Source: Halorubrum salsamenti
GTDB taxonomy: Archaea > Halobacteriota > Halobacteria > Halobacteriales > Haloferacaceae
Direction of reading: 5' to 3'
Assembly (NCBI RefSeq): GCF_007671685.1
Contig: NZ_VCNL01000004.1
Coordinates: 310,001-374,000, forward strand
Length of the DNA stretch: 64,000 nucleotides
In this document: piece by piece, positions 1-64,000 of the stretch
Position numbering within the stretch: position 1 is the stretch's first letter
Layout of the letters: each line of letters opens with the position of its first letter
Notes under the pieces: model-generated
Databases searched by the model: none
What the model was told of the DNA's origin: nothing
Seen by the model: the letters and a program-made list of their open reading frames with translations, nothing else
Program-made: the position numbers and the translations under genes

Positions 1-281
1 TCCGCGATTTTCACTTCGTCACCGACTTCGAGCGAGTCGAGCACGCCCGGCACGTGAGCCGGGATGCGCGACCGACGCTTCATGTACCGGTCGTATTTCG
101 GTACGAACACGTCGTATTCTCGCTCGACGATGACGGTCTTTTCCATATCCGTCGACACGACCGTCCCCTCACGGGTCTGGCCGCGGACGGAGAGCTGCCC
201 GTAGAACGGGCATTTCTCATAGTCGTAATCCTCCGGGTTGTCTGGCTCCGGAGGCGTGGGTACGTCGATTCCTATCGCCAT
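1..281 (-). CDS. rps17: 30S ribosomal protein S17 (uS17), 3' end cut by window edge
   Basis: Small-subunit protein that binds 16S rRNA. The N-terminus starts MAIGIDVPTPPEP and continues through GQLSVRGQTREGTVVS and MEKTVIVEREYDVFVPKYDR, which is the archaeal S17 fold with its OB-type core. The start ATG overlaps the end of the RNase P protein gene by 10 nt, so the two are translated from one message. Only about 93 residues are visible and the stop lies left of the window. It is the last visible gene of the L3-to-S17 ribosomal cluster. Confidence 0.95.
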   Translation of the reverse strand, partial: MAIGIDVPTPPEPDNPEDYDYEKCPFYGQLSVRGQTREGTVVSTDMEKTVIVEREYDVFVPKYDRYMKRRSRIPAHVPGVLDSLEVGDEVKIA

Positions 282-730
282 TGTGTGACACCTTGTTCGG
301 TGCGTTCGGCGGGTCGATACCGCAACCGCTCGCCATCCACCGTCGCGTAGACCACGTCTTTGCACTCGCCGCGGTGGCTCGCCGGACCCACGCCGTCACC
401 GGTGACGACGCTTGTGGATCCGGACGGGCCAGACTGACGGGGGCGGACCCCCGTAGTATCCGACCCGAGTTGGGACGCGGACCCCGACGACTGATCGCCG
501 TCGGCGGCTTCATCTGTGCGGGCGGTCGGTCGATCGACGACCGCGAACTCGAACGTCGCGCCCGACTTGGGCACGCGTTTGTCCCCCGATCCCGTTCGCA
601 CCACGAGGGTGCCGAACGTCTCGGACAGCACGCGACCGGCGATACCCACGTGGGCGTCGCTGTCGGCGTCGGCCACCCGAACCGGGAGGCCGACGAGTTC
701 GTGCCGAACGAGTGTGTCGGGGGAGATCAT
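272..730 (-). CDS. rnp1: Ribonuclease P protein component 1 (Rpp29/Pop4 family)
   Basis: Protein subunit of RNase P, which removes the 5' leader from pre-tRNA. At 152 residues it starts MISPDTLVRHELVGLPVRV and has the Rpp29 core VLSETFGTLVVRT and KRVPKSGATFEF. A closing strand, VYATVDGERLRYRPAERTE, comes after a long Ser/Gly/Thr/Asp-rich insert (about residues 67-125). Family members usually lack so long a linker, so the protein is longer than I would expect. It lies between rpl29 and rps17, its standard archaeal place. The RNA partner is also in this window (about 33.5-33.8 kb). Confidence 0.9.
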   Translation of the reverse strand: MISPDTLVRHELVGLPVRVADADSDAHVGIAGRVLSETFGTLVVRTGSGDKRVPKSGATFEFAVVDRPTARTDEAADGDQSSGSASQLGSDTTGVRPRQSGPSGSTSVVTGDGVGPASHRGECKDVVYATVDGERLRYRPAERTEQGVTQWR

Positions 731-732
731 CG

Positions 733-945
733 TTATTCGTCGTCGAAGTCGCCTTCTTCCGCCTGAATCGTCTTGATCCGCGCGATCGTCTTCTTCATCT
801 CCTTGACGCGGCCCGGACTTTCCGGCATGCCGCCGGCGGCCCGCTGCGCCTTCGAGTTGAGCAGCTCGGTCTCGAGCTCCTCGAGTTCGACCTGGCGCTC
901 GGCCGCGGTCATGTCGCGGATTTCGTCGGTGTAGAGGATCGCCAT
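733..945 (-). CDS. rpl29: 50S ribosomal protein L29 (uL29)
   Basis: Small helical protein (70 aa) of the large subunit near the tunnel exit. It starts [17 protein letters not shown], followed by the L29 helix pair with [17 protein letters not shown] and [14 protein letters not shown], and a haloarchaeal acidic tail. Its ATG directly abuts the TAA stop of rps3 with no intervening base, and the RNase P protein gene follows after 2 nt. This is tight operon packing. Confidence 0.96.
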
Positions 946-1890
946 TTATTCGTCCTCCTCGTCTTCGTCCGCCGCTTCCATCTCTGCGACGAGGTCCGCG
1001 GCTTCCTCTTCGATCTCTTCGTCGAGCTCATCGACATCGTCGGCGTCGACATCCTCGTCGCCGACCGGCTCCTCTTCGGTGACGTCGGTCGCCTCCGTGG
1101 CCGTGTCTTGGGTCTCCTCGGCGACTTCCTCGACGACCTCCTCGTCGATGACGTCGGCGGGGTCCTCGTCGGGGACCTCGACATCGTCGTCGGCGCCCAC
1201 GTCGGGCACCTCCTCGGGCTCCTCTTCGAGCAGCGACTCGACGCCCTCGTCGGCGTCGACGTCGACCGCCGCCTGCTCGACCTCCGGAACTTCGGCGTCC
1301 TCGCGGATGTCGAAGTCGTCCGGGAGCTGCGCGCCCGGCGGGATGATCTTCACGTTGACGCCGATCGTCCCGAGCTTCATCACCGCGACGCCCTGGCCGT
1401 GGTCGACGACCTCCTCCGCGGGCTCGCCGTTGTGCTTGATGTAGCCGCGGTTGAACTTCTCGACGCGCGAACGCGCGCCGGTGACCTTCCCGGACAGGAC
1501 GATCTCGGCGCCCAGCGCGCCCGCGTCCATGATCCGGTCGATCGTCGTGTGCCCGGCCTTCCGGAAGTACCAGCCGCGCTCCAGTGCGTTCGCGAGACGG
1601 TCCGCGACGATCTGAGCGTTCAGGTCGGGCTCGTCGACCTCCTGAACGTCGATCTGCGGGTCGTCCATGTCGAAGCGGTCCTCGAGCTCGGTGGTGATCT
1701 TGCGGATGTTCTTCCCGCCCTTCCCGATCACCATGCCGGGCTTTTCGGCCTTCAGGACGATCTGCGTGCCCATCGGCGTCTGGGCGACGTCCATGCCGCC
1801 GTAGCCGGCGCGGCCGAGCTCGTCCGCGAAGAACTCGTTGATCTGTGAACGGCGCAGGCCGTCCTCGATGAATTGGTGTTCGTCAGCCAT
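946..1890 (-). CDS. rps3: 30S ribosomal protein S3 (uS3) with long acidic tail
   Basis: Small-subunit protein at the mRNA entry channel. Residues 1-205 hold the KH domain ([15 protein letters not shown]) and the C-terminal S3 domain ([20 protein letters not shown]). After about residue 205 comes a tail of roughly 110 residues made almost only of D, E, V, A and T. Such tails occur in haloarchaeal S3, but this one is a third of the protein. The start codon overlaps the rpl22 stop by one base (TAATG). Confidence 0.96.
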
Positions 1891-2354
1891 TATTCGTCAG
1901 CCTCCGGCTCTTCGATGATGAGCTCGACATCGGCGAGGGTGGTGTTCCACCCGGTGGCGCCCGCGGCTCGCGGGTTCCGGCCGGGTCGCTCGCCGACCTT
2001 GTGGGGGGCGACGTGTTTGATGACCATCTCGTCGCCGTCGAAGCCCTGTTCGTCCGCGTTGTTCTTGACGTTCTCCAGGAGCTTCAGGAAGTCCTTGGCG
2101 GCCTTCTCGGGGTACCGTCCCGCGTCCCAGCCGTCGATGTCGGAGCGGTGGCCCGCGCCGGCGTTGTGCTGGCGCATCGGCACCGAGGTCTCCTCGTCGA
2201 TGACTTCCTGCAGGAACTCCTCTGCGTCGGCGACCGTCTCGCCTTTGATCTCCCGGGAGATCTCCTTGCTGTCCTTCACGCTGATGGGCCGATCGCGGAG
2301 CATCCCCTTGGCGGTGGTCTCCGGGTCGGCCTCGACGCTGTAGTTGATTCCCAT
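1890..2354 (-). CDS. rpl22: 50S ribosomal protein L22 (uL22)
   Basis: Large-subunit protein lining the exit tunnel. At 154 residues it starts [19 protein letters not shown] and has the archaeal signature [21 protein letters not shown] and a C-terminal beta-hairpin region ([18 protein letters not shown]). It sits between rps19 (3-nt gap) and rps3 (1-nt overlap) and is cotranscribed with them. Confidence 0.96.
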
Positions 2355-2357
2355 GGG

Positions 2358-2783
2358 TTACTTGAGGGGCACGAACTTCGAGGACCGGGTCGCGCCGATG
2401 CCGGCCTGACCGTGTTCGACGGTGCTTCGAGTCAGGTGGAACTCGCCGAGGTAATGTCCGATCATCTCGGGCTCGACCTGCACGCGCTCGAAGCTGTGTC
2501 CGTTGTACACGGAGAAGGTGACGCCGACGAACTCCGGCAGGATCGGCATGTCGCGCAGATGCGTCCGGATCGGATTGTCCGCCGTCGTCTCCTTGTCGCG
2601 GCTCCGGACCGTCTCCAGCAGCTTCTGCTGTTCGGTGCCGAGGCCGCGAACGATGCTTCGCCGCTGGCGTGCGGGGAGCAGTTCCGCGACTTCCTCTACG
2701 TCCATCTCCTGCAGCTCGTCGAGCGAGTGACCGCGGTAGGCGAACTCCTTGTCCTCGCGGCCGGTTCGGTAATCTGAACTCAT
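2358..2783 (-). CDS. rps19: 30S ribosomal protein S19 (uS19)
   Basis: Small-subunit head protein. The 141-residue archaeal form has the N-terminal extension [20 protein letters not shown] and the S19 core [20 protein letters not shown] plus [14 protein letters not shown]. The start ATG overlaps the rpl2 stop in an ATGA junction, which points to coupled translation. There is no sign of truncation. Confidence 0.96.
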
Positions 2784-3502
2784 TTGTTGCCACCTCGTCC
2801 GGTGCGCTTGGATGCGATGTCACCGACCTTCCGTCCGGGCGGGGCGTCCCGCGAGACGGACTTCGGCTGGCCGGGGTGTTGGCGACCGCCCCCGCCGAAG
2901 GGGTGGTCGACGGCGTTCATCGCGACGCCGCGCACGCGCGGGTACTTGGTCCCGCGCGCTTTCATCTTGTGGTGTTTGTTACCGGCCTTGACGAAGGGTT
3001 TCTCCGTCCGACCGCCGCCGGCGACCACGCCGATCGTGGCGCGGCACTGCGGGTCGAGCCGTTTCACTTCGCCGCTGGGGAGCTGGACGACCGCGACGTC
3101 GCGGTCGTGAGTGAGAAGCGTCGCCGACACGCCGGAGGCGCGGGCGAACTTCCCGCCGTCCCCGCGGTTGCTCTCGACGTTACAGACCGGGACGCCCTCG
3201 GGGATCTCCGCCAGCGGGAGCGTGTTCCCGGGCTTGATCTCCGCGGAAACGCCGACCTGAATCGTCTCGCCCACGCGCACGCCTTCCGGCGCGAGCACGA
3301 GCCGACGGTCGTCGTCCTCGAACTCGATCTCCGCGAGCGGAGCCGAGCGGGCGGGGTCGTGTTCGATCCCGACGATCTCGCCGGTGATCGTGTCCACGTC
3401 TTCGAGCTTCTTGTGCGACAGTTCCGCCTTGTAGCGGTGGGACGGGGCCCGGAACGTTGGGCCGCCGCGTCCACGCCGCTGTCCTTGGATTCGTCGTCCC
3501 AT
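2780..3502 (-). CDS. rpl2: 50S ribosomal protein L2 (uL2)
   Basis: Core large-subunit protein needed for peptidyl-transferase assembly. At 240 residues it starts [20 protein letters not shown]. It contains the conserved C-terminal segment [21 protein letters not shown], whose histidine is conserved in L2. It follows rpl23 after 1 nt and overlaps rps19 (ATGA). Confidence 0.97.
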
Positions 3503-3503
3503 C

Positions 3504-3758
3504 TTAGAACACCCCGATGCGCGATGCGATCTCGGTCGCGTCGTCGTCCTCGGAGAGCGTGACGGTGGCCTTCTTCGCGCCCTGCGGGGTCACCTGCGTG
3601 TTCACGTCGACGACAGAGACGTCGTACCGGTCCTGCACTTCCTCGCGGACCTCGGGTTTGGTCGCGTCGATGTCGACGAGGAACAGCAGCTTGTTCTTGA
3701 AGTCCATCTCGTTCATCGCCTGTTCGGTGACGATCGGATGCTCGATGATGGAGTTCAT
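3504..3758 (-). CDS. rpl23: 50S ribosomal protein L23 (uL23)
   Basis: Tunnel-exit protein (84 aa) that docks SRP and the translocon. It starts MNSIIEHPIVTEQAMNEMDF and ends with the L23 fold VSVVDVNTQVTPQGAKKATV. An in-frame ATG lies 12 codons upstream, but I chose this start because it matches the family N-terminus and gives an ATGA overlap with the rpl4 stop. Confidence 0.95.
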   Translation of the reverse strand: MNSIIEHPIVTEQAMNEMDFKNKLLFLVDIDATKPEVREEVQDRYDVSVVDVNTQVTPQGAKKATVTLSEDDDATEIASRIGVF

Positions 3759-4501
3759 CGGTCGGCAACCTCCTCGATGGCGCTCTCGGTCCACAGCGTG
3801 AGTCGGCCCGGATGCGCGCCCGGCGCGAGGTCCTCGGCGTTGACCTCTCGCGCGGTCGCGACGTCGACGCCCGAAAGGTTGCGGGCGGCGCGGGACGGCT
3901 CCTCGCTGGTGACGACGAGCACGGACTTCGGCTGGCTGTACTTGCGACCGCGGGTCTTCCCGCGGCCGGCTCGGACCGATCGACCCTCTTCAGCGCGCTC
4001 GATGTCGGCGTCGGCGCCGACGGCTTCGAGCACGCCCAGGGCCTCCTGAGTCTTCTCGAGGTCCTCGAACTCGTCGCTCACGACGAGCGGTAAGTCGAGG
4101 TCCTCGTCGAACGCGTGACCGCGTTCGGCGACGAGCTCGGCGTCGGCGGTGGCCGCGATGGCCGACCGAATCGCGAGCTGTCGTTCCTTGTCGTTGAGGC
4201 TCTTCGTCTGGTCCTTCTCGGCCTTCGGCGGGTGCGCAGCGCGGCCCGAAACGGCGTTCGGGACGCGCCGGGCGACGTTCTCGGAGCGCGGGATGTGCGC
4301 GAGCCCGCGCCCGGAGCCGAACGACTCCGCGGGGGTTCGCAGCCCGGCGAACTCGTCGGCACCGTAGGCCTGTTTCCGGTTAGCCTGTGCGGCGGAGACC
4401 GCTCGACCGATGAGGTCCGGTCGGAACGCGGTCTCGAAGATCGCCGGCAGCTCGACGCTGCCCGCGTCCCCGCCGTCCAGGTCGTGTACTGTTGCGTTCA
4501 T
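3755..4501 (-). CDS. rpl4: 50S ribosomal protein L4 (uL4)
   Basis: Large-subunit protein whose loop reaches the exit tunnel. At 248 residues it starts MNATVHDLDGGDAGSVELPA. It carries the archaeal/eukaryotic L4 signature around FGSGRGLAHIPRS and the C-terminal GKTRGRKYSQPKSVLVVTS. It lies directly between rpl3 (3-nt gap) and rpl23 (ATGA overlap). Confidence 0.96.
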   Translation of the reverse strand: MNATVHDLDGGDAGSVELPAIFETAFRPDLIGRAVSAAQANRKQAYGADEFAGLRTPAESFGSGRGLAHIPRSENVARRVPNAVSGRAAHPPKAEKDQTKSLNDKERQLAIRSAIAATADAELVAERGHAFDEDLDLPLVVSDEFEDLEKTQEALGVLEAVGADADIERAEEGRSVRAGRGKTRGRKYSQPKSVLVVTSEEPSRAARNLSGVDVATAREVNAEDLAPGAHPGRLTLWTESAIEEVADR

Positions 4502-4504
4502 GGA

Positions 4505-5521
4505 TTATCCCTGGTTGGATGCGGTGGATACGTACCGGACCTCGGGATCGAGGCGCGGCTGGTCGTTCGGCCGGATGGCCGGGCGGAACCGAAGCAGACG
4601 CTTGTCCGGACCGGGCAGCGAGCCCTTGATGAGCGCGTAGTCGCCGTCGACCTCGCCGTAGTTGACGAAGCCGCCGTCGACGGAGGCGTCGTCGCCCTCG
4701 CCGAAGTCGATGAGGCGCTTGTTGAGCTCGGTGCGCTGGTGGTAACCGGTCTGCCCCTGCTGAGGAACGGTGGAGCGAACGCGGGAGGGGTTCCACGGAC
4801 CGAGGTTACCGATCCGGCGCCGCCATCCCTGGCGGGCGTGTTTGCCCTTCCGCTTCTGGACGCCCCAGCGTTTGACGGGACCCTGCGTCCCCTTCCCCTT
4901 CGTGATACCCGACACGTCGGTGTACTGACCCGCGCGGAAGACGTCGCCGAACTCGTGGGCGCCGCCCTCCGCGACGAGGTCGAGCCCGAAGTCGACGCGC
5001 TCCTCGAGGGAGCCGCCGCCGACTCGGGTCTCCATGATGTCGGGCTTCTTCTTGGGTACGTTCGCGAGCTCCGAGGGGACGGTGTGGGTGATGACGCGGA
5101 CGTCGTCGACCGCGCCCTCGTCGAGCAGCGAACGGAGCTCCTCGGCGTCCTCCTCGAAGGTGTCTTCCGCCGGCAGGTCGAGCGCGCGGTCGAGCTCCTC
5201 GTGGAACTCGGTCGCCCAGACCTCTTCGACCGGCTTCTTTCCGTACGGCGTCTGTTCGTAGGCACGCAGGGCCACCGCGTACATCGGCGGCGTCTCGACG
5301 ACGGTGACGGGAACGGACGTTTCCATCCCCTCACGCGGCGAGTTGGCCTCGTCGTTGACCATAACGACGTGCGTCATTCCGGCCTTGTAGCCGGCGAACC
5401 CCTGCAGTGCGGGGGCTCCGTCGTCGTCGGGCCACGATCGAATGCGCGGGACCTCGCGGTCTGCGCGGGTACGCGGGCCGTAGCCCAGCGAGCCTTTTCG
5501 TGGTCGGCTTGGTTGTGGCAT
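4505..5521 (-). CDS. rpl3: 50S ribosomal protein L3 (uL3)
   Basis: Early-assembling large-subunit protein near the peptidyl-transferase centre. At 338 residues it starts MPQPSRPRKGSLGYGPRTRA and includes FAGYKAGMTHVVMV and the conserved loop GTQGPVKRWGVQKRKGKHAR. It follows the SPOUT methyltransferase gene by 4 nt, so both probably share the promoter upstream of that gene. Confidence 0.96.
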   Translation of the reverse strand: MPQPSRPRKGSLGYGPRTRADREVPRIRSWPDDDGAPALQGFAGYKAGMTHVVMVNDEANSPREGMETSVPVTVVETPPMYAVALRAYEQTPYGKKPVEEVWATEFHEELDRALDLPAEDTFEEDAEELRSLLDEGAVDDVRVITHTVPSELANVPKKKPDIMETRVGGGSLEERVDFGLDLVAEGGAHEFGDVFRAGQYTDVSGITKGKGTQGPVKRWGVQKRKGKHARQGWRRRIGNLGPWNPSRVRSTVPQQGQTGYHQRTELNKRLIDFGEGDDASVDGGFVNYGEVDGDYALIKGSLPGPDKRLLRFRPAIRPNDQPRLDPEVRYVSTASNQG

Positions 5522-5525
5522 GTGT

Positions 5526-6392
5526 TTACTCCGTGAGTGTGAGCGAGCCGAGAGTCACGAACAGAGCCTCCTCCGTCCGGACGACCTCGCTCGCCTGTGC
5601 CGGGATCGTGTTCAGCCAGAGGTCGAACCCCGGATCGGGTTCGACCGAGCGGCCGTCGGCGACGGCCGCCCGAATGCCGTCGGGCGAAAGCCCGAGCATC
5701 TCCGGAAGCCCCCGCTCGGGCGAGCCGAAGGCGACGGTGTACCCGCCGACCTCCCGCGCGTCCGAGACGATGGTGCCGAGCCGCGAGACGGAGAGTTCCT
5801 CCCCGTGTCGCGACGTCGCGACGGCCAAGCCGTCGCCGGCGAGCGCTTCCGACAGGTCCGCTTCCACGACCTGGAAACCCTCCTCGGGCTTCCCGGTGAT
5901 GCGGGCGCGGACCGGTTCTCTCGAAGAGACCCTGATGGTGACGCGCTCCCCCTGCTCGACCTCCATTCCGGAGGGAACGAGCAGGGAGATCGGGTGTTCC
6001 CGCAGCGGGGAATTGACCCGGACGCGGCCTTCAGGTCCGACCTCGGTCACGAGTCCCTGTGTTTTCGACTCTTCCCCGCTAGGGGTCGAGCCGGTCCGCC
6101 ACGGCACGCGGAGCGGCGGGAGCACGCCGGCGTACCGGAGCTCGTCGCGCTCCCCCCAGAGGTCCTTGCGGAGCCCCGGAGGGGTCGCGGCGTACCCCAG
6201 CACGGTCCGAACGTACTCGCCGCCCCGTCGCCGCTCGCCTTCCCTGTCGGGGAAGACGACCAGTCGATCCGCCCGGAACACCGCCGCCGCACGGGCGACG
6301 TAGCCGAGTTTGCGAGTCGCCTCGCGAGCGTCCTCGGCCTCCCGGACGACCGAAGACGGAATGCAGATCGTGAGTCCGTCTTCGGTACGCAT
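5526..6392 (-). CDS. Putative RNA methyltransferase, SPOUT/DUF171 type
   Basis: This 288-residue protein resembles the archaeal SPOUT (DUF171) RNA methyltransferases that commonly precede rpl3. The N-terminal part has TICIPSSVVREAEDAREATRKLG and VFRADRLVVFPD, a middle OB-like region follows, and the C-terminal part holds VAFGSPERGLPEMLG and LWLNTIPAQASEVVRTEEAL. The last motif fits the trefoil-knot cofactor site. I chose ATG 6392 because a TATA-like box lies about 40 nt upstream and a GGAG sits in the leader. The target RNA is unknown. Confidence 0.8.
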   Translation of the reverse strand: MRTEDGLTICIPSSVVREAEDAREATRKLGYVARAAAVFRADRLVVFPDREGERRRGGEYVRTVLGYAATPPGLRKDLWGERDELRYAGVLPPLRVPWRTGSTPSGEESKTQGLVTEVGPEGRVRVNSPLREHPISLLVPSGMEVEQGERVTIRVSSREPVRARITGKPEEGFQVVEADLSEALAGDGLAVATSRHGEELSVSRLGTIVSDAREVGGYTVAFGSPERGLPEMLGLSPDGIRAAVADGRSVEPDPGFDLWLNTIPAQASEVVRTEEALFVTLGSLTLTE

Positions 6393-6430
6393 CGTGGCGA
6401 GACTGTACTCCTCGATTTCGGACGCCGGCC

Positions 6431-6440
6431 TAAAAGGGTA
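6431..6440 (-). promoter_or_regulatory. TATA-like box of the ribosomal cluster
   Basis: On the minus strand this reads TACCCTTTTA, about 40 nt before the SPOUT methyltransferase ATG. It is the only clear archaeal promoter between 5.5 and 6.6 kb, so it probably drives the methyltransferase-L3-to-S17 transcript with a short leader. Confidence 0.5.
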
Positions 6441-6637
6441 GCGGTACCGATTTCGCACTGTGGCGCGTTCACACGGGGTCTGGCGGGCGTTTCGGTCCGT
6501 GGATCGAGAGAGTCGATCGCACGGTCCGGAGCGAGGCGGAGGAACGGCCGGGGTGAGAACGGGTCGAGCCCGTGGTCGAGTCTGAACACCAACACCTCGG
6601 GAAGGGACGGCAGGCCGAACGAGAGCCCGGCGGCGGG

Positions 6638-6916
6638 TCACGCTTCGAGACAGACGTTTGTTCGGGGCACACAGACCGGGGTCACTTCCCGTTCACGCGC
6701 CGCACACCGGAGGCGGCCGGCGAGGGGTCTCGCGCCGTAGCGAACGGCGAGGGCCGCCGTGCCGGCGACGGCGCTCGCGGTCGGATACGTGACGGCGACG
6801 AAGAGGCCGAACGTCGCCGCGAGCAGCAGCGCCGTCCCCGACACGAGAGACATCGCGTCGGCGCCGGGGACGGGGTTCGGTGCGTCACGTGACGGCCGTC
6901 CTGTGTCAGGTCGCAT
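6638..6916 (-). CDS. Small membrane protein of unknown function
   Basis: I do not recognise this 92-residue protein. It has a polar N-terminus and one long hydrophobic stretch, SLVSGTALLLAATFGLFVAV, continuing into AVAGTAALAV, so one or two membrane segments. The C-terminus is basic with three cysteines. A TATA-like ATTATCATTAAG lies about 25-30 nt before the ATG (leaderless). A 5-bp inverted repeat (ACGTT/AACGT, 6960-6974) just behind it could be an operator. Confidence 0.5.
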   Translation of the reverse strand: MRPDTGRPSRDAPNPVPGADAMSLVSGTALLLAATFGLFVAVTYPTASAVAGTAALAVRYGARPLAGRLRCAAREREVTPVCVPRTNVCLEA

Positions 6917-7022
6917 ACGAGATACGTAGGGCGGCTCGGACTTAATGATAATCTGTATGACGTTTTTGTAACGTTCCTTACGGTAATTCGTTTGAGTAGA
7001 CCCGCGCGAACCGCTCCCGCCC

Positions 7023-8303
7023 TCACTCGGGGACGATCCGCGCGATCGGCGCGTCGCCGTCGTCGACCGCGACGTAGAGGTGGCCCGTGGCCGGCTCGAC
7101 CGCGAGCGCTCGGACCCGCCAGTCGCGGTCGGCGAGCAGGGGCTCGCGCTCGGTCACCGCGGCGTCGGCGACGCCCGCGCCCTCGACGGTGAATCGACCG
7201 AGGTACCGCGCCGCGAGCGTCCCCGCGAACAGGTCGCCGCGCCACTCCGGGAAGGCGTCGCCGTCGTAGAAGACGGCGCCGCTCGGCGGGAAGCCACCGG
7301 AGCCGCAGGGCCAGTAGTGGACGGGAGCGACCACGTCGCCGCGCTCGCGGTGGCTCGGAGCGAGGCGCTCGTCGGTTCCGTACCGACACGCCTCGCTGGC
7401 GACCGGCCACCCGTAGTTGCCGCCGCGCTCGATGACGTTGATCTCGTCGCCGTCGCGCTCGCCGTGCTCGCACTGCCAGATCGCTCCCGTCTCGGGACGC
7501 ACCGCCATCGCCTGCGGGTTCCGGTGTCCGTAGCTGTAGATCGAGTCTGCCACCGCTGAATCGTCGACGAAGGGGTTGTCGGGATGGGCGTCGCCGTCGG
7601 GCGTCAGCCGGAGGGTCGAGCCGAGCTCGTTCGACCGGTCCTGCGAGACGTGGTCGGGACCGAACTCGGTGTCGCGCCGGTCGCCGACCGTGACGAACAG
7701 CGCGCCGTCGGGGCCAAACGTCGCCCGCGAGCCGAAGTGGAGGTCGGAGCCGACGAACGGCGCCGCGACGCGGATCGCCTCGAAGTCGTCGAGCGCGGGG
7801 GATTCGGAGCCGGAGAGGGAAAGCCGCCCGCTTCCCACGTGCGTCGCCGACTCCCCGGCGTCGTTCGTCGCGGCGTACGTGAGGTATACGCGCGCGTCGC
7901 CCGGGAACCCGGGGTGGACCACGACGTCGAGCAGTCCGCCCTGTCCGGCGGCGTGAACCCCCGGAGCTCCTTCGACGGTCGAGCGAGAGCCGTCCTCGGG
8001 GTCGACGAGCGAGAGCCGACCGGAACGCTCCGTCACGAGCAGTCGACCGTCGTCCGGAAGGAAGGCGATCCCCCACGGGTGGTCGAACCCCTCCGCGACG
8101 CGCTCGACGGCGTACTCGACGTCCGTGCCGTCATCGGGCGGGGTGGCGGTGTCGTTGTCGCCGCTGTCACCGTCGTCGGCCGACCTGTCGTCGTTCCCCC
8201 CACCGTCGCCGAGACAGCCGGCCAGCGAGAGCGCCGCAAGACCGCCGGTGGCCCGGAGCACGGTGCGTCTGTCGGTGACGGGATCTGTGGCGTGACGCGT
8301 CAT
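7023..8303 (-). CDS. PQQ-dependent sugar dehydrogenase, Tat lipoprotein
   Basis: Probable extracellular aldose (glucose/sorbosone-type) dehydrogenase of 426 aa. The N-terminus DRRTVLRATGGLAALSLAGC is a twin-arginine signal with a lipobox, followed by a Gly/Asp linker. The six-bladed propeller includes GFDHPWGIAFLPDDGRLLVT, YGHRNPQAMAVRPETG, EHGERDGDEINVIERGGNYG and LAVEPATGHLYVAVDDGD. These are the PQQ- and Ca-site motifs of the soluble glucose dehydrogenase family. I chose ATG 8303 because the signal peptide begins there. No PQQ synthesis gene is in the window. Confidence 0.88.
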   Translation of the reverse strand: MTRHATDPVTDRRTVLRATGGLAALSLAGCLGDGGGNDDRSADDGDSGDNDTATPPDDGTDVEYAVERVAEGFDHPWGIAFLPDDGRLLVTERSGRLSLVDPEDGSRSTVEGAPGVHAAGQGGLLDVVVHPGFPGDARVYLTYAATNDAGESATHVGSGRLSLSGSESPALDDFEAIRVAAPFVGSDLHFGSRATFGPDGALFVTVGDRRDTEFGPDHVSQDRSNELGSTLRLTPDGDAHPDNPFVDDSAVADSIYSYGHRNPQAMAVRPETGAIWQCEHGERDGDEINVIERGGNYGWPVASEACRYGTDERLAPSHRERGDVVAPVHYWPCGSGGFPPSGAVFYDGDAFPEWRGDLFAGTLAARYLGRFTVEGAGVADAAVTEREPLLADRDWRVRALAVEPATGHLYVAVDDGDAPIARIVPE

Positions 8304-8415
8304 GGACGGGAGTCGTCTCCGTGTCGGTGTTGGTCGCGATGCCGATGACGCTTCCGGCGGTTGGGGCGGTGGACAATGGGGACCTACGGCGCCCCGTCGG
8401 CCGTCGTTCGGAACC

Positions 8416-8423
8416 CTTATATC
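8416..8423 (+). promoter_or_regulatory. TATA-like box for tRNA-Gly
   Basis: CTTATATC lies about 36 nt before the mature tRNA, so initiation 25 nt downstream would leave a leader of roughly 10 nt. It is the only archaeal promoter-like motif in front of the tRNA. Confidence 0.55.
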
Positions 8424-8455
8424 TCCGACTCGGGCTATGTGGAGATGCGAAGCAC

Positions 8456-8526
8456 GCACCGGTAGTGTAGTGGTATCACGCAACCTTGCCATGGTTGCAA
8501 CCCGAGTTCAAATCTCGGCCGGTGCA
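8456..8526 (+). tRNA. tRNA-Gly (anticodon GCC)
   Basis: The sequence folds as a full cloverleaf. The acceptor stem GCACCGG pairs with CCGGTGC. The anticodon stem CAACC/GGTTG encloses loop TTGCCAT with anticodon GCC. The T arm is CCGAG-TTCAAAT-CTCGG. The discriminator is A, the 3' CCA is not encoded, and there is no intron. It stands alone, convergent with nothing nearby. Confidence 0.97.
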
Positions 8527-8550
8527 TTTCTCGAACGTAGTGAGAGAAAT
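8526..8550 (+). terminator. Hairpin just after tRNA-Gly, possible terminator
   Basis: ATTTCTC and GAGAAAT form a perfect 7-bp inverted repeat around the 11-nt loop GAACGTAGTGA. The first arm begins at the tRNA discriminator base. The position suggests transcript termination or 3' processing. The same loop recurs in the island at 25800-25810. Confidence 0.45.
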
Positions 8551-8633
8551 CTCCGAGTGATTTGAACCCAGAAAGACGCAGTCCACGCAGCGATCGAGGT
8601 CACTGCGGTCCCCCGTTCACCGCGGTCCCCCGT

Positions 8634-9161
8634 TCACCACGGTCCGTCGTAGTTCACGCGCGGCCGGTCGACGTCGATACCGATCTCGCGGAGCGTCGCG
8701 GTCGCGTTCTGGACGGGAGAGGGCGCCGGCCGGTCGAGCGCGTCGGTCGTCGCCTCGGCGAACCGCACCGTCCAGTCGCCGTCGATGGCGACGACCGCCC
8801 GGCGCGGGATATCCGAGTGAGCCTCCCACGAGTCGGCCAACAGGTGGTATGACTCCGCGATCCCCCCGTGGAAGTCGGAGACGATGGGAAACGGGAGGTC
8901 GAACCGGTCGGCGTACGCGAACCCCGCGTACAGCGAGTCGCCGGTGAGCGCGACGACGGCGAGGTCGTCTCGGTCGTGCCAGCCCGCGTCGCGGACTGCG
9001 GCGAACGCGGCGGTGCAGGTCGGCACGAAGTTCGCGGGCGCGAAACAGAGGACGACCGCCTCGTGTCGGTCGACGAGCCGGAACAGCTCCAGTTCGGTTG
9101 CCGTCCCAGCCGCGACCGCGGGCGCGATGAAGTCGGGAGCCTTGACGCCGACGTCGATCAT
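8634..9161 (-). CDS. Peroxiredoxin-like redoxin (AhpC/TSA)
   Basis: Thioredoxin-fold peroxidase of 175 aa. It starts MIDVGVKAPDFIAPAVAAGT and has the peroxidatic motif FAPANFVPTCTAAF, where the Cys follows the usual Pro/Thr. Later come VALTGDSLYAGFAYADRF and FPIVSDFHGGIAESYHL. No clear resolving Cys is seen, so a 1-Cys mechanism is likely. I preferred ATG 9161 over an in-frame GTG further up because a TATA-like box lies 23-31 nt before it. Confidence 0.85.
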   Translation of the reverse strand: MIDVGVKAPDFIAPAVAAGTATELELFRLVDRHEAVVLCFAPANFVPTCTAAFAAVRDAGWHDRDDLAVVALTGDSLYAGFAYADRFDLPFPIVSDFHGGIAESYHLLADSWEAHSDIPRRAVVAIDGDWTVRFAEATTDALDRPAPSPVQNATATLREIGIDVDRPRVNYDGPW

Positions 9162-9183
9162 GGATGACACCTGCGCGTGCGAC

Positions 9184-9192
9184 CGATAAATA
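9184..9192 (-). promoter_or_regulatory. TATA-like box of the redoxin gene
   Basis: The minus strand reads TATTTATCG, centred about 27 nt before ATG 9161. This is the spacing expected for a leaderless haloarchaeal mRNA and supports the chosen start. Confidence 0.55.
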
Positions 9193-9316
9193 CCCACCTC
9201 CGGAGGTTCGGCCACTCGGGGGACCACTGTGAATCAAAATAGATCCGATTAACTGCCACCATGGCTCCTGAGAGCACTGTTCACGGTGTAAGAGCTTTAC
9301 GTGGTGGCGACCGACG

Positions 9317-9871
9317 TTGGTCGTGTTCGGTTCCCACGCCGCGACCGCGCTCGCCCTCGTCGACAGCTACGGCGCCGTCGCGGTCTTCGTCGTGTTCGCG
9401 CTGGAGGGCGCGCTCGTCGGGAAGGTGCTCCCGGCGCGGACGCTGTTCGTCGCCGCGGTCGTCGCCGTCGGCGTCGAGGCGGTCGCGGTGCTGCCGGTGT
9501 TCGCCGCGGCGGTGGTCGGCGCGACCGTCGGCCAGTCGGCCGTCTTCGTGGCCGTCCGCCGGTTCGGCGCGGACCCCGCGTCGCTCCCCCTCGTCCCGGT
9601 CGGCGAGGGGCGACTCGACGGCGCGAGCCGCTGGTTCGACCGATGGGGGCTCCCGGCGGTAGCGGCCTCGAACGCGGTCCCCGGCACGCGCGGGTGGCTC
9701 GCGGTCCCGACCGCGAAAGCCTCGTCCGTCTCCGCCCCGCGGTTCGCCGCCGCGTCGCTCGTCGGCTCCGCCGCGTACGTCGGCGCGCTGCTGGCGATCG
9801 GGGTCGCGGTGGCGCTCGGGTTCGGGGGCGCCCTCGGGCTCCTCGGCGCCGAGGAGCTGGCGGCGCTGTAG
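9317..9871 (+). CDS. DedA-like integral membrane protein
   Basis: This hydrophobic protein (about 184 aa) has the DedA/VTT pattern: FALEGALVGKVLPARTLFVAAV, a second hydrophobic region with AAAVVGATVGQSAVFVAVRRFG, an amphipathic loop DGASRWFDRWGLPAVAASNAVPGTRGW, and C-terminal membrane segments. The family includes undecaprenyl-phosphate or lipid flippases, but the substrate here cannot be read from sequence. The start is uncertain: TTG 9317 or GTG 9323, and no ATG is in frame. Confidence 0.7.
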   Translation: MVVFGSHAATALALVDSYGAVAVFVVFALEGALVGKVLPARTLFVAAVVAVGVEAVAVLPVFAAAVVGATVGQSAVFVAVRRFGADPASLPLVPVGEGRLDGASRWFDRWGLPAVAASNAVPGTRGWLAVPTAKASSVSAPRFAAASLVGSAAYVGALLAIGVAVALGFGGALGLLGAEELAAL

Positions 9872-9897
9872 GGGCGGCGCTGGAGGGCGGAGAGAGG

Positions 9898-11721
9898 TTA
9901 CAGAACCGTCCCGTGTTTCTTGTCCGGCAGGTCCTTCTCCACGTCCTCGTAGAACGCGAAGCGGGCCGCCAGCTCCTCCCGGAGCGCCGAGGGCGGAACG
10001 ATCTCGTCGATGACGACCTCGCTCGCCATCCGGTGGACGTCGATGTCCTCGCGGTACTCCTCGCGCAGGCGCGCCTCCGTCTCGGCGCGCTCCTCGGGGT
10101 CGTCGATCGCGGCGAGCTTCCGGGCGTACACCGCGTTGATCGCGGCCTCGGGCCCCATGATCGCGATCTCGCCGGAGGGGAGCCCGACCACGCTCTCGGG
10201 GTCGTAGGCGGGGCCGCCCATCGCGTAGATCCCCGCGCCGTACGCCTTCCGGACGACGACGGTCTGTTTCGGGACCGTCGCCGAGGAGGTGGCGTAGATC
10301 ATCTTCTTCCCCTTCTCCAGAATGGCGTCCTTCTCGACCTGTGACCCCGCCATGAAGCCGGGCGTGTCACAGAGGTACAGCAGGGGGACCTCGTAGGCGT
10401 CGCAGGTCCAGATGAACTCGGCGGCCTTCTCGGCCGCGTCGGGGAAGATGGCGCCCGAGCGGACCGCGGGGTCGTTGGCGACGACGCCGACGGGGCGGCC
10501 GTCGATCCGACAGAACGCCGTGACGATCTCCTCGCCGTACCCCTCCTTCAGCTCGAACACCGACTCGGCGTCGGCGACCCGGTCGAGCAGGTCGCGCACG
10601 TCGTATGGGCGGTTCGGCGACTCCGGGATCAGCTCGTCGATCCCCTCGGGCGAGAACTTCGGCGGCTTCGTCTCGCGCTGCGGGGGCTTTTCGCCGGCTT
10701 TGTCGGGGAGGTAGCCGACGAGGTCGGCGACGAGCTCGCGGGCGTGCTCCTCGTCGCGCGCGACCAGATCGGCCGAGCCGGACTCCTCCGCGTGGACCCG
10801 CGGGCCGCCCAGCTCGTCGAGCTCGATCTCCTCGCCGGTGACCATCTTCACCATCCGCGGGGAGGCGATCGCCATCGCGGACATCCCCTCGACCATCACG
10901 GTGAAGTCGGCGAAGACCGGCGTGTAGGCGGCGCCGGCGATACAGGGGCCGTACAGCACGCAGATCTGCGGCACCGCGCCGGAGAGCATCGAGTGGTTGT
11001 AGTAGTACTTCCCGATCCCCTCGCGGTTGGCGAAGAAGCCGGTCTGCTGGTCGATCCGGCCGCCCGAGGAGTCCATCAGGTAGAGCACGGGGTTGCCCGT
11101 CTTCAGGGCGCGCTGCTGCATCCGGAGGAACTTCTCGACGCCCTTCGCCGCCATCGACCCCGCCTTCACGGTGAAGTCGTTGGCCATGAAGTGCACGTCG
11201 CGCCCCTCGAACTCGGCCGCGCCGGTGAGGAGGCCGTCGCCCGGGAGGCGGTCGCTCGACCCCCCGGAGTCGTCGCCGTCGGAGTCGTCGCTCTCGCGGT
11301 CCGGTGCGTTCGGGTGCCAGTCGTCGAACGCGGCGAACTTCCCGTCCTCGAAGTGGAGCCCGTCCGGGTCGCCCTCCGCGGCGCTCGCGTCCCCCGCGCC
11401 GCGCGTGCCGCCCTCGCCGCCGAACCAGAGGTCGAGGCGGTCGCGGACGAACAGCTTCCCCTGCTCGGGGAGGCGGTCGCGGTACTTCTCGGGGCCGCCC
11501 TCGAGGATGTCGTCGATCTCGGCCTGGAGGTCGCGCTCGCGGTCCGTGGGACCGAGGTCGTCGTCGAGGGGGTACTCGACCTCGGGAGGCGCCGCGCTCG
11601 CGGCGGGCTCGTCGTGCTCCCCGACGTAGACGTCGACGTCGACGCCGAGGTGCTCGGCGAGCGACTTCGCTATCGCCTCGGCCTCCTCCGGCGTCGCCGC
11701 CGCGCCGACGTGGACGTTCAT
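9898..11721 (-). CDS. Acyl-CoA carboxylase carboxyltransferase (beta) subunit with N-terminal extension
   Basis: Carboxyltransferase of the propionyl/methylmalonyl/methylcrotonyl-CoA carboxylase family, 607 aa. The crotonase-like halves are visible: GRDVHFMANDFTVKAGSMA, YLMDSSGGRIDQQTGFF and GAAYTPVFADFTVMVEG in the first; LYLCDTPGFMAGSQVEK and YAMGGPAYDPESVVGLPSGE in the second. Residues 1-35 form an extra segment, MNVHVGAAATPEEAEAIAKS onward. It recalls the small accessory polypeptide of haloarchaeal carboxylases and is followed by an acidic linker. No biotin carboxylase gene is adjacent, so the alpha subunit must come from elsewhere. ATG 11721 was chosen over an upstream in-frame ATG because it follows a TATA-like stretch and starts the recognisable domain. 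Confidence 0.88.
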   Translation of the reverse strand: MNVHVGAAATPEEAEAIAKSLAEHLGVDVDVYVGEHDEPAASAAPPEVEYPLDDDLGPTDRERDLQAEIDDILEGGPEKYRDRLPEQGKLFVRDRLDLWFGGEGGTRGAGDASAAEGDPDGLHFEDGKFAAFDDWHPNAPDRESDDSDGDDSGGSSDRLPGDGLLTGAAEFEGRDVHFMANDFTVKAGSMAAKGVEKFLRMQQRALKTGNPVLYLMDSSGGRIDQQTGFFANREGIGKYYYNHSMLSGAVPQICVLYGPCIAGAAYTPVFADFTVMVEGMSAMAIASPRMVKMVTGEEIELDELGGPRVHAEESGSADLVARDEEHARELVADLVGYLPDKAGEKPPQRETKPPKFSPEGIDELIPESPNRPYDVRDLLDRVADAESVFELKEGYGEEIVTAFCRIDGRPVGVVANDPAVRSGAIFPDAAEKAAEFIWTCDAYEVPLLYLCDTPGFMAGSQVEKDAILEKGKKMIYATSSATVPKQTVVVRKAYGAGIYAMGGPAYDPESVVGLPSGEIAIMGPEAAINAVYARKLAAIDDPEERAETEARLREEYREDIDVHRMASEVVIDEIVPPSALREELAARFAFYEDVEKDLPDKKHGTVL

Positions 11722-11809
11722 GGGCGCAAGATTTGCGGTAGATCCTAAACAGTTTTCCATGCGGATTTGTCTCCGCACGGCGTGTCAAGAAAGCGTGGCA
11801 GCCGCGGTA

Positions 11810-12691
11810 TCAGTCCAGCGCCGCCTTCAGCCGCTCGACCAGTTCCTCGTTACCGACGTAGAGGGGGACGCGGTCGTGGACGCCCTCGGGTTCGACGTCG
11901 AGGATGTCGATTTCGCCGTCGGTCGCGGCCCCGCCCGCCCGCTCGACGATGTAGGCGATCGGGTTCGCCTCGAAGGAGAGCCGGAGCTTCCCCTCCGGCG
12001 CGTCGACGAGCGCGGGGTACGCGAAGATCCCGCCGTAGGTGAGCACCTGGTTCACGTCGCCGACCATGGCGCCGCCGTACCGGAGCTTCAGCTCGTCTTC
12101 GATCTCGCGGACGTAGGCGGTGAACTCGTCGGTCCAGTCGGGGACGCGTCCGCCGAACCCGTAGACGAGGGGGTCGTCGGGGAGTCGGAGGTCGTCCTCG
12201 ACGACGGAGCGGGAGACCGATTCGTCGGCCTCCGCTTCGACGACCTCCTCGCGGACGCCGTCGTCGTCGGCGACGACCATCGTCGTGATCGGGCCGTAGA
12301 GCACGTACCCGGCGGCGACGAGGTCGCGTCCGGTCGCGGGGAGCGGGGCGTCGTACACCCCGACGACGGTCCCCATCGCGTTGTTCGATCGGAGGTTCGA
12401 GGAGCCGTCGAGGGGGTCGATCGCGACCGCGTACGCCCCCTCTCCGACCGCGCCGCCGGCGTCGACGGCGTCCGCGCGCTCCTCGCTGACGAACGACCCG
12501 ACGCCGTCGACCGCGGTCAGCGCGTCCGCGAGCAGCTCGTCGGCGTAGAGGTCGCCGGCCAACACCGACTCCCCGGAGGGGTTGTCGGTCCCGCTCTCGA
12601 CGCGTCGGCCGGGGAGCGCGGCGCGGATCTCGGGGGCCGTGGCCGCGACCGCGTCGAATATCGCCTCGACGACGGGGTCAGTCTCCGTCAT
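11810..12691 (-). CDS. fbp: Fructose-1,6-bisphosphatase class I
   Basis: Gluconeogenic phosphatase, 293 aa. The metal and phosphate signature DPLDGSSNLRSNNAMGTVVG is present, with upstream ESVLAGDLYADELL and SFVSEERADAV, and later LRYGGAMVGDVNQVLTYGGI. The start ATG shares one base with the stop of the aldolase gene (TGATG), so the pair are translationally coupled and consecutive in gluconeogenesis. Confidence 0.93.
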   Translation of the reverse strand: MTETDPVVEAIFDAVAATAPEIRAALPGRRVESGTDNPSGESVLAGDLYADELLADALTAVDGVGSFVSEERADAVDAGGAVGEGAYAVAIDPLDGSSNLRSNNAMGTVVGVYDAPLPATGRDLVAAGYVLYGPITTMVVADDDGVREEVVEAEADESVSRSVVEDDLRLPDDPLVYGFGGRVPDWTDEFTAYVREIEDELKLRYGGAMVGDVNQVLTYGGIFAYPALVDAPEGKLRLSFEANPIAYIVERAGGAATDGEIDILDVEPEGVHDRVPLYVGNEELVERLKAALD

Positions 12692-13488
12692 CAGTCGTCG
12701 GCGACCGCCAGCGCCTCCGCCGGGTCGGCCTCCTCGAAGACCACGGCCTCGAGCGCGTCGAGGATGCGCTCGGGATCGTCGCGCTGGAAGACGTTCCGCC
12801 CGACCGCGAGCCCGGTCGCGCCGGCGTCGATCGCGTCCGCGACGTTCCGGAGGAACGCCTCGTCGTCGCGCATCGTGCCGCCGGACATCACGACCTTCGT
12901 GGGGCCGGCCATCCGGACCGCCTCGCCCATCGCCTCTGCGGAGCCGGGGTACTTCACCTTCACCACGTCGGCGCCGAGCTCCAGTCCGAGCCGGGCCGCG
13001 TACGAGATGGTGTCGGGGCTCGTGTCGTTTTTGACGCCCTGTCCGCGGGGGTACGACCACATGACGACGCCCATGTCGTGTTCGCGGGCGCCCTCCTGGG
13101 CCGCCTTGAACTCCTCGGCCATCTCGACCTCGTAGTTCGAGCCGCCGTAGAGCGTGAACCCGACCGCGTCGGCGCCGAGACCGGCGGCGTACTCGGCCGA
13201 GCAGTTGACGGGGCTGTCGGGCTCGCCCATCCAGAGGTTCGAGGTGCCGTTCAGCTTCAACAGCAGGTTCACGTCGTCCTCGTAGTCGGGGTAGTACGCC
13301 TCGGCGACCCCCTTCTGTACGGCCAGCGCGGTGACCGCGTCGTGGGTGGCGAGCTCGAACAGCCGCTCCGGGTCGGCGGTCGCCGGATTCGGTTCGAAGT
13401 CGACCGGGCCGTGTTCGAGCCCGTGATCGTACGCGAGGATGAGAGACTTGCCGTCCCGCGAGATGGCGTCGTCAGCGTGAGGAAGCAT
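12691..13488 (-). CDS. fba: Fructose-bisphosphate aldolase class I (archaeal DhnA type)
   Basis: TIM-barrel Schiff-base aldolase, 265 aa. It has LILAYDHGLEHGPVDFEPNP, VGFTLYGGSNYE and VMWSYPRGQGV. The catalytic Lys lies in GADVVKVKYPGSAEA and the phosphate site in VMSGGTMRDDEAF plus GLAVGRNVFQR. Close paralogues make 2-amino-3,7-dideoxy-heptulosonate for aromatic amino acids, and this alternative cannot be excluded. Coupling to fbp favours the glycolytic/gluconeogenic role. Confidence 0.88.
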   Translation of the reverse strand: MLPHADDAISRDGKSLILAYDHGLEHGPVDFEPNPATADPERLFELATHDAVTALAVQKGVAEAYYPDYEDDVNLLLKLNGTSNLWMGEPDSPVNCSAEYAAGLGADAVGFTLYGGSNYEVEMAEEFKAAQEGAREHDMGVVMWSYPRGQGVKNDTSPDTISYAARLGLELGADVVKVKYPGSAEAMGEAVRMAGPTKVVMSGGTMRDDEAFLRNVADAIDAGATGLAVGRNVFQRDDPERILDALEAVVFEEADPAEALAVADD

Positions 13489-13510
13489 CAGTTCGTACTT
13501 CCGTTACATC

Positions 13511-13519
13511 GATAAAAAA
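13511..13519 (-). promoter_or_regulatory. TATA-like box of the fba-fbp operon
   Basis: The minus strand reads TTTTTTATC, 23-31 nt upstream of the aldolase ATG. This fits a leaderless bicistronic fba-fbp mRNA. Confidence 0.55.
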
Positions 13520-13709
13520 CACTATGGTTATTCAAGCCGCCGCGTCGAGTTAGAGACCGCATATATAGCCCCCTCGTCGGCGCTATCGACCGATACGCCG
13601 ATCCTACTATTACTACTCAGATAGTTAATTCTACGCACCCTCGGACGGATCGCGGTCCCTCGCTACCGGAGCCGCAATACTTACCACCGCCGCCGCGACA
13701 GCGTCTCGC

Positions 13710-14567
13710 ATGCGGGAGCTATCCGACATCGACGTCGTCGGCGTGGTGGGGGCCGGCACGATGGGCAACGGGATCGCGCAGGTCGCGGCGACCGCCGGCT
13801 ACGAGGTCGTGATGCGCGACATCGAGCCGGAGTACGTCGAGCGGGGACTCGAGGGCATCGACGACAGCCTCGCCCGGCTCGACCGGAACGGTCGGCTCGG
13901 CGAGGACCCGGAAGCGATCCGTACCCGGATCGAGGGAACGACCGATTTCGACGCCCTCTCGACCGCCGACGTGGTCGTCGAGGCCGCCGTCGAGGACCTC
14001 GACGTGAAGAAGGACATCTTCGCCGACCTCGACGCGGTGACCGACGACGACGTTGTCCTCGCGACCAACACCTCGACGCTGTCGATCACGACCATCGCGA
14101 GCGCCACCGACCGCGCGAGCGACGTGATCGGCCTCCACTTCATGAACCCGGTCCCGATCATGGACGGCGTTGAGGTCGTCGTCGGGGAGCGCACCGGGGA
14201 CACGGTGGTCGACTTCGCGCACGCGTTCGCGGAGGACCTCGGCAAGGAGACGTGGGAGGCCGACGACAAGCCCGGCTTCGTCACGAACCGCATCCTGATG
14301 CCGTGGATCAACGAGGGCGTCCGCGCGTACGACGAGGGCGTCGCCGACAGGGAGGACATCGACCGCGGGATGACGCTCGGGACGAACGTCCCGATGGGCC
14401 CCCTCGAACTCGCCGATCACATCGGGCTCGACGTGGTGTTAGACGCCAGCGAGACGCTCCACGCCGAACTCGGCGACCGGTACAAGCCGGCGTACCTCGT
14501 GAAGCGCAAGGTGGAGGCCGGCGACCTCGGCAAGAAGACGGGGAGGGGGTTCTACGAGTACGATTAG
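13710..14567 (+). CDS. hbd: 3-hydroxyacyl-CoA dehydrogenase
   Basis: NAD-dependent oxidation of 3-hydroxyacyl-CoA in fatty-acid or polyhydroxyalkanoate metabolism, 285 aa. The Rossmann motif is VGVVGAGTMGNGIAQVAATA. The catalytic His region is IGLHFMNPVPIMDGVEVV, and the C-terminal substrate domain has KPGFVTNRILMPWINEGV and TLGTNVPMGPLELADHIGLD. A weak TATA-like AATACTTACC lies about 30 nt before the ATG. Its last 4 nt overlap the convergent gene behind it. Confidence 0.94.
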   Translation: MRELSDIDVVGVVGAGTMGNGIAQVAATAGYEVVMRDIEPEYVERGLEGIDDSLARLDRNGRLGEDPEAIRTRIEGTTDFDALSTADVVVEAAVEDLDVKKDIFADLDAVTDDDVVLATNTSTLSITTIASATDRASDVIGLHFMNPVPIMDGVEVVVGERTGDTVVDFAHAFAEDLGKETWEADDKPGFVTNRILMPWINEGVRAYDEGVADREDIDRGMTLGTNVPMGPLELADHIGLDVVLDASETLHAELGDRYKPAYLVKRKVEAGDLGKKTGRGFYEYD

Positions 14568-15241
14568 GTGCTTTCGGCGCCGTCCTCGTCGTCGCCCGCG
14601 GTCCACCGGCGCGCGCCGGGGAGCAGGCCGACGAGCGTCGTCACGTAGCCGAACTTGAACAGCCCGAGCTGGGAGAGCGCGCCGAGGGCGAACACGGCGA
14701 GGAACGCGGGTGCGGTCACGTCGAACAGCAGCGGTTCGACCGTCGTCTGCGCGGCGGCCGCGTCCAGCGTCGCGGGGGTGATCGACCGCGACGCGAACGC
14801 CGCGCCGATGAAGGCCGTCGAGACGACGAGCGTCGTCCGGCTCAGCACGAACCCGAACAGCGCGCCGACCGCGACGCCGGCCAGCGTGGCGCCGACGAGG
14901 AGGAGGGTCCCCTCCATCCCGGCCGCGTCGGTCGCGTACATCGGCCCGACCGCGAACCGCCCGCCGAAGCCGCCGACGAGCCCGCCGATGGCGACGACCG
15001 CGAAGGAGAGCCCGGCGTACGCGAGGAACCCACCGACAGCGGCGCCGAGCGCGACCGCCCCGCCGGTGAGGACCAGCCCGTCGACCGCGATCAGCCCGAC
15101 GAGGTTCGGCGCGGCGAGATAGCCCGCACCGGCGCCGACGAGGACCCCGGTCAGCGTGACGGCGTAGACGGAGACCGCGGCTCCGACGAACGCGAGGAGC
15201 AGCCCCGCGACGACGAGCCCGGCGGAGAGTGGCGTGATCAT
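14564..15241 (-). CDS. Multi-pass membrane protein, DUF4203/TMEM198-like
   Basis: This 225-residue protein is almost wholly hydrophobic with about seven Gly/Ala-rich membrane segments. Repeated GAxxGxxxAY-type patterns (LVGAGAGYLAAP, GAAVGGFLAYAGLSF) recall the DUF4203/TMEM198 group. The C-terminus is short and charged (TAGDDEDGAEST). Its function is unknown. It is convergent with hbd and overlaps it by 4 nt. Confidence 0.6.
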   Translation of the reverse strand: MITPLSAGLVVAGLLLAFVGAAVSVYAVTLTGVLVGAGAGYLAAPNLVGLIAVDGLVLTGGAVALGAAVGGFLAYAGLSFAVVAIGGLVGGFGGRFAVGPMYATDAAGMEGTLLLVGATLAGVAVGALFGFVLSRTTLVVSTAFIGAAFASRSITPATLDAAAAQTTVEPLLFDVTAPAFLAVFALGALSQLGLFKFGYVTTLVGLLPGARRWTAGDDEDGAEST

Positions 15242-15325
15242 GTCGTCACGTGGACGCCGGTTCGACTTAAAAGGTCGCGAGACGAGAATGTCGGCGGCGG
15301 CATGGAGCCGACTCGGCGGGCCCCG

Positions 15326-15625
15326 TCACCTCCCTCGACGGCCCGCCTCCCGGTCGACGTATCGGGTGTAGCCGCCGACGGCGAGGCCGAATCCCACTAC
15401 GATCAGTCCGAGCCCGAGCATGCGGGTCGTCCCCAGCGTCATCAGCGCGAGGATCACGCCGAAGACGAACGCGAACACGCCGGCGACGACGACGCCGACG
15501 TCGAGGAGCGGCGACGGTTGGAGGGCCTCGCAGTGGGGGCAGGTCCGCGCGTCGCTCGGGATCGGCTCCCGGCAGTCGACGCAGTGGACGCGATCGCGGG
15601 ACACGCGAGGGGGTTCGCGAGTCAT
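15326..15625 (-). CDS. Zinc-ribbon membrane protein of unknown function
   Basis: The 99-residue protein begins with a zinc ribbon: CVDC at residues 15-18 and CPHC about 14 residues later. Two membrane segments follow (LDVGVVVAGVFAFVFGVILA and GLGLIVVGFGLAVGG) and a basic tail. I took ATG 15625, since the longer in-frame version adds only six residues without a domain. No function can be assigned. Confidence 0.6.
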   Translation of the reverse strand: MTREPPRVSRDRVHCVDCREPIPSDARTCPHCEALQPSPLLDVGVVVAGVFAFVFGVILALMTLGTTRMLGLGLIVVGFGLAVGGYTRYVDREAGRRGR

Positions 15626-15717
15626 CGACTTATAAGCGATCAACTACAGATAAGCAAGCAACTACAGAGAAGCGATCGACGACTCGACGGTGAACGCTTC
15701 CGGAGTCTCAGCCGTTT

Positions 15718-15906
15718 ACTTATAAACAGGTGATAGTCGATCGGCGGTGACCCCTCCGAATCCCTCCCCAACCGCACAGCCTCACGCCTCCCCAGCCTCG
15801 TCGGAGCGGCGCTTATAAGCGCCGCTCCGACTCCCTCGCGGGCACCTCGCGGCCGCCAAGGGCGGCCGCTCGGAGGCGCGCCACGAGGTACGGGTCTCAT
15901 AAATAG
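15718..15906. repeat. Dispersed TTATAAA-bounded repeat, copy 1
   Basis: This covers most of the 370-nt gap between the zinc-ribbon and MFS genes. On the minus strand it holds the core GAGGCTGGGGAGGCGTGAGG (plus-strand span about 15780-15800), shared with copies near 33.4 and 56.3 kb. TTATAAA-like motifs stand at 15718-15726, in the palindrome GCGCTTATAAGCGC (15811-15822 region) and as CATAAATA near 15898. It contains no ORF. Confidence 0.6.
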
Positions 15907-15930
15907 CGGTTTTCACTCCCCGTTGCACGC

Positions 15931-16008
15931 CGCGATCGGGTCCGCCGTCAGTCCGTCGCGATCGGGTCCGCCGTCAGCCCGCCGCGATCGGATCCGCCGT
16001 CAGTCCGT
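15931..16008. repeat. 26-bp tandem repeat at the 3' end of the MFS gene
   Basis: Three consecutive 26-bp units (starting 15931, 15957 and 15983) differ at only three or four positions. A partial fourth unit from 16009 lies inside the MFS reading frame. Each unit repeats the last codons and stop context of the MFS gene, so its 3' end has been tandemly duplicated into the spacer. Confidence 0.8.
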
Positions 16009-17316
16009 CGCGAGCGGGTCCGCGGCGTCCTCGCCCGTTCCGAGCGTCTCCTCGACCTGCGTCACGACGGCCGCGAGCGCGACGACGGCGAGGACGGCGC
16101 CGGCCGCGAAGGGGACGACGAAGCCGAAGCCGACGAGCCAGCCGGACGCCAGCGGCCCGATCGCGACCCCGAAGCCGAACCCCATCGTGAGCACCGACAG
16201 CGTCGTCCCGGACTCGCCCTCACGCGCGAGGTCGCCCGCGAGCGCCAGCGACGGCGCGAACACGCACGCGACGGCGACGCCCTGCGCCAACCGGACGAGC
16301 GTCATCACCAGCGGGTCGGTGACGATCCCCTGCAGGAGGGTGGTGGGACCGAGCAGCACGAACCCGGCCAAGAGGAAGGGGCGGCGCCCGATCCGGTCGC
16401 TCGCCTGCCCGACGGGCACCTGAAACAGGACGTTCGCGATGGTGACCGCCGCGAACTGGAGGCCGAACCACACCGGCGGCTGGTCGAGCCGGGCGTTCAC
16501 CTGCGTTTGGAGGGTCGCGAACAGCGCGATGCAGATCCCCATCGCGACCGTCGCCAGCCCGAGCGCGAACACCGGGTCGAGCAGGCGCCCCTCGCCGCGG
16601 ACCCGGATCGAGAGGTCGTCGCTCGCCTCGCTCGACTCGGCGGCGTCGCGCACGAGGAGGAAGACGAGGGTGAAGCTGAGGTACGCGCCGGCGCAGGCGG
16701 CCGCGAACGCGGCGTCGAACCCGTCGAGGACCGGGAGCCCGATCGCGGAGAGGTCGTACGGGCCCCGCTGGACGACGGCGCCGGCGAGGACCGGACCGAA
16801 GCCGAATCCGATCAGCCGGAACGTGTTGTACACGCCGAAGTTGCCGCCGCGGTCGGCGTCGCTCGCGGCGTACTCGTTGACCAGCGCGACCGTCGCCGGG
16901 ATGATGAGCGCCGCGCCGAACCCCTGGGCCGCGCGGAGCGCGATCAGCTGCCAGTAGGCGTCCGCGATCGTGTACAGCCCGCTCGCGGTCCCCAAGAGGA
17001 GGATGCCGGCCAACACGAAGGGGCGCCGCACGCCCGTCCGGTCCGAGAGTCGTCCGGTCAGTGGCTGCGAGAGGCTGTTGAGGAAGCCGAACAGCGAGAG
17101 CACGACCCCGATGAGCAGCGGCTCGGTCAGGGTCACCGACGCCGCGCCGACGCCGACCGCGGTCCCGAGGAGCGACTCGATGTCGACCAGGTCGCTCGCG
17201 ATGTACAGCGGCAGCACGACGATGAGAAAGGAGTTACCGGCGGCGCCGACCATCCGAGCGAGCGCGAGCACGATCACCCGGCGGTCGGTGTCGGCGACGC
17301 CCGAGAGCAACCCCAT
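16000..17316 (-). CDS. MFS transporter
   Basis: Major facilitator permease, 438 aa with about 12 membrane segments. Loop 2-3 carries the MFS signature GRLSDRTGVRRPFVLAGI, and the equivalent loop 8-9 is GQASDRIGRRPFLLAGFVLL. It resembles drug or metabolite exporters, but the substrate is unknown. ATG 17316 fits the family N-terminus, whereas the upstream in-frame extension is antisense-type low-complexity sequence. The 3' end lies inside a tandem repeat. Confidence 0.88.
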   Translation of the reverse strand: MGLLSGVADTDRRVIVLALARMVGAAGNSFLIVVLPLYIASDLVDIESLLGTAVGVGAASVTLTEPLLIGVVLSLFGFLNSLSQPLTGRLSDRTGVRRPFVLAGILLLGTASGLYTIADAYWQLIALRAAQGFGAALIIPATVALVNEYAASDADRGGNFGVYNTFRLIGFGFGPVLAGAVVQRGPYDLSAIGLPVLDGFDAAFAAACAGAYLSFTLVFLLVRDAAESSEASDDLSIRVRGEGRLLDPVFALGLATVAMGICIALFATLQTQVNARLDQPPVWFGLQFAAVTIANVLFQVPVGQASDRIGRRPFLLAGFVLLGPTTLLQGIVTDPLVMTLVRLAQGVAVACVFAPSLALAGDLAREGESGTTLSVLTMGFGFGVAIGPLASGWLVGFGFVVPFAAGAVLAVVALAAVVTQVEETLGTGEDAADPLATD

Positions 17317-17411
17317 CGATCGCGGGTTCGCCCGCGAGGACAAAGGCGTTTGCGAAGCCGGGGATCGATCCGGTTTCGACCCGCGGCGGATCGCCGTTCC
17401 GACCCGAGAGG

Positions 17412-19190
17412 CTACGACGACGCGGGACGCTCGACGCCGCGGATCTCGAACCGCGCGCCGCCGTCGGCCGCGTCGACCGCCTCGACGGTCCACCCGTGGG
17501 CGGTGGCGATCTCCTGTACGATCGCCAGCCCGAAGCCGGTGTTGCCGGCGACGCCGCTCTGCCCGGGCTCGAAGAGGTCGCCGCGGACAGACTCGGGAAT
17601 CCCGGGCCCGTCGTCCTCGACGTAGAACCCGTCCGGCAGGTCGCCGACGCGGATCCGAACGTCGTCGCCGGCGTGTTCGACCGCATTGCGGACGAGGTTC
17701 TCGAACAGGTTCCGGAGCCGGTCCGGGTCCGCCAACGCCTCGCCGTCGGCCTCGTTCGACAGCGAGGCCGGGCCGGTGTCGACCGTCTCCCAGCTGTCGG
17801 CGGCGACCTCGGCGATCGCGACCCGCTCCGGGTCGCCGACGCTCTCCCCCTCGCGAGCGAGCGTGAGCGTGTGTTCGACGATGGACTCGATGCGATCGAG
17901 CGCGTCGGCGGCGGTGTCCAGGTGTTCCGGGTCGTCCGCCAGCTCCCGCGCCAGCTCGACCCTCCCCTGCGCGACGTTGAGCGGGTTCCGGAGGTCGTGC
18001 GAGACGATGCCCGCGAACGCGTCGAGGCGCTCGTTCTGGCGTTGGAGCGCCGCCTCGCGCTCCTTGAACGCCGTGATGTTCTCCTGGAAGCCGACCCACT
18101 CCGAGACGGAGCCGTCGCCGTCGCGGATCGGCGCGACGCTGACGCGGTTCCAGAACGGCGTGTCGTCCTTCCGGTAGTTCAACAGCTCGACGCTCGCCGG
18201 CTCCTGGGCGTCGATCGCCTGGCGGAGCCGGGCGACGGGCTCCGGATCGGTGTCGTCTCCCTGCAGGAACCGACAGTTGACGCCGACCGCGTCCCCGCGG
18301 TCGTAACCGGTCATCTCGACGAACCGGTCGTTGACGTACACCATCGGGTTGTCCGGCAGGTCCGGATCGGTGATCGTGATACCGACGGGCGCCTCGTCGA
18401 GCGCCCGCGTCTTCGTCTCCAGCTCCTCGCGGCGCGCGCGCTCGTCGGAGACGTCTCGGAGGATACCGACGCTCCCCTCGAACGACTCGCCCTCGTACGG
18501 GAGCGCGGCCATGTGGTCTCGGCAGGGGACCGGCTCGCCCTCCTTCGGGACGATGTCGACCGAGAAGCGCTCCACGTCGGAGCCGGAGCTCGAGAGGACC
18601 CGCCCGAGTCGGTCCTCGGCCTCTTCGACCGCGTCGTCGTCCTTTATCAGCGCCGGGGTGCTACCGACGAGCTCCGCTCGGTCGTAGCCGGTCAGCTCCG
18701 CGAACGGCTCGTTGACGAACCGGAAGACGCCGGTCTCGTCGACGACGTACACGGGATACCCGAGCGCGTCGATGACCGTGGAGTAGCGGTCGGCGATCTC
18801 GCGGGTCCGGTGCTCCGCGACCGCCTGCTCGACACGGTTCGCGAGCCGGCGGAGCTGCTCGGGACCGCCCTTCTGGAAGTACCCCGTGACGCCCGCGTTG
18901 AGCGCCCGACTGGCGATCTCCTCCGACCCCTTCCCGGTGTAGAGGACGAACGGGAGCCGGCGGTGCGCCGAGTGAACGGCCTCGAAGAGCTCCAGCCCGT
19001 CCGTGCCGGGCATGTCGTAGTCGCTGACGACGCAGTCGAACTCCGCCTCGTCGAGGGCGTCGAGCGCGGCCGACGGCTCCGTGACGCTCGTCACCGCGAC
19101 GGACTCCAGCTCGCGTTCGAGGTACGCCTCCGCGAGGTCCAGCACGGACGGGTCGTCGTCGACGTGCAACACGTCGATCCGTTCGGACAT
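17412..19190 (-). CDS. Hybrid sensor histidine kinase: receiver-PAS-LOV-HisKA-HATPase
   Basis: This 592-residue cytoplasmic signalling protein has an N-terminal receiver domain (1-120, acceptor D57). A PAS domain spans about 130-250. A second PAS domain (about 260-378) has LOV motifs: GVNCRFLQ with C306, NYRKDDTPFWN with N338 and N348, and GFQ with Q369. These are the flavin-contact and adduct residues of blue-light LOV domains. The kinase core has H398 (FAGIVSHDLRNPL), an N box (NLVRNAVEHA), G1 (VEDDGPGIPE) and G2 (GNTGFGLAIV). No membrane segments are seen. A receiver at the N-terminus means it also takes input from another kinase. No dedicated output regulator is adjacent. Confidence 0.88.
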   Translation of the reverse strand: MSERIDVLHVDDDPSVLDLAEAYLERELESVAVTSVTEPSAALDALDEAEFDCVVSDYDMPGTDGLELFEAVHSAHRRLPFVLYTGKGSEEIASRALNAGVTGYFQKGGPEQLRRLANRVEQAVAEHRTREIADRYSTVIDALGYPVYVVDETGVFRFVNEPFAELTGYDRAELVGSTPALIKDDDAVEEAEDRLGRVLSSSGSDVERFSVDIVPKEGEPVPCRDHMAALPYEGESFEGSVGILRDVSDERARREELETKTRALDEAPVGITITDPDLPDNPMVYVNDRFVEMTGYDRGDAVGVNCRFLQGDDTDPEPVARLRQAIDAQEPASVELLNYRKDDTPFWNRVSVAPIRDGDGSVSEWVGFQENITAFKEREAALQRQNERLDAFAGIVSHDLRNPLNVAQGRVELARELADDPEHLDTAADALDRIESIVEHTLTLAREGESVGDPERVAIAEVAADSWETVDTGPASLSNEADGEALADPDRLRNLFENLVRNAVEHAGDDVRIRVGDLPDGFYVEDDGPGIPESVRGDLFEPGQSGVAGNTGFGLAIVQEIATAHGWTVEAVDAADGGARFEIRGVERPASS

Positions 19191-19361
19191 GGCACGGTCT
19201 ACTCGGTCGCCGGATAAACGGATGTCGGCTTCTGTATCAGTCGTGAGGATCGGGGGCGTCGTCGACCGCGGCCACCGGCGTTCACCGCGACGCGACGCCG
19301 GAGTTCCACTACCGCCGCGCGTGGCTGATTCTTAAGGCCGCGCGGCGCGGAGCCTCGTGCG

Positions 19362-19502
19362 ATGGCGGGCGGAACGCTCCCCGGAACCGACGCGGACGAC
19401 GACGCGGAGAGCGACCGCGTCGTGTTCCACGTCGACATGGACTGCTTTAACGTTTTGCGAGCGCCTGCGACGCCCCGAGCTGGCGGGCGAGCCGATCGTC
19501 GT
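19362..19502 (+). pseudogene. Broken 5' fragment of dinB left of the island
   Basis: From ATG 19362 the frame reads MAGGTLPGTDADDDAESDRV and continues to the polymerase IV active-site start HVDMDCF. Substitutions and a 2-nt deletion around 19447-19456 then shift the frame, and similarity to dinB stops at 19502. A TATA-like TTCTTAAGG (19329-19337) stands 25-33 nt before the ATG. So this is probably the original dinB promoter and start, now cut off from the gene body 10.8 kb away. Confidence 0.85.
19399..19502 (+). repeat. Left direct repeat (attL-like) of the island
   Basis: 104 nt match 30265-30370 except for a cluster of substitutions and a 2-nt gap near 19448-19456. The first 49 nt are identical. 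Within these, GACGCGG (19401-19407) and CCGCGTC (19415-19421) form a perfect inverted repeat around a 7-nt spacer, the form expected of a tyrosine recombinase crossover site. Confidence 0.8.
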
Positions 19503-19785
19503 TGTCGGGCGATTTCGACGGTCAGAGCCGTCGATATCGGGCGGAGACGCCCCCCGTGTTGACGCGTCCAACGTGTCCGTGTGTCTGACCCTGTCGCCGT
19601 CTCGGATGTTCACCGTGTGCATCCGTCGTCGAGATAACAAAACCGAACGTCACGGCAAATGTCGCTGGTTCAATAGCCATCGTTCGGGAGCATCCGTACC
19701 ATAGGCGAAGTGATCGAATCAATAACAGAGACAGTAATAGGTCCGACAGTCACCTCAAAACGGTCCAATTGCTACGAAACAACAC

Positions 19786-19920
19786 AATTAATATCGTGGA
19801 GTCCTATAGCAGATTGTAGGGACGAAGTCCCGAAGAAGTGGTGTGTCGGAGACCACCCGACTTGGGACAAGTCGCAACCCCGTGACACAGGGCTTCGTGA
19901 CAACGCTATACTATCCGTTT
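19786..19920 (+). ncRNA. Candidate structured RNA with three successive hairpins
   Basis: Behind a TATA-like AATTAATA (19786-19793) come three perfect hairpins starting where a transcript should begin. They are GGGAC/GTCCC (19819-19831), GTGGT/ACCAC (19838-19856) and CGACTTG/CAAGTCG (19858-19874, 3-nt loop). A T-run follows at 19918-19921. The surrounding gap 19503-20341 holds no convincing gene. The RNA is predicted from pattern alone. Confidence 0.4.
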
Positions 19921-20341
19921 TAACGAATAATATCCGTACCTACGGGATCTTCCGTGAGTGTAACTCGGGGGGATCTTGTGGTAATAACTCTCGGGTATGA
20001 AATGCTAGCGTGAGGTGGTATCGCGGGTGAGTATACTGTCGCTACATGAGACACACATCAAGAATATTATGAAGATACACGATTTATTTTTCGAAATATA
20101 GGTTACGAGAAAGTGAGGGGAGTTACGTCATGCGATTTTGGGTAGGCTGTCGTAGTACCATTGTACGAGATCACTGAGTTTATGCCAAGTTATGAAATTA
20201 CAACCACAGCAGAGCGGGCATCTGGTGCCCCGCACTACACTCTCACTATCTGCGAGCGATTGAGGAAAGAATAGAGCCGTCTAAGCGACAGTTGTTATGT
20301 CCGTTCCGCGGGTAACTGTAACAAATCAGCGTCTGTGAGTA

Positions 20342-20770
20342 TCATCGGCGACCGCTTACAATATCGGATACGTATTGTGAGATTGTACTGTTTGTTAGAT
20401 CCATCTCTTGAGCTATCTGCTCAATTGACTGATCGTGAATGGCGAACAGATAAGCAGCGATGTATGGTTTCCCGTGAGCACCAATGTTCACAGGCACATA
20501 TCCTCGGTCTGCTTCATCATCTCGACAACCTGTTTCCGAGGTGATCGCGGCCCATGCTAATGCTCTCCGACGCGTTCGGTCAGCTGGGACCAGTTCCTCA
20601 TTTGTGAATACATAGTGATTTTTTGGAGTATCAACCCAGTAGCGAACCTTCTGTGGGGCCTCCTCCGAAGATCCAGTCTCATTATCAGGCGCTCTCTGTC
20701 CAGGAGCCGATTCTGAGCGGTACACCGAAACATAATCACCATAGTTCGCTATCTGTGTTTCGTCAGTCAT
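20342..20770 (-). CDS. Helix-turn-helix protein of the island
   Basis: In this 142-residue protein the C-terminal 35 residues (SIEQIAQEMDLTNSTISQYV) form a clear helix-turn-helix. The central part, VRYWVDTPKNHYVFTNEELV and AHGKPYIAAYLFAI, looks like a small globular domain. Similar proteins occur on haloarchaeal plasmids and proviruses. It is the only obvious DNA-binding regulator of the island and could bind the palindrome upstream at about 20.87 kb. Confidence 0.7.
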   Translation of the reverse strand: MTDETQIANYGDYVSVYRSESAPGQRAPDNETGSSEEAPQKVRYWVDTPKNHYVFTNEELVPADRTRRRALAWAAITSETGCRDDEADRGYVPVNIGAHGKPYIAAYLFAIHDQSIEQIAQEMDLTNSTISQYVSDIVSGRR

Positions 20771-20857
20771 AGAGAACTGACCCAGCTTTTGTGGGATACA
20801 TATACCGCAGGTTGGCTGGCATCTGTGAACGTTATATACACATCACGCCAAGGAAAT

Positions 20858-20884
20858 ATACATTTTGTCTAATACATTTTGTAT
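20858..20884. promoter_or_regulatory. Repeated operator-like sites upstream of the HTH gene
   Basis: ATACATTTTGT occurs twice in direct orientation (20858-20868 and 20872-20882, 14-nt period). The second copy extends to a perfect palindrome ATACA-TTT-TGTAT (20872-20884). This lies about 90-110 nt upstream of the HTH gene in an AT-rich stretch. Binding by the HTH protein is inferred. Confidence 0.4.
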
Positions 20885-21015
20885 ATGTTAGCCGATGGTG
20901 ACCCAGCAGTCATGCACCTGATATTTAATTTGAAGCCCGAATAGCCGATGTTTTTTCACTTAGAATATCAGAACCCATAATATCCAAACTAATTATTATT
21001 GTAATATTCTCTTTG

Positions 21016-21054
21016 GGGGTGGCACCCCGATGCTTTTTATGTTGGAAGGCATCG
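21016..21054 (+). promoter_or_regulatory. TATA-like box flanked by inverted repeats
   Basis: TTTTTAT (21034-21040) is enclosed by CGATGC (21028-21033) and GCATCG (21049-21054). It is preceded by the near-perfect palindrome GGGGTG-G-CACCCC (21016-21028). A transcript starting 24-27 nt downstream would begin at about 21063, exactly where the folded RNA region starts. Confidence 0.45.
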
Positions 21055-21062
21055 GTTAAGTT

Positions 21063-21205
21063 GCGAACGAGGGGTAGAAGGCTCGTCTCGGCAGTAGAGG
21101 CGACTTACACACTCGGTAGAGGTATCTCTCTCGTTCGTTGAATGAGATGGGTGCGGCCTGTGGAAAGCAAGCACCCATCAAGCACCCACGGCCACCGTGG
21201 TGAAC
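21063..21205 (+). ncRNA. Candidate structured RNA or structured leader
   Basis: CGAACGAG (21064-21071) pairs with CTCGTTCG (21130-21137) and closes two inner hairpins: TCGTCTC/GAGGCGA (21083-21103, one G-U) and AGAG/CTCT (21118-21129). This makes a three-way junction. Two more perfect stems follow: GATGGGTGC/GCACCCATC (21146-21179) and CCACGG/CCGTGG (21186-21200). The GC-rich block stands out in AT-rich surroundings. It ends about 80 nt before the nuclease-like gene, so it is either a standalone RNA or an unusually long 5' leader. Confidence 0.5.
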
Positions 21206-21282
21206 GCCGCAGGCTCAAGTAGCCGTATATCGGCGATCATCCTGAGTCCTTCGGTGAAACGGTGGGTCCAAGAGAGACATCC

Positions 21283-21825
21283 ATGAGCAACGAGCACACC
21301 GATAAGACGACCGAATCGCCGAAGACGGAACCCGCACCAACACCGCTTATCTCGGCGGCAGATGTACCGATCGCCGATCGTCCGACAGTACACATTCCTG
21401 AAGAACGAGTGTACCCACTAACGGAACACGCAAGACGGATCGCCGATACGTGGTCGGGAACGACAGATGACCACCTCACAGGTCTGCTTGGGGAGGACGG
21501 GGTCGCAAAGCGTCTCGGTATCGGCGATCGGCTTGACGTGGAGGTCTACACTGACGGAGGGGACGGCGGAGTCGACTTACGCTACCGTGGGGCGACGATC
21601 GACGTGAAGACCGTGGGGCGTCGTCGATCGGATCCCGATCTCACCGTCGACGGCTACAGTCCGTTGGACGCTGACTACTACGCGCTTGCGTCCCGTGTCG
21701 GTGAGACAGACATCCGCCTCATCGGATACGCCCCACGGGATTTTGTCGCCAACGCACCCACGTTTAGATACGAGGATCGGCCATACCATCTCGTGGAACA
21801 AGAGTACCTGTTCCCGTTCCTGTGA
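21283..21825 (+). CDS. PD-(D/E)XK nuclease-like protein
   Basis: The 180-residue protein has the restriction-endonuclease-like core: helix Glu in GLLGEDGVAKRLGIGDRLDV (E71), then DGGVDLRYRGATIDVKTVG with D98, D107 and K109 as the metal-binding D...DXK triad. A long polar N-terminus precedes the domain. Family members include Holliday-junction resolvases, restriction enzymes and viral exonucleases, and which one this is cannot be read. An in-frame ATG seven codons upstream (21262) is an alternative start. It lies behind the structured-RNA region. Confidence 0.65.
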   Translation: MSNEHTDKTTESPKTEPAPTPLISAADVPIADRPTVHIPEERVYPLTEHARRIADTWSGTTDDHLTGLLGEDGVAKRLGIGDRLDVEVYTDGGDGGVDLRYRGATIDVKTVGRRRSDPDLTVDGYSPLDADYYALASRVGETDIRLIGYAPRDFVANAPTFRYEDRPYHLVEQEYLFPFL

Positions 21826-21920
21826 GAACGTCCGAATGGGAACGACGGGTCGATATTCGCGGACAGGATCTTCCGTCGCCGTCGGCGAAGAAATAGACGG
21901 TCCGCGGGGTAGTTTCCCCG

Positions 21921-22283
21921 TTACGCTAATTCTGCGGTCACGTTGACCGACTCTACCTTGTGGGTATCGGCGTCCCCCTTCACCGTGGCTCGAATACACG
22001 CATCACCGTGATCCTCGATATCAAGAGGCTTTGTCACGGTAAAGACGATTTTCCCGTTAACTATCTCGGGGTGGAACGGATCGGGATCGAACAAGAGACT
22101 GTGTAAGACCGCCCCCGCGGGACGGATGAGTCCGTGGGTGTTGACTGAAACACGTTCGTCGTCGACGGTGAGACTGCGGACGTTACGGGCAACAGTACGG
22201 ACGGCGTCGTCGGACGGGATCGGGATCGTCGACAGCTCTGCGTCCGTCGGCATACTCACGTCGTTCCAGTTGCGTTCGTTCAT
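21921..22283 (-). CDS. Island protein of unknown function
   Basis: I do not recognise this 120-residue acidic protein. No membrane segment is present. The sequence alternates short predicted strands (LTVDDERVSVNTHGLI, GKIVFTVTKPLDIEDHGDA, ACIRATVKGD), suggesting a beta-rich fold. Its ATG overlaps the stop of an upstream broken frame (ATGA), so it was probably second in a small operon. It is convergent with the nuclease-like gene. Confidence 0.5.
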   Translation of the reverse strand: MNERNWNDVSMPTDAELSTIPIPSDDAVRTVARNVRSLTVDDERVSVNTHGLIRPAGAVLHSLLFDPDPFHPEIVNGKIVFTVTKPLDIEDHGDACIRATVKGDADTHKVESVNVTAELA

Positions 22284-22384
22284 TGACCCACCCCACTTGT
22301 GTCCGCCGCGTACGGGGCGACGACGGCGATCTCGTCGGCAAGTGGATTGGTTCCGTCGTCGACGACGGCGTCTCTACATCGCTC
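22280..22384 (-). pseudogene. C-terminal remnant of an upstream operon gene
   Basis: The frame ending at TGA 22280-22282 reads NPLADEIAVVAPYAADTSGV near its end and has codon use like a real gene. It overlaps the next ATG in an ATGA junction. However, it has no start codon and is cut by a stop after 34 codons. A different frame continues upstream with acidic sequence (PHDEADDAQIDDNHAESDVE), so a frameshift may have split the gene. Confidence 0.3.
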
Positions 22385-22520
22385 TCAGCATGGTTGTCGT
22401 CGATCTGTGCGTCGTCTGCTTCGTCGTGAGGCTTAACGCCTCGTGTGTTGTTGATATATGTAGAAACGAGTGCTACCCACTCGTACCACCCCGAATCGGC
22501 GGATGACGCAGATACGCTAA

Positions 22521-22949
22521 CTCCCAGAAGCTCTGTTGAAACCCTCCGCAGGTGACACACTGTCTTGGTTGCGATCAATACAGGAGGTAGAAATATCATC
22601 CTGGGATTTGATTTGTTGAGGGAATGGCTAAGAACAGAATCAAAGAGAGACTACAGGAAGTACAAGAAGGAGACTACTTGCTGTGGAATGGAAGGACCAG
22701 CCCTCAACCCGTTACAAGCGTCAATGATGACACGTTTGTCGTGGAAGGAAGACAGGGAGGGAGGTATCGATTCTATACCTCTGGGGTTCCAAGGTTGACC
22801 AATCTAAACAGTAGAAACGACTTTGACGTTGACGAGGTGACCGTCCTCCGATCTCTATCCTCAATCAATAAGTAAGCACTTTTCAGCGATCAGCTGTGTC
22901 GGCTGATAATATATCTGAATAGTAGGATTTCAACAGAGCCCTCCCAGAA
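22521..22949. mobile_element. MITE-like insertion with 9-bp target duplication
   Basis: CTCCCAGAA occurs at 22521-22529 and 22941-22949. Between them a 411-bp segment starts GCTCTGTTGAAACC and ends with GGATTTCAACAGAGCC, whose reverse complement is GGCTCTGTTGAAATCC. These are clear terminal inverted repeats. No transposase is encoded, but one 83-codon gene is carried. It is either a non-autonomous element or a deletion derivative of an insertion sequence. Confidence 0.75.
22624..22875 (+). CDS. Passenger protein of the MITE-like element
   Basis: This 83-residue protein of unknown function starts MAKNRIKERLQEVQEGDYLL. It contains a compact beta-type pattern: GDYLLWNGRTSPQPVTSVND, DTFVVEGRQGGRYRFYTSGV and VDEVTVLRSL. 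That is reminiscent of small SH3-like folds, but this is only a guess from pattern. The gene fills most of the element between its inverted repeats, so it moves with it. Confidence 0.5.
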   Translation: MAKNRIKERLQEVQEGDYLLWNGRTSPQPVTSVNDDTFVVEGRQGGRYRFYTSGVPRLTNLNSRNDFDVDEVTVLRSLSSINK

Positions 22950-22950
22950 A

Positions 22951-23457
22951 GTGGGCACCCAAACAGAGAGGTTCCTAACACTACCCGACTCCCCACGGGG
23001 TCAATTAGCGAGAGATCCGCAGTGTGAAAACGGGGTGGAGGTCCTCCCCAATCACGGATTTTTCGTCACCCTTCTAGGCCATTATAGGGACTTCCTGCGG
23101 ACAAGAATCACTCGGTGCATCCTGCACAGAACGACTCGGTCCGCTGAGATACCACTATCTGATTATCTCTCGTTGAACCCAATAGTTACCACCGATTCAG
23201 TAAAGAATGGATATGTGAGTCAACCTACGGATTGGACGGTTTTTCGGGACATGCTAATCGGAACAACAGCAGGTATGATCTCATACGCAGGTATGAGTGG
23301 AGGGATCGTCTCTGGATTTGGTACATCATTTTTATACTATATTTTCGTCATAGTGTCCCTCCGTATTTTGCGAAAAATTCTCGATTGGGGTGATAACGAG
23401 GAAATCGACGATGAGGAAGAAGAACGGCCACATCAAGAAATAAAATACGCCTCTTAA
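22951..23457 (+). CDS. Possible membrane protein right of the MITE
   Basis: The open frame gives 168 residues from GTG 22951. The C-terminal half is convincing: two hydrophobic stretches (RDMLIGTTAGMISYAGMSGG, FGTSFLYYIFVIVSLRILRK) and an acidic tail DWGDNEEIDDEEEE. The N-terminal half is unusual and the true start may be internal, for example Met at about residue 101. The MITE sits immediately upstream and may have displaced its promoter. Confidence 0.4.
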   Translation: MGTQTERFLTLPDSPRGQLARDPQCENGVEVLPNHGFFVTLLGHYRDFLRTRITRCILHRTTRSAEIPLSDYLSLNPIVTTDSVKNGYVSQPTDWTVFRDMLIGTTAGMISYAGMSGGIVSGFGTSFLYYIFVIVSLRILRKILDWGDNEEIDDEEEERPHQEIKYAS

Positions 23458-23527
23458 TGAAATATTGATAGTGGCTTCCTTCTAAAATGTCATTTACAAC
23501 GTTCCGCGGGCGACACTGTCGGTCTCA

Positions 23528-23707
23528 ATGTCCGTCGTCCCCTCGAAGATCGATACACAGTCCACTGTGAAAGACGTACAGACAGGTGAGGAGCCGTCGG
23601 ACAACGATCCGATAGACGACTATGAGATGGGATACGGAACGGCCCCTGATCACCCTGTCAGTACATCGTCGTCGACAGAGACGATCAATAGGTCACTGAG
23701 TACGTAG
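23528..23707 (+). CDS. Possible 59-residue acidic protein
   Basis: The short frame begins MSVVPSKIDTQSTVKDVQTG and continues with EEPSDNDPIDDYEMGYGTAP. It is polar and acidic without domains. Its end overlaps the convergent membrane-protein gene by about 58 nt on the opposite strand, which weakens the case. Codon use is compatible with a gene, and no promoter is evident. Confidence 0.3.
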   Translation: MSVVPSKIDTQSTVKDVQTGEEPSDNDPIDDYEMGYGTAPDHPVSTSSSTETINRSLST

Positions 23708-23889
23708 AACAGGAACAATCCGACGACGAGGGCGTTTATCACTCCCCCTACGAGAAGCAGACCACCGCCGCCTGTTGGGGAGCTTATCATCAGGAGAATC
23801 ACCCACCACAGCAGCGAGAATACCATTGAGCCAATAGTCCATACGAGACCGTAGCCGAGCCACGGGACGTGCTCCGCTTCTGAATCCAT
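23650..23889 (-). CDS. Two-pass membrane protein of the island
   Basis: The 79-residue protein (88 if ATG 23916 is used) has two hydrophobic helices, WTIGSMVFSLLWWVILLMIS and LLLVGGVINALVVGLFLFYV, separated by a Gly-rich turn. It ends in acidic sequence SVDDDVLTG. The compact size and helical hairpin resemble small viral or plasmid membrane proteins, but no function can be named. Confidence 0.5.
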   Translation of the reverse strand: MDSEAEHVPWLGYGLVWTIGSMVFSLLWWVILLMISSPTGGGGLLLVGGVINALVVGLFLFYVLSDLLIVSVDDDVLTG

Positions 23890-23990
23890 ATCTGTCGTTT
23901 TCCAATCCGATTTCAAAAATGTATTTGAGTCAATAATATCGACGAGAAGGACGCAGTGGTAATATGTGGTTGTGACTCACTAGCACAGAC

Positions 23991-24143
23991 ATGAGAGACA
24001 AGCCGAGTCTTGATCTGGACGCAGAGACACGCGCAGAACGGTTGCGAGAAACAGATTATCCAGCCGCGGATCTCTGTGATGTACTCATTCAGTTAGACGA
24101 AGCGTCAGAGAGCGACTCAACACACGGTGACGAAGATAACTGA
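23991..24143 (+). CDS. Small acidic protein, paralogue A
   Basis: 50 residues starting MRDKPSLDLDAETRAERLRE and ending DVLIQLDEASESDSTHGDED. It matches the 53-residue product at 25011-25172 in layout: DK-x-S start, E-x-RA, then VLIQLD or MLVQLD, then STHGD plus an acidic end. Two preserved copies 1 kb apart argue that the frame is real. Function unknown. Confidence 0.5.
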   Translation: MRDKPSLDLDAETRAERLRETDYPAADLCDVLIQLDEASESDSTHGDEDN

Positions 24144-24279
24144 CGAGTAGTTCTGATATCGACCTCTCGAAGTGTCAGAACGCCCCTAATCACTTCCTGC
24201 TGTACGGACGCTATGCTCAAAGATTGGTCTGAACACTTATCAACACAAAATAAATGACCAATCGTGCTCGAATGGCGAT

Positions 24280-24903
24280 ATGGCCGTTGATAGCATTGTA
24301 GGTGCAGTGATCTTTGTTATTGAGGAATTGGGAGTATTCGCTATTGGTGCGACAGTGGTTGGTTGGGTCGCGAAAAACGCCATATCACAGTATTTCGATA
24401 AAGAGCTGACCAAATACCAATCGGAGATCGATAAGGAATTACAGCGATATCAGACGGAGCTTGAGAAAGATAAACTACAATTCTCTGAGTTACACACTGA
24501 AAGGGCGCAAATCACAGCAGAGCTGTACGAGCGATTTGTTATTTTTGAAGAAGACATGAAGAAAGCAACTGATATTGTGGGGATGAAAAGTGATCCACCA
24601 AGAGATGAATTAGTTAAGGAAGCGGCTGAATCTGGAACCGAATTCATCAAATTCTATAAGAAAAATAAAATCTACTTCCCGCCAGATGTCTGTAAAACCG
24701 TAGAAGAATTACAGGAAGAAATGAGTAGCATATTCGCCGAATTTAGGATATTCAAGCCCTATGAAAGCGGTCGTCATCAACCTAAGGATCTGGACAGATG
24801 GACTGAGATATGGGAGAAGGTGTCTAAAGAAGAAGTCCCAGAACTAAAACAAGACCTAGAAAATCAATTCAGAACCCTTCTTGGAGTGGATACAGACAAC
24901 TGA
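24280..24903 (+). CDS. Membrane-anchored coiled-coil protein
   Basis: This 207-residue protein has an N-terminal membrane helix (IVGAVIFVIEELGVFAIGAT and on). A charged coiled coil follows (about 40-80, KELTKYQSEIDKELQRYQTE) and then a helical cytoplasmic domain. AT-rich codons and a Lys content unusual for a haloarchaeon mark it as recently acquired. The layout resembles membrane-anchored sensor or effector proteins, but no domain name can be supported. The in-frame ATG three codons before the hydrophobic segment gives a good start. Confidence 0.65.
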   Translation: MAVDSIVGAVIFVIEELGVFAIGATVVGWVAKNAISQYFDKELTKYQSEIDKELQRYQTELEKDKLQFSELHTERAQITAELYERFVIFEEDMKKATDIVGMKSDPPRDELVKEAAESGTEFIKFYKKNKIYFPPDVCKTVEELQEEMSSIFAEFRIFKPYESGRHQPKDLDRWTEIWEKVSKEEVPELKQDLENQFRTLLGVDTDN

Positions 24904-25010
24904 GTGTCATTCTGTTCCATATCCTTCGCTCGTATCTACCACTTGTCTGTGGCAACATTACCACTGAGTGGGGGCATAACTGATAACTGATTGACGCTCT
25001 CGATACGGGT

Positions 25011-25172
25011 ATGGAAGACAAGGCCAGTTACGAATTGACGGACGAACAACGAGCCGCCGCCGAAGGATTGAGTGAGTCAGATAATCCACTCGCACCAATC
25101 GCTGAGATGCTTGTTCAACTCGATGACAATGCATCGTCAAGTGAGTCAACCCACGGTGACGACGATGACTGA
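25011..25172 (+). CDS. Small acidic protein, paralogue B
   Basis: 53 residues: MEDKASYELTDEQRAAAEGL at the start, then APIAEMLVQLDDNASSSEST and an acidic GDDDD end. It is a paralogue of the 23991-24143 product. Its stop overlaps the start of the next small gene by 8 nt, so the two are probably cotranslated. Confidence 0.5.
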   Translation: MEDKASYELTDEQRAAAEGLSESDNPLAPIAEMLVQLDDNASSSESTHGDDDD

Positions 25173-25323
25173 TAAAGTTGTACGGATCGTGTTCAGGGCC
25201 GACAGCGATCTCGATGCAAGTGGTATCGAATGGATTGTCAGACGGGAGCTCAGTTCGATTGCCGTGGAGGAAACCCTAGGCGTGTCAGTCGAACCAATTG
25301 ATGACGAATACTCCAATGACTGA
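25165..25323 (+). CDS. Small protein coupled to paralogue B
   Basis: 52 residues from ATG 25165: MTDKVVRIVFRADSDLDASG, then IEWIVRRELSSIAVEETLGV and an acidic end. The strand-helix-strand pattern suggests a ferredoxin-like half domain. It overlaps the preceding gene by 8 nt in another frame. Function unknown. The two-gene small-protein unit has no counterpart next to paralogue A. Confidence 0.45.
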   Translation: MTDKVVRIVFRADSDLDASGIEWIVRRELSSIAVEETLGVSVEPIDDEYSND

Positions 25324-25479
25324 CTATGGGTATAACCCCCATCCCGACGATACGCCGATCTTACGACTTCTCCCGAACAAGCACTAGTGGCATACCTCTC
25401 AGTAATATAATCTGGTGATAGCCCGACAGATCAAAACATATCAGATCAACGTAAACAATAAGAATACGTATATATCGGC

Positions 25480-25710
25480 CTATTCGTCTCTCTCCCACCG
25501 CCGTCGAGCTTCCCCCTTCGTCGTCACGACTCCGAGATCCTGACAGGCTTCATAAGCGGCTTGCTCGCTATCATCAAAATGCATCTCGCAACCATGTAGT
25601 ATGTCTAAAAGTACTAATTTTATGCCGTGGTTCCTGATCGACTCTCTCAGTACGAGATATTCCGATGGTACGAAATTCTCCGACGACACAGTTATTCCCA
25701 CTATCGACAT
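25480..25710 (-). CDS. Island protein of 76 residues, unknown function
   Basis: It starts MSIVGITVSSENFVPSEYLV and contains LVLLDILHGCEMHFDDSEQA and a basic end TTKGEARRRWERDE. The frame is open for another 143 codons upstream, but that part lacks protein-like composition. I chose ATG 25710, which has GGGAGG four nt before it. A perfect 8-bp inverted repeat lies 17 nt further upstream. Confidence 0.45.
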   Translation of the reverse strand: MSIVGITVSSENFVPSEYLVLRESIRNHGIKLVLLDILHGCEMHFDDSEQAAYEACQDLGVVTTKGEARRRWERDE

Positions 25711-25726
25711 CCCTCCCACGACAATC

Positions 25727-25747
25727 CTGTAGGGGATCTCCCTACAG
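25727..25747. repeat. Perfect 8-bp inverted repeat upstream of the 76-residue gene
   Basis: CTGTAGGG (25727-25734) and CCCTACAG (25740-25747) flank a 5-nt spacer. The repeat is 17 nt upstream of the minus-strand ATG 25710, so it is a plausible operator or an mRNA leader hairpin for that gene. Confidence 0.45.
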
Positions 25748-26531
25748 CAGTATGCGGTGAAGGAGGGACCGCAGTACCCCCGAAGGAGGGTTACGTTACG
25801 AACGTAGTGAGTAACTAACCCGACTGAGTGGGGTACAAGGGACCGACTGAACCCATCTGCTAAACACCACTCTTTCTCCAAATCGGATCTTCTAGTAAGT
25901 GCGCCCCTCCTTGTGAACAACCCACACACAGGGCGGATTGTTCTGTGGCTTTCAGGGTGACCCCTCATGTAGTCGCTAGTCCTATTCAGGCAACTGTTAC
26001 TGCCTTTCCACCAGATCTTAATCGGTTCAAAGTGTTTTCCATCATTCCGAATCAGAAACCCCACAGAATGGCCGTTACACCATTCTGAGTGAGTCTGCGA
26101 GATAACTGGCTTAGTCGACCGTCTCACAGATGTTCCCAATTCAGACTGATTTTCCCGTCGTTCCCTTCGGGGTGAGATCGATGTGAGTAGTCAGATATGG
26201 AACGTTACTGCCAACTTGAGGATACTCAGAAGGTAGCGGAATGAGATACATCCTCTCAGGGATCGAGTCTATATAAAATGTGTCTCACGGCTATCTTAAC
26301 GTCCTCGACGACAGCTCGATTGAGACGGCTTCCGTCGTTGTGTTCTTGTGGTCGGCTTGAATCACACATTTCGACTCGAAATACAGGTGTATCACGGGGT
26401 GAGAGTAAGCGCCTTCGGCGAATCTGCGTTGAGACAGGCGCGCCCGCTCGCGCTGTTTCCCGGGATCACGGGTTTCCTCTGTCATCCGATGCTGTCGATG
26501 ACCGAACTATCCCTATCCCGCAGGAGATTCT

Positions 26532-26572
26532 GATAGGGGGGTCAGACTAGGGGGCATTACCGTACTAGGGGG
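26532..26572. repeat. G-rich iteron-like repeats
   Basis: GATAGGGGG (26532-26540) and two copies of ACTAGGGGG (26546-26554 and 26564-26572) lie in direct orientation with 14- and 18-nt spacing, next to an AT-rich stretch. They could be binding sites, a replication iteron set or a G-rich structural element. Nothing in the window tells which. Confidence 0.35.
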
Positions 26573-26709
26573 AAAGTTGAACCAATGGGGCGCGTATGCG
26601 TGGCTGATAAATCATATGATTTCTTAGGATTAGGGATTATACTAATAGATTCGATGATTAGGTTAGATCGTGGATAGCTGTTTCACTAGGGAAACCAACA
26701 ACATCCTCA

Positions 26710-27615
26710 TCACTCACTGAAGTTCTCAAATCGTTCTCTCATCGAGTGTTTCAACACAGTATTAGCAGTTTGACGCGCATACCATGGACTTGGTACTTCG
26801 ATCTCTTGCTGTTCTAGGAAGCCAGAGACATTCCCTTTGTCAGGGTGTTTTATTCGGTTTACAATCTCTTTCCAGTTCTGTGCCTGTTCGTCATCCATGT
26901 CTGTTACTTCAACAATACGTGCTGCTGGCTTGGTTCGTCTTCCAGAGCACAGAACCTTCTCGCAGACAAAGAAAAGATTCGACCAAAGTGTCCATATTGA
27001 GGAAGTCAGAGCATCTTCGTACATATGAAGCGCAATCCTGATGTCCATATCCTCGTCAGACCCGATCGGATTTGATCTGAATGAACGGACCATTTCATAG
27101 ACCTGTTCAAGATCGGCTGATACGTGAGCCGTTTGTGGAATTTCTCCCATCGTTGCTATCGCAAGAGGGGTGCTCCCCCTAGACAAGTCGGTGAATGTAT
27201 CTATGGCACCATCTCGGAGTTGAGATGCCCCGCCTCTAATTTGTCCAGGACTCTGGGAGAACGAAACAGGCACATCCATACACAGATTTATTGACAATAG
27301 TAGGTTGAAGATATCCGCGTGTTCTCTCAGTGGAGGGTCAATATTTTCCAGTAGGCCGTTTGACGAAATCCACCAGTGTCTGTCTGGATGATCGACTTCG
27401 TACGGCGTTTTGACCTTTCTACCGTGTTTGATCTCTGTCTTGCCTTGGAGAGCCTCCTCGTATCGCCACATCGGGACCTCATCCTGTTGCTTAAAATCTA
27501 ATGCAGCGGACTCACAGACGATTTCATCCACGCCTGCAGCTCGGTCGTCAGGAAATGACTCAAGTCCGTTATTCAATTCGGTGATTGCGCGGAGATAAGA
27601 TGGTATTATGTACAT
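26710..27615 (-). CDS. Large island protein of unknown function
   Basis: 301 residues without a recognised family. It starts MYIIPSYLRAITELNNGLES. It has a mixed alpha/beta first half (HWWISSNGLLENIDPPLREH, FNLLLSINLCMDVPVSFSQS) and a helical second half (MYEDALTSSIWTLWSNLFFV, then NWKEIVNRIKHPDKGN). The N-R-I-K-H segment in a helical context weakly recalls HEPN-like proteins, but the spacing does not match the RX4-6H motif. No membrane segment is clear. It stands alone on the minus strand. Confidence 0.55.
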   Translation of the reverse strand: MYIIPSYLRAITELNNGLESFPDDRAAGVDEIVCESAALDFKQQDEVPMWRYEEALQGKTEIKHGRKVKTPYEVDHPDRHWWISSNGLLENIDPPLREHADIFNLLLSINLCMDVPVSFSQSPGQIRGGASQLRDGAIDTFTDLSRGSTPLAIATMGEIPQTAHVSADLEQVYEMVRSFRSNPIGSDEDMDIRIALHMYEDALTSSIWTLWSNLFFVCEKVLCSGRRTKPAARIVEVTDMDDEQAQNWKEIVNRIKHPDKGNVSGFLEQQEIEVPSPWYARQTANTVLKHSMRERFENFSE

Positions 27616-27867
27616 AATGGTTGGCTGATTTCCATTAGTGTAAATTTGAGGGTGGATACGAGAATGAGCCTCAACAACACGTGGATCAAGTATAATCCCA
27701 GAATTAGACCGATAACTGATCTCCTCAAAACATGAAGTGTGTGGCCGTTAGGATTGTTCTCACGAGTGTTGTCCGTAGGGTACGCGAGTAGGGGACAATC
27801 GCCAGCCTGTGTTTTTGTTAGTACTTCCGAAACACTCTATTTGTAACGTTCAGGACATACTGATGAT

Positions 27868-28218
27868 ATGCCTGGGATAGGACACGGGTATGAACGAGGC
27901 GTCTCGATGGTCATCGGGGCGCTGATTGTTGCAGTTCTTGTTGGGGAGGTTGTCCCGATGCTGGTCGAGCAAGGCTATCTTCCGTCTGGATTGTTCTCGG
28001 GACTCATCGTTCTCTCTATTGTGAGTATCGTGATGACGGTGGATGCGTCGAGGTACTGGTCGTTTGGGTATCTTGCAGGCTTCGTGATCGGGGTGTTTCT
28101 TGCGTTGCCGATGTTGTCTCGAACAGAGTTTATTGGCTTGTTGGATTGGCTTTTATATGGTGGGGCAGTGGTCGGGGCGGTCGCTCTACGAATCAAGATT
28201 CACAGTTCCTCGTTCTGA
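27868..28218 (+). CDS. Multi-pass membrane protein of the island
   Basis: 116 residues with about four hydrophobic segments (GALIVAVLVGEVVPMLV, FSGLIVLSIVSIVMTV, FGYLAGFVIGVFLALPML, DWLLYGGAVVGAVAL) and short loops. ATG 27868 is used; ATG 27907 is an alternative. It is followed 73 nt later by another membrane protein gene on the same strand. Function unknown. Confidence 0.55.
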   Translation: MPGIGHGYERGVSMVIGALIVAVLVGEVVPMLVEQGYLPSGLFSGLIVLSIVSIVMTVDASRYWSFGYLAGFVIGVFLALPMLSRTEFIGLLDWLLYGGAVVGAVALRIKIHSSSF

Positions 28219-28291
28219 ACTGCTCTCAAAATAAATATAGAAATTTGTGGGTCCAGCAGTTACATAAAACCAGACTGATTAACTTAATTTG

Positions 28292-28990
28292 ATGGACAAA
28301 GACGATATTGAACTCTTTGTCGCTATTCTTGGTACGGTTGGTACGTTCATCCTTGTCTATCTCAACCTCGACATCTCGGACACGTCTAGCCTCACTTCTT
28401 GGATTCCCTCTATTTTCAGCGGGTCGATTGGAACTGTCTTCACCATTGTCTTCGTACTCTACATCCTCTGGTACATCCTCAAATTCATCGGAGGTACTGG
28501 ACTTCTCGAAGATGCAGAGGTGGATGTACATCTACGAGAGTTAGACGCTATCGAAGGTTGTATTCAAAAAAGCGGGGTAGTGTGGAAAGGTACGGCCCAT
28601 CTCAATAGAGGTGAGGTTGAGAATATCGAAGTACCGTATAAGCCAATCTGTCCGAAGTGCCAGACAGGGTTAGTCGATAGAACACAAGTACCGTCTATGC
28701 AGGAGCAACGACAGAATCCAAGTTATGGTTCTGAGGCACAGCCGACAAAGGTCTTCTCGTGTTCTAATGGCAACTGTGAGCATACGGTTGCGAGAGATAC
28801 TGACCAATATGATGAAGTTAAGTATCTCTTCGAGAGGCACGCCAAGCGAATCACAGAGACCAGAGATGAGGACTATTCACTCAGAACCCTAGTCGAGAAT
28901 ATAGATAACCAAGTGACGCCACAGAGTGTTTGGGAGCAGTACGCTCGAACCGTGGATGACGAGCAAGTCAGTACAAACTGCTTCCACTGA
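28292..28990 (+). CDS. Two-pass membrane protein with cytoplasmic zinc domain
   Basis: 232 residues. Two membrane helices at the N-terminus (IELFVAILGTVGTFILVYLN, IGTVFTIVFVLYILWYILKF) are followed by a soluble domain. That domain has two cysteine pairs, PICPKCQTG and FSCSNGNCEH, about 50 residues apart, which probably bind zinc. The tail is charged and helical. This layout is common in signalling or antiviral membrane proteins, but no family is recognised. ATG 28292 is preferred over TTG 28289. Confidence 0.55.
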   Translation: MDKDDIELFVAILGTVGTFILVYLNLDISDTSSLTSWIPSIFSGSIGTVFTIVFVLYILWYILKFIGGTGLLEDAEVDVHLRELDAIEGCIQKSGVVWKGTAHLNRGEVENIEVPYKPICPKCQTGLVDRTQVPSMQEQRQNPSYGSEAQPTKVFSCSNGNCEHTVARDTDQYDEVKYLFERHAKRITETRDEDYSLRTLVENIDNQVTPQSVWEQYARTVDDEQVSTNCFH

Positions 28991-29083
28991 CGATGGGTAT
29001 CCAGTGACCGACGGGTTCAGCGTGATCGTACTTACAAGATTCGTACTCTGTATTCAGCATAATCTCCTAACTATCAGTGGGTG

Positions 29084-29100
29084 AGGATTTCAACAGAGCC
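29084..29100 (+). repeat. Solo transposon end identical to the MITE right end
   Basis: AGGATTTCAACAGAGCC here is identical to the right inverted repeat of the element at 22530-22940. No matching left end or target duplication is visible nearby, so it is either a remnant of a second copy or the product of a rearrangement. It lies 25 nt behind the integrase stop. Confidence 0.5.
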
Positions 29101-29125
29101 CAAAAATAGGGACTGGACGAGTAGA

Positions 29126-30178
29126 TTATTCCCTGTCAGTTGCTTGTACGTCTGAAAGATACTGGCGTCGCTGTTCCGCACGTTCTTCCTCCGAACGGGC
29201 GTCGTAGTGACGATCTAAGGTGGCAACGGAGACGTTCATCCGATCACTTATCGCGCGGTCGGGAACATCTCGTTTCAGCCAGTGGGTAATCGCCCCGCGG
29301 CGAATATCATGGGGACGGGTGTTGTGTGGACACTCCACCGAACTATCGTATCCGCCAGTATATTCACACTCCATCGGATCCTTGTCCGCGGGGCATGGCT
29401 GGTTGTACTGACAGGGGCAGCTCCACTTGTAGACGTGTTTCGAGAGGTGTCGCTTGTGTATCCGTCCGTTCGTCGTCGCAAGCAGGGGCTCCCGTCCGTA
29501 CTCGTCAGTAACGGACGGGCGCTTTGCGTCAATGAAGTCCTCAACGACGGCGATCGTCTCCGCGGGGACAGCAACGATTCGTTCCCCTTCTTCCCCGTTC
29601 TTGAGTCGCGTTCCCTGATCGGGACGATGACGTAAGGCGAGCGTTTCCTCATCCGTGTCGATGTCCCCAATGTCGAGACTGTGGATCCCTGCAACGCGAG
29701 CCCCCGTCTGCCACAGTAACAACATCAAGACGTGATCCAACGAGGCGTAGTGATACTGTTCAAGATACTGGAGTATCGTCGTCGCCTCATCAGGGTCCAT
29801 GAACGTCTCACGAACGTTTTCCCCTGGTTCGAGCGACGGAACCGTGACCTTCTCGGGTAACGTTTCCTCGACAGCGTCGATCGAGACACAGAAGCGGAGA
29901 AATTCACGCAGTTCCGACAACTGCGTCTTGAGTGTGACCGTGTTGATCCTGTCTTGTCGCCAATTCTTGTAACGGAGTAGATCCCGACCACTCAATCGAT
30001 TCAGGTTGATAATGCGGGCTTCCCCATCGTTGTCTTTGCCCTCGGACCATCGGACGAAGAAACCGAGGCGGTACTTCTTCGCTTCGACAGTGTTTGGTGA
30101 TAGTTCTCCCTCACAGTCCGCGAGGTAGAGTTCGTACGCATCTCGCGGGCCGATAGGTTCGAGTGTATTCGTGGGCAT
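29126..30178 (-). CDS. Tyrosine recombinase (integrase) of the island
   Basis: Phage-type integrase, 350 aa. It has an N-terminal SAM-like core-binding domain (about 10-105, YELYLADCEGELSPNTVEAK) and a catalytic domain with R161 (QTGARVAGIHSLDIGDI), H290-x-x-R293 (RPHDIRRGAITHWL) and the nucleophile Y325 (LDRHYDARSEEE). An insert of about 35 residues before the HxxR box carries five cysteines (254, 256, 262, 271, 283), probably a zinc-binding module. It sits at the right island border. Its start codon lies on the strand opposite the dinB start, so the two 5' ends overlap head to head. Confidence 0.92.
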   Translation of the reverse strand: MPTNTLEPIGPRDAYELYLADCEGELSPNTVEAKKYRLGFFVRWSEGKDNDGEARIINLNRLSGRDLLRYKNWRQDRINTVTLKTQLSELREFLRFCVSIDAVEETLPEKVTVPSLEPGENVRETFMDPDEATTILQYLEQYHYASLDHVLMLLLWQTGARVAGIHSLDIGDIDTDEETLALRHRPDQGTRLKNGEEGERIVAVPAETIAVVEDFIDAKRPSVTDEYGREPLLATTNGRIHKRHLSKHVYKWSCPCQYNQPCPADKDPMECEYTGGYDSSVECPHNTRPHDIRRGAITHWLKRDVPDRAISDRMNVSVATLDRHYDARSEEERAEQRRQYLSDVQATDRE

Positions 30179-31649
30179 GGTTGTTCACGAACACCCGATG
30201 GGCGACGAAGGGGGAGACAGGGACACGTTGGGTGCGTACGCCGACACGGATGCGCACGAGACGCACGACGCGGAGAGCGACCGCGTCGTGTTCCACGTCG
30301 ACATGGACTGCTTTTACGCCTCCTGCGAGCGCCTGCGACGCCCCGAGCTGGCGGGCGAGCCGATCGTCGTCGGCATGGGGTACGAGGCCGGGGAGACGAT
30401 CGGCGCGGTCGCGACCGCGAGCTACGAGGCCCGCGCGTTCGGCGTCGAGAGCGCGATGCCGATCTCGGAGGCCCTCGACCTGCTCCCGCGGCGGGCGAAC
30501 GCCGACCCCGACGACCCGGACGCGCCCGACCCCGAGGAGGCGGGCCGGTACCTCCCCGTCGACCTCGACTTTTATAAGGAAGTCGCGAGCGACGTGAAGG
30601 CCGTCCTCCGCGACTGCGCCGACGTGCTCCGCGAGGTGAGCGTCGACGAGGCGTACCTCGACGTGACCGACCGGACCGCGTGGGACGCCGCGGGCGGAGA
30701 GAGCTCCGCGGCCGGCCCCGCGGAGACCCGGACGCTGGCGGAGGGGTACGCCCGGCACGTCAAGGAGCGCATCGAGCGCGAGGCGGGCGTGCCCGCGAGC
30801 GTCGGCGTCGCGCCGAACATGTCGACCGCGAAGGTCGCCAGCGACGCCGACAAGCCGGACGGGCTGGTCGTCGTGCCGCCGGGCGAGGTCGAGCCCTTCC
30901 TCGCGTCGCTGCCGACCGCAGAGATCCACGGCGTCGGCCCGGTGACGGAGCGGACGCTGGCGGATCTGGGGATCGAGACCGCGGGAGACCTCGCCGCCGC
31001 CGACCCCGACCGACTCGGCGAGGAGCTGGGCGACCGCGGCCGGGAGCTGTACCGGCGGGCGCGGGGCGAGGACGACCGGGAGGTGACGCCCACGGGGCTC
31101 CCCAAGAGCCTCTCGCGGGAGTCGTCGCTGTCGGCGACGGCCGACGAGGAGCGGAAACGGGAGACGGTGCGCGCGCTGGCCGCCGACGTGGCCCGCCGCG
31201 CCCGCGAGCGGGGATGTCTGTACCGCACCATCGGGATAAAGGCGGTCGAACCCCCCTACGAGGTGAACACCCGCGCCCGGAGCCTCCCGGGACCCGTCGA
31301 CGACCCCGACCTCGTGGAGTCGGTGGCGCTTGACCTCCTCGACGAGTTCGCCGACGACCGGGTCCGCAAGCTGGGGGTGCGCGTCTCGAAGCTCGACTTC
31401 GCCGAGAGCGACCAGGCGACGCTCGGCGGCTTCGACGCGGGAGGCGGGGGCGGGGCCGGTGAACGCGACCGTACTCGCGACCACGAGACGGAGCCCCGAT
31501 CGGCCGCCACCGACGGCGACGGCGGGAAGCTCACCGACTGGGTGGGCGACGAGCCGAGTACCGAGAACGGGAGCGAGACGGGCGAGACCGGAGACCGGCG
31601 GACGGGCGAGGCCGGCGACGGGCAGGCGTCGCTCGGCGACTGGTCGTAG
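30177..31649 (+). CDS. dinB: DNA polymerase IV (Y family)
   Basis: Translesion polymerase, 490 aa from ATG 30177. The palm motifs are VVFHVDMDCFYASCERLRRP and REVSVDEAYLDVTDRT. The little finger includes YRTIGIKAVEPPYEVNTRAR. The C-terminal GQASLGDW looks like a PCNA-interacting peptide. The first ~30 residues (up to the DAESDRVVF segment) differ from those in the left remnant and come from island sequence, so the gene now uses a new start and promoter. ATG 30198 and GTG 30171 are alternative starts. Confidence 0.93.
   Translation: MVVHEHPMGDEGGDRDTLGAYADTDAHETHDAESDRVVFHVDMDCFYASCERLRRPELAGEPIVVGMGYEAGETIGAVATASYEARAFGVESAMPISEALDLLPRRANADPDDPDAPDPEEAGRYLPVDLDFYKEVASDVKAVLRDCADVLREVSVDEAYLDVTDRTAWDAAGGESSAAGPAETRTLAEGYARHVKERIEREAGVPASVGVAPNMSTAKVASDADKPDGLVVVPPGEVEPFLASLPTAEIHGVGPVTERTLADLGIETAGDLAAADPDRLGEELGDRGRELYRRARGEDDREVTPTGLPKSLSRESSLSATADEERKRETVRALAADVARRARERGCLYRTIGIKAVEPPYEVNTRARSLPGPVDDPDLVESVALDLLDEFADDRVRKLGVRVSKLDFAESDQATLGGFDAGGGGGAGERDRTRDHETEPRSAATDGDGGKLTDWVGDEPSTENGSETGETGDRRTGEAGDGQASLGDWS
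30265..30370 (+). repeat. Right direct repeat (attR-like) inside dinB
   Basis: 106 nt matching 19399-19502. Here the copy is in frame and encodes the first palm motif of DinB. The inverted arms GACGCGG/CCGCGTC lie at 30267-30273 and 30281-30287. Upstream of 30265 the two copies share only weak similarity. Confidence 0.8.
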
Positions 31650-31730
31650 CGGGCTCTCGGAGGCCGACCGGCCGTCCGCGCGCCGGGGCCGAGTGCGGGG
31701 ATTTAGGTGCCCGAGCGTCGACCCCGACGC

Positions 31731-32276
31731 ATGGACGATCTGGCGTGGGAGACGCTCGACACCGACATCGACTACCGCTGTCCCGGCTTCGACGTGCGCC
31801 GCGACGAGGTGCGCTTCCCGGACGGCGAGACCGACGGGTACCACTACGTCGACGAGGCGCCGGCGGTCGTGGTGCTCCCCCTCACCCCCGACGGCGACGC
31901 GGTCGTCATCGACGAGTGGCGGCAGGCGGTCGGCCGGGTCAACCGCGGGCTCCCCGCGGGGTCGGTGGAGCCGGAGGACGCCGACGACCTCGAACGCGCC
32001 GCCGCCCGCGAACTCGCCGAGGAGACCGGGTACGAGGCCGACTCCTTCGAGCGTCTCACCGCGGTCGAGCCGACGAACGGGATCGCGGACTCGGTCCACC
32101 ACCACTTCCTCGCGACCGGCTGCGAACCCACCGCCGAGCGGGACCTCGACCACAACGAGTCGATCGCGGTCGAGACGGTCCCGTACGACGACCTGCTCGA
32201 AGCGGTCGTCGACGAGGGGCTCCGCGACGGGCGAACCGTGACCGCCGTCCTGTGGTACGAACTCCTGCACCGGTGA
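31731..32276 (+). CDS. NUDIX hydrolase, ADP-ribose pyrophosphatase-like
   Basis: 181 residues. The Nudix box is intact: GSVEPEDADDLERAAARELA followed by EETGYEA. Upstream lie VVVLPLTPDGDAVVIDEWRQ and RQAVGRVNRGLPAGSVEPED. The Trp-Arg-Gln-x-Val pattern before the box is typical of ADP-ribose or NDP-sugar pyrophosphatases. ATG 31731 is preferred because a TATA-like ATTTAGGTG lies about 26 nt before it. Confidence 0.87.
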   Translation: MDDLAWETLDTDIDYRCPGFDVRRDEVRFPDGETDGYHYVDEAPAVVVLPLTPDGDAVVIDEWRQAVGRVNRGLPAGSVEPEDADDLERAAARELAEETGYEADSFERLTAVEPTNGIADSVHHHFLATGCEPTAERDLDHNESIAVETVPYDDLLEAVVDEGLRDGRTVTAVLWYELLHR

Positions 32277-32366
32277 GCGGGGGGCGAGATCGGCGACGGC
32301 CGCCGGGGTCCGGCGGCTTCGGGGATGACGGACAGGCCTTTCAGCGATCGGTTCGTACGGAGGTCA

Positions 32367-33302
32367 ATGAGCGATCCCTCCGAGGTCGACACCGGCTCCG
32401 GTGATCGCGGGCGAGAGCGGGACGACCCGGCGGACGCCGCGGCCAGCGACGGCGGCGAGCCCGGCGACGCCCGCGCGATGGTCGACACCGCCGATCCGTC
32501 CGGCGAGGAGGACGGAGGCTCCACCCTGCGGACGATCGGCGTCGCTTTCGGTCTGGGCATCGCGGGCATCCTCGGCCTCCTCGCCGTCACCACGGTCGTC
32601 GGGGGCGTCGTCTTCGTCGCCGCGACGCTCACCGGCCGGCAGCCGTCGCTTCTCGGCTCGTTCGTCGCGCCGTTCGTCGTCGGCCAGGTCGTCGCGTTCG
32701 TCGGCGTCAGCCTCGGATACCTGCGGTGGCGAGGCCTGAACCGCGAGGATGTCGTGGCGTACCTCGGCGTCCGGCGGCCGAGCGTCGTCGAGTCCGTGAT
32801 CGCCGTGATCGGCCCGGTGCTCGTGCTCGTCACGGCGCTGACCGTCAGCTCGCTCGTGTTGCTGGTCGGGACGGAGCCGGCCCAGAACCAGGGCGCCCAG
32901 ATGACCCTGGAGAATCCGTCGATCATCCCGGTCATGATCGCGGCCATGCTGCTCGTCGTGGGCCCGTGCGAGGAGCTCCTGTTCCGCGGCGTCATCCAGA
33001 GCCGCGCGCGGGAAACCCTCTCCGCGGTCCCCGCCATCCTCCTCGCGGCGGCCGTGTTCGCGCCCGCTCACGTCGTCTCGCTGAGCGGCGGCGTGGGCGC
33101 GATGCTGACGACGATCAGCATCCTGTTCGTCCCGAGCCTGATCTTCGGTGCGGTGTACGAGTACACGGAGAACCTCGTCGTCGTCGCCGTGATGCACGGG
33201 CTGTACAACAGCCTCCTCCTGACGATCGGCTACATCGTCATCACGTACGGTCCAGAGGTGGAGGGCGCGGGACAGGCGGGCGCGGCGCTTCTCGGGCTGT
33301 AG
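32367..33302 (+). CDS. CPBP-family intramembrane metalloprotease
   Basis: Membrane protease-like protein (311 aa, Abi/CAAX type) with an acidic N-terminal tail of about 50 residues and about seven membrane segments. The three active-site motifs are PCEELLFRGVIQSRARE (EExxxR), FAPAHVVSL and MHGLYNSLLL. The family cleaves or processes membrane proteins; in haloarchaea the substrates are mostly unknown. ATG 32367 has GGAGG five nt before it. ATG 32325 is an in-frame alternative. Confidence 0.85.
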   Translation: MSDPSEVDTGSGDRGRERDDPADAAASDGGEPGDARAMVDTADPSGEEDGGSTLRTIGVAFGLGIAGILGLLAVTTVVGGVVFVAATLTGRQPSLLGSFVAPFVVGQVVAFVGVSLGYLRWRGLNREDVVAYLGVRRPSVVESVIAVIGPVLVLVTALTVSSLVLLVGTEPAQNQGAQMTLENPSIIPVMIAAMLLVVGPCEELLFRGVIQSRARETLSAVPAILLAAAVFAPAHVVSLSGGVGAMLTTISILFVPSLIFGAVYEYTENLVVVAVMHGLYNSLLLTIGYIVITYGPEVEGAGQAGAALLGL

Positions 33303-33374
33303 GAGGCTAAGGGTCGGTGTCAAACGCGGAAGCCCGGTCCGCGATCGGCGTCTCCTCTAACCCGTCTTCCGTTG

Positions 33375-33474
33375 TTTATAAATGAGCGAGCCGCGAGGCT
33401 GGGGAGGCGTGAGGCTGCGGTCCCGCGAGCGACCGAAGGGAGCGAGCAGCGGGAGCACGACTTATAAATAATCG
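33375..33474. repeat. Dispersed TTATAAA-bounded repeat, copy 2
   Basis: TTTATAAAT at 33375-33383 and CTTATAAATA at 33461-33470 bound about 100 bp. This holds the core GAGGCTGGGGAGGCGTGAGG (within 33394-33414) and a hairpin-prone TCCCGC...GCGGGA segment. There is no ORF. It separates the CPBP gene from the RNase P RNA gene. Confidence 0.65.
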
Positions 33475-33502
33475 ACAGAAACACCGCTCGCTAACGAGTA
33501 GA

Positions 33503-33825
33503 GGCGGACTGAGGGGAGTAAGCCCCCTTCGGTTCGTCCCGACATTCGGCTGAGCGTCCGCGCCGTGGCCGGACTACCTTGTGGCGCGGACTTGCACCGG
33601 CGAGGATTCGCCGTTCCATCCGTTCCCGCCCGTCGAGTCTCACCGGGTTAACTCCCTTCCCTTACGGGTCGGTTCGCGCGGATCATCGGTCGGGGCGGGG
33701 GGTGTCGTTGCTGTTCCAGAGCCAGCCGTCTCCGACTCCGGGCGTGTGCCCGGTCGCCTGTCCGGCCGGTGGGGGGACTTTCCTCATGCCAGAGGCACGG
33801 GAGTCGGGCTCCCTCTGTCCGATCG
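33503..33825 (-). ncRNA. rnpB: RNase P RNA
   Basis: Catalytic RNA of RNase P, archaeal type A. Read on the minus strand, it has the universal 5' conserved block GAGGAAAGTCC (33775-33785) and the 3' block GAA...GGGGGCTTACTCC (about 33512-33535). A long P1 helix pairs CGGACxGAGGGxAG near 33809-33822 with CTCCCCTCAGTCCG near 33505-33518. Middle conserved text AGGTAGTCCGGCC is also present. Length is about 323 nt, and both ends are approximate to a few nt. Open frames in this region are not genes. Confidence 0.9.
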
Positions 33826-33843
33826 CGTCTAACCGACGGCCGC

Positions 33844-33850
33844 GAATAAG
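33844..33850 (-). promoter_or_regulatory. TATA-like box of rnpB
   Basis: The minus strand reads CTTATTC preceded by CC, about 20-25 nt before the predicted 5' end of the RNase P RNA. It supports the chosen 5' end. Confidence 0.5.
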
Positions 33851-33982
33851 GGGTTCGGTCGCCGAGGATACGATCGGGTTACCGGCCCGATCGCTCGCCG
33901 CGCCGATCCCCCCGGCGAGCGGGTGCGAGCGGCCGGGTTCGCAAGGGAAGCGTTCAAGGCGTCAGCAACGTAAGGGACTATC

Positions 33983-34585
33983 ATGTCCGAGGCTCAGACC
34001 GTTCAGCTGTCGTACGACGACGGTGCACGAGCGGTCGAACTCGCGCGGGAAGCGGTCGAGTCGTTCGTCCGACACGGACAGCGAGAACAACCCGGCAGCA
34101 TGCGCGAGGCGTTCTACGCCCGCACCGGGGCGTTCGTCCGGCTGGAGTCCACGAGGGGACGCGGTCGGCTCCGCGGCTGCGCCGGCGCGTGGGAGACCTC
34201 CGATCAGCTCGGTCACGCCATCGTCGAGGCCGCCATCAAGGCCGCCTCCGGCGACTCGTGCGGCTCCGAGGTCGAGCCCAAGGAACTCGACAACATCACC
34301 GTCTCCGTGTTCGTCGTCTCGAACACGGTGCTCACCAACGACCCCCTCGCCGACCTGGAGATCGGCACCCACGGCGTCGCCGTCGACGGCGGCAACTCGC
34401 ACGGCTGGCTCTACCCGACGGTCCCCGTCGAGAACGGGTGGTCAGGTGCCGAGTTCCTCTCGCGCGCCTGCCGGAAGGCCAAGATCGCCCCGAACGCGTG
34501 GGAAGACGACGAGACGATGGTGACGCTCATCGAGGGACAGGTGTTCCGAGAGCGCGCCGACGGCGGTGCGGTCGAGGAGCTGTAG
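33983..34585 (+). CDS. AMMECR1 family protein
   Basis: 200 residues. The family signature appears as RGRGRLRGCAGAWETSDQLG (LRGC core) with later NDPLADLEIGTHGVAV and GWLYPTVPVENGW. The family is universal in archaea. Its biochemical role is unproven, and a radical-SAM partner is often suspected through genome context. It lies alone between rnpB and pncB. Confidence 0.9.
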   Translation: MSEAQTVQLSYDDGARAVELAREAVESFVRHGQREQPGSMREAFYARTGAFVRLESTRGRGRLRGCAGAWETSDQLGHAIVEAAIKAASGDSCGSEVEPKELDNITVSVFVVSNTVLTNDPLADLEIGTHGVAVDGGNSHGWLYPTVPVENGWSGAEFLSRACRKAKIAPNAWEDDETMVTLIEGQVFRERADGGAVEEL

Positions 34586-34616
34586 TCGCCGGAAGCGACT
34601 CGCCCTTTTCCGTTCC

Positions 34617-35777
34617 CTACTCGCCCGCCCCGTACCCCACCGCATCCGCGTCCGCGAGCGCGCGCTCCGTCGCGGCCGCGAGGTCGAACGCGTCGTCGGC
34701 GACCACCTCGCCGTCGCGGATCACCGGCTCCATGAGCGACTCGGCGCCGTCGGGAGCCGAGCGGTCCGCCAGCCCGACGGCGTGAGCGCCGTCCGCGGTG
34801 CGATACACGTCCTTCGCGCCGGAGAGCTTGCCGCGCTTGGCGGCCGGCTCGCCCTCGACCTCGACGAGGTCGAGCGCGAAGTCGACCGGGTCGGCGTTCG
34901 AGACGTAGCCGCCCACGCCGAAGCCGTCGACGACGTCGCGGAGCCCGCGGAGGTCGTCGGGACCGAGCCCGCCGGAGACGTACACGTCGACGTCCCCGTG
35001 CCCGCGAGCGTCCAGCTCCCACTGCACCTCCCGAACGATGTGTCTGAAGTCGCCGCGGCGCGAGCCGGTGGTGTCGAGGCGGACCCCGTCGAGCCGGTCG
35101 CCGAGCGCCTCGGCCGCGCGCAACACCTCGTCGACCTCGTCGGAGTAGGTGTCACAGAGGGCGATCCGCGGCACCGACTCGTCGACCGCCTCGTCGAAGG
35201 CGCGCCACGCCGCCTCCTGCTCGCCCCGGCCGAAGCAGATCGAGAGCGCGTGCGGCATCGTCCCCGACGCCTCCCGACCGATGAGGTCGCCGGCGGCGAC
35301 GTGCGAGAAGCCGTCGAGACCGGCCGCGAGCGCCGAGCGCTCGACCACGGCCGTCATCGACGGGTGGACGTGGCGCGCGCCGAAGGAGAGCACAGACGAG
35401 TCCGGCGCCGCGACCCGGCAGTCGAGCGCGGCGGTCGCGATCCCGGAGGCGTGCGAGAGGAAGCCGAGGAGGGAGGTCTCCAGCCGCGCGAACGCGAGGT
35501 ACGGCCCCTCGATCCGCATCACCGGTCCGCCGTCGAACAGGCGCCCCTCCGGGATCGCGTGGACGTCGATGTCGCGGCCCTCCAACAGCGCGACGGCGTC
35601 CTTCAGCCCGGCGAACAGCTCGAAGTCGCCGTCGGGGAACTGGTCGGCGGTGACCTCGGCGACGACGCGGGGGTTCCGGCTCGCGTGTTCCAAGGCGGTC
35701 TCGGTCCGCTCGAAGTACGCGTCGGTCGCACGGCCCTCACGGATCGCGGCCGCGTCGACGATGTCGAAATCGGTCAT
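34617..35777 (-). CDS. pncB: Nicotinate phosphoribosyltransferase
   Basis: NAD salvage enzyme converting nicotinate and PRPP to nicotinate mononucleotide, 386 aa. Motifs: TDAYFERTETALEHA at the N-terminus, SVLSFGARHVHPSMTAVVER (phosphoribosyl/His region), CDTYSDEVDEV, GVRLDTTGSRRGDF and the C-terminal VYVSGGLGPDDL plus GFGVGGYVSNADPVDF. A nicotinamidase-like gene lies 2 kb away, giving the two steps of the nicotinamide route. Confidence 0.92.
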   Translation of the reverse strand: MTDFDIVDAAAIREGRATDAYFERTETALEHASRNPRVVAEVTADQFPDGDFELFAGLKDAVALLEGRDIDVHAIPEGRLFDGGPVMRIEGPYLAFARLETSLLGFLSHASGIATAALDCRVAAPDSSVLSFGARHVHPSMTAVVERSALAAGLDGFSHVAAGDLIGREASGTMPHALSICFGRGEQEAAWRAFDEAVDESVPRIALCDTYSDEVDEVLRAAEALGDRLDGVRLDTTGSRRGDFRHIVREVQWELDARGHGDVDVYVSGGLGPDDLRGLRDVVDGFGVGGYVSNADPVDFALDLVEVEGEPAAKRGKLSGAKDVYRTADGAHAVGLADRSAPDGAESLMEPVIRDGEVVADDAFDLAAATERALADADAVGYGAGE

Positions 35778-35875
35778 ACCCGGCGGTTCGGCCGCCGGGG
35801 AGGAAAAGCCACCCGGGTCGAGCGGGCGGTCGCCTCCGGGCGAACGGTGGGACCGATCACCGCCGAGCGGGACCG

Positions 35876-37645
35876 TCAGCGCCGCACGCGGCGCGCGAAG
35901 AAGGCCACTGCCGCGAGCAGGCCGGCGAGCGCGACCGGGACGCCGAACCCCGGCACGCCGTCGCCGGTGTCGGCGTCGGGGCCGGCGGAGCCGTCGCCGT
36001 CGGTGCCGCTTCCGCCGTCGGTGCCGTCCCCGTCGTCGGTCCCGTCTCCGACCTCGCCGTCCTCGCCGTCACTCCCGTCCGCGTCGTCGCCGTCGTCGGC
36101 CGAGGGGCGGGCGAGGCCGGAGTCGGGCCGGAGTTCGAGCACGTCGGCGGGCTCCGGGCCGTGCGCGATCGTCACCGTGGTCCCGTTGCGCTCGACGCCG
36201 TATGCCCCGCGGAAGTCGCCGTCCGCGATATCGTACACCTCGCCGTCGGTGTACTCGTCGTCGCCGTGGGCGGTCAGCATCCGCAGATACGTCTCGTGGA
36301 AATCCCTCGCGTCCGCGGCCGTCTGCCACTCGGTCACCCAGACGTATCCGTCCTCGCCGTCGGTCGCGTTCGCGTCGTCGCCGGGGGCGTTCATCTCACT
36401 CCCGTTCCCGCCGTTTCGATAGGGATACAGCTCGTCGCCCGCCCACCCGTCGGTCGACTCGGAGGCGTAGTTGTAGTTCGGACGTGTCCGGAGCTGCTCG
36501 TCGGGCCGGGTGTGGATCCGGACGTTCTCCCGAACCGTCGCGTCCGGGTCCAACACCGCGTGTCGGTACTCGTAGCTCTGGTACCAGAACATGACGAACA
36601 TCGACGCCTCGCCGGCGGTGTCCGAGCCGTTGACCCCTTGGTCCGGGTACGTCTCCCACCCGCCGGTGGCCGCGTCCTCGAAGTCGACCTCGCTGGTCTC
36701 GTAGTCGGGCTCGCGGTGGATCACCTCCGAGGTCGCGTTCGGCGGCTCGTTCATCGTCTCGTTGACGGCGCTCCACCCCTCCTCGTCGACGAGCTCCTCG
36801 GCGTAGAGCGCGCCGTCGGAGTACGGCTGCAGCACGGTCTGGAGAATTCCGAAGTTGTAGTCGGGCGTCGTCCCACCGCCGCCACCGCCGGAGTCGGGCG
36901 CGGCGAGACAGGTCCAGTTGGCGGCGCAGCGCGCGTCGTACAGCTCCTCGATGTGGACCGCCTCACCCTCGACGATCCCGTCGGTCGCGAGGTCGGCGTC
37001 CTGCGTGGCGCCGACGTAACGGGGCCGGGTGAGGTCGTGGTACTGGTCCTGCATCGCGTGTGCCAGCTCGTGGGCCAGCGTGGACGGATCGATCTGCGGG
37101 TCCTCGCCCTCCGATACGACGAGGACGATCCGGTCCTCCGCCGGCGAGTAGAACCCGGTGACCGCGCCGCCGTAGACGCTGTCGATCGCGTCTGAGGCGT
37201 TCTCGTCCTCGCCGACGACGAACAGCGCCTTCCACACCTGATCGTTCCAGCGCTGGAACGCGGCGTCAGAGCCGCCAGCGCCTCCGCCCTCGGAGTCGTT
37301 CATGAACTCGGTGCGGGTGACGGTCTCGACCGGCACGTCCTCGCGGAAGGGGCGCTCGCGGACGTGCTCGACGCGGGCCATCGTCAGGTGGGTCAGCTCC
37401 TCCAGCTCCGACTCGGTCAGCCCGTCGGTCTGATTGAAGCCGAGGTCGTCCTCGTAGTGGGTCCCGTTCCAGCAGCCGACGAGGTCGGTCCCGTCACCGA
37501 CGCCGCACTCGGCGGCGGTCGCGCTGGTCGGGGCGTCTCCCGGGATCGCGGCCGCCGGCCCCGCGGCGGCGACGGTCCCGCCGGCGCCGATCGAGAGGAA
37601 GGCTATCGCGGCGGCGATAACGGAGAGGGTGAGAACCCGTCGCAT
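35876..37645 (-). CDS. Secreted metalloprotease-like surface protein with PGF-CTERM anchor
   Basis: 589 residues. An N-terminal Sec signal (RRVLTLSVIAAAIAFLSIGA) precedes an ectodomain with the zinc-binding site HELAHAMQDQYHDL. Many NxS/T sites follow, then a long Asp/Gly/Ser linker (about 520-560) and a C-terminal PGFGVPVALAGLLAAVAFFA plus RRVRR. The tail is a PGF-CTERM sorting signal processed by archaeosortase. The domain resembles the Hvo_1808-type surface proteins. The HExxH suggests protease activity, which is not proven. ATG 37645 begins the signal peptide. Confidence 0.82.
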   Translation of the reverse strand: MRRVLTLSVIAAAIAFLSIGAGGTVAAAGPAAAIPGDAPTSATAAECGVGDGTDLVGCWNGTHYEDDLGFNQTDGLTESELEELTHLTMARVEHVRERPFREDVPVETVTRTEFMNDSEGGGAGGSDAAFQRWNDQVWKALFVVGEDENASDAIDSVYGGAVTGFYSPAEDRIVLVVSEGEDPQIDPSTLAHELAHAMQDQYHDLTRPRYVGATQDADLATDGIVEGEAVHIEELYDARCAANWTCLAAPDSGGGGGGTTPDYNFGILQTVLQPYSDGALYAEELVDEEGWSAVNETMNEPPNATSEVIHREPDYETSEVDFEDAATGGWETYPDQGVNGSDTAGEASMFVMFWYQSYEYRHAVLDPDATVRENVRIHTRPDEQLRTRPNYNYASESTDGWAGDELYPYRNGGNGSEMNAPGDDANATDGEDGYVWVTEWQTAADARDFHETYLRMLTAHGDDEYTDGEVYDIADGDFRGAYGVERNGTTVTIAHGPEPADVLELRPDSGLARPSADDGDDADGSDGEDGEVGDGTDDGDGTDGGSGTDGDGSAGPDADTGDGVPGFGVPVALAGLLAAVAFFARRVRR

Positions 37646-37754
37646 AGGTTCGATTACGGCCGGCCCGATAAGTAGTTTGTCGGTGTGAGCGATGGCGACG
37701 CCAGGCCGCGAGAGGCGACGGTGATTTTTGAGCCCGGGCGCCCAATCCCCGAGC

Positions 37755-38333
37755 ATGCCGTACGATCCGACCGAGACCGCGGTGATCGTCGTCGACATGC
37801 AGAACGGGTTCTGTCACCCCGACGGGAGCCTCTACGCCGAGCCGAGCGAGGCGGCCGTCGAGCCGGTGACGGCCCTCGTCGACCGCGCCCGCGACGCCGG
37901 CGCGAGCGTCGTGTACACCCGGGACGTACACCCGCCCGAGCAGTTCGACGACACCCACTACTACGACGAGTTCGATCGGTGGGGCGAACACGTCGTCGAG
38001 GGGTCGTGGGACGCCGAGCTCGTCGGTGACCTCGACGTGCGCGACGAGGACCACGTCGTCGAGAAGCACACGTACGACGCCTTTTATCGGACGGATCTGG
38101 AAGGGTACCTCGACGCGCACGGGATCGACGACCTGCTGATCTGTGGAACGCTCGCGAACGTCTGCGTGCTCCACACCGCCGGCAGCGCCGGCCTCCGCGA
38201 CTACCGTCCCGTCGTCGTCGAGGACGCGCTCGGGTACATCACCGAGGACCACCGCGAGTACGCGGTCGATCACGCCGACTGGCTGTTCGGCGAGACGGCG
38301 ACGCGCGAGTCGATCGCGTTCGGGGGGGCCTGA
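37755..38333 (+). CDS. Cysteine hydrolase, probable nicotinamidase
   Basis: 192 residues of the isochorismatase-like family. The catalytic triad is visible: Asp in VIVVDMQNGFCHPDGSL, Lys in VEKHTYDAFYRTDL and Cys in LLICGTLANVCVLHTAGSA. The metal ligands of nicotinamidase fit YTRDVHPPEQFDDTHY. Proximity to pncB favours nicotinamidase (PncA), but other family members share these motifs. ATG 37755 was chosen because the family start MPYDPTETAVIVVD follows it. Confidence 0.78.
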   Translation: MPYDPTETAVIVVDMQNGFCHPDGSLYAEPSEAAVEPVTALVDRARDAGASVVYTRDVHPPEQFDDTHYYDEFDRWGEHVVEGSWDAELVGDLDVRDEDHVVEKHTYDAFYRTDLEGYLDAHGIDDLLICGTLANVCVLHTAGSAGLRDYRPVVVEDALGYITEDHREYAVDHADWLFGETATRESIAFGGA

Positions 38334-38440
38334 GGGCGAAACCCGCGCCGACGGAAGATCCGGGGACGATCGATGGCGGGAGTGAGCGTCGCAGTTCGGT
38401 GGCAGCGATTTGTAAACGGTGACGAGCGACAGCGAGGATC

Positions 38441-38567
38441 GCTTATAAATAAACGAGGCGGTGGCGTCGCCGGCGGCGTTGCCGCCGACCGCAAGCGAGT
38501 CCGTCGAGTCCTCGCGGCTGGGGCTGTGGAAGTCGTCATCGAAGCGCCGTCGATCACGTATAAACGC
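38441..38567. repeat. Dispersed TTATAAA-bounded repeat, degenerate copy 3
   Basis: GCTTATAAATAAACGAGGCG at 38441-38460 and GTATAAACG at 38559-38567 bound about 125 bp with a weak form of the core (CGCGGCTGGGGCTGTGG, about 38513-38529). The rest of the 450-nt spacer 38334-38786 shows no gene. A TATA-like CCTTTTTACC at its end serves the next gene. Confidence 0.5.
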
Positions 38568-38786
38568 CCGACAGCGACACCACTCGTTCACGTGTGAACA
38601 ACACCGAAACGATCTACGTCTCCCGCTCCCGCCATCGATCGGGAAGTCCGCTTCAGGAACCAGCCGTTTCAAAGGGGGATAGAGACTGAGCCGGCTCCGA
38701 GACGGTCCCGTCAAACGTCCCGATCCCGTTATCAGCCGCGTGAATCGGCGTGTAACCCTTTTTACCGCCGACGGGGACCGTCGCGT

Positions 38787-39374
38787 ATGGAACTCTCTCG
38801 ACGCGGCATGCTCGGCGGGGTCGGAGCGGCGCTCGCTGTCGGGGGCGTCGGGTTCGCCGGTGCCACCTCGGTGACGGACGGCGACGCGATCGCCGGTGGA
38901 ACCGGGGGCGACGAAGACGCGCTCGACGGGGACGCGATCGGCGGGGACGCGACCGATGACACGGCCGGGGACGACGAAAACGGAGAGTCCGGATCGGTCG
39001 CGGTCGATCCCGAGGCCTCGTTCGAGGCGCGGCTGCTCCGCGACGGCGACGGCGAGCGGCGGCTCTTCGACGCCGGCGACCTGGACCGCGTTCAGGGCGT
39101 GATCACCGAGGGCGACGAACACCTCGTGTACGTCTTGCTCGGCGACGCCGGGATCGACGCGTTACGGACGGGGCTGGAGGACGCCGGCGCGACGGACGAC
39201 CCGGAGGGGTTCGTGGTGTCGATGACGCTCGACGGGACCGAGGTCAGGCGGGTCGAACTGGACGACGCGACGGTCTCCGCGCTGACCGACGAGGAGTGGG
39301 GCGGCGTGCTGACGCTCCCGTTCGGCGAGGCGTCGGTCGCGGAGTCGGTGTACGACTCGCTGGCGGACGCCTGA
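38787..39374 (+). CDS. Exported protein with Tat-type signal, unknown function
   Basis: 195 residues. The N-terminus MELSRRGMLGGVGAALAVGG is a twin-arginine signal, and a long Asp/Gly-rich linker (about 35-75) follows. The globular part has EARLLRDGDGERRLFDAGDL, VYVLLGDAGIDALRTGLED and VVSMTLDGTEVRRVELDD. Its two similar halves suggest a SecD-like or other export-related fold, which I cannot confirm. TATA-like CCTTTTTACC lies about 25 nt before the ATG (leaderless). Confidence 0.65.
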   Translation: MELSRRGMLGGVGAALAVGGVGFAGATSVTDGDAIAGGTGGDEDALDGDAIGGDATDDTAGDDENGESGSVAVDPEASFEARLLRDGDGERRLFDAGDLDRVQGVITEGDEHLVYVLLGDAGIDALRTGLEDAGATDDPEGFVVSMTLDGTEVRRVELDDATVSALTDEEWGGVLTLPFGEASVAESVYDSLADA

Positions 39375-39432
39375 CCGACACGCCGCTCCGCCGAGGACAG
39401 CGGTTATCCCGGCTGCGCCCGTTCGAGCCAGT

Positions 39433-39597
39433 ATGAGCGACGCCGAGGAGGGAACGGGCGGCGGTGAGGGGGCGGCGACGACCGGCTCCGGCGGGCGGCC
39501 CTGTCCCCTCTGTGAGACCCCGATGTACCACCGCCACTGCAAGTACGTCTGCCCGGAGCACGGCGTCGTCTACGACTGCTCGGACACGTTCTACTGA
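39433..39597 (+). CDS. Small zinc-finger protein
   Basis: 54 residues. After a Gly/Ala-rich lead it reads GRPCPLCETPMYHRHCKYVC and PEHGVVYDCSDTFY. The CPLC pair and later Cys/His residues form one or two zinc sites. The sequence matches my memory of the haloarchaeal HVO_2523-type zinc-finger family, whose function is unknown. ATG 39433 is the only good start. A 23-bp tandem repeat follows the gene. Confidence 0.75.
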   Translation: MSDAEEGTGGGEGAATTGSGGRPCPLCETPMYHRHCKYVCPEHGVVYDCSDTFY

Positions 39598-39610
39598 CGC
39601 CGGTGATCGC

Positions 39611-39679
39611 GACCCGTGAACCCGACCGCCGACGACCCGTGAACCCGACCGCCGACGACCCGTGAACCCGACCGCCGAC
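39611..39679. repeat. Three perfect 23-bp tandem repeats
   Basis: Units start at 39611, 39634 and 39657 and are identical. A fourth copy decays after 9 nt (39680 on). The unit contains GACCCGTGAACCCGACCGCC. It lies in the spacer behind the zinc-finger gene and upstream of crtB, outside any convincing frame. Confidence 0.85.
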
Positions 39680-39805
39680 GACCCGTGAGCCCACCTACCG
39701 GAGACCGAACCGTACTGTGCGAACTGTTATGTTCTTGCAGGCCGACCCGTATGTTATGATCGGCGACCCGCTTTCGATACTCCTTGCCGACTGTCAGAGG
39801 TCAGC

Positions 39806-40771
39806 ATGGTAGAGAAAACGCAGGTTGCCCGGGGGAAGCAGATCCAGCGTCGGACCGGGAAGACGTTCCACGTCGCGACCCGGCTGCTTCCGAAGCGGAT
39901 CCGCCACCCGACGTACGTGCTGTACGGCTTCTTCCGGATCGCCGACGAGGTCGTCGACGCCGAGGACACCGCGCCGCCGGACGAACAGCGGGCGGAACTC
40001 GATCGGCTCCGCCGGGCCGCGTTGGGCGAGAGAGAGACCGACGACCCGGTGTTGGAGGCGTTCGCCGCGGTGTGCGACGAGCACGACATCCCGGACGAGG
40101 ACGTGCACGCGTTCGTCGACGCGATGGCGAGCGACATCGACACGGACCGGTACGAGACCTACGACGAGCTGGAGTCGTACATGGACGGCTCCGCGGCCGC
40201 CGTCGGCCGGATGATGACGGCGATCATGGAGCTCGACGAGGAGGCCGAGGCGAAGGCGCTCCCTCACGCGACGAAGCTCGGCGAGGCGTTCCAGATGACG
40301 AACTTCATCCGGGACGTGCGCGAGGACGTGGTCGAGCGCGATCGGGTGTACCTCCCGCTGGAGACCCTCCGGCGGCACGGCGTGAGCGAGGAGCAGATCC
40401 TGAACCTGGAGTTCGACGACAACGTGGCGGCCGCGATCCGTGAGGAGCTCGTCCGGACCGAGCGGCTCTACGAGGAGGGCGTCGCCGGGATCAAGTACCT
40501 CCCGGAGGACTGCCAGCTCGCGGTGTTGCTCGCGGCGGTGCTGTACGCGGATCACCACCGATTGGTCCGGAATCTGCGGTACGACACGGTGTCGACCACG
40601 CCGGAGCTGTCGTTCGTCCGCAAGATCTCGCTGCTCGTCCGGACCCGCTGGAAGTGGCAGTGGAACAAGGACCCCGAGGCGGTGTTCTACGAGGTGTGCG
40701 GCGGCTTCGGTTCCGCCCACGAACACCGCGAACGCGGGCCGCACGGGCCGGGAATCGCACAGTCCGACTGA
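39806..40771 (+). CDS. crtB: Phytoene/squalene synthase
   Basis: Head-to-head prenyl synthase making phytoene, the precursor of bacterioruberin, 321 aa. The two Asp-rich motifs are ADEVVD (residues 46-51) and FIRDVREDVVERDRVYLP. The latter follows the KLGEAFQMTNFIRDV helix. Squalene synthase is a close alternative; the typical crtB length and motifs favour phytoene. It is followed by a small membrane-protein gene 11 nt downstream. Confidence 0.88.
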   Translation: MVEKTQVARGKQIQRRTGKTFHVATRLLPKRIRHPTYVLYGFFRIADEVVDAEDTAPPDEQRAELDRLRRAALGERETDDPVLEAFAAVCDEHDIPDEDVHAFVDAMASDIDTDRYETYDELESYMDGSAAAVGRMMTAIMELDEEAEAKALPHATKLGEAFQMTNFIRDVREDVVERDRVYLPLETLRRHGVSEEQILNLEFDDNVAAAIREELVRTERLYEEGVAGIKYLPEDCQLAVLLAAVLYADHHRLVRNLRYDTVSTTPELSFVRKISLLVRTRWKWQWNKDPEAVFYEVCGGFGSAHEHRERGPHGPGIAQSD

Positions 40772-40782
40772 CCGGAGGCGTC

Positions 40783-40992
40783 GTGAACAGGTCTCGGTTC
40801 GTCGGCCTCGCGCTCGCCGCGTTCGGGCTGGTGTTCCTGTCGTTCGTCGTCCGCGGCACGACTCGGCTGATCGCGCCCTACGAGGTCGCCGTCGCGCTGT
40901 CGGCGCCGATCCTCTTCGCCGCCGCCGCGCTGTTGGTCGGACTGGTCGCGCTCGCGACGCTGGACGTGACCGGAATCCGTCGGTTGGAGTAA
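40783..40992 (+). CDS. Small two-pass membrane protein behind crtB
   Basis: 69 residues from GTG 40783. Two hydrophobic segments are GLALAAFGLVFLSFVVRG and VALSAPILFAAAALLVGLVA, with a short polar end TGIRRLE. The 11-nt gap after crtB implies cotranscription, but no carotenoid function can be read from it. Confidence 0.6.
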   Translation: MNRSRFVGLALAAFGLVFLSFVVRGTTRLIAPYEVAVALSAPILFAAAALLVGLVALATLDVTGIRRLE

Positions 40993-41075
40993 TCCGCCCC
41001 TGTCGAAAGTTGTCTGTTTGACGACTGTGACCCGCTCGCCGTCACTACCGCCGATTCGCGTCCCCGCGTTATCGG

Positions 41076-42413
41076 TCAGATCGCTTCCCGGTACGCCGCC
41101 AGCGTCTCCTCGACGTCCGCCTCCGTGTGCGCGTAGGAGGTGAACTGGCACTCGAACTGGTTGGCGGTGAGGAACACCCCCCGGTCTTTCATCTCTTGCC
41201 AGAACACGCGCTCCCACCGGTCGGTGGCGGCGCGGGCGACGTCGGCGCCGTTCTTCGGACAGCCGTCGTAGCGGTCGCAGTCGGGGTCCTGCCGACAGCC
41301 GCCGGGACAGCAGGCGTCGGGGTCGTCAGGCGCGTCCCGCGTGAAGATCGTCTTGAACATCGAGTCGGTGCCGACGACGGTGTACTCGGGCGCGCGCTCC
41401 GCGCAGATCTCGGCGATCCCCTCGCGGAGCTTCCGCCCGAGGCGGTTTACGTGCTCGTACACGTCGTTCTCGGCGGCGTACTCCAGCCCGGCCTTCCCGG
41501 CCGCCATCGTCACCGGGTGGCCGGAGAACGTGCCGGACTGGAACACGTCGCCCGCGGGCGTGAACTCCTCGATGATCTCCGCTTGTCCCCCGATGGCGCC
41601 GACCGGGAAGCCGCCGCCGACGATCTTGCCGAACGTCGTCACGTCCGGCGTGACGCCGAACTTCGACTGCGCGCAGCCGAGCCCGCCCACGCGGAACCCC
41701 GTGATCACCTCGTCGAAGATCAGCAGCGACCCGTGGTCGTCACACAGGTCTCGGAGCGTCTCGTGGTAGCCGTCGATCGGCGTCACGATGCCCGTATTCG
41801 CGAGGATCGGCTCGACGAGGACCGCCGCGATGTCGTCTCCGTGCTCGGCGAACACCTCTTTGGCGGCCTGCGGGTCGTTGAACGGGATCGGGAGGGTGTG
41901 CCGCGCGAACTCCTCCGGGATCCCCTTCGTCGAGGGGTGCGGGTCGTCGGCCGACCCCTCCACGAGCGTCGACTCCTGTGCCCCGTGGTAGCCGCCCTGC
42001 ATGACGACGATCTTGTCGCGGCCGGTGTGACCGCGGGCGAGCCGCACCGCCGAGACGGTCGCCTCCGTCCCGGAGTTGACGAACCGGATCGACTCCACGC
42101 TCGGGACGTGTCGCGCCACGAACTCCGCGTGCTCGACCTCGACCTCGGTGGGCGCGCCGTACATCGGGCCCGCCGACGCGTGCGACTGGATCGCCGCCTC
42201 GACCGGCTCCGGGAGGTCGTGGCCGTACAGGAGCGGCCCGTACCCCATCACCCAGTCGACGTAGCGGTTGCCGTCGGCGTCGATCACGTGACCGCCGTCG
42301 CCGCGCTCGATGAAGAACGGATGCGGCATCGTCGCCCGGACGGAGGAGTTGACGCCGCCGGGCATGACCGACAGCGCGCGGTCGTACAGCCCGCGAGAGC
42401 GCTCGTGGTTCAT
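41076..42413 (-). CDS. hemL: Glutamate-1-semialdehyde 2,1-aminomutase
   Basis: PLP enzyme of tetrapyrrole synthesis making 5-aminolevulinate, 445 aa. It has [51 protein letters not shown] and [14 protein letters not shown]. The Schiff-base Lys is in [15 protein letters not shown]. Near residue 375 there is a cysteine-rich insert ([20 protein letters not shown]), absent from the textbook enzyme, that may bind a metal. ATG 42413 is at the family start. Confidence 0.94.
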
Positions 42414-42583
42414 GGCCCGTCGTTCGGTCGGCAGCGTGAAAGTTGTTGCCGAACCGGGCGACGAGGAGCGTGGCGTCGCAGAAAAAGCGCCGGTCGAAAG
42501 CCGCCCTCCGCGTCGGCCGTTTCTTCGGCGTCGGTTCGCTGTTAGTTCGTCGCCGGTTCGTCGGCGACGTCGTCGACCGGACT

Positions 42584-44263
42584 CTACACCGCCTCCGGGC
42601 CGGTCGTACCGGTGCGGACCTGCAGCGCGTCCTCGACGGGCATGATGAACACCTTGCCGTCGCCGGGCTCGCCGGTCTTGGCGGCGTCGGCGATCGCGTC
42701 CGCGACCTCGTCGGCCGGGATGTCGGCGACGACCACGTCGATCTTCACCTTCTGGTGGAGGTCGACCGTGAACTCCTCGCCGCGCCACTGGCCCGTCTTG
42801 GCGGGCTGGCTGCCGCGGCCGGAGACGTTCGTCACGGTGAGCGAGGGCGCGTTGATCTCCGCGAGCGCCTGCTTGATGGCCCCGAGCTTGTCCGGACGGA
42901 CGACCGCCGTGACCATCTTGATCTCCGAGCCCGCCTCCTCGCCGCCGTCGGCGCGCGGGGACTCGTCAGTGGTGTCGACGACGGAGGGGCCGCCGTCGGT
43001 CGCGACGTTCGCCTTGCCGAACTCGGGGTACGTCTCGACGCCGTGCTCGCTGACGTCGAGCCCGTCGCGCTCGTGGTCGGGGGTGACGCGGGCCTGACCG
43101 ACCGCTTTGAACGCGCCGAACACCACGCCGGTGGCGACGACCGTCCACGCGGTGATGACGGCGACGCCGATAACCTGCGAGACGAGCAGGTCCATCGAGA
43201 AGCCGTCGACGTGGATGAACGGCAGCGCGAGGACGCCGATGACGCCCGCGGAGCCGTGAACCGGGAAGACCGCGCACACGTCGTCGATCTTCATCTTGTC
43301 CGAGACGAACTCGAACACGAGCGGGAGCTGGAGGCCGCAGATCAGCGCGACCGCGATGGCGCCCCACCAGGTGATCGCGTTGGCGGTGCCGGTGACGGCG
43401 ACGAGCCCCGCCAGCACGCCGTTGGCGACGTACAGGGTGTCGACCTTCTTCGTGAGGTACATCGAGCCGAGCGCCGCGCCGACAGCCCCGGCGCCCATCC
43501 CGAGCGTCGTCGTCAGGGAGACGCGGCCGACCGCGGCGTAGCCGCCGAGCGCGAGTTCGCCGGACTCCGTGACCGAGAAGACGGTCGCGGTCGTCCCGAC
43601 GTTGAATCCGTACCAGCCGAACGCCAGAACGAGGGTGCCGAGCACCGCGAACGTCATCGAGTGACCGGGGATGACGTTCGTAGAGCCGTCCTCGGCGTAG
43701 CGGTCCATGCGCGGTCCGAGCACGTACGCCGCGGTGAGGCCGGCGATACCGCCGACGCCGTGGACGATCATCCCGCCCGCGAAGTCGGTGAAGCCGAGGC
43801 CGCTTCCGCCGAGGAAGCCGCCGCCCCAGGTGATGCCCGCGACGACCGGGTAGATGACCGCCGAGATGGCGACCGTGTACGCGACGTACGCGCGGAGCTT
43901 CGCGCGGCCGGCGACCGCGCCGGAGACGATCGTCGCCGCCGTCATCGCGAAGACGGCGCCGAACAGCCAGCTGTTGACCCAGCCGCCGTCGCTGAGGGCC
44001 GACGCCGGGGAGAAGCCGGCGCCGCCGGCGACGCCTTCGATCCCGAAGCCGATCAGGAAGTACACCAGGACGCCGACGCCCCACGTGAGGAGGTTCTTCG
44101 TGAGCTGGTTCGCGACGTTCTTCGCGCGTACCTGCCCCGCTTCGAGCATCGCGAAGCCGGCGTGCATGAAGAAGATCAGGAAACAGACCACGGCGACCCA
44201 CATCAGGTTCACGCCCTCCGCGAGGACGCTCGGATCGATGCTCGCGAGGACGCCGGTCGTCAC
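42584..44263 (-). CDS. Ammonium transporter Amt fused to a PII (GlnK) domain
   Basis: 559 residues. Residues 1-400 are Amt with 11 membrane helices: [34 protein letters not shown] and [14 protein letters not shown] supply the twin-His pore. An acidic linker (about 400-445) leads to a PII domain (about 445-559) with [20 protein letters not shown], a T-loop region [25 protein letters not shown] and the B-loop [11 protein letters not shown]. The usual T-loop tyrosine is replaced by Phe (GEEF). The fusion means the regulator is tethered to the channel. The gene starts with GTG 44263 inside the stop of an upstream small frame. Confidence 0.93.
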
Positions 44264-44322
44264 GCTCCGACCACCTCAACTGAACATACGTTCTTCGAAT
44301 CGCGCGCTTCGTTCGTGTTCAT
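44260..44322 (-). CDS. Upstream small ORF overlapping the amt start
   Basis: A 20-codon frame from ATG 44322 reads [20 protein letters not shown]. Its TGA overlaps the amt GTG start in a GTGA junction. GAGGTG and GGAG lie just before that GTG. A TATA-like box is centred about 37 nt before ATG 44322, so the small frame is the first thing a ribosome meets. It may be a leader peptide coupling translation of the transporter. No family is known. Confidence 0.5.
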
Positions 44323-44354
44323 GTTCTGAATCACGTTTCGACAGCGGGGAACAA

Positions 44355-44364
44355 GAATATATAA
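44355..44364 (-). promoter_or_regulatory. TATA-like box of the amt gene
   Basis: The minus strand reads TTTATATATT, strongly AT-rich and preceded by GAACG. Predicted initiation at about 44328-44335 gives a leader of only 6-13 nt before the upstream small ORF. Confidence 0.6.
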
Positions 44365-44792
44365 ACGTTCGAGTTGAGTTTCACAAAAATTTTATTTGAT
44401 AATACCGTGGACGTCAGATATAAAGACAGATACATGGTGTATAAGGACGTATTCTCGGGGAACTTTTCGCAATCCTTGCGATAGAATCGGACAGGTGTTT
44501 TATAAATATTCTGATAGAATGTCCCGGATCGACCGGTTTCGAGCCTCGCGGCGCCGGGCGCGGCCGCCGTTGGCGATTTTTGCCGCACCGGTTTTCGACC
44601 GATACCGGTTTTTCGGGGTCAAAAGACCGATTTCGGAGGTCTCGGGGGCTCCGCGAGAAATGTTACGTTCGTCAACCGAATCTGCGGTTCGGGTTCGGAT
44701 CCGCATTCTGGATCGGTCGGTCGCATTCGGATTCGGAGTCGGATCGCGTTCGAATCGAAAAACGACGTCGTCAGCCGACGAATTCGGGCGGA
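44365..44792. other. Long spacer between amt and radA, no gene seen
   Basis: About 430 nt. The amt-proximal part is AT-rich (to about 44520) and likely holds the nitrogen-responsive control region. The radA-proximal part has several CCGGTTT/AACCGG-type and GGATCGG/GATTCGG repeats but no credible frame. The open minus-strand frame 44500-44706 has the composition of noncoding DNA. Confidence 0.4.
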
Positions 44793-45824
44793 CTACTCCG
44801 GCTTCAGCCCCTCGCCCTGCACGCGCATCACGGCCTCACCGTCTGCGAGGTTCGGCGCGTCGACGAGTCGGACGATCCGCTTGTCGCCCTTCGACTTCCG
44901 GAGGTAGATCCGGAACGTGGACGCGTGTCCGAGGATGTTTCCGCCGATCGCCTGCGTCGGGTCGCCGAAGTAGGAGTCCGGGTTGGAAGCGACCTGGTTC
45001 GTGACGAGGATGGCGGTGTTGAACAGGTCGCCGATCCGCATCAGGTCGTGGAGGTGTTTGTTGAGCTTCTGCTGCCGCTCGGCGAGTTCGCCCCGACCGA
45101 CGTACTCCGCGCGGAAGTGGGCCGTCAGCGAGTCGACGCAGACGATCCGGATGGGCCACTCGCCCTCCTCGTGCTCACCGGCGAGCTCCTTGGCCTTCTC
45201 GGCCAGCAGGATCTGGTGGTTGGAGTTGAACGCCTTGGCGACGTGGATCTGGTCTAAGAAGGCCTCGATCAGCTCCTCCATCGCCTCCTCGTCGTTCGGG
45301 GTGCCCTCGATCTCGCGGCGCTCCATCTCGTCGGCGAGGATCTCGTCGTCGAGCCCGCGGACCATGTCGTCGATCCGCTCCGGGCGGAACGTGTCCTCGG
45401 TGTCGACGAAGATGCAGCCGCCGTCGAGCCCGCCGTTCTCCGGCAAGAGCTGGACGTTGACCGCCATCTGGTGGGTCACCTGCGACTTGCCGGACCCGAA
45501 CTCGCCGTACACCTCGGTGATCGACTGCGTCTCGATGCCGCCGCCGAGCAGGTCGTCGACCTCGTCGATCTGCCACGAGAGCTTGCCGATCTCCTCGCGG
45601 CGTTCGAGCACGGCCGCCCCCGTCTCGAAGCCGCCGACGTCGGCGGCGTCGCGGGCGGCGTTGATGATGTCGCTGGCGGACGACTCGCCGATGTCGGCGG
45701 TGTTGGACATCTCGCCGGGGCTCGCGACGGCGATCGACTGGTAGCTCTCGAACCCGTTCTCGACGAGCTTGTCTGCGGTGGCGGGGCCGACTCCGGGGAG
45801 GTCCTCGAGTTCGTCTTCTGGCAT
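44793..45824 (-). CDS. radA: DNA repair and recombination protein RadA
   Basis: Archaeal RecA/Rad51 recombinase, 343 aa, without an intein. The N-terminal helix-hairpin-helix is [20 protein letters not shown]. The Walker A motif is [14 protein letters not shown]. It continues with the Walker B region [40 protein letters not shown] and [20 protein letters not shown]. Length and motifs match haloarchaeal RadA. Confidence 0.97.
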
Positions 45825-46018
45825 GTACGCGTCCCTTGTTCGCCATCCCGTATAAAGACTCGTTTACACCCGAGTGAAAGTGAAAAGCGAGCGGGGACCG
45901 CGCTCCGGACTGGCTCGGTACCGTATAAATGGCCTCGTGCGGACGCGGCGACGTGCCGACCCAGTGGAACTGGTCGGTTCGACCGATCCGTCAGCGGCGA
46001 CTCCTCGGCGCAACCGTC

Positions 46019-46519
46019 TCAGAACCCGACGCGGCGGACGTACGCCAGTTCGCGGATCTCGACGAGGAGGTCGCCGGAGAGGTCGGCGTCGGTGATCACG
46101 TACAGCTTCGGGTCGTCGGTGAACTCCGGGTCCTCGCTCAGCACCTGCCGGATCGAGATGTCGTGGTCGGCGAGAATGCCGGTCACCTCGGCGACGATCC
46201 CGGCCTCGTCGGCGGCCGCGACCTCGATCGTGAGCACCGTCAGATCCAGGACGGGAGCCAGGTCCATCAGGCTCGGTACGGACGAGATGTTCGTGAAGAT
46301 GCGCTTCAGTTCGGGATCGGCGAGGATCGCGTCGGTCGTCGAATCCACGACGCGGCGGTCGACGTCGAGTTCGCGCGCGATCCCGGTGTAGGGGATCTCG
46401 ATCCCGCCGGAGACGACCCGCCCCTCCTCGTTGACGGAGAAGCCGCGCTCTAAGAACAGCCGGATCACCGCCTGCTGGCTGGGTGACCCCTCGAACTTCT
46501 CGAGGATCTCGTCGAACAT
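46019..46519 (-). CDS. ACT-domain regulator with N-terminal helix-turn-helix
   Basis: 166 residues. The N-terminal 80 residues look like a winged helix (SPSQQAVIRLFLERGFSVNE, IPYTGIARELDVDRRVVDST). The rest is an ACT domain (LTIEVAAADEAGIVAEVTGI, DHDISIRQVLSEDP), typical of amino-acid-responsive proteins. It probably senses an amino acid and controls transcription. The ligand is unknown. Confidence 0.8.
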   Translation of the reverse strand: MFDEILEKFEGSPSQQAVIRLFLERGFSVNEEGRVVSGGIEIPYTGIARELDVDRRVVDSTTDAILADPELKRIFTNISSVPSLMDLAPVLDLTVLTIEVAAADEAGIVAEVTGILADHDISIRQVLSEDPEFTDDPKLYVITDADLSGDLLVEIRELAYVRRVGF

Positions 46520-46572
46520 GCGTTGCTACGGTGCTCGTCGCCGAGGGCTTAAAAGCGGGGTACTGCGGAGCC

Positions 46573-47043
46573 TCAGTTCGCGACCGCCGAGTAGACGCCG
46601 CCGAGGACCGCACCGTACACGACGTGGCCGACGAGGCTCTCGACGCCGACGTTCGGCAGCGGCGGCGCGCCCGGGAATCCGACGGCGCCCAGCCAGATCG
46701 GCATCACGATCACCGCGAGCGCGACCCACACGAGGAGGCCGTAGCCCGCACCGACGCCGAGGCTCGTTCCGACCGACTCGCCGAGGTCCGGCTCCAGGCC
46801 CGCGATCGCGGCGAATCCGAGGCCGATGATCGCGCCGTGGGACACGTGGATCACCCAGCCGACGGCGCCGGCGGGGCCCTCGACGCCGTACATCGCCGGG
46901 ATCCCCATCTCGAGGACGCCGGGGGTCATCATCGACATCATCGCGCCGAAGACGAGACCGCCGGCGAGCCCGCCGGCCACGCCGGCCTTCCAGTCGCCGT
47001 ATGCCGTCGATACGTCCGTCGCTGTCGCGGTTTCGGTTGCCAT
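46573..47043 (-). CDS. Four-pass membrane protein of unknown function
   Basis: 156 residues with four Gly/Ala-rich hydrophobic helices (AGVAGGLAGGLVFGAMMSMM, GWVIHVSHGAIIGLGFAAIA, GYGLLVWVALAVIVMPIWL, VESLVGHVVYGAVLGGVYSA). Histidines occur in the second and fourth helices. The family is common in haloarchaea as uncharacterised integral membrane proteins. Its start overlaps nothing, and the XPD-type helicase is divergent 174 nt away. Confidence 0.6.
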   Translation of the reverse strand: MATETATATDVSTAYGDWKAGVAGGLAGGLVFGAMMSMMTPGVLEMGIPAMYGVEGPAGAVGWVIHVSHGAIIGLGFAAIAGLEPDLGESVGTSLGVGAGYGLLVWVALAVIVMPIWLGAVGFPGAPPLPNVGVESLVGHVVYGAVLGGVYSAVAN

Positions 47044-47217
47044 AGCGGCTCATAACTCGGCTAAGAACCGGTAATAACCGCCGGTAACGTGTGTGTGAGA
47101 TGCACATCCTCCAAATGTTTATGTTCTCTGAAACGACGACACCGGGGTACTTCCTCGGTCGATCACTTCCGCTCCGGCACCCGGCCCCTTTTAGCCGATG
47201 GCGACGAACCTCGTCCC

Positions 47218-49443
47218 GTGTCAGAGTCGCCGCATCTGCGGTTCTTCCCGTACGAGGAGCCGTACCCGAACCAGCGCGAGGCGATGGACAGGGTCGCAAA
47301 CGCGCTGGACCGGGGGCAGGACGTGCTGTTCGAGGGCGCGCCCGGAACGGGGAAGACCCTCTCCGCGCTCGTGCCCGCGCTCGAACACGCTCGCGAGCAC
47401 GACCGCACGGTCGTCATCACGACCAACGTCCACCAGCAGATGCGACAGTTCGTCGAGGACGCCCGCGCGATCACCAGCGAGGAGCCCATCCGCGCGGTCG
47501 TGTTCAAGGGGAAGTCGTCGATGTGTCACATCGACGTCGACTACCAGGAGTGTCAGACCCTCCGGGACACCACCCGCGAGATGGTGGAGACCGAGAGCGA
47601 GGTCCGCGAGCTGGAGGCCCGTCAGCGCGAGCTGCTGGCCGAGAGCCGCGAGGGCGACGCGGGGGCCGCCGAGGCCCGCGAGTCGGTCATGGACGAGCTC
47701 GACGAGCTGGAAGACGAGATCGACGAGTACGAGACCGCGAACGTCTGTGCCCACTACCGGAACAACCTCGTCGAGGACACCGACGAGTTCTTCGGGTGGC
47801 TGTTCGAGGACGTTCGAACCCCGGAGGACGTGTACGCGTACGCGGACGAGCGCGAGCTGTGCGGCTACGAGCTGTTGAAGGAGGGGATGGAGGGGGTCGA
47901 TCTGGTGGTGTGTAACTACCACCACCTGCTCGACCCCAACATCCGCGAGCAGTTCTTCCGGTGGATCGACCGCGACCCCTCCGAGATAATCACCGTCTTC
48001 GACGAGGCTCACAACGTCGAGGACGCCGCCCGCGACCACGCCACCCGCACGCTCACCGAGAACACGCTCGACGCCGCCCTCGACGAGCTGGCGGACAACG
48101 ACGACTCCCGCGCCGAGGCGGCCGAGAACGTCGTTCGCGCGTTCCGCGACGCCCTCGTGGAGACCCGCGACGACGCGCTCGGCGTCGGCCAGCGCGGGTC
48201 GGTCGGCGAGAGCTGGGAGGACCTGTCGATCGCCAACGACGGCCGCCGCGACGACCTCACGCTCGCGTTCCTCCGCAACTACGAGGGGAAGGGGATCGAC
48301 ACGGAGACGGAGCTCGCGGTCCAGCTCGGGCAGGCGCTCGACGAGGAGTACGAGCGCCGCTACCGCGACGGCGAGACCACGACCCGCACGGAGTGTCAGA
48401 CCCTGCAGGTCGCCCGGTTCGTCGCGACGTGGATGGAGGAGGGGACCGAACTGGGCCAGTACCCGGTCGTCTCCGTGCGCCGCGACGGCGCCACCGACGA
48501 GGTGTACGGCCGCGCGGAGCTGTACACCTGCATCCCCCGCCGCGTCACCGAGGAGCTGTTCGACGAGGTCGCCGCCTCGGTGCTGATGAGCGCGACGCTC
48601 CGCCCCTTCGACGTCACCGAAGACGTGCTCGGCTTAGAGGACGTGGCGTCGCTGGCGTACGAGATGGGGTATCCCGAGGCGAACCGCCGGACGTTCGCGG
48701 TCGACACGCCGCCGCTGTTCGCCTCCGAGCGCAACGACCCGGAGACGCAGGAGACGGTGGCGTCGCTGCTGCGCGACGCGATCCGCTTCACCCCGGGGAA
48801 CACGCTGGCCTTCTTCCCCTCGTACGCCGAGGCGGAGCGCTACTACGAGCGGCTCGGCGGGACAGCGGGCGGCACCGGCGGAAGCGACACCGACGTCGGG
48901 GGCGGGCTCGCGGGCGCCGGCCTCGGCTCCCGCTACCTCGACGGCCCCGGAGAGAACGAGGAGGACCTCCGCCGGCGGTTCGTCGAGAGCGACGACGCGA
49001 CCCTCTTCACCTCGCTGTGGGGAACGCTCGCCGAGGGCGTGAGTTTCGACGGCGACGACGCCCGGACGGTGGTGGTCGTCGGCGTGCCGTACCCGCACCT
49101 CTCGGACCGGATGGAGGCGGTCCAAGACGCCTACAACCGGGCGTTCGCCGACCGCGATCGCGCCCGCGATCCCGGCTGGGCGTACGCGGTCGAGATCCCG
49201 ACGATCCGCAAGACGCGACAGGCGCTCGGTCGGGTCGTCCGCGGTCCCGACGACTTCGGCGTTCGGATCCTCGCTGACCGCCGGTACACGTCGGCGGACA
49301 TGGGGAAGTACTCGGTCCGCGGCGCGTTCCCGCCGGAGGAGCGCGAGGAGCTGCTCGATCTCGACCCGGAGAAGCTGAAGTTCGCGATGCTGAACTTCTA
49401 CGGCGACCACGACGCGTACGGTGGGGCGCCGCCGGAGCCGTGA
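47218..49443 (+). CDS. XPD/Rad3-type ATP-dependent DNA helicase
   Basis: Superfamily 2 Fe-S helicase of 741 aa. Walker A is FEGAPGTGKTLSALVPALE and the DEAH box is TVFDEAHNVEDAARDH. Four cysteines in KSSMCHID, YQECQTL, NVCAHYR and ELCGYEL fit the 4Fe-4S domain. Motifs V/VI are TLWGTLAEGVSFDGDDARTV and IRKTRQALGRVVRGPDDFGV. I place the start at GTG 47218, about 26 nt behind a TATA-like CCTTTTAGCC. The longer open frame upstream has no homology-like content. Confidence 0.9.
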   Translation: MSESPHLRFFPYEEPYPNQREAMDRVANALDRGQDVLFEGAPGTGKTLSALVPALEHAREHDRTVVITTNVHQQMRQFVEDARAITSEEPIRAVVFKGKSSMCHIDVDYQECQTLRDTTREMVETESEVRELEARQRELLAESREGDAGAAEARESVMDELDELEDEIDEYETANVCAHYRNNLVEDTDEFFGWLFEDVRTPEDVYAYADERELCGYELLKEGMEGVDLVVCNYHHLLDPNIREQFFRWIDRDPSEIITVFDEAHNVEDAARDHATRTLTENTLDAALDELADNDDSRAEAAENVVRAFRDALVETRDDALGVGQRGSVGESWEDLSIANDGRRDDLTLAFLRNYEGKGIDTETELAVQLGQALDEEYERRYRDGETTTRTECQTLQVARFVATWMEEGTELGQYPVVSVRRDGATDEVYGRAELYTCIPRRVTEELFDEVAASVLMSATLRPFDVTEDVLGLEDVASLAYEMGYPEANRRTFAVDTPPLFASERNDPETQETVASLLRDAIRFTPGNTLAFFPSYAEAERYYERLGGTAGGTGGSDTDVGGGLAGAGLGSRYLDGPGENEEDLRRRFVESDDATLFTSLWGTLAEGVSFDGDDARTVVVVGVPYPHLSDRMEAVQDAYNRAFADRDRARDPGWAYAVEIPTIRKTRQALGRVVRGPDDFGVRILADRRYTSADMGKYSVRGAFPPEEREELLDLDPEKLKFAMLNFYGDHDAYGGAPPEP

Positions 49444-49488
49444 AACGGCGGCGAGCGGTGAGCGTCGCCGGAGCCGCGAGTTTTCGTC

Positions 49489-49848
49489 TCACCCCGGTCG
49501 CGCTGCGAGCAACACCGCGATCCCGAGCAGCACGATCCCGAGCAGGGTCGTGATCACCGCGTGGATCACGGTCATTCCGACCACGAGCCGTCGCGGCTGG
49601 TCGTAGCTCCACGCGAACATGCCGGCGTCGACGAGGAGCGCGGCCGCGACGATCAGCGCCTCGGGGAGGGCGAAGGCGCCGCCGACGACGCCGATCACCG
49701 CGGGGAGCGGGCCGACGTAGAGGGCGCGGCGCGGGTCCACGTCGCCGAGGACGTTCCGGGCGGCGAGGTGGGCGGTCACGGAGAGGAACAGCGCGAACAG
49801 GACGGTCGTCCCCAGCACCGACGCCGGCGTCACCGTCTGAAGGAGCAT
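49489..49848 (-). CDS. Four-pass membrane protein of unknown function
   Basis: 119 residues: hydrophobic helices LGTTVLFALFLSVTAHLAAR, YVGPLPAVIGVVGGAFALPE, ALIVAAALLVDAGMFAWSYD and VVGMTVIHAVITTLLGIVLL. No catalytic motif. It sits alone between the helicase and tbp. Confidence 0.6.
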   Translation of the reverse strand: MLLQTVTPASVLGTTVLFALFLSVTAHLAARNVLGDVDPRRALYVGPLPAVIGVVGGAFALPEALIVAAALLVDAGMFAWSYDQPRRLVVGMTVIHAVITTLLGIVLLGIAVLLAARPG

Positions 49849-49921
49849 GGGAGACCTACGAGGCGGCGGGTAAAAGTGGTCGCGGAATCGGCACGAGAGA
49901 GGTAGGCGGCGCGTCGACCGC

Positions 49922-50479
49922 TTACGCCAACAGCCCGAGCCCGTCGAGTTCCTCGACGATCACGTCGACGGCGGCCGCGGCGTCGTCGGGACTCGTTCCG
50001 CCGGTAATGACGAGCTTTCCGCTGCCGAACAGCAGCGCCACCACGTCGGGCTGGTCGATCCGGTAGACGAGCCCGGGGAACTGCTCCGGCTCGTACTCGA
50101 TGTGTTCGAGCCCGAGCCCGATCGCGATCGCGTTGAGGTTGAGGCTCTCGCCGAGGTCGGCGGAGGTGACGATGTTCTGGACCGTGACCTCGGGGTCCTC
50201 GATCGGGATCTGTAACTTTCGGAGCTCGTCGAACACCAGGTCGAGGCTCTCGTGGACGGCGTCGATGGAGTTGGCGCCCGTACAGACGATCTTCCCGGAC
50301 CGGAAGATCAGCGCGGCCGACTTCGGGTCCGTGGTGCGGTAGACGAGCCCGGGGAACTGCTCCGGGTCGTAGTCGGCGCCCTCGAGGTCCATCGCGACGC
50401 TCTGGAGATCGAGCTCCTGCCCGATCCCCGTGGAGGCAACGACGTTCTCTATCGTGATCGTCTCCTTCGGATCGGCCAT
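49922..50479 (-). CDS. tbp: TATA-box binding protein
   Basis: Basal transcription factor of 185 aa made of two imperfect repeats of the saddle fold. Repeat 1 is TITIENVVASTGIGQELDL to YDPEQFPGLVYRTTDPKSAA and LIFRSGKIVCTGA. Repeat 2 is VTVQNIVTSADLGESLNLNA to YEPEQFPGLVYRIDQPDVVA and LLFGSGKLVITGG. ATG 50479 has a TATA-like CTTTTTACG about 30 nt upstream. Haloarchaea often carry several TBPs; this full-length copy looks like a standard one. Confidence 0.96.
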   Translation of the reverse strand: MADPKETITIENVVASTGIGQELDLQSVAMDLEGADYDPEQFPGLVYRTTDPKSAALIFRSGKIVCTGANSIDAVHESLDLVFDELRKLQIPIEDPEVTVQNIVTSADLGESLNLNAIAIGLGLEHIEYEPEQFPGLVYRIDQPDVVALLFGSGKLVITGGTSPDDAAAAVDVIVEELDGLGLLA

Positions 50480-50566
50480 TTCTACCTCGATACACACTTG
50501 AAGCACGTAAAAAGGTGGCTGGTCGGAACCGCTATCCTCTTGCGACCGGCGGCCCGACTCCGCGGC

Positions 50567-51637
50567 GTGTACTGGCTCGAACTCGCCGGCGAGGAGGACG
50601 CGTTCGCCGCCCGCGAGGCCGCCGTCGCGGCGACGGGCGTGGAGCTGCTCGCGCCGGGGGTGGCGCGCGCCGGGAGCGTCGGTGACGGGACCGGCGGCAG
50701 TAGGAGCGAGAGCGGCGCGGACCCTCCGGTCCGCCGGCTCGCCTACACCCGCGCCGCCCACGAGGCGATCGCTCGGACCGACGCCGACCTCGACGCCGCC
50801 GCGGCCGCGCTCGACGCGGCGCCGCTCGACCGGACGGGATCCGTCGCGGTCCGCGCCCGCAACGTCCGGAACACGACCGAGGTCTCGACGAGCGCGGCCG
50901 AACGCGAGCTGGGCGGCGTCCTCGTCGACCGCGGGTTCGAGGTCGACCTCGACGGTCCCGACCACGTCCTGCGCGCCCTGTTCGCGGCCGGCGAGCGCGA
51001 CGACCACGAGGCGGTCCCGGGCGCGGACGGCGGCGACGCCGCGGTCTGCGCGCTCGGGTGGGTCGCCGTCGAGGCCGCCCGCGACTTCGCGCCGAAGCCG
51101 ACCGACCGGCCCTTCTTCCAGCCGGGGAGCATGGCGCCGGCCGACGCCCGCGCGTACGCGAACCTCGCCGGCGCCGCGCCCGGGCGGACGCTCCTCGACC
51201 CGATGTGCGGCACCGGCGGGCTCCCCCTCGAAGCCGGGATCGTCGGAAGCGACGTGCTCGCGTGCGACGCCCAAGCGAAGATGGTCCGCGGGACCCGCGA
51301 GAACCTCCGGGAGTACGTGGGATCGGCCTCCGACGCCCCCGACTGGCACGTCGCCCGCGGCGACGCCACGGCCCTCCCCCTGCGCGACGACGCGGTCGAC
51401 GGGGTCGCGTTCGACGCCCCGTACGGCCGCCAGTCGAAGATCGCTCGCCACGAGCTCGCGGACCTCGTCGGGGGCGCGCTCGCGGAGGCGGCCCGGGTCG
51501 CTCCCCGAGCCGTGGTGGTCGCCGACCGCGACTGGCGGGGGGAGGCGCGCGGGGCCGGCTGGGCGGTCGACGCCGCCTTCGAGCGCCGGGTCCACCGGTC
51601 CCTCACGCGGCACGTACTCGTCCTCGATCGGGAGTGA
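50567..51637 (+). CDS. tRNA (guanine-10-N2) methyltransferase, TrmG10/Trm11 type
   Basis: 356 residues. A THUMP-like N-terminal half (to about 180) is followed by a Rossmann methyltransferase with PGRTLLDPMCGTGGLPLEAG, DVLACDAQAKMVRGTRENLR and GVAFDAPYGRQSKIARHELA. In most homologues the last motif is D-P-P-Y-G-R, and here it is DAPYGR. It modifies G10 of tRNA. The start is taken as GTG 50567, since VYWLELAGEEDAFA begins the domain. It is divergent from tbp. Confidence 0.85.
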   Translation: MYWLELAGEEDAFAAREAAVAATGVELLAPGVARAGSVGDGTGGSRSESGADPPVRRLAYTRAAHEAIARTDADLDAAAAALDAAPLDRTGSVAVRARNVRNTTEVSTSAAERELGGVLVDRGFEVDLDGPDHVLRALFAAGERDDHEAVPGADGGDAAVCALGWVAVEAARDFAPKPTDRPFFQPGSMAPADARAYANLAGAAPGRTLLDPMCGTGGLPLEAGIVGSDVLACDAQAKMVRGTRENLREYVGSASDAPDWHVARGDATALPLRDDAVDGVAFDAPYGRQSKIARHELADLVGGALAEAARVAPRAVVVADRDWRGEARGAGWAVDAAFERRVHRSLTRHVLVLDRE

Positions 51638-51804
51638 CGGGCGGATGACGGACGCGAGAGCGGCGCGAGAGCGACTCGGCTTCACCGTCCCGAGAGTGAA
51701 CGAACGGTCGGCGATACACGGCGGGTGAGCGTCGCAGGCGACAAGTTTCAGTTTCACCGTCCCCGCGGGCAACGGTTAAGTGGGCGGCCTGTCGTGATAT
51801 TCAC

Positions 51805-52932
51805 ATGACCGGGGACGCCGGCGGCGACATGCTCTCGTGGGACGAGTCGGTGTTCCGCGACGAGTCGGTGTTCGAGATCGACCACGTCCCCGAGACGTTC
51901 CGCCACCGCGAGAGCCAACTCGAGAGCCTGAAGTACGCGCTCCGCCCCGCCGTCCGCGGTTCCCGCCCGCTCAACACGATGGTGCGCGGCCCGCCCGGCA
52001 CCGGGAAGACCACCGCGGTCCAGAAGCTGTTCGGCGAGCTCGGCGCCCGGACCGACGTGCGAACGGTCCGGGTGAACTGTCAGGTGGACTCGACGCGGTA
52101 CGCCGTGTTCTCGCGGCTGTTCGAGGGTATATTCGACTACGAGCCGCCCTCCTCCGGAATCTCGTTCAAGAAGCTGTTCGGGCAGATCACCGACCAACTC
52201 GTCGAGGAGGACGACGTGCTCGTGGTCGCCTTAGACGACGTGAACTACCTCTTCTACGAGAACGAGGCGTCCGACACCCTCTACTCGCTGCTGCGCGCCC
52301 ACGAGGCGCACTCGGGCGCGAAGATCGGCGTCATCGTCGTCTCCTCCGATCTGGGCCTCGACGTGATCGACGACCTCGACACCCGGGTCCAGTCGGTGTT
52401 TCGCCCCGAGGAGGTGTACTTCCCCGTCTACGACGCCGCCGAGATCTACGACATCCTGTTGGAGCGCGCGAAGCGCGGGTTCCACGACGGCGTCATCGGC
52501 GACGCCGAGTTGGAGCGCGTCGCCGACCTCACCGCCGAGAGCGGCGACCTCCGGGTCGGGATCGACCTCCTCCGCCGGGCCGGGCTCAACGCGGAGATGC
52601 GCGCCTCGAAGACGATCGCCGAGGAGGACGTGGAGTCGGCCTACGACAAGTCCAAACACGTCCACCTCTCGCGCTCGCTCCGCGGGCTCTCGGACTCCGA
52701 GCGCGCGCTGGTCCGCGTGCTCGCCGAGAACGACGGCGAGCGCGCGGGGACCGTGTACGAGGCGTTCCACGACGAGACGGACCTCGGCTACACCCGCTAC
52801 TCGGAGATCATCAACAAGCTCGACCAGCTCGGCGTGATCGACGCGGAGTACGCCGAGGTGGAGGGGCGCGGGCGCTCTCGGGAGCTCTCGCTGGCCTACG
52901 AGGCCGAGGCGGTGCTGGACAGGCTGGAGTAG
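51805..52932 (+). CDS. Orc1/Cdc6 replication initiator
   Basis: AAA+ ATPase of 375 aa. Walker A is NTMVRGPPGTGKTTAVQKLF, Walker B is VLVVALDDVNYLF, and sensor 2 is ESGDLRVGIDLLRRAGLNAE. A C-terminal winged helix includes LDQLGVIDAEYAEV. Haloarchaea carry several such genes; the origin-linked ones lie beside origin-recognition repeats. I see no such repeats in the 170-nt upstream spacer, so this may be an origin-independent paralogue. A TATA-like GGTTAAGTG lies about 28 nt before the ATG. Confidence 0.93.
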   Translation: MTGDAGGDMLSWDESVFRDESVFEIDHVPETFRHRESQLESLKYALRPAVRGSRPLNTMVRGPPGTGKTTAVQKLFGELGARTDVRTVRVNCQVDSTRYAVFSRLFEGIFDYEPPSSGISFKKLFGQITDQLVEEDDVLVVALDDVNYLFYENEASDTLYSLLRAHEAHSGAKIGVIVVSSDLGLDVIDDLDTRVQSVFRPEEVYFPVYDAAEIYDILLERAKRGFHDGVIGDAELERVADLTAESGDLRVGIDLLRRAGLNAEMRASKTIAEEDVESAYDKSKHVHLSRSLRGLSDSERALVRVLAENDGERAGTVYEAFHDETDLGYTRYSEIINKLDQLGVIDAEYAEVEGRGRSRELSLAYEAEAVLDRLE

Positions 52933-52970
52933 CCCGACGCCTTTTCAACCGCTCCCGCACAGTCGGAGGT

Positions 52971-53705
52971 ATGAAGACGAGCGGCGGCAGCGACGCGGCG
53001 AAGCGACGCGCCGGCGAGTCGGCGGCCGAGGCGGTCGACGACGGCGACGTGGTCGGCCTCGGCACCGGGTCGACGGCGGCCCACGCGATCCGGCGTCTCG
53101 GCGAGCGAGTCGATTCCGGCCTCGACGTCCGGGGCGTGGCGACCTCCTTCGCGAGCCGGGAGCTCGCGGCCGACTGCGGGGTCCCACTGCTCGACCTCGA
53201 CGAGGCGGTGGGGACCGACGCGCCCGGCATCGACGTCGCGATCGACGGGGCCGATCAGGTCGCGGTCGGCGGGGAGGGCGACGAAACGGCGACCGGCGTC
53301 GGCCCACTTATAAAGGGCGGCGGCGCCGCCCACGCCCGCGAGAAGCTGGTCGACGCCGCCGCCGACCGGTTCCTCGTCGTGGCCGACCCCTCGAAGGAGG
53401 CGCCGGTCCTCGATCGGTCCGTCCCGGTGGAGGTGCTCCCGGCCGGCCGAACCGCGGTCGCCGAGGCGGTGCGAGCGGCCGGCGGCGAGCCGGTCCTGCG
53501 GCGCGCGGAGCGGAAGGACGGGCCGGTCGTCACGGACAATGGAAATCTCGTGCTCGACTGCGCGTTCGGCGAGATCGACGACCCGGACGCGCTGGCGACG
53601 ACGCTGGCGACGACGCCCGGGGTCGTCGAACACGGGCTGTTCGTGGGGCTCACAGACGAGGTCCACGTCGGGGCGGAGGCGGGCGTGCGGGTCGCGAGGC
53701 GGTGA
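52971..53705 (+). CDS. rpiA: Ribose-5-phosphate isomerase A
   Basis: Interconverts ribose 5-phosphate and ribulose 5-phosphate, 244 aa. Motifs: VVGLGTGSTAAHAIRRLGER, VATSFASRELAADCGVP, DVAIDGADQVA and LIKGGGAAHAREKLVDAAAD (catalytic Glu region uses the Arg-Glu-Lys segment). ATG 52971 has GGAGGT directly before it. It follows orc/cdc6 after 38 nt. Confidence 0.94.
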   Translation: MKTSGGSDAAKRRAGESAAEAVDDGDVVGLGTGSTAAHAIRRLGERVDSGLDVRGVATSFASRELAADCGVPLLDLDEAVGTDAPGIDVAIDGADQVAVGGEGDETATGVGPLIKGGGAAHAREKLVDAAADRFLVVADPSKEAPVLDRSVPVEVLPAGRTAVAEAVRAAGGEPVLRRAERKDGPVVTDNGNLVLDCAFGEIDDPDALATTLATTPGVVEHGLFVGLTDEVHVGAEAGVRVARR

Positions 53706-53784
53706 GGAAAGTCAGCGAGTCGACCGACGCGTCGCTCACCGATCGGCGGTCACGCAAAAAATGAAGAACGGAAAGCGCGTCCGT

Positions 53785-53952
53785 CTAGAGGTCGCGAGGC
53801 TGGACCGTCTTCCGGTCGTTGGCCTCGGCGCGGCGCGCGGCGTCTTCGAGCAGCTCGTCCACTTCGTCGTCCAGCGCGTCGTAGAAGTCCGAAGCGACGT
53901 TCTTGTCGTCCAGGGCTTCCTTGACGGCCGCTTTGACAATAAGGTCTGCCAT
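53785..53952 (-). CDS. Minimal histone-fold protein (DUF1931-like)
   Basis: Only 55 residues: MADLIVKAAVKEALDDKNVA, then SDFYDALDDEVDELLEDAAR and RAEANDRKTVQPRDL. The end NDRKTVQPRDL matches the helix-loop of the histone fold (compare RKTVxxxD in archaeal histones). The small acidic form is known in haloarchaea as a DUF1931-type protein. DNA binding has to be inferred. It is convergent with rpiA. Confidence 0.8.
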   Translation of the reverse strand: MADLIVKAAVKEALDDKNVASDFYDALDDEVDELLEDAARRAEANDRKTVQPRDL

Positions 53953-54139
53953 GCGCTCGACGCTATCCGTCGACAGTTAATAAGAGTTCCTGAATTCGAC
54001 CGCGAGGGAGGCCGTGCGGGCTGTTCGCGGCGGTGTACCGGAACGCTTACTTATAAACTTTGTGAGAGCGAGAGGCGATCGTCGGCCGAGATCGGCTCGG
54101 ATCGATAGGTACGACTCCGTTCGGTCCCGACGAGCGATC

Positions 54140-54925
54140 ATGCGCGACACGCTTGAGGCGCTCGACGCCGGGGAGATCGGCGTCGCGGAGGCGGAATCAC
54201 GGCTCGCGGGCTACGCGACGACGGCGGCGGGGCGGTTCGACGCCGCCCGCGAGGGACGGCGCGGGATCCCCGAGGCGATCCTCGCGGAGGGGAAGACGCC
54301 CGCGGAGGTCGCGGCGCTGACGACGACCGCGGTGGAGACGACGGGCCGCGCGCTCGTCACGCGGGCGGACGCGGACGACGCCGCCGCGATCCGGACAGCG
54401 GTAGCGGATCTCGACCTCGACACGCCGGACCCCCTCGATGCGACCGTCGACCACGACGAACGGACCGACACCGTCGTCGTCCACGGCGCCGGCTTCGAAC
54501 GGCCGGCCCTCGACGCGACCGTCGCGGTCGTCGCGGCCGGCACCGCGGACGCGGCGGTCGCCGGGGAGGCGGCGCTGGTCGCCCGCGAGGTCGGCGCGAC
54601 GATCGACCGGATCGACGACGTGGGGGTCGCGAACCTCGACCGGATTTTGGACCAGCGCGACCGGATCCGCGAGGCGGACGTGGTCGTGGTCGCCGCCGGC
54701 CGCGAGGGGGCGCTTCCGACGGTCGTCGCGGGGCTCGTCGCCGCGCCGGTGATCGCGCTCCCGGTCTCGACCGGCTACGGCGTCGGCGGCGAGGGGATCG
54801 CGGCGCTGGAGGGCGCGCTCCAGTCCTGTTCGGTGCTCACGACGGTGAACGTCGACGCCGGCTTCGTCGCCGGCGCGCAGGCGGGCCTGATCGCCCGTGC
54901 GATCGACTCGGCGTCCGACTCGTAG
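54140..54925 (+). CDS. larB: LarB, nickel-pincer cofactor carboxylase-like protein
   Basis: 261 residues of the PurE-related LarB family, which carboxylates and hydrolyses NaAD in synthesis of the nickel-pincer nucleotide. Motifs: [80 protein letters not shown] and [18 protein letters not shown]. LarC and LarE are not in the window. ATG 54140 is the family start. Confidence 0.88.
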
Positions 54926-54993
54926 TTCGGGGCGTGGTCCACCGTCAATGCGGGGATCGCGGTGGTTTTGAGGCCGGGAGACAACCCGCTCTC

Positions 54994-55242
54994 GTGTCAG
55001 ATCATCACGTGTACGTCATCGAGTGCGCCGACGGCACGCTCTACACCGGCTACACCACCGACGTGGAGCGGCGCGTCGCCGAGCACGACGCCGGCGAGGG
55101 CGCCAAGTACACCCGCGGCCGGACTCCCGTGACGCTGCGCCACGTCGAGTCGTTCGACTCGAAGTCGGCCGCGATGTCGCGCGAACACGCCATCAAGTCC
55201 CTGTCGCGCGCGGAGAAGGAGCGGCTGATCGGCGACCGGTAG
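54994..55242 (+). CDS. GIY-YIG nuclease family protein
   Basis: 82 residues from GTG 54994. The domain is complete: [20 protein letters not shown] with VYV-x8-YTGYT as GIY-YIG, the Arg in [20 protein letters not shown], and the Glu in [17 protein letters not shown]. It is the UPF0213/YhbQ-type single-domain protein, whose target is unknown. TATA-like GGTTTTGAGG is about 29 nt upstream (leaderless). Confidence 0.88.
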
Positions 55243-55278
55243 CGGGCAGACGCGGAGACGACGCGTCTCCGCTCGGCC

Positions 55279-56169
55279 TCACTCGACGAGCCGCTCGATC
55301 TCCGTGACGAGGATGCCGGTCGCGCCAACCGACTTCAGCTCCGAGATCGTCGCAAACACGTCGCGCTCCTCGACGACGGCGTGGACCGCGACCATGCCGT
55401 TGCCGTCCTCGTCGGCCTCGACGTCCATCACCGTCGGCCCGCCGAGTCCGGGGATCACGTCCTTCACCTCGTCGAGCCGCTCTTTGGGGGCGTTCATCAT
55501 CAGGTACCGGCGGCCGTCGGCCGCGAGCACGGACTCGAAGGCGGTCAGCACCTGCTCGACCTTCGCGTCGTCGACGACATCGGGGCGAGCGAACAGCCGC
55601 ACCGAGGAGTCGAGCACGTCGTCGATCACGGCGAGCCGGTTCACCTTCAGCGTCGTCCCCGTGGAGGTGATGTCGACGATGGCGTCGGCCATGTCGACGT
55701 GGGGGGTCAGTTCGGTCGCGCCCGTCACGGTGACCACGTCGGCGTCGACCCCCACGCGGTCGAGGTAGTCGCGGGTGACCGCCGGGAACTCGGTGGCGAT
55801 CGTCCCGCCGGCGAGGTCCCCGACGCTCCCGATGTCGCCGTCCTCCGGCGCCGCGAGGACGAGCTTACAGGAGCCGTACCCCAGATCGAGTAAGTCGACG
55901 AGGTCGTCCTCCCCCGCCGCGCTCGCGGAGTCGGCGACGCCGCCGGACTCCGCGGCCTGATCGAGGCCCGTGATCCCCACGTCGGCCGCGCCGTCGCGGA
56001 CGTACTCGGGGATGTCGGCCGCGCGCGCGTACAACACCGTCACGTCGGGGTCGACGGTGTCGGCGTACAGCTGGCGGTCGGCGGTCTCCTCGACGTGGAG
56101 CCCCGCGCGCTCTAAGAGCGAGAGCGTCGGATCGTGCAGGCGGCCCTTGTTGGGGACGGCGATGCGCAT
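55279..56169 (-). CDS. hisG: ATP phosphoribosyltransferase (long form)
   Basis: First enzyme of histidine synthesis, 296 aa. It starts [20 protein letters not shown]. It has [48 protein letters not shown] (PRPP loop) and a C-terminal regulatory domain [20 protein letters not shown] that makes the long, histidine-inhibited type. No other his genes are adjacent. Confidence 0.95.
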
Positions 56170-56240
56170 ACCGAGAGCGTCGCGGGGCGACGGGGAAACG
56201 TTTTCGTCCGGGGAGCAGTTCTGAGGGTCGACGCGAGATC

Positions 56241-56547
56241 GCTTATAAACACCGTCAGTGCGGTGGCGCGCGCCTGTGAGCGCCCGAAGGGCGCGAACAG
56301 CGCGTGCGAGGGAGTCGGCCGACCAGAGGGAGGCCGACGAGGCTGGGGAGGAGTGAGGTGCGGTGCCGTGCGGGGCGGGGAGGGACTCAAAGGGGCAGCC
56401 GTGAGGCGGGCGCAGGCGACGCAAGGACCGCAGGGCGGGAGCGAGTGAAACGAGCGACCAACCGAGGACCGCAGCGAGCGTGCGCCCGCCTCACGGCCGG
56501 GGCTTTGGCGGTGTTCGCCGCCGATCTACAGTCGATTATTTATAAAC
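56241..56547. repeat. Dispersed TTATAAA-bounded repeat, long copy 4
   Basis: GCTTATAAAC at 56241-56250 and TTTATAAACG at 56539-56548 bound about 305 bp. It holds the core GAGGCTGGGGAGGAGTGAGG (within 56338-56358) and several GGGxGCGAxxGAA-type hairpin segments. This is the longest copy. It fills the whole gap upstream of hisG, and its right end supplies the last codons of the next gene. Confidence 0.7.
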
Positions 56548-56936
56548 GAGCCGCCGGTTGTGTCGAACCTTCTTCCGACCACCCAGTACGCGACGGGGAG
56601 ACAGCCGGCGAACGCGACCGGCCAGACGGTCAACTGCGAGATCGGATCGGGCGGCGAGACGAGGCTCCCGACGGCCAGCCCGCCGAGACCGGCGACGACG
56701 ACGACAGCGGCGGCTCGTTCCCACCGGGACGGCGGGTACCGGCGGGAGCGCCCGCGGCGCCACCACAGCAGGTAGTAGGCCAGTACGATCCCCGAGACCG
56801 GGGCGAGTACGCCCCAGAGTCCCGGATGGTCGCTTCCGCGGGCGTGCGCGTCGAAGTTGACCCACGCGCCGATCGCGACCCAGACGAACAGCACGAGGGC
56901 CGCGCCGAACGCGGCGACGGGCGTGAGGAGGGACAC
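56526..56936 (-). CDS. Four-pass membrane protein ending in repeat sequence
   Basis: 136 residues with helices [60 protein letters not shown] and [20 protein letters not shown] and short charged loops. The final residues GGSFINNRL are encoded by the TTTATAAATAAT border of the dispersed repeat, so the present C-terminus was created or trimmed by it. Function unknown. Confidence 0.6.
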
Positions 56937-57057
56937 GAGTCGGTGTTCGCGCCGACCGCTAATCGGTCTTCCCTTTGAACGTCCACGCGCGATCGATCTC
57001 CGTCGCCGACCCCCTAGCCGCGCCGCTCAAGTGTCTCGCCGTCCAACGACGCGTATC

Positions 57058-59112
57058 GTGAGCGACGCCGACTCCCCCCTCTCCGAGGACCGTCCGACCG
57101 TCGACCGCCCGCTCCGCGTCGACGCCCCGTTCGAGCCCGCGGGCGACCAGCCGGAGGCGATCGAGAAGCTGGTCGAGGGGTTCGAGTCGGGCGCCGACAA
57201 GCAGACCCTCCTCGGCGTGACGGGGTCCGGGAAGACGAACACCGTCTCGTGGGTCGCCGAGGAACTCGATCAGCCGACGCTCGTCTTGGCCCACAACAAG
57301 ACGCTCGCGGCCCAGCTCTACGAGGAGTTCCGCGAGCTGTTCCCGGACAACGCGGTCGAGTACTTCGTCTCCTACTACGACTACTACCAGCCGGAGGCGT
57401 ACGTCGAGCAGACGGACACGTTCATCGACAAGGAGATGTCGATCAACGAGGAGATCGACCGACTGCGCCACTCCGCGACGCGCTCGCTGCTCACCCGCGA
57501 CGACGTGATCGTGGTCGCGAGCGTCTCGGCCATCTACGGGCTCGGCGACCCGGGGAACTACCGCGACATGGCGCTCCGCTTGGAGGTCGGTGAGGAGGTC
57601 GGCCGTGAGCAGTTACTCGCCGACCTCGTCGACCTGAACTACGAGCGCAACGACGTGGACTTCACGCAGGGCACCTTCCGCGTGCGGGGCGACACCGTCG
57701 AGATCTACCCGATGTACGGGCGGTACGCGGTCCGAGTGGAGCTGTGGGGCGAAGAGATCGACCGGATGCTCAAGGTCGACCCGATGAAAGGCGAGGTCGT
57801 CTCGGAGGAGCCCGCCGCCATGCTCCACCCGGCCGAGCACTACTCGATCCCGGACGACCAGCTGGAACAGGCGATCGCGGAGATAGAGGACCTGCTGGAG
57901 AAGCGGGTGAGCTACTTCGAGCGACAGGGCGACCTCGTGGCGGCCCAGCGCATCGAGGAGCGCACCACCTTCGACCTGGAGATGCTCCGGGAGGCGGGCT
58001 ACTGCTCGGGGATAGAGAACTACTCGGTCCACATGGACGACCGCGAGTCCGGCGACGCGCCCTACACCCTGCTGGACTACTTCCCCGACGACTTCCTCAC
58101 CGTCGTCGACGAGTCCCACCAGACGATCCCCCAGATAAAGGGCCAGTACGAGGGCGACAAGTCGCGGAAGGACTCGCTCGTCGAGAACGGGTTCCGGCTC
58201 CCGACCGCCTACGACAACCGCCCGCTGACGTTCGAGGAGTTCGAGGAGAAGACCGATCGGACCCTCTACGTCTCGGCGACGCCGAGCGACTACGAGCGCG
58301 AGACCTCCGACCGGATCGTCGAACAGATCGTCCGCCCGACCCACCTCGTCGATCCGAAGGTGGAGGTGACGGAGGCGATCGGGCAGGTCGAGGACCTCTT
58401 AGAGCGGGTCGACGAGCGGATCGAGCGCGACGAGCGCGTCCTCGTGACCACGCTCACCAAGCGAATGGCCGAGGACCTCACGGAGTACTTCGAGGAGGCC
58501 GGGGTCGACGTGGCGTACATGCACGACGAGACGGACACCCTCGAACGCCACGAGATCATCCGCGACCTTCGCCTGGGCAACATCGACGTGCTCGTCGGCA
58601 TCAACCTGCTCCGCGAGGGGCTCGACATCCCGGAGGTCTCGCTCGTCGCGATCCTCGACGCCGACCAGGAGGGGTTCCTCCGCTCCACGACGACGCTCGT
58701 CCAGACGATGGGGCGGGCCGCCCGCAACGTCAACGGCGAGGTCGTCCTCTACGCCGACCGGGTGACCGACTCGATGGAGGAAGCCATCGAGGAGACCCAG
58801 CGCCGCCGCGAGATCCAGCTGGAGTACAACGCCGAGCACGGCTACGAGGCGACCACCATCGACAAGCCGGTCGGGGAGACGAACCTCCCGGGGTCGAAGA
58901 CGGACACCTCGAACGTCAGCGTCGGCGACGTGGAAAGCGAAGACGAGGCGAAAGCGCAGATCGAAGCGCTCGAAGACCGGATGGACGAGGCCGCGAGCAA
59001 CCTGGAGTTCGAGCTGGCGGCCGACATCCGCGACCGGATCGCCGAGCTCCGCCGCGCGTTCGAGCTCGACGGCGGCGACGACGGCGTGCCGGCGCCGATG
59101 ATCGACGAGTAG
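57058..59112 (+). CDS. uvrB: UvrABC system protein B
   Basis: Nucleotide-excision-repair helicase of 684 aa. Walker A is [19 protein letters not shown]. The damage-probing hairpin is [20 protein letters not shown]. The DEAD-like box is [14 protein letters not shown], and motif VI is [18 protein letters not shown]-terminal UvrB/UvrC contact domain follows ([20 protein letters not shown]). The gene came to haloarchaea from bacteria. GTG 57058 is the family-like start. uvrA and uvrC are not in the window. Confidence 0.96.
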
Positions 59113-59219
59113 TCGACCGTGACGACCGGGGCCGCGGCCATCCCCACGGCGACTCCGATTCTCGCGCGCCGAAACCTGCGACGCCGGGATTTTTAACTGC
59201 GACCGTCGGAACGCGTCAC

Positions 59220-59750
59220 GTGAAGCGCCGCGCGGTGGCCGCTGGCCTCCTCGCCGTCGCCAGCGCTGGCTGTACCGATCGCCTCCACGACCTGGCGGCG
59301 TCGACGCCGCAAGACCTCGGAGTCCGGAGCCGCTACGTCGACGGCGACCCGCTCGTCGAGGGGCAGAGCGTGCGCTCGCTCCCCGAAGAGCTCCTGACTC
59401 ACGCCGCCTCCTTCCGGTCGAAACCGGAGGCGAAGGCGGCGGTCCTGCCGGACCAGCCGGAGACGATGACGTTCGTCGAGGCCACCTCGTTCGCCGACGA
59501 CGGCGGCGAGTCGGTGCTCGTCGCCGCCCAGCGGCTCACCGCGCCCGAGGTCGAACTGCGGCTTGGCTCGATCAGCCGTACCGGGGACCACTCGCTCCGC
59601 GTCGCCGTCGATCAGGCCGGCGTCCGCGGCGAGGTCGAGACCGACGATCCGGTCGTCAAGACCCTCCTGTTGCGGCTCACCGACGAGCGGGGGCCACCGG
59701 AGCGCGTGATCGTCTCGATCGGCGGCCAGCGCGCCGGCGTCACGATCTGA
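59220..59750 (+). CDS. Putative lipoprotein of unknown function
   Basis: 176 residues from GTG 59220. The short signal ends in a lipobox, GLLAVASAGC. The mature part, VRSRYVDGDPLVEGQSVRSL and LVAAQRLTAPEVELRLGSIS, looks beta-rich. TATA-like ATTTTTAACTG lies about 26-30 nt before the start, fitting a leaderless mRNA and supporting the GTG. Confidence 0.65.
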   Translation: MKRRAVAAGLLAVASAGCTDRLHDLAASTPQDLGVRSRYVDGDPLVEGQSVRSLPEELLTHAASFRSKPEAKAAVLPDQPETMTFVEATSFADDGGESVLVAAQRLTAPEVELRLGSISRTGDHSLRVAVDQAGVRGEVETDDPVVKTLLLRLTDERGPPERVIVSIGGQRAGVTI

Positions 59751-59819
59751 GCGATCGGAACCGGTCCACCGCGCCCGCGTCCCGCGATCGTTTAGTGCCT
59801 CGGCGGTCTTCGACCGGGT

Positions 59820-60419
59820 ATGGTATCCCTCCGTCGTCGCCTCGTCGGCTTCGCGCTGCTCGCCGTCGCCGTCGCCGCGTTCGCGTTCGCGGCCGACATC
59901 GCGCCAGCGGTCGTCCCCGAGTCGGCGGCCGCGTCGGCCGACGCGTCGGTCATCGCTACCACGCCGTTCTCCCTGATCGCTGCGCCGGCCCTCCTCGCGG
60001 TCGGGTCGGTACTCCTCGTCGCCGGTGGAACCGCGCTCGCGGGCGCCGACCTCTCCGCGCGGGCGACCCTCCTCGCGCCCGCCGTCGGGGCGACCGTCGG
60101 GTTCGCGGTCGCGTCCGGACTCCTCGCCGCGCCCGCGGCGGTCCTGCCCGCGTTCGCCGAGACGGGAGCGCTGACGACCGCGCTCGCCGGGGCGCCGGGC
60201 ACGATCGCGGCCGGCGCCGTCGTCGGGGCCGCGATCGCGCCCGTGGTCCGCGCCGCGACCACGGAGGACACGGTCACGCTGCTCGTCGGTGCGGCGCTGC
60301 TACTCGTGTCAATCGCGGCCGCGTCGGGCGACCCGCTCGCACTCACGACCGGGGGCGTCGCCGGCGTCGCCGCCGTGGGGGTCCTCTGGGCGGTCGATCC
60401 GGCGACGTGGCGGCCTTAA
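59820..60419 (+). CDS. Multi-pass membrane protein of unknown function
   Basis: 199 residues, very rich in Ala and Val, with about six hydrophobic helices (FALLAVAVAAFAFAADIAPA, FSLIAAPALLAVGSVLLVAG, TVGFAVASGLLAAPAAVLPA and others). There is no charged motif or signature. A TATA-like GTTTAGTG lies about 30 nt before the ATG. Confidence 0.6.
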   Translation: MVSLRRRLVGFALLAVAVAAFAFAADIAPAVVPESAAASADASVIATTPFSLIAAPALLAVGSVLLVAGGTALAGADLSARATLLAPAVGATVGFAVASGLLAAPAAVLPAFAETGALTTALAGAPGTIAAGAVVGAAIAPVVRAATTEDTVTLLVGAALLLVSIAAASGDPLALTTGGVAGVAAVGVLWAVDPATWRP

Positions 60420-60460
60420 GTCGGGTCGGTCCCCTTATCGAGGGAAGCAAGGGTCAGCGC

Positions 60461-61690
60461 TCAGTCGCTCGGCCGCTCGCTTTCCGCCTCCAGTTCGATG
60501 TCGCGGTCGGCCTCGCGGGTCTCCCCCTCCTGACGGGCGAGGTCGACGTCGCGGGCCGCGTCCGCGTCGCGCGTCTCGTCGGTCCGCAGGTCGCTGTCGG
60601 CCACCGTGTCGAGCTGTTCGAGCGCGCTCTCGATGTCCTCGAGACCGAGCATCTTCTCCGTCTCCTCGTCGAACTCCTTGCTCTCTAACCCCTCCATCTG
60701 TTGGACGTCGGAGCCGGACAGCGCCTTGCCGTAGCGGCCGACGAGGCTGGTGAGCTCCTGCGGGAGCACGAACGTGGTGGACTCGCCTTTGCCGATCTCT
60801 TCGAGGGTCTCCATCCCCCGCTCGATGATGGCGCGCTCGCCCATCGACTCGGCCGAGCGGGCGCGGAGGACCGTCGAGATCGCGTCCCCCTGCGCTTCGA
60901 GGATCTGGGACTGCTTTTCCCCCTGCGCGCGGATGATGTTCGACTGTTTGTCACCCTCCGCCTGCTCGATCGCGGAGCGGCGTTCCCCCTGCGCTTCGAG
61001 GATCATCGCGCGGCGGCGGCGCTCGGCGCCGGTCTGCTGCTCCATCGCGCGCTGGACCTCTTGGGAGGGGCTCACCTCGCGGACCTCGACCGCTTCGACG
61101 CGGATCCCCCACTCGTCGGTCGGCTCGTCCAGCTCCTCGTTGATGCGGTCGTTGATCTGGTCGCGCCGGGACAGCGTGTCGTCGAGTTCCATGTCGCCGA
61201 GGACGGCGCGGAGCGTGGTCTGCGCGAGGTTCGAGACGGCGTTCTTGTAGTCGTCGACCTCTAAGAACGCCTTCTTGGCGTCCATCACCTTGATGTAGAC
61301 GACCGCGTCCGCGGTGACCGGCGAGTTGTCCCGCGTGATCGCCGACTGGCTCGGCACGTCGATCGTCTGGGTCCGCATGTCGAACGCGTACGTGCGGGAG
61401 ACGAACGGCGGGATGAGGTGGACGCCGGGTTCGAGCAGCTTCCGGAACTCGCCGAACACGGTGAGCGCCTCCTTGTCGTAGGCGTCGACGATCTCGACCG
61501 CGCTGACGACCGTGACCGCCGCCACCAACACCGCGAGCGCCGCGACGCCGAAGACGAGGCTCTGGCTGAGGAGGGCGAAGCCGACGAGGAGCGCGCCCGC
61601 GAGCGCGGTGTACTGCCAGACGGAGTCCGGGATGCCGCCCATCGCGTCCTCCAGCTCGAAGGTATCGCCGCGCGGACCTTGGGTTCCCAT
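60461..61690 (-). CDS. SPFH/stomatin-like membrane protein
   Basis: 409 residues. Two membrane helices at the N-terminus (QYTALAGALLVGFALLSQSL, FGVAALAVLVAAVTVVSAVE) are followed by the SPFH domain (LEPGVHLIPPFVSRTYAFDM to WGIRVEAVEVREVSPSQEVQ). A long coiled coil full of EAQGxxxS-type repeats comes next, then a very acidic tail. Members form membrane-organising oligomers and often partner with NfeD proteins, but no nfeD gene is adjacent. It is divergent from the metY-like gene. Confidence 0.88.
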   Translation of the reverse strand: MGTQGPRGDTFELEDAMGGIPDSVWQYTALAGALLVGFALLSQSLVFGVAALAVLVAAVTVVSAVEIVDAYDKEALTVFGEFRKLLEPGVHLIPPFVSRTYAFDMRTQTIDVPSQSAITRDNSPVTADAVVYIKVMDAKKAFLEVDDYKNAVSNLAQTTLRAVLGDMELDDTLSRRDQINDRINEELDEPTDEWGIRVEAVEVREVSPSQEVQRAMEQQTGAERRRRAMILEAQGERRSAIEQAEGDKQSNIIRAQGEKQSQILEAQGDAISTVLRARSAESMGERAIIERGMETLEEIGKGESTTFVLPQELTSLVGRYGKALSGSDVQQMEGLESKEFDEETEKMLGLEDIESALEQLDTVADSDLRTDETRDADAARDVDLARQEGETREADRDIELEAESERPSD

Positions 61691-61834
61691 AGCCGATCTT
61701 ACGGGCCAACGCTGTTAACGGTTGTCACGAGGGTCCCGCACGCGTCGGAAAATCACCGAGCGTCGCCTCCGAGATACCGGAAACGTCCGCGACGTCCGGG
61801 CGGCTTTAAGCGGTCGGCGAGCGCACGCAGAGGT

Positions 61835-63139
61835 ATGCCAGCCGACGAGGACGACGTCGACCACGAGTTCCGCACGCGAAGCGTCCACGCGGGGTCGGAC
61901 CCGGATCCGGCGACCGGAGCCCGCGCCACGCCCATCTACCAGACGACCTCCTACGAGTTCGAGGACGCCGACCACGCCGCCCGGCTGTTCGGGTTGGAGG
62001 AGGCGGGCAACGTCTACTCGCGGATCATGAACCCGACGAACGCCGCCCTCGAAGAGCGGATCGCCTCGCTCGAAAACGGCGTGGGCGCGGTCGCCACCTC
62101 CTCGGGGATGGCGGCGTTCGATCTCGCGACGTTCATGCTCGCGTCCGCGGGCGACAACGTCGTCTCCTCGTCCGCTCTGTACGGCGGCACCTACACCTAC
62201 CTCACGCACTCGGTCGAGCGCCGCGGGATCTCGACGCGGTTCGTCGACCCGCTCGATTACGAGGGGTACGCCGACGCGATCGATGAAGACACCGCGTACG
62301 TCCACCTCGAAACCATCGGGAACCCGGCCTTGGTCACGCCCGACATCGAGCGGATCGCCGACATCGCCCACGAGCACGGCGTCCCGCTGTTCGTCGACAA
62401 CACGTTCGCGACCCCCTATCTGTGCCGCCCGCTCGACCACGGGGCGGACCTCGTCTGGGAGTCGACGACGAAGTGGCTCACCGGCAACGGCACCACCGTC
62501 GGCGGCGTCCTCGTCGACGGCGGCTCGTTCCCGTGGAGCGACCACGCCGAGAAGTACCCCGAGATCGCACAGGACAACCCCGCGTACCACGGGATCAACT
62601 TCGTCGAAGCGTTCGGCGACGCGGCGTTCACGTTCGCGGCGACTACCCGCGGACTGCGCGACCTGGGCGACCAGCAGTCGCCGTTCGACGCGTGGAACAC
62701 CCTCCAGCAGACGGAGTCGCTCCCGCTGCGGATGGACCGCCACTGCGAGAACGCCGGGATCGTCGCGGAGTACCTCGACGAGCACGACGACGTGGCGTGG
62801 GTGAACTACCCGGGTCTGGAGAGCCACGAGACCCACGAGGAGGCCAGCGAGTACCTGGAGGGCGGCTACGGCGGCATGATCACCTTCGGGCTGGAGGGCG
62901 GCTACGAGGCCGCGAAGGGAACCGTCGAGAACGCGGATCTCGCCTCCCTGCTCGCGAACGTCGGCGACGCGAAGACGCTCGTCATCCACCCGGCGTCGAC
63001 GACCCACCAGCAGTTGACCGAGGCGGAACAGGAGTCCGCCGGCGTCACCGGCGACATGGTGCGGCTCTCGGTCGGTATCGAGGACCCCGCCGACATCGTC
63101 GCCGACCTCGAAGCGGCGATCGAACGCGCGTCGGCGTAG
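61835..63139 (+). CDS. Cys/Met-metabolism PLP enzyme, O-acetylhomoserine sulfhydrylase type
   Basis: 434 residues. Family motifs: RTRSVHAGSDPDPATGARAT, PIYQTTSYEFEDADHAARLF, YSRIMNPTNAALEERIASLE, TSSGMAAFDLATFMLASAGD and VDNTFATPYLCRPLDHGADL. The PLP-binding Lys is in VWESTTKWLTGNGTTVGGV. The length and YSRIxNPT motif fit MetY (sulfide incorporation) better than cystathionine synthases, which are shorter. TATA-like GGCTTTAAGC is about 27-30 nt before the ATG. Confidence 0.88.
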   Translation: MPADEDDVDHEFRTRSVHAGSDPDPATGARATPIYQTTSYEFEDADHAARLFGLEEAGNVYSRIMNPTNAALEERIASLENGVGAVATSSGMAAFDLATFMLASAGDNVVSSSALYGGTYTYLTHSVERRGISTRFVDPLDYEGYADAIDEDTAYVHLETIGNPALVTPDIERIADIAHEHGVPLFVDNTFATPYLCRPLDHGADLVWESTTKWLTGNGTTVGGVLVDGGSFPWSDHAEKYPEIAQDNPAYHGINFVEAFGDAAFTFAATTRGLRDLGDQQSPFDAWNTLQQTESLPLRMDRHCENAGIVAEYLDEHDDVAWVNYPGLESHETHEEASEYLEGGYGGMITFGLEGGYEAAKGTVENADLASLLANVGDAKTLVIHPASTTHQQLTEAEQESAGVTGDMVRLSVGIEDPADIVADLEAAIERASA

Positions 63140-63173
63140 GCCGGATTCCGACTCTTCGGAGTCGCCGTCGAGC

Positions 63174-64000
63174 CTACAGGTCGTCGGCGTCGAACTTCCA
63201 GAGCCCGGCCAGCGGCGGCGCAATCGTCCAGAACACGAGCATCGACACCGCCGAGATCTGCTGGTTGACGGCTTCGCCCGAGAACAGCTGATCGCCGAGG
63301 AACGCGTTGGACAGCAGCTCGACCCCGGTTATCGGGTTCGCGACCTGGAGGAACACGCTGATCTGCTGTCGGGAGACCGGCAGGGGGTCGATCAGCCCCG
63401 CGTCGGCCGCGGCGCCGAGGAACTGGCCGGTGACCGCACCCCACAGCATCACGAACAGGACGTAGATCGCGACGCCCCCGATCAGCGCCTGTCGCTGCGT
63501 CGTCGCCGCCGCCGAGCAGCCGACCGCGATCGCGACGAAGACGACGCCGAGGACCGCGGCGAAGACCGTGTACCCGAGGTACGAGCCGACGTTGAACGCC
63601 TGGATGTATCCGAGCTGAGAGAGCGCGAGCAACACGAGCGCCGGGAGGAGGAAACCGGAGAACACCGCGAGCGACAGCGCGGCGCCCCGCCCGACCACCT
63701 TCCCGAAGACCACGTCCGCCCGCGAATGCGGTAGCGACAGGAGCAGTTTCAGCGATCCGGACTCGCGCTCGCCGCTGACGGCGTTGTACCCGACGACGAC
63801 GCCCACGAGCGGAACGAGCGTCGTCACCAGGAAGGGACCGACGGCGGCGCTCAACAGGAACTCCGTCGCGAACTGCTGACCCGGCGGCGCGAAGACGTAC
63901 GCGAAGACGGCGACGAGCAGCGAGAACAGCGCCACGAGGACCAACATCCCGCGGGACCGCACCGTGTCCTGGAAGTCCTTCTCTGCGATAGCGGGGAGGC
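63174..64000 (-). CDS. ABC-2 type transporter permease, 5' end beyond the window
   Basis: About 275 residues are visible. The frame stays open to the window edge and reads LPAIAEKDFQDTVRSRGMLV, the cytoplasmic lead-in of NosY-type permeases, so Met at 63962 is not the true start. Six hydrophobic segments are present, with NAVSGERESGSLKLLLSLPH, the amphipathic hallmark of the family, between helices 2 and 3. The ATPase partner would lie to the right. Substrate unknown. Confidence 0.85.
   Translation of the reverse strand, partial: LPAIAEKDFQDTVRSRGMLVLVALFSLLVAVFAYVFAPPGQQFATEFLLSAAVGPFLVTTLVPLVGVVVGYNAVSGERESGSLKLLLSLPHSRADVVFGKVVGRGAALSLAVFSGFLLPALVLLALSQLGYIQAFNVGSYLGYTVFAAVLGVVFVAIAVGCSAAATTQRQALIGGVAIYVLFVMLWGAVTGQFLGAAADAGLIDPLPVSRQQISVFLQVANPITGVELLSNAFLGDQLFSGEAVNQQISAVSMLVFWTIAPPLAGLWKFDADDL

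What the first reader, a model, noticed from the sequence alone, without database searches (positions are those of the whole stretch)
22521..22949. MITE-like element carrying a passenger gene, with a clean 9-bp target duplication
The ends GCTCTGTTGAAACC and the complement of GGATTTCAACAGAGCC, plus the identical CTCCCAGAA flanks, define a 411-bp insertion. It has no transposase but one 83-codon gene between the ends. Most MITEs carry no gene. A mobile single-gene cassette mobilised in trans would be notable.
Basis: seen in the sequence. Interest (0 to 1): 0.65.

Follow-up and report, generated by a model that had tools for sequence, protein, structure and literature searches.

The report
Transposase-less single-gene IS5 mobile cassette
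A 412-bp stretch of a salt-loving archaeon's DNA is a small mobile cassette that carries one conserved gene between borrowed transposon ends, and it belongs to a family of about twenty such one-gene (or few-gene) cassettes in this genome, moved most likely by the enzyme of a related transposon present in the same cell.

Summary
Window 22529-22940 (412 bp) has inverted termini and no transposase, encloses an 83-codon gene, and is flanked by an identical 8-bp duplication, CTCCCAGA. Ten exact 8-bp flank matches occur among 65 termini, against about 0.03 expected by chance. Cargoes include cydAB, sensor kinases, lipoproteins and an Mrr nuclease. The parent is an IS5-family insertion sequence (closest named: ISHxa2), present here in two apparently full-length copies split by contig breaks. 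The 83-residue gene is under purifying selection and occurs inside the same ends in another haloarchaeal family (75% identity). One 105-aa cargo is 95% identical in a transposase-bearing copy elsewhere and a transposase-less cassette here, with homology starting at the base after the transposase stop codon. Verdict: a mobile insertion cassette (MIC), a known kind, but a notably rich archaeal set. Mobilisation in trans is inferred, not shown.

The parts
22521..22528 (.). left copy of the 8-bp target-site duplication, CTCCCAGA
   Evidence: sequence; 8 bp is the rule for sister elements and the parent IS
22529..22584 (+). B end module: terminal repeat AGCTCTGTTGAAACCC (22529-22544) followed by the subterminal B-type sequence TCCGCAGGTGACACA...
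   Evidence: alignment with B modules of sister cassettes
22571..22584 (+). inner junction motif GCGATCAATACAGG (family consensus GCGGTCAATACAGG); in the parent IS the same motif follows the transposase stop codon directly
22624..22875 (+). passenger gene, 83 codons, conserved haloarchaeal protein of unknown function (N-terminal helix plus small beta barrel by prediction)
   Evidence: no Pfam or NCBIfam family
22875..22940 (-). A end module, about 66 bp, reading inwards GGCTCTGTTGAAATCCTACTATTCAGATATATTATCAGCCGACACAGCTGATCGCTGAAAAGTGCT; terminal repeat at 22925-22940
   Evidence: 78% identity to the 60-bp A consensus; alignment of A modules
22941..22948 (.). right copy of the 8-bp target-site duplication, CTCCCAGA

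Best explanation
The segment is a non-autonomous transposable cassette (mobile insertion cassette, MIC) of an IS5-family insertion sequence of ISHxa2 type. Its termini and its A end module match those of the parent IS, and its B module is a diverged relative of the parent's, so the parent's DDE transposase most likely binds and cuts them in trans and inserts the cassette with an 8-bp target duplication. The cassette carries one host-type gene in place of the transposase. Such cassettes most likely arose when the transposase module between the B end and the junction motif GCGGTCAATACAGG was lost or exchanged in a passenger-carrying IS, while cargo and A end were kept. Shown: the shared ends, the 8-bp duplications, A/B pairing, an empty site for one sister, the same cargo with and without transposase, and conservation of the gene inside equivalent cassettes of other genomes. 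Inferred: catalysis in trans, the direction of exchange, and the cargo's function.
For: The ends occur 58 times in the genome. Ten exact 8-bp flank matches occur among 65 termini, about 0.03 expected for 2080 pairs (expectation by arithmetic). The parent IS (273-aa DDE_Tnp_1) has the same ends and 8-bp duplications in relatives, e.g. 1355 bp with AGATATGT and 1211 bp with ACTATTTC. In the host, two apparently full-length parent copies are recovered by matching duplications across contig ends (GAAATTTC, GAAGATGA). The closest named IS is ISHxa2 at 94.9% protein identity, its copy in a 2490-bp element with duplication CACCGTCT. About 20 cassettes carry different genes. For cassette E19 the unoccupied site is seen in related genomes. 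The same 105-aa cargo and A end are 95% identical in an IS with transposase (G007) and in cassette E08 without it; homology begins at IS base 875, directly after the stop codon. The motif follows the transposase stop in 16 of 23 distinct IS tails with up to 3 mismatches and lies at position 43-45 in 16 of 20 cassettes. For the 83-residue gene, dN/dS is about 0.30 against G151, and pS is 0.85 with pN 0.14 against G229. It is in a cassette in G229 and, with degenerate ends, in G004 and Halorarius litoreus.
Against: No transposition event has been observed. The window's own insertion site gave no listed match in 51 congeners, so its empty site could not be tested. The left terminal base is G to A, which may reduce activity, although sister E12 carries the same change with an intact duplication. 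Only one copy of this cassette is in the genome. G151 holds the cargo without recognisable ends, so the gene can also exist outside the cassette.
Confidence: 0.9

Rival explanations
1. It is an ordinary MITE (internal deletion derivative of the IS) in which the 83-codon frame is accidental or a transposase remnant.
For: Size and structure fit a MITE, and similar elements without an ORF exist in the genome (E01, E07, E10).
Against: The frame is unrelated to the transposase. It has nine homologues in eight other sampled genomes plus one in Halorarius, with purifying selection and conserved WNGR and YRF residues.
Confidence: 0.04
2. It is mobilised by a different IS family that shares similar ends (IS6 or IS1595, which also give 8-bp duplications).
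For: Both families are present in the genome, and the terminus loosely resembles IS6-family ends (from memory).
Against: The IS6-type copies here end GTCGCGTTAAGTT and the IS1595-type copies end in sequences around GATTGTTGGTGAGTC. The exact end, including the 66-bp A module, is on the IS5-type IS.
Confidence: 0.02
3. It is a dead relic: a decaying cassette of this family, now immobile, kept only because the passenger gene is useful to the host. (This differs from the best explanation only in present-day activity, so the two are not exclusive.)
For: Left terminal base mutated, single copy, A and B modules more diverged than in sisters.
Against: The perfect 8-bp duplication implies a fairly recent insertion, and the parent IS appears to be present and full-length in the same genome.
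Confidence: 0.3

Closest known systems
MIC231 / IS231 mobile insertion cassettes of Bacillus cereus (as described and cited in PMC3913671)
   Same: IS ends flank a passenger gene instead of the transposase; mobilised in trans by the cognate IS; a cited title calls these elements modular.
   Different: Other IS family (IS231 is IS4-type, from general knowledge) and bacterial host. Here the ends are IS5/ISHxa2-type with an 8-bp duplication, in archaea, with about 20 different cargoes in one genome and a junction motif that follows the transposase stop.
ISH2 of Halobacterium / HqIRS32 of Haloquadratum walsbyi (PMC3119063, PMC10264941)
   Same: Haloarchaeal MITE of about 520-531 bp; the Haloquadratum paper reports one non-transposase ORF in this type, and the Halobacterium paper states that ISH2 is mobilised in trans by the ISH8 transposase.
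   Different: ISH8-type ends with a 10-bp duplication, and one recurrent ORF rather than diverse cargoes.
transporter IS (tIS), IS with passenger genes (PMC3129680, PMC9330008)
   Same: Many ISHxa2-type copies carry a passenger gene between transposase and A end, e.g. in G007, G222, G262 and Halopiger.
   Different: tIS encode the transposase; the window element does not.
ISHxa2 (IS5 family)
   Same: Shares the termini and the 8-bp duplication; closest named relative of the parent transposase.
   Different: Autonomous; the window element shares only end modules and the junction motif.

Membership tests
mobile insertion cassette (MIC) | terminal inverted repeats of a known IS | tested here: met
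   GGCTCTGTTGAAATCC ends and 66-bp A module shared with the IS5/ISHxa2-type IS
mobile insertion cassette (MIC) | no transposase, passenger gene inside | tested here: met
   83-codon conserved gene, no transposase
mobile insertion cassette (MIC) | target duplication of the cognate length | tested here: met
   8 bp, as for the parent IS
mobile insertion cassette (MIC) | mobilised in trans by the cognate transposase | not testable with these tools
   parent IS appears present in the genome, but no assay is possible
MITE | short, multicopy, usually non-coding derivative of an IS | tested here: not met
   short and with IS ends, but only one copy of this cassette in the genome and coding
IS5-family insertion sequence | encodes its own DDE transposase | tested here: not met
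   no transposase in 22529-22940
integron gene cassette | integrase-mediated insertion at attC without terminal inverted repeats and without target duplication | tested here: not met
   flanked by terminal inverted repeats and an 8-bp duplication; attC itself was not searched for

The most novel reading that the evidence does not exclude
Haloarchaea have a transposon-based gene-cassette system: ISHxa2-type end modules act as exchangeable caps, and cargo genes are swapped between autonomous IS and transposase-less cassettes at a preferred junction (GCGGTCAATACAGG, directly after the transposase stop codon), possibly by a dedicated recombination step, giving an integron-like circulating pool of single genes.
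Probability: 0.15. Interest if true: 0.78.

Novelty: new member of a known kind. Interest (0 to 1): 0.55.

Why it matters
Small ORFs in archaeal MITE-like elements are easily ignored. Here one IS5-type family packages about 20 different cargoes in a single genome, including a respiratory oxidase, sensor kinases, a nuclease and lipoproteins, between defined ends and mostly as single genes. If they move in trans, this is an economical route by which haloarchaea reshuffle accessory genes, and the end modules can be used to find such cargo systematically. The transposase-plus and transposase-minus versions of one cargo give a direct handle on how such cassettes arise.

Tried and rejected
IS6 family (PF13610) and IS1595 family (PF12762) were considered first because both give 8-bp duplications; their copies in this genome have different ends. 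Single-sequence scans of public collections with the 83-aa protein found nothing; a profile found one locus, Halorarius litoreus, and none in viral contigs; a protein search of plasmids found none. Pfam, NCBIfam, PHROGs, PADLOC and PDB gave no convincing family for the cargo; its predicted fold (pLDDT 87.5) has no significant PDB match. The empty site of the window element could not be tested because no congener match to its flanks was listed. The G151 copy was examined for hidden ends or another repeat pair; none was found, and its congeners lack the block. A literature search for the first 12 bases of the terminus and for ISHxa2 found no relevant paper. Laying the whole genome in the script box was not available, so the terminus table rests on fetched stretches around the pattern hits.

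Full report
1. Observation. The two arms (22530-22545, 22924-22939; 94% complementary) and the identical CTCCCAGAA flanks are present. The main frame inside is the 83-codon ATG ORF at 22624-22875. The family terminus is GGCTCTGTTGAAATCC; at the left end it reads AGCTCTGTTGAAACCC from 22529 and at the right end it is perfect up to 22940, so the element is 412 bp. Sister elements with clean flanks, and the parent IS, show 8-bp duplications. The window duplication is therefore CTCCCAGA, and the ninth base matches only because 22529 is A.

2. Not chance. The 16-mer with up to 2 mismatches occurs 58 times in the host genome against 1 for the reversed-pattern control. In 391 haloarchaeal genomes the exact 16-mer is present in 271, with no control hit in any genome row. 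Collecting 65 termini in the host and comparing their outer 8 bp gave 10 exact matches; with 2080 pairs about 0.03 are expected (my arithmetic, 2080/65536). Some matches join termini now separated by inversion (C1:785410/790089, C1:788108/795134) or by contig breaks.

3. Two end modules. Beyond the 16 bp, termini fall into two kinds. A reads GGCTCTGTTGAAATCC-TATTCTTCAGACACATTCTCGCCTGAAACAGCCGGTCGATGAGA, about 66 bp in all. B reads GGCTCTGTTGAAATCC-TCAGCAAGTGATATATTCTGACCCGGTT-GCGGTCAATACAGG in the cassettes. Most host cassettes have one of each; the window element is B (left) to A (right). The A module is the same in cassettes and in the IS; the B module of the IS is a diverged version.

4. 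The parent. IS6-type and IS1595-type copies in this genome have unrelated ends. The IS5-type transposase (PF01609, 273 aa) at G000:C20:30768 starts 52 bp inside a perfect B terminus, although that copy has lost its A end. Relatives hold complete copies with A end and 8-bp duplication, e.g. 1355 bp (AGATATGT) and 1211 bp (ACTATTTC). In the host, contig ends carry matching halves with the same duplication (C2 end and C4 start, GAAATTTC; C3 start and C8 start, GAAGATGA). The simplest reading, inferred across assembly gaps, is two full-length parent copies. The closest named element is ISHxa2 (94.9% protein identity), whose plasmid copy lies in a 2490-bp element with duplication CACCGTCT and an RDD-family passenger. 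Two congeners match Halorubrum plasmid records at identical coordinates (compare), so the host is probably a Halorubrum.

5. A family of cassettes. About 20 A/B-bounded segments in the host lack a transposase. Cargoes include cydAB (E13), a 7TM histidine kinase (E05), a GAF/PAS kinase (E06), a FilR1-like regulator with a SnoaL protein (E04), a Peripla_BP_2 lipoprotein (E19), small TAT-type lipoproteins (E03, E12, E16; my reading of their N-termini), DUF998 (E17), DUF7344 (E18), an Mrr nuclease (E21/E22) and small membrane proteins; E01, E07 and E10 carry no ORF of 60 aa or more. Of 19 exact-end pairs taken from other haloarchaeal genomes, 9 lacked a transposase and carried other genes, several with exact duplications, while many with transposase carried a passenger as well. 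For E19, related genomes have the uninterrupted target (e.g. TTTAAATATCGT in L113).

6. How the cassettes relate to the IS. The 105-aa cargo of host cassette E08 also occurs in a transposase-bearing IS of genome G007. The two are 95% identical from E08 base 45 and IS base 875, the first base after the transposase stop codon, through the A end; the B modules differ. The junction sequence GCGGTCAATACAG follows the transposase stop in 16 of 23 distinct IS tails with up to 3 mismatches, and lies at position 43-45 in 16 of 20 cassettes; the sequence beyond is unrelated among IS copies (median ungapped identity 28%). In the window it is GCGATCAATACAGG at 22571-22584. Inference: a transposase module was lost or exchanged at this junction, leaving cargo plus A end joined to a short B module. 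Whether the exchange is ordinary recombination between short identities or something dedicated is open.

7. The passenger gene. In 391 haloarchaeal genomes, 9 (the host included) have a homologue. G229, from another family, has a 416-bp cassette with the same ends, flanks AACCGTTC/AACCGTCC, and 75% protein identity. G004 (42%) and Halorarius litoreus (50%) have it between degenerate ends with a second-subfamily junction motif GCTGAATA-AG. dN/dS against G151 is about 0.30; against G229 pS is 0.85 and pN 0.14. It has no family in Pfam, NCBIfam or PHROGs. AlphaFold predicts an N-terminal helix and a small beta barrel (pLDDT 87.5), without significant fold match. It is a real, selected gene of unknown function.

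8. An exception worth keeping. G151 (another family) carries 305 bp that are 89% identical to window 22575-22879, with no recognisable ends; the block starts at the junction motif (TCAGTACAGG) and stops where the A module begins. Its seven congeners lack it there. It may be a cassette that lost its ends or a cargo moved without them.

9. Verdict. The element is a mobile insertion cassette of an ISHxa2-type IS5 element: a known kind, with precedents in MIC231 of Bacillus (PMC3913671) and in ISH2 of Halobacterium, a MITE moved by ISH8 (PMC10264941) whose type carries an ORF (PMC3119063). What stands out is the number and variety of cargoes in one archaeal genome and the shared junction. Trans-mobilisation, direction of exchange and cargo function are inferred or unknown.

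Noticed in passing
window 29085-29100 (B end to about 29031): A solitary perfect terminus of the same family, a second-subfamily B end (GCTGAATACAGAG junction), with no partner A end found in the window.
   Followed up: partly
L024:3558-7023 (G000 C17:175557-179022): A 3466-bp transposase-less element with A and B ends carrying cytochrome bd oxidase genes (cydA and a second-subunit-like gene).
   Followed up: partly
L027:2915-8946 (G000 C17:239914-245945): A 6032-bp compound: two cassettes in opposite orientation with outer B ends and an exact shared duplication AATGGCCC, enclosing an Orc1/Cdc6-like gene and a GNAT-like gene (gene names from reading the ORFs).
   Followed up: partly
L023:2411-12135 (G000 C1:785410-795134): Swapped target duplications (TCGGCAAC, GTTATTTT) indicate that the DNA between two cassettes in opposite orientation was inverted.
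   Followed up: yes
L103:5566-5875 (G151): The 83-aa gene block at 89% DNA identity without transposon ends, absent from seven congeners; its edges coincide with the inner edges of the end modules.
   Followed up: partly
L064:1393-1892 (G183): Another homologue of the 83-aa gene is bracketed by a different perfect inverted repeat, CTGTCGGGTCGAA, about 500 bp apart, without an evident duplication.
   Followed up: no
L178:1546-1993 (CP007061.1, 7045-7492): A 448-bp cassette with exact ends and duplication GATGAACT, without a listed gene, on a Halobacterium sp. DL1 plasmid; it encodes a 72-aa zinc-ribbon-like protein and lies between an orc/cdc6 gene and cas6.
   Followed up: partly
L078, L081, E01, E03 (just inside the junction motif): The junction motif is often followed by further similar copies (CGAATCGCTCAGTACAG) at about 25-bp spacing, a short repeat run of unknown role.
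   Followed up: no
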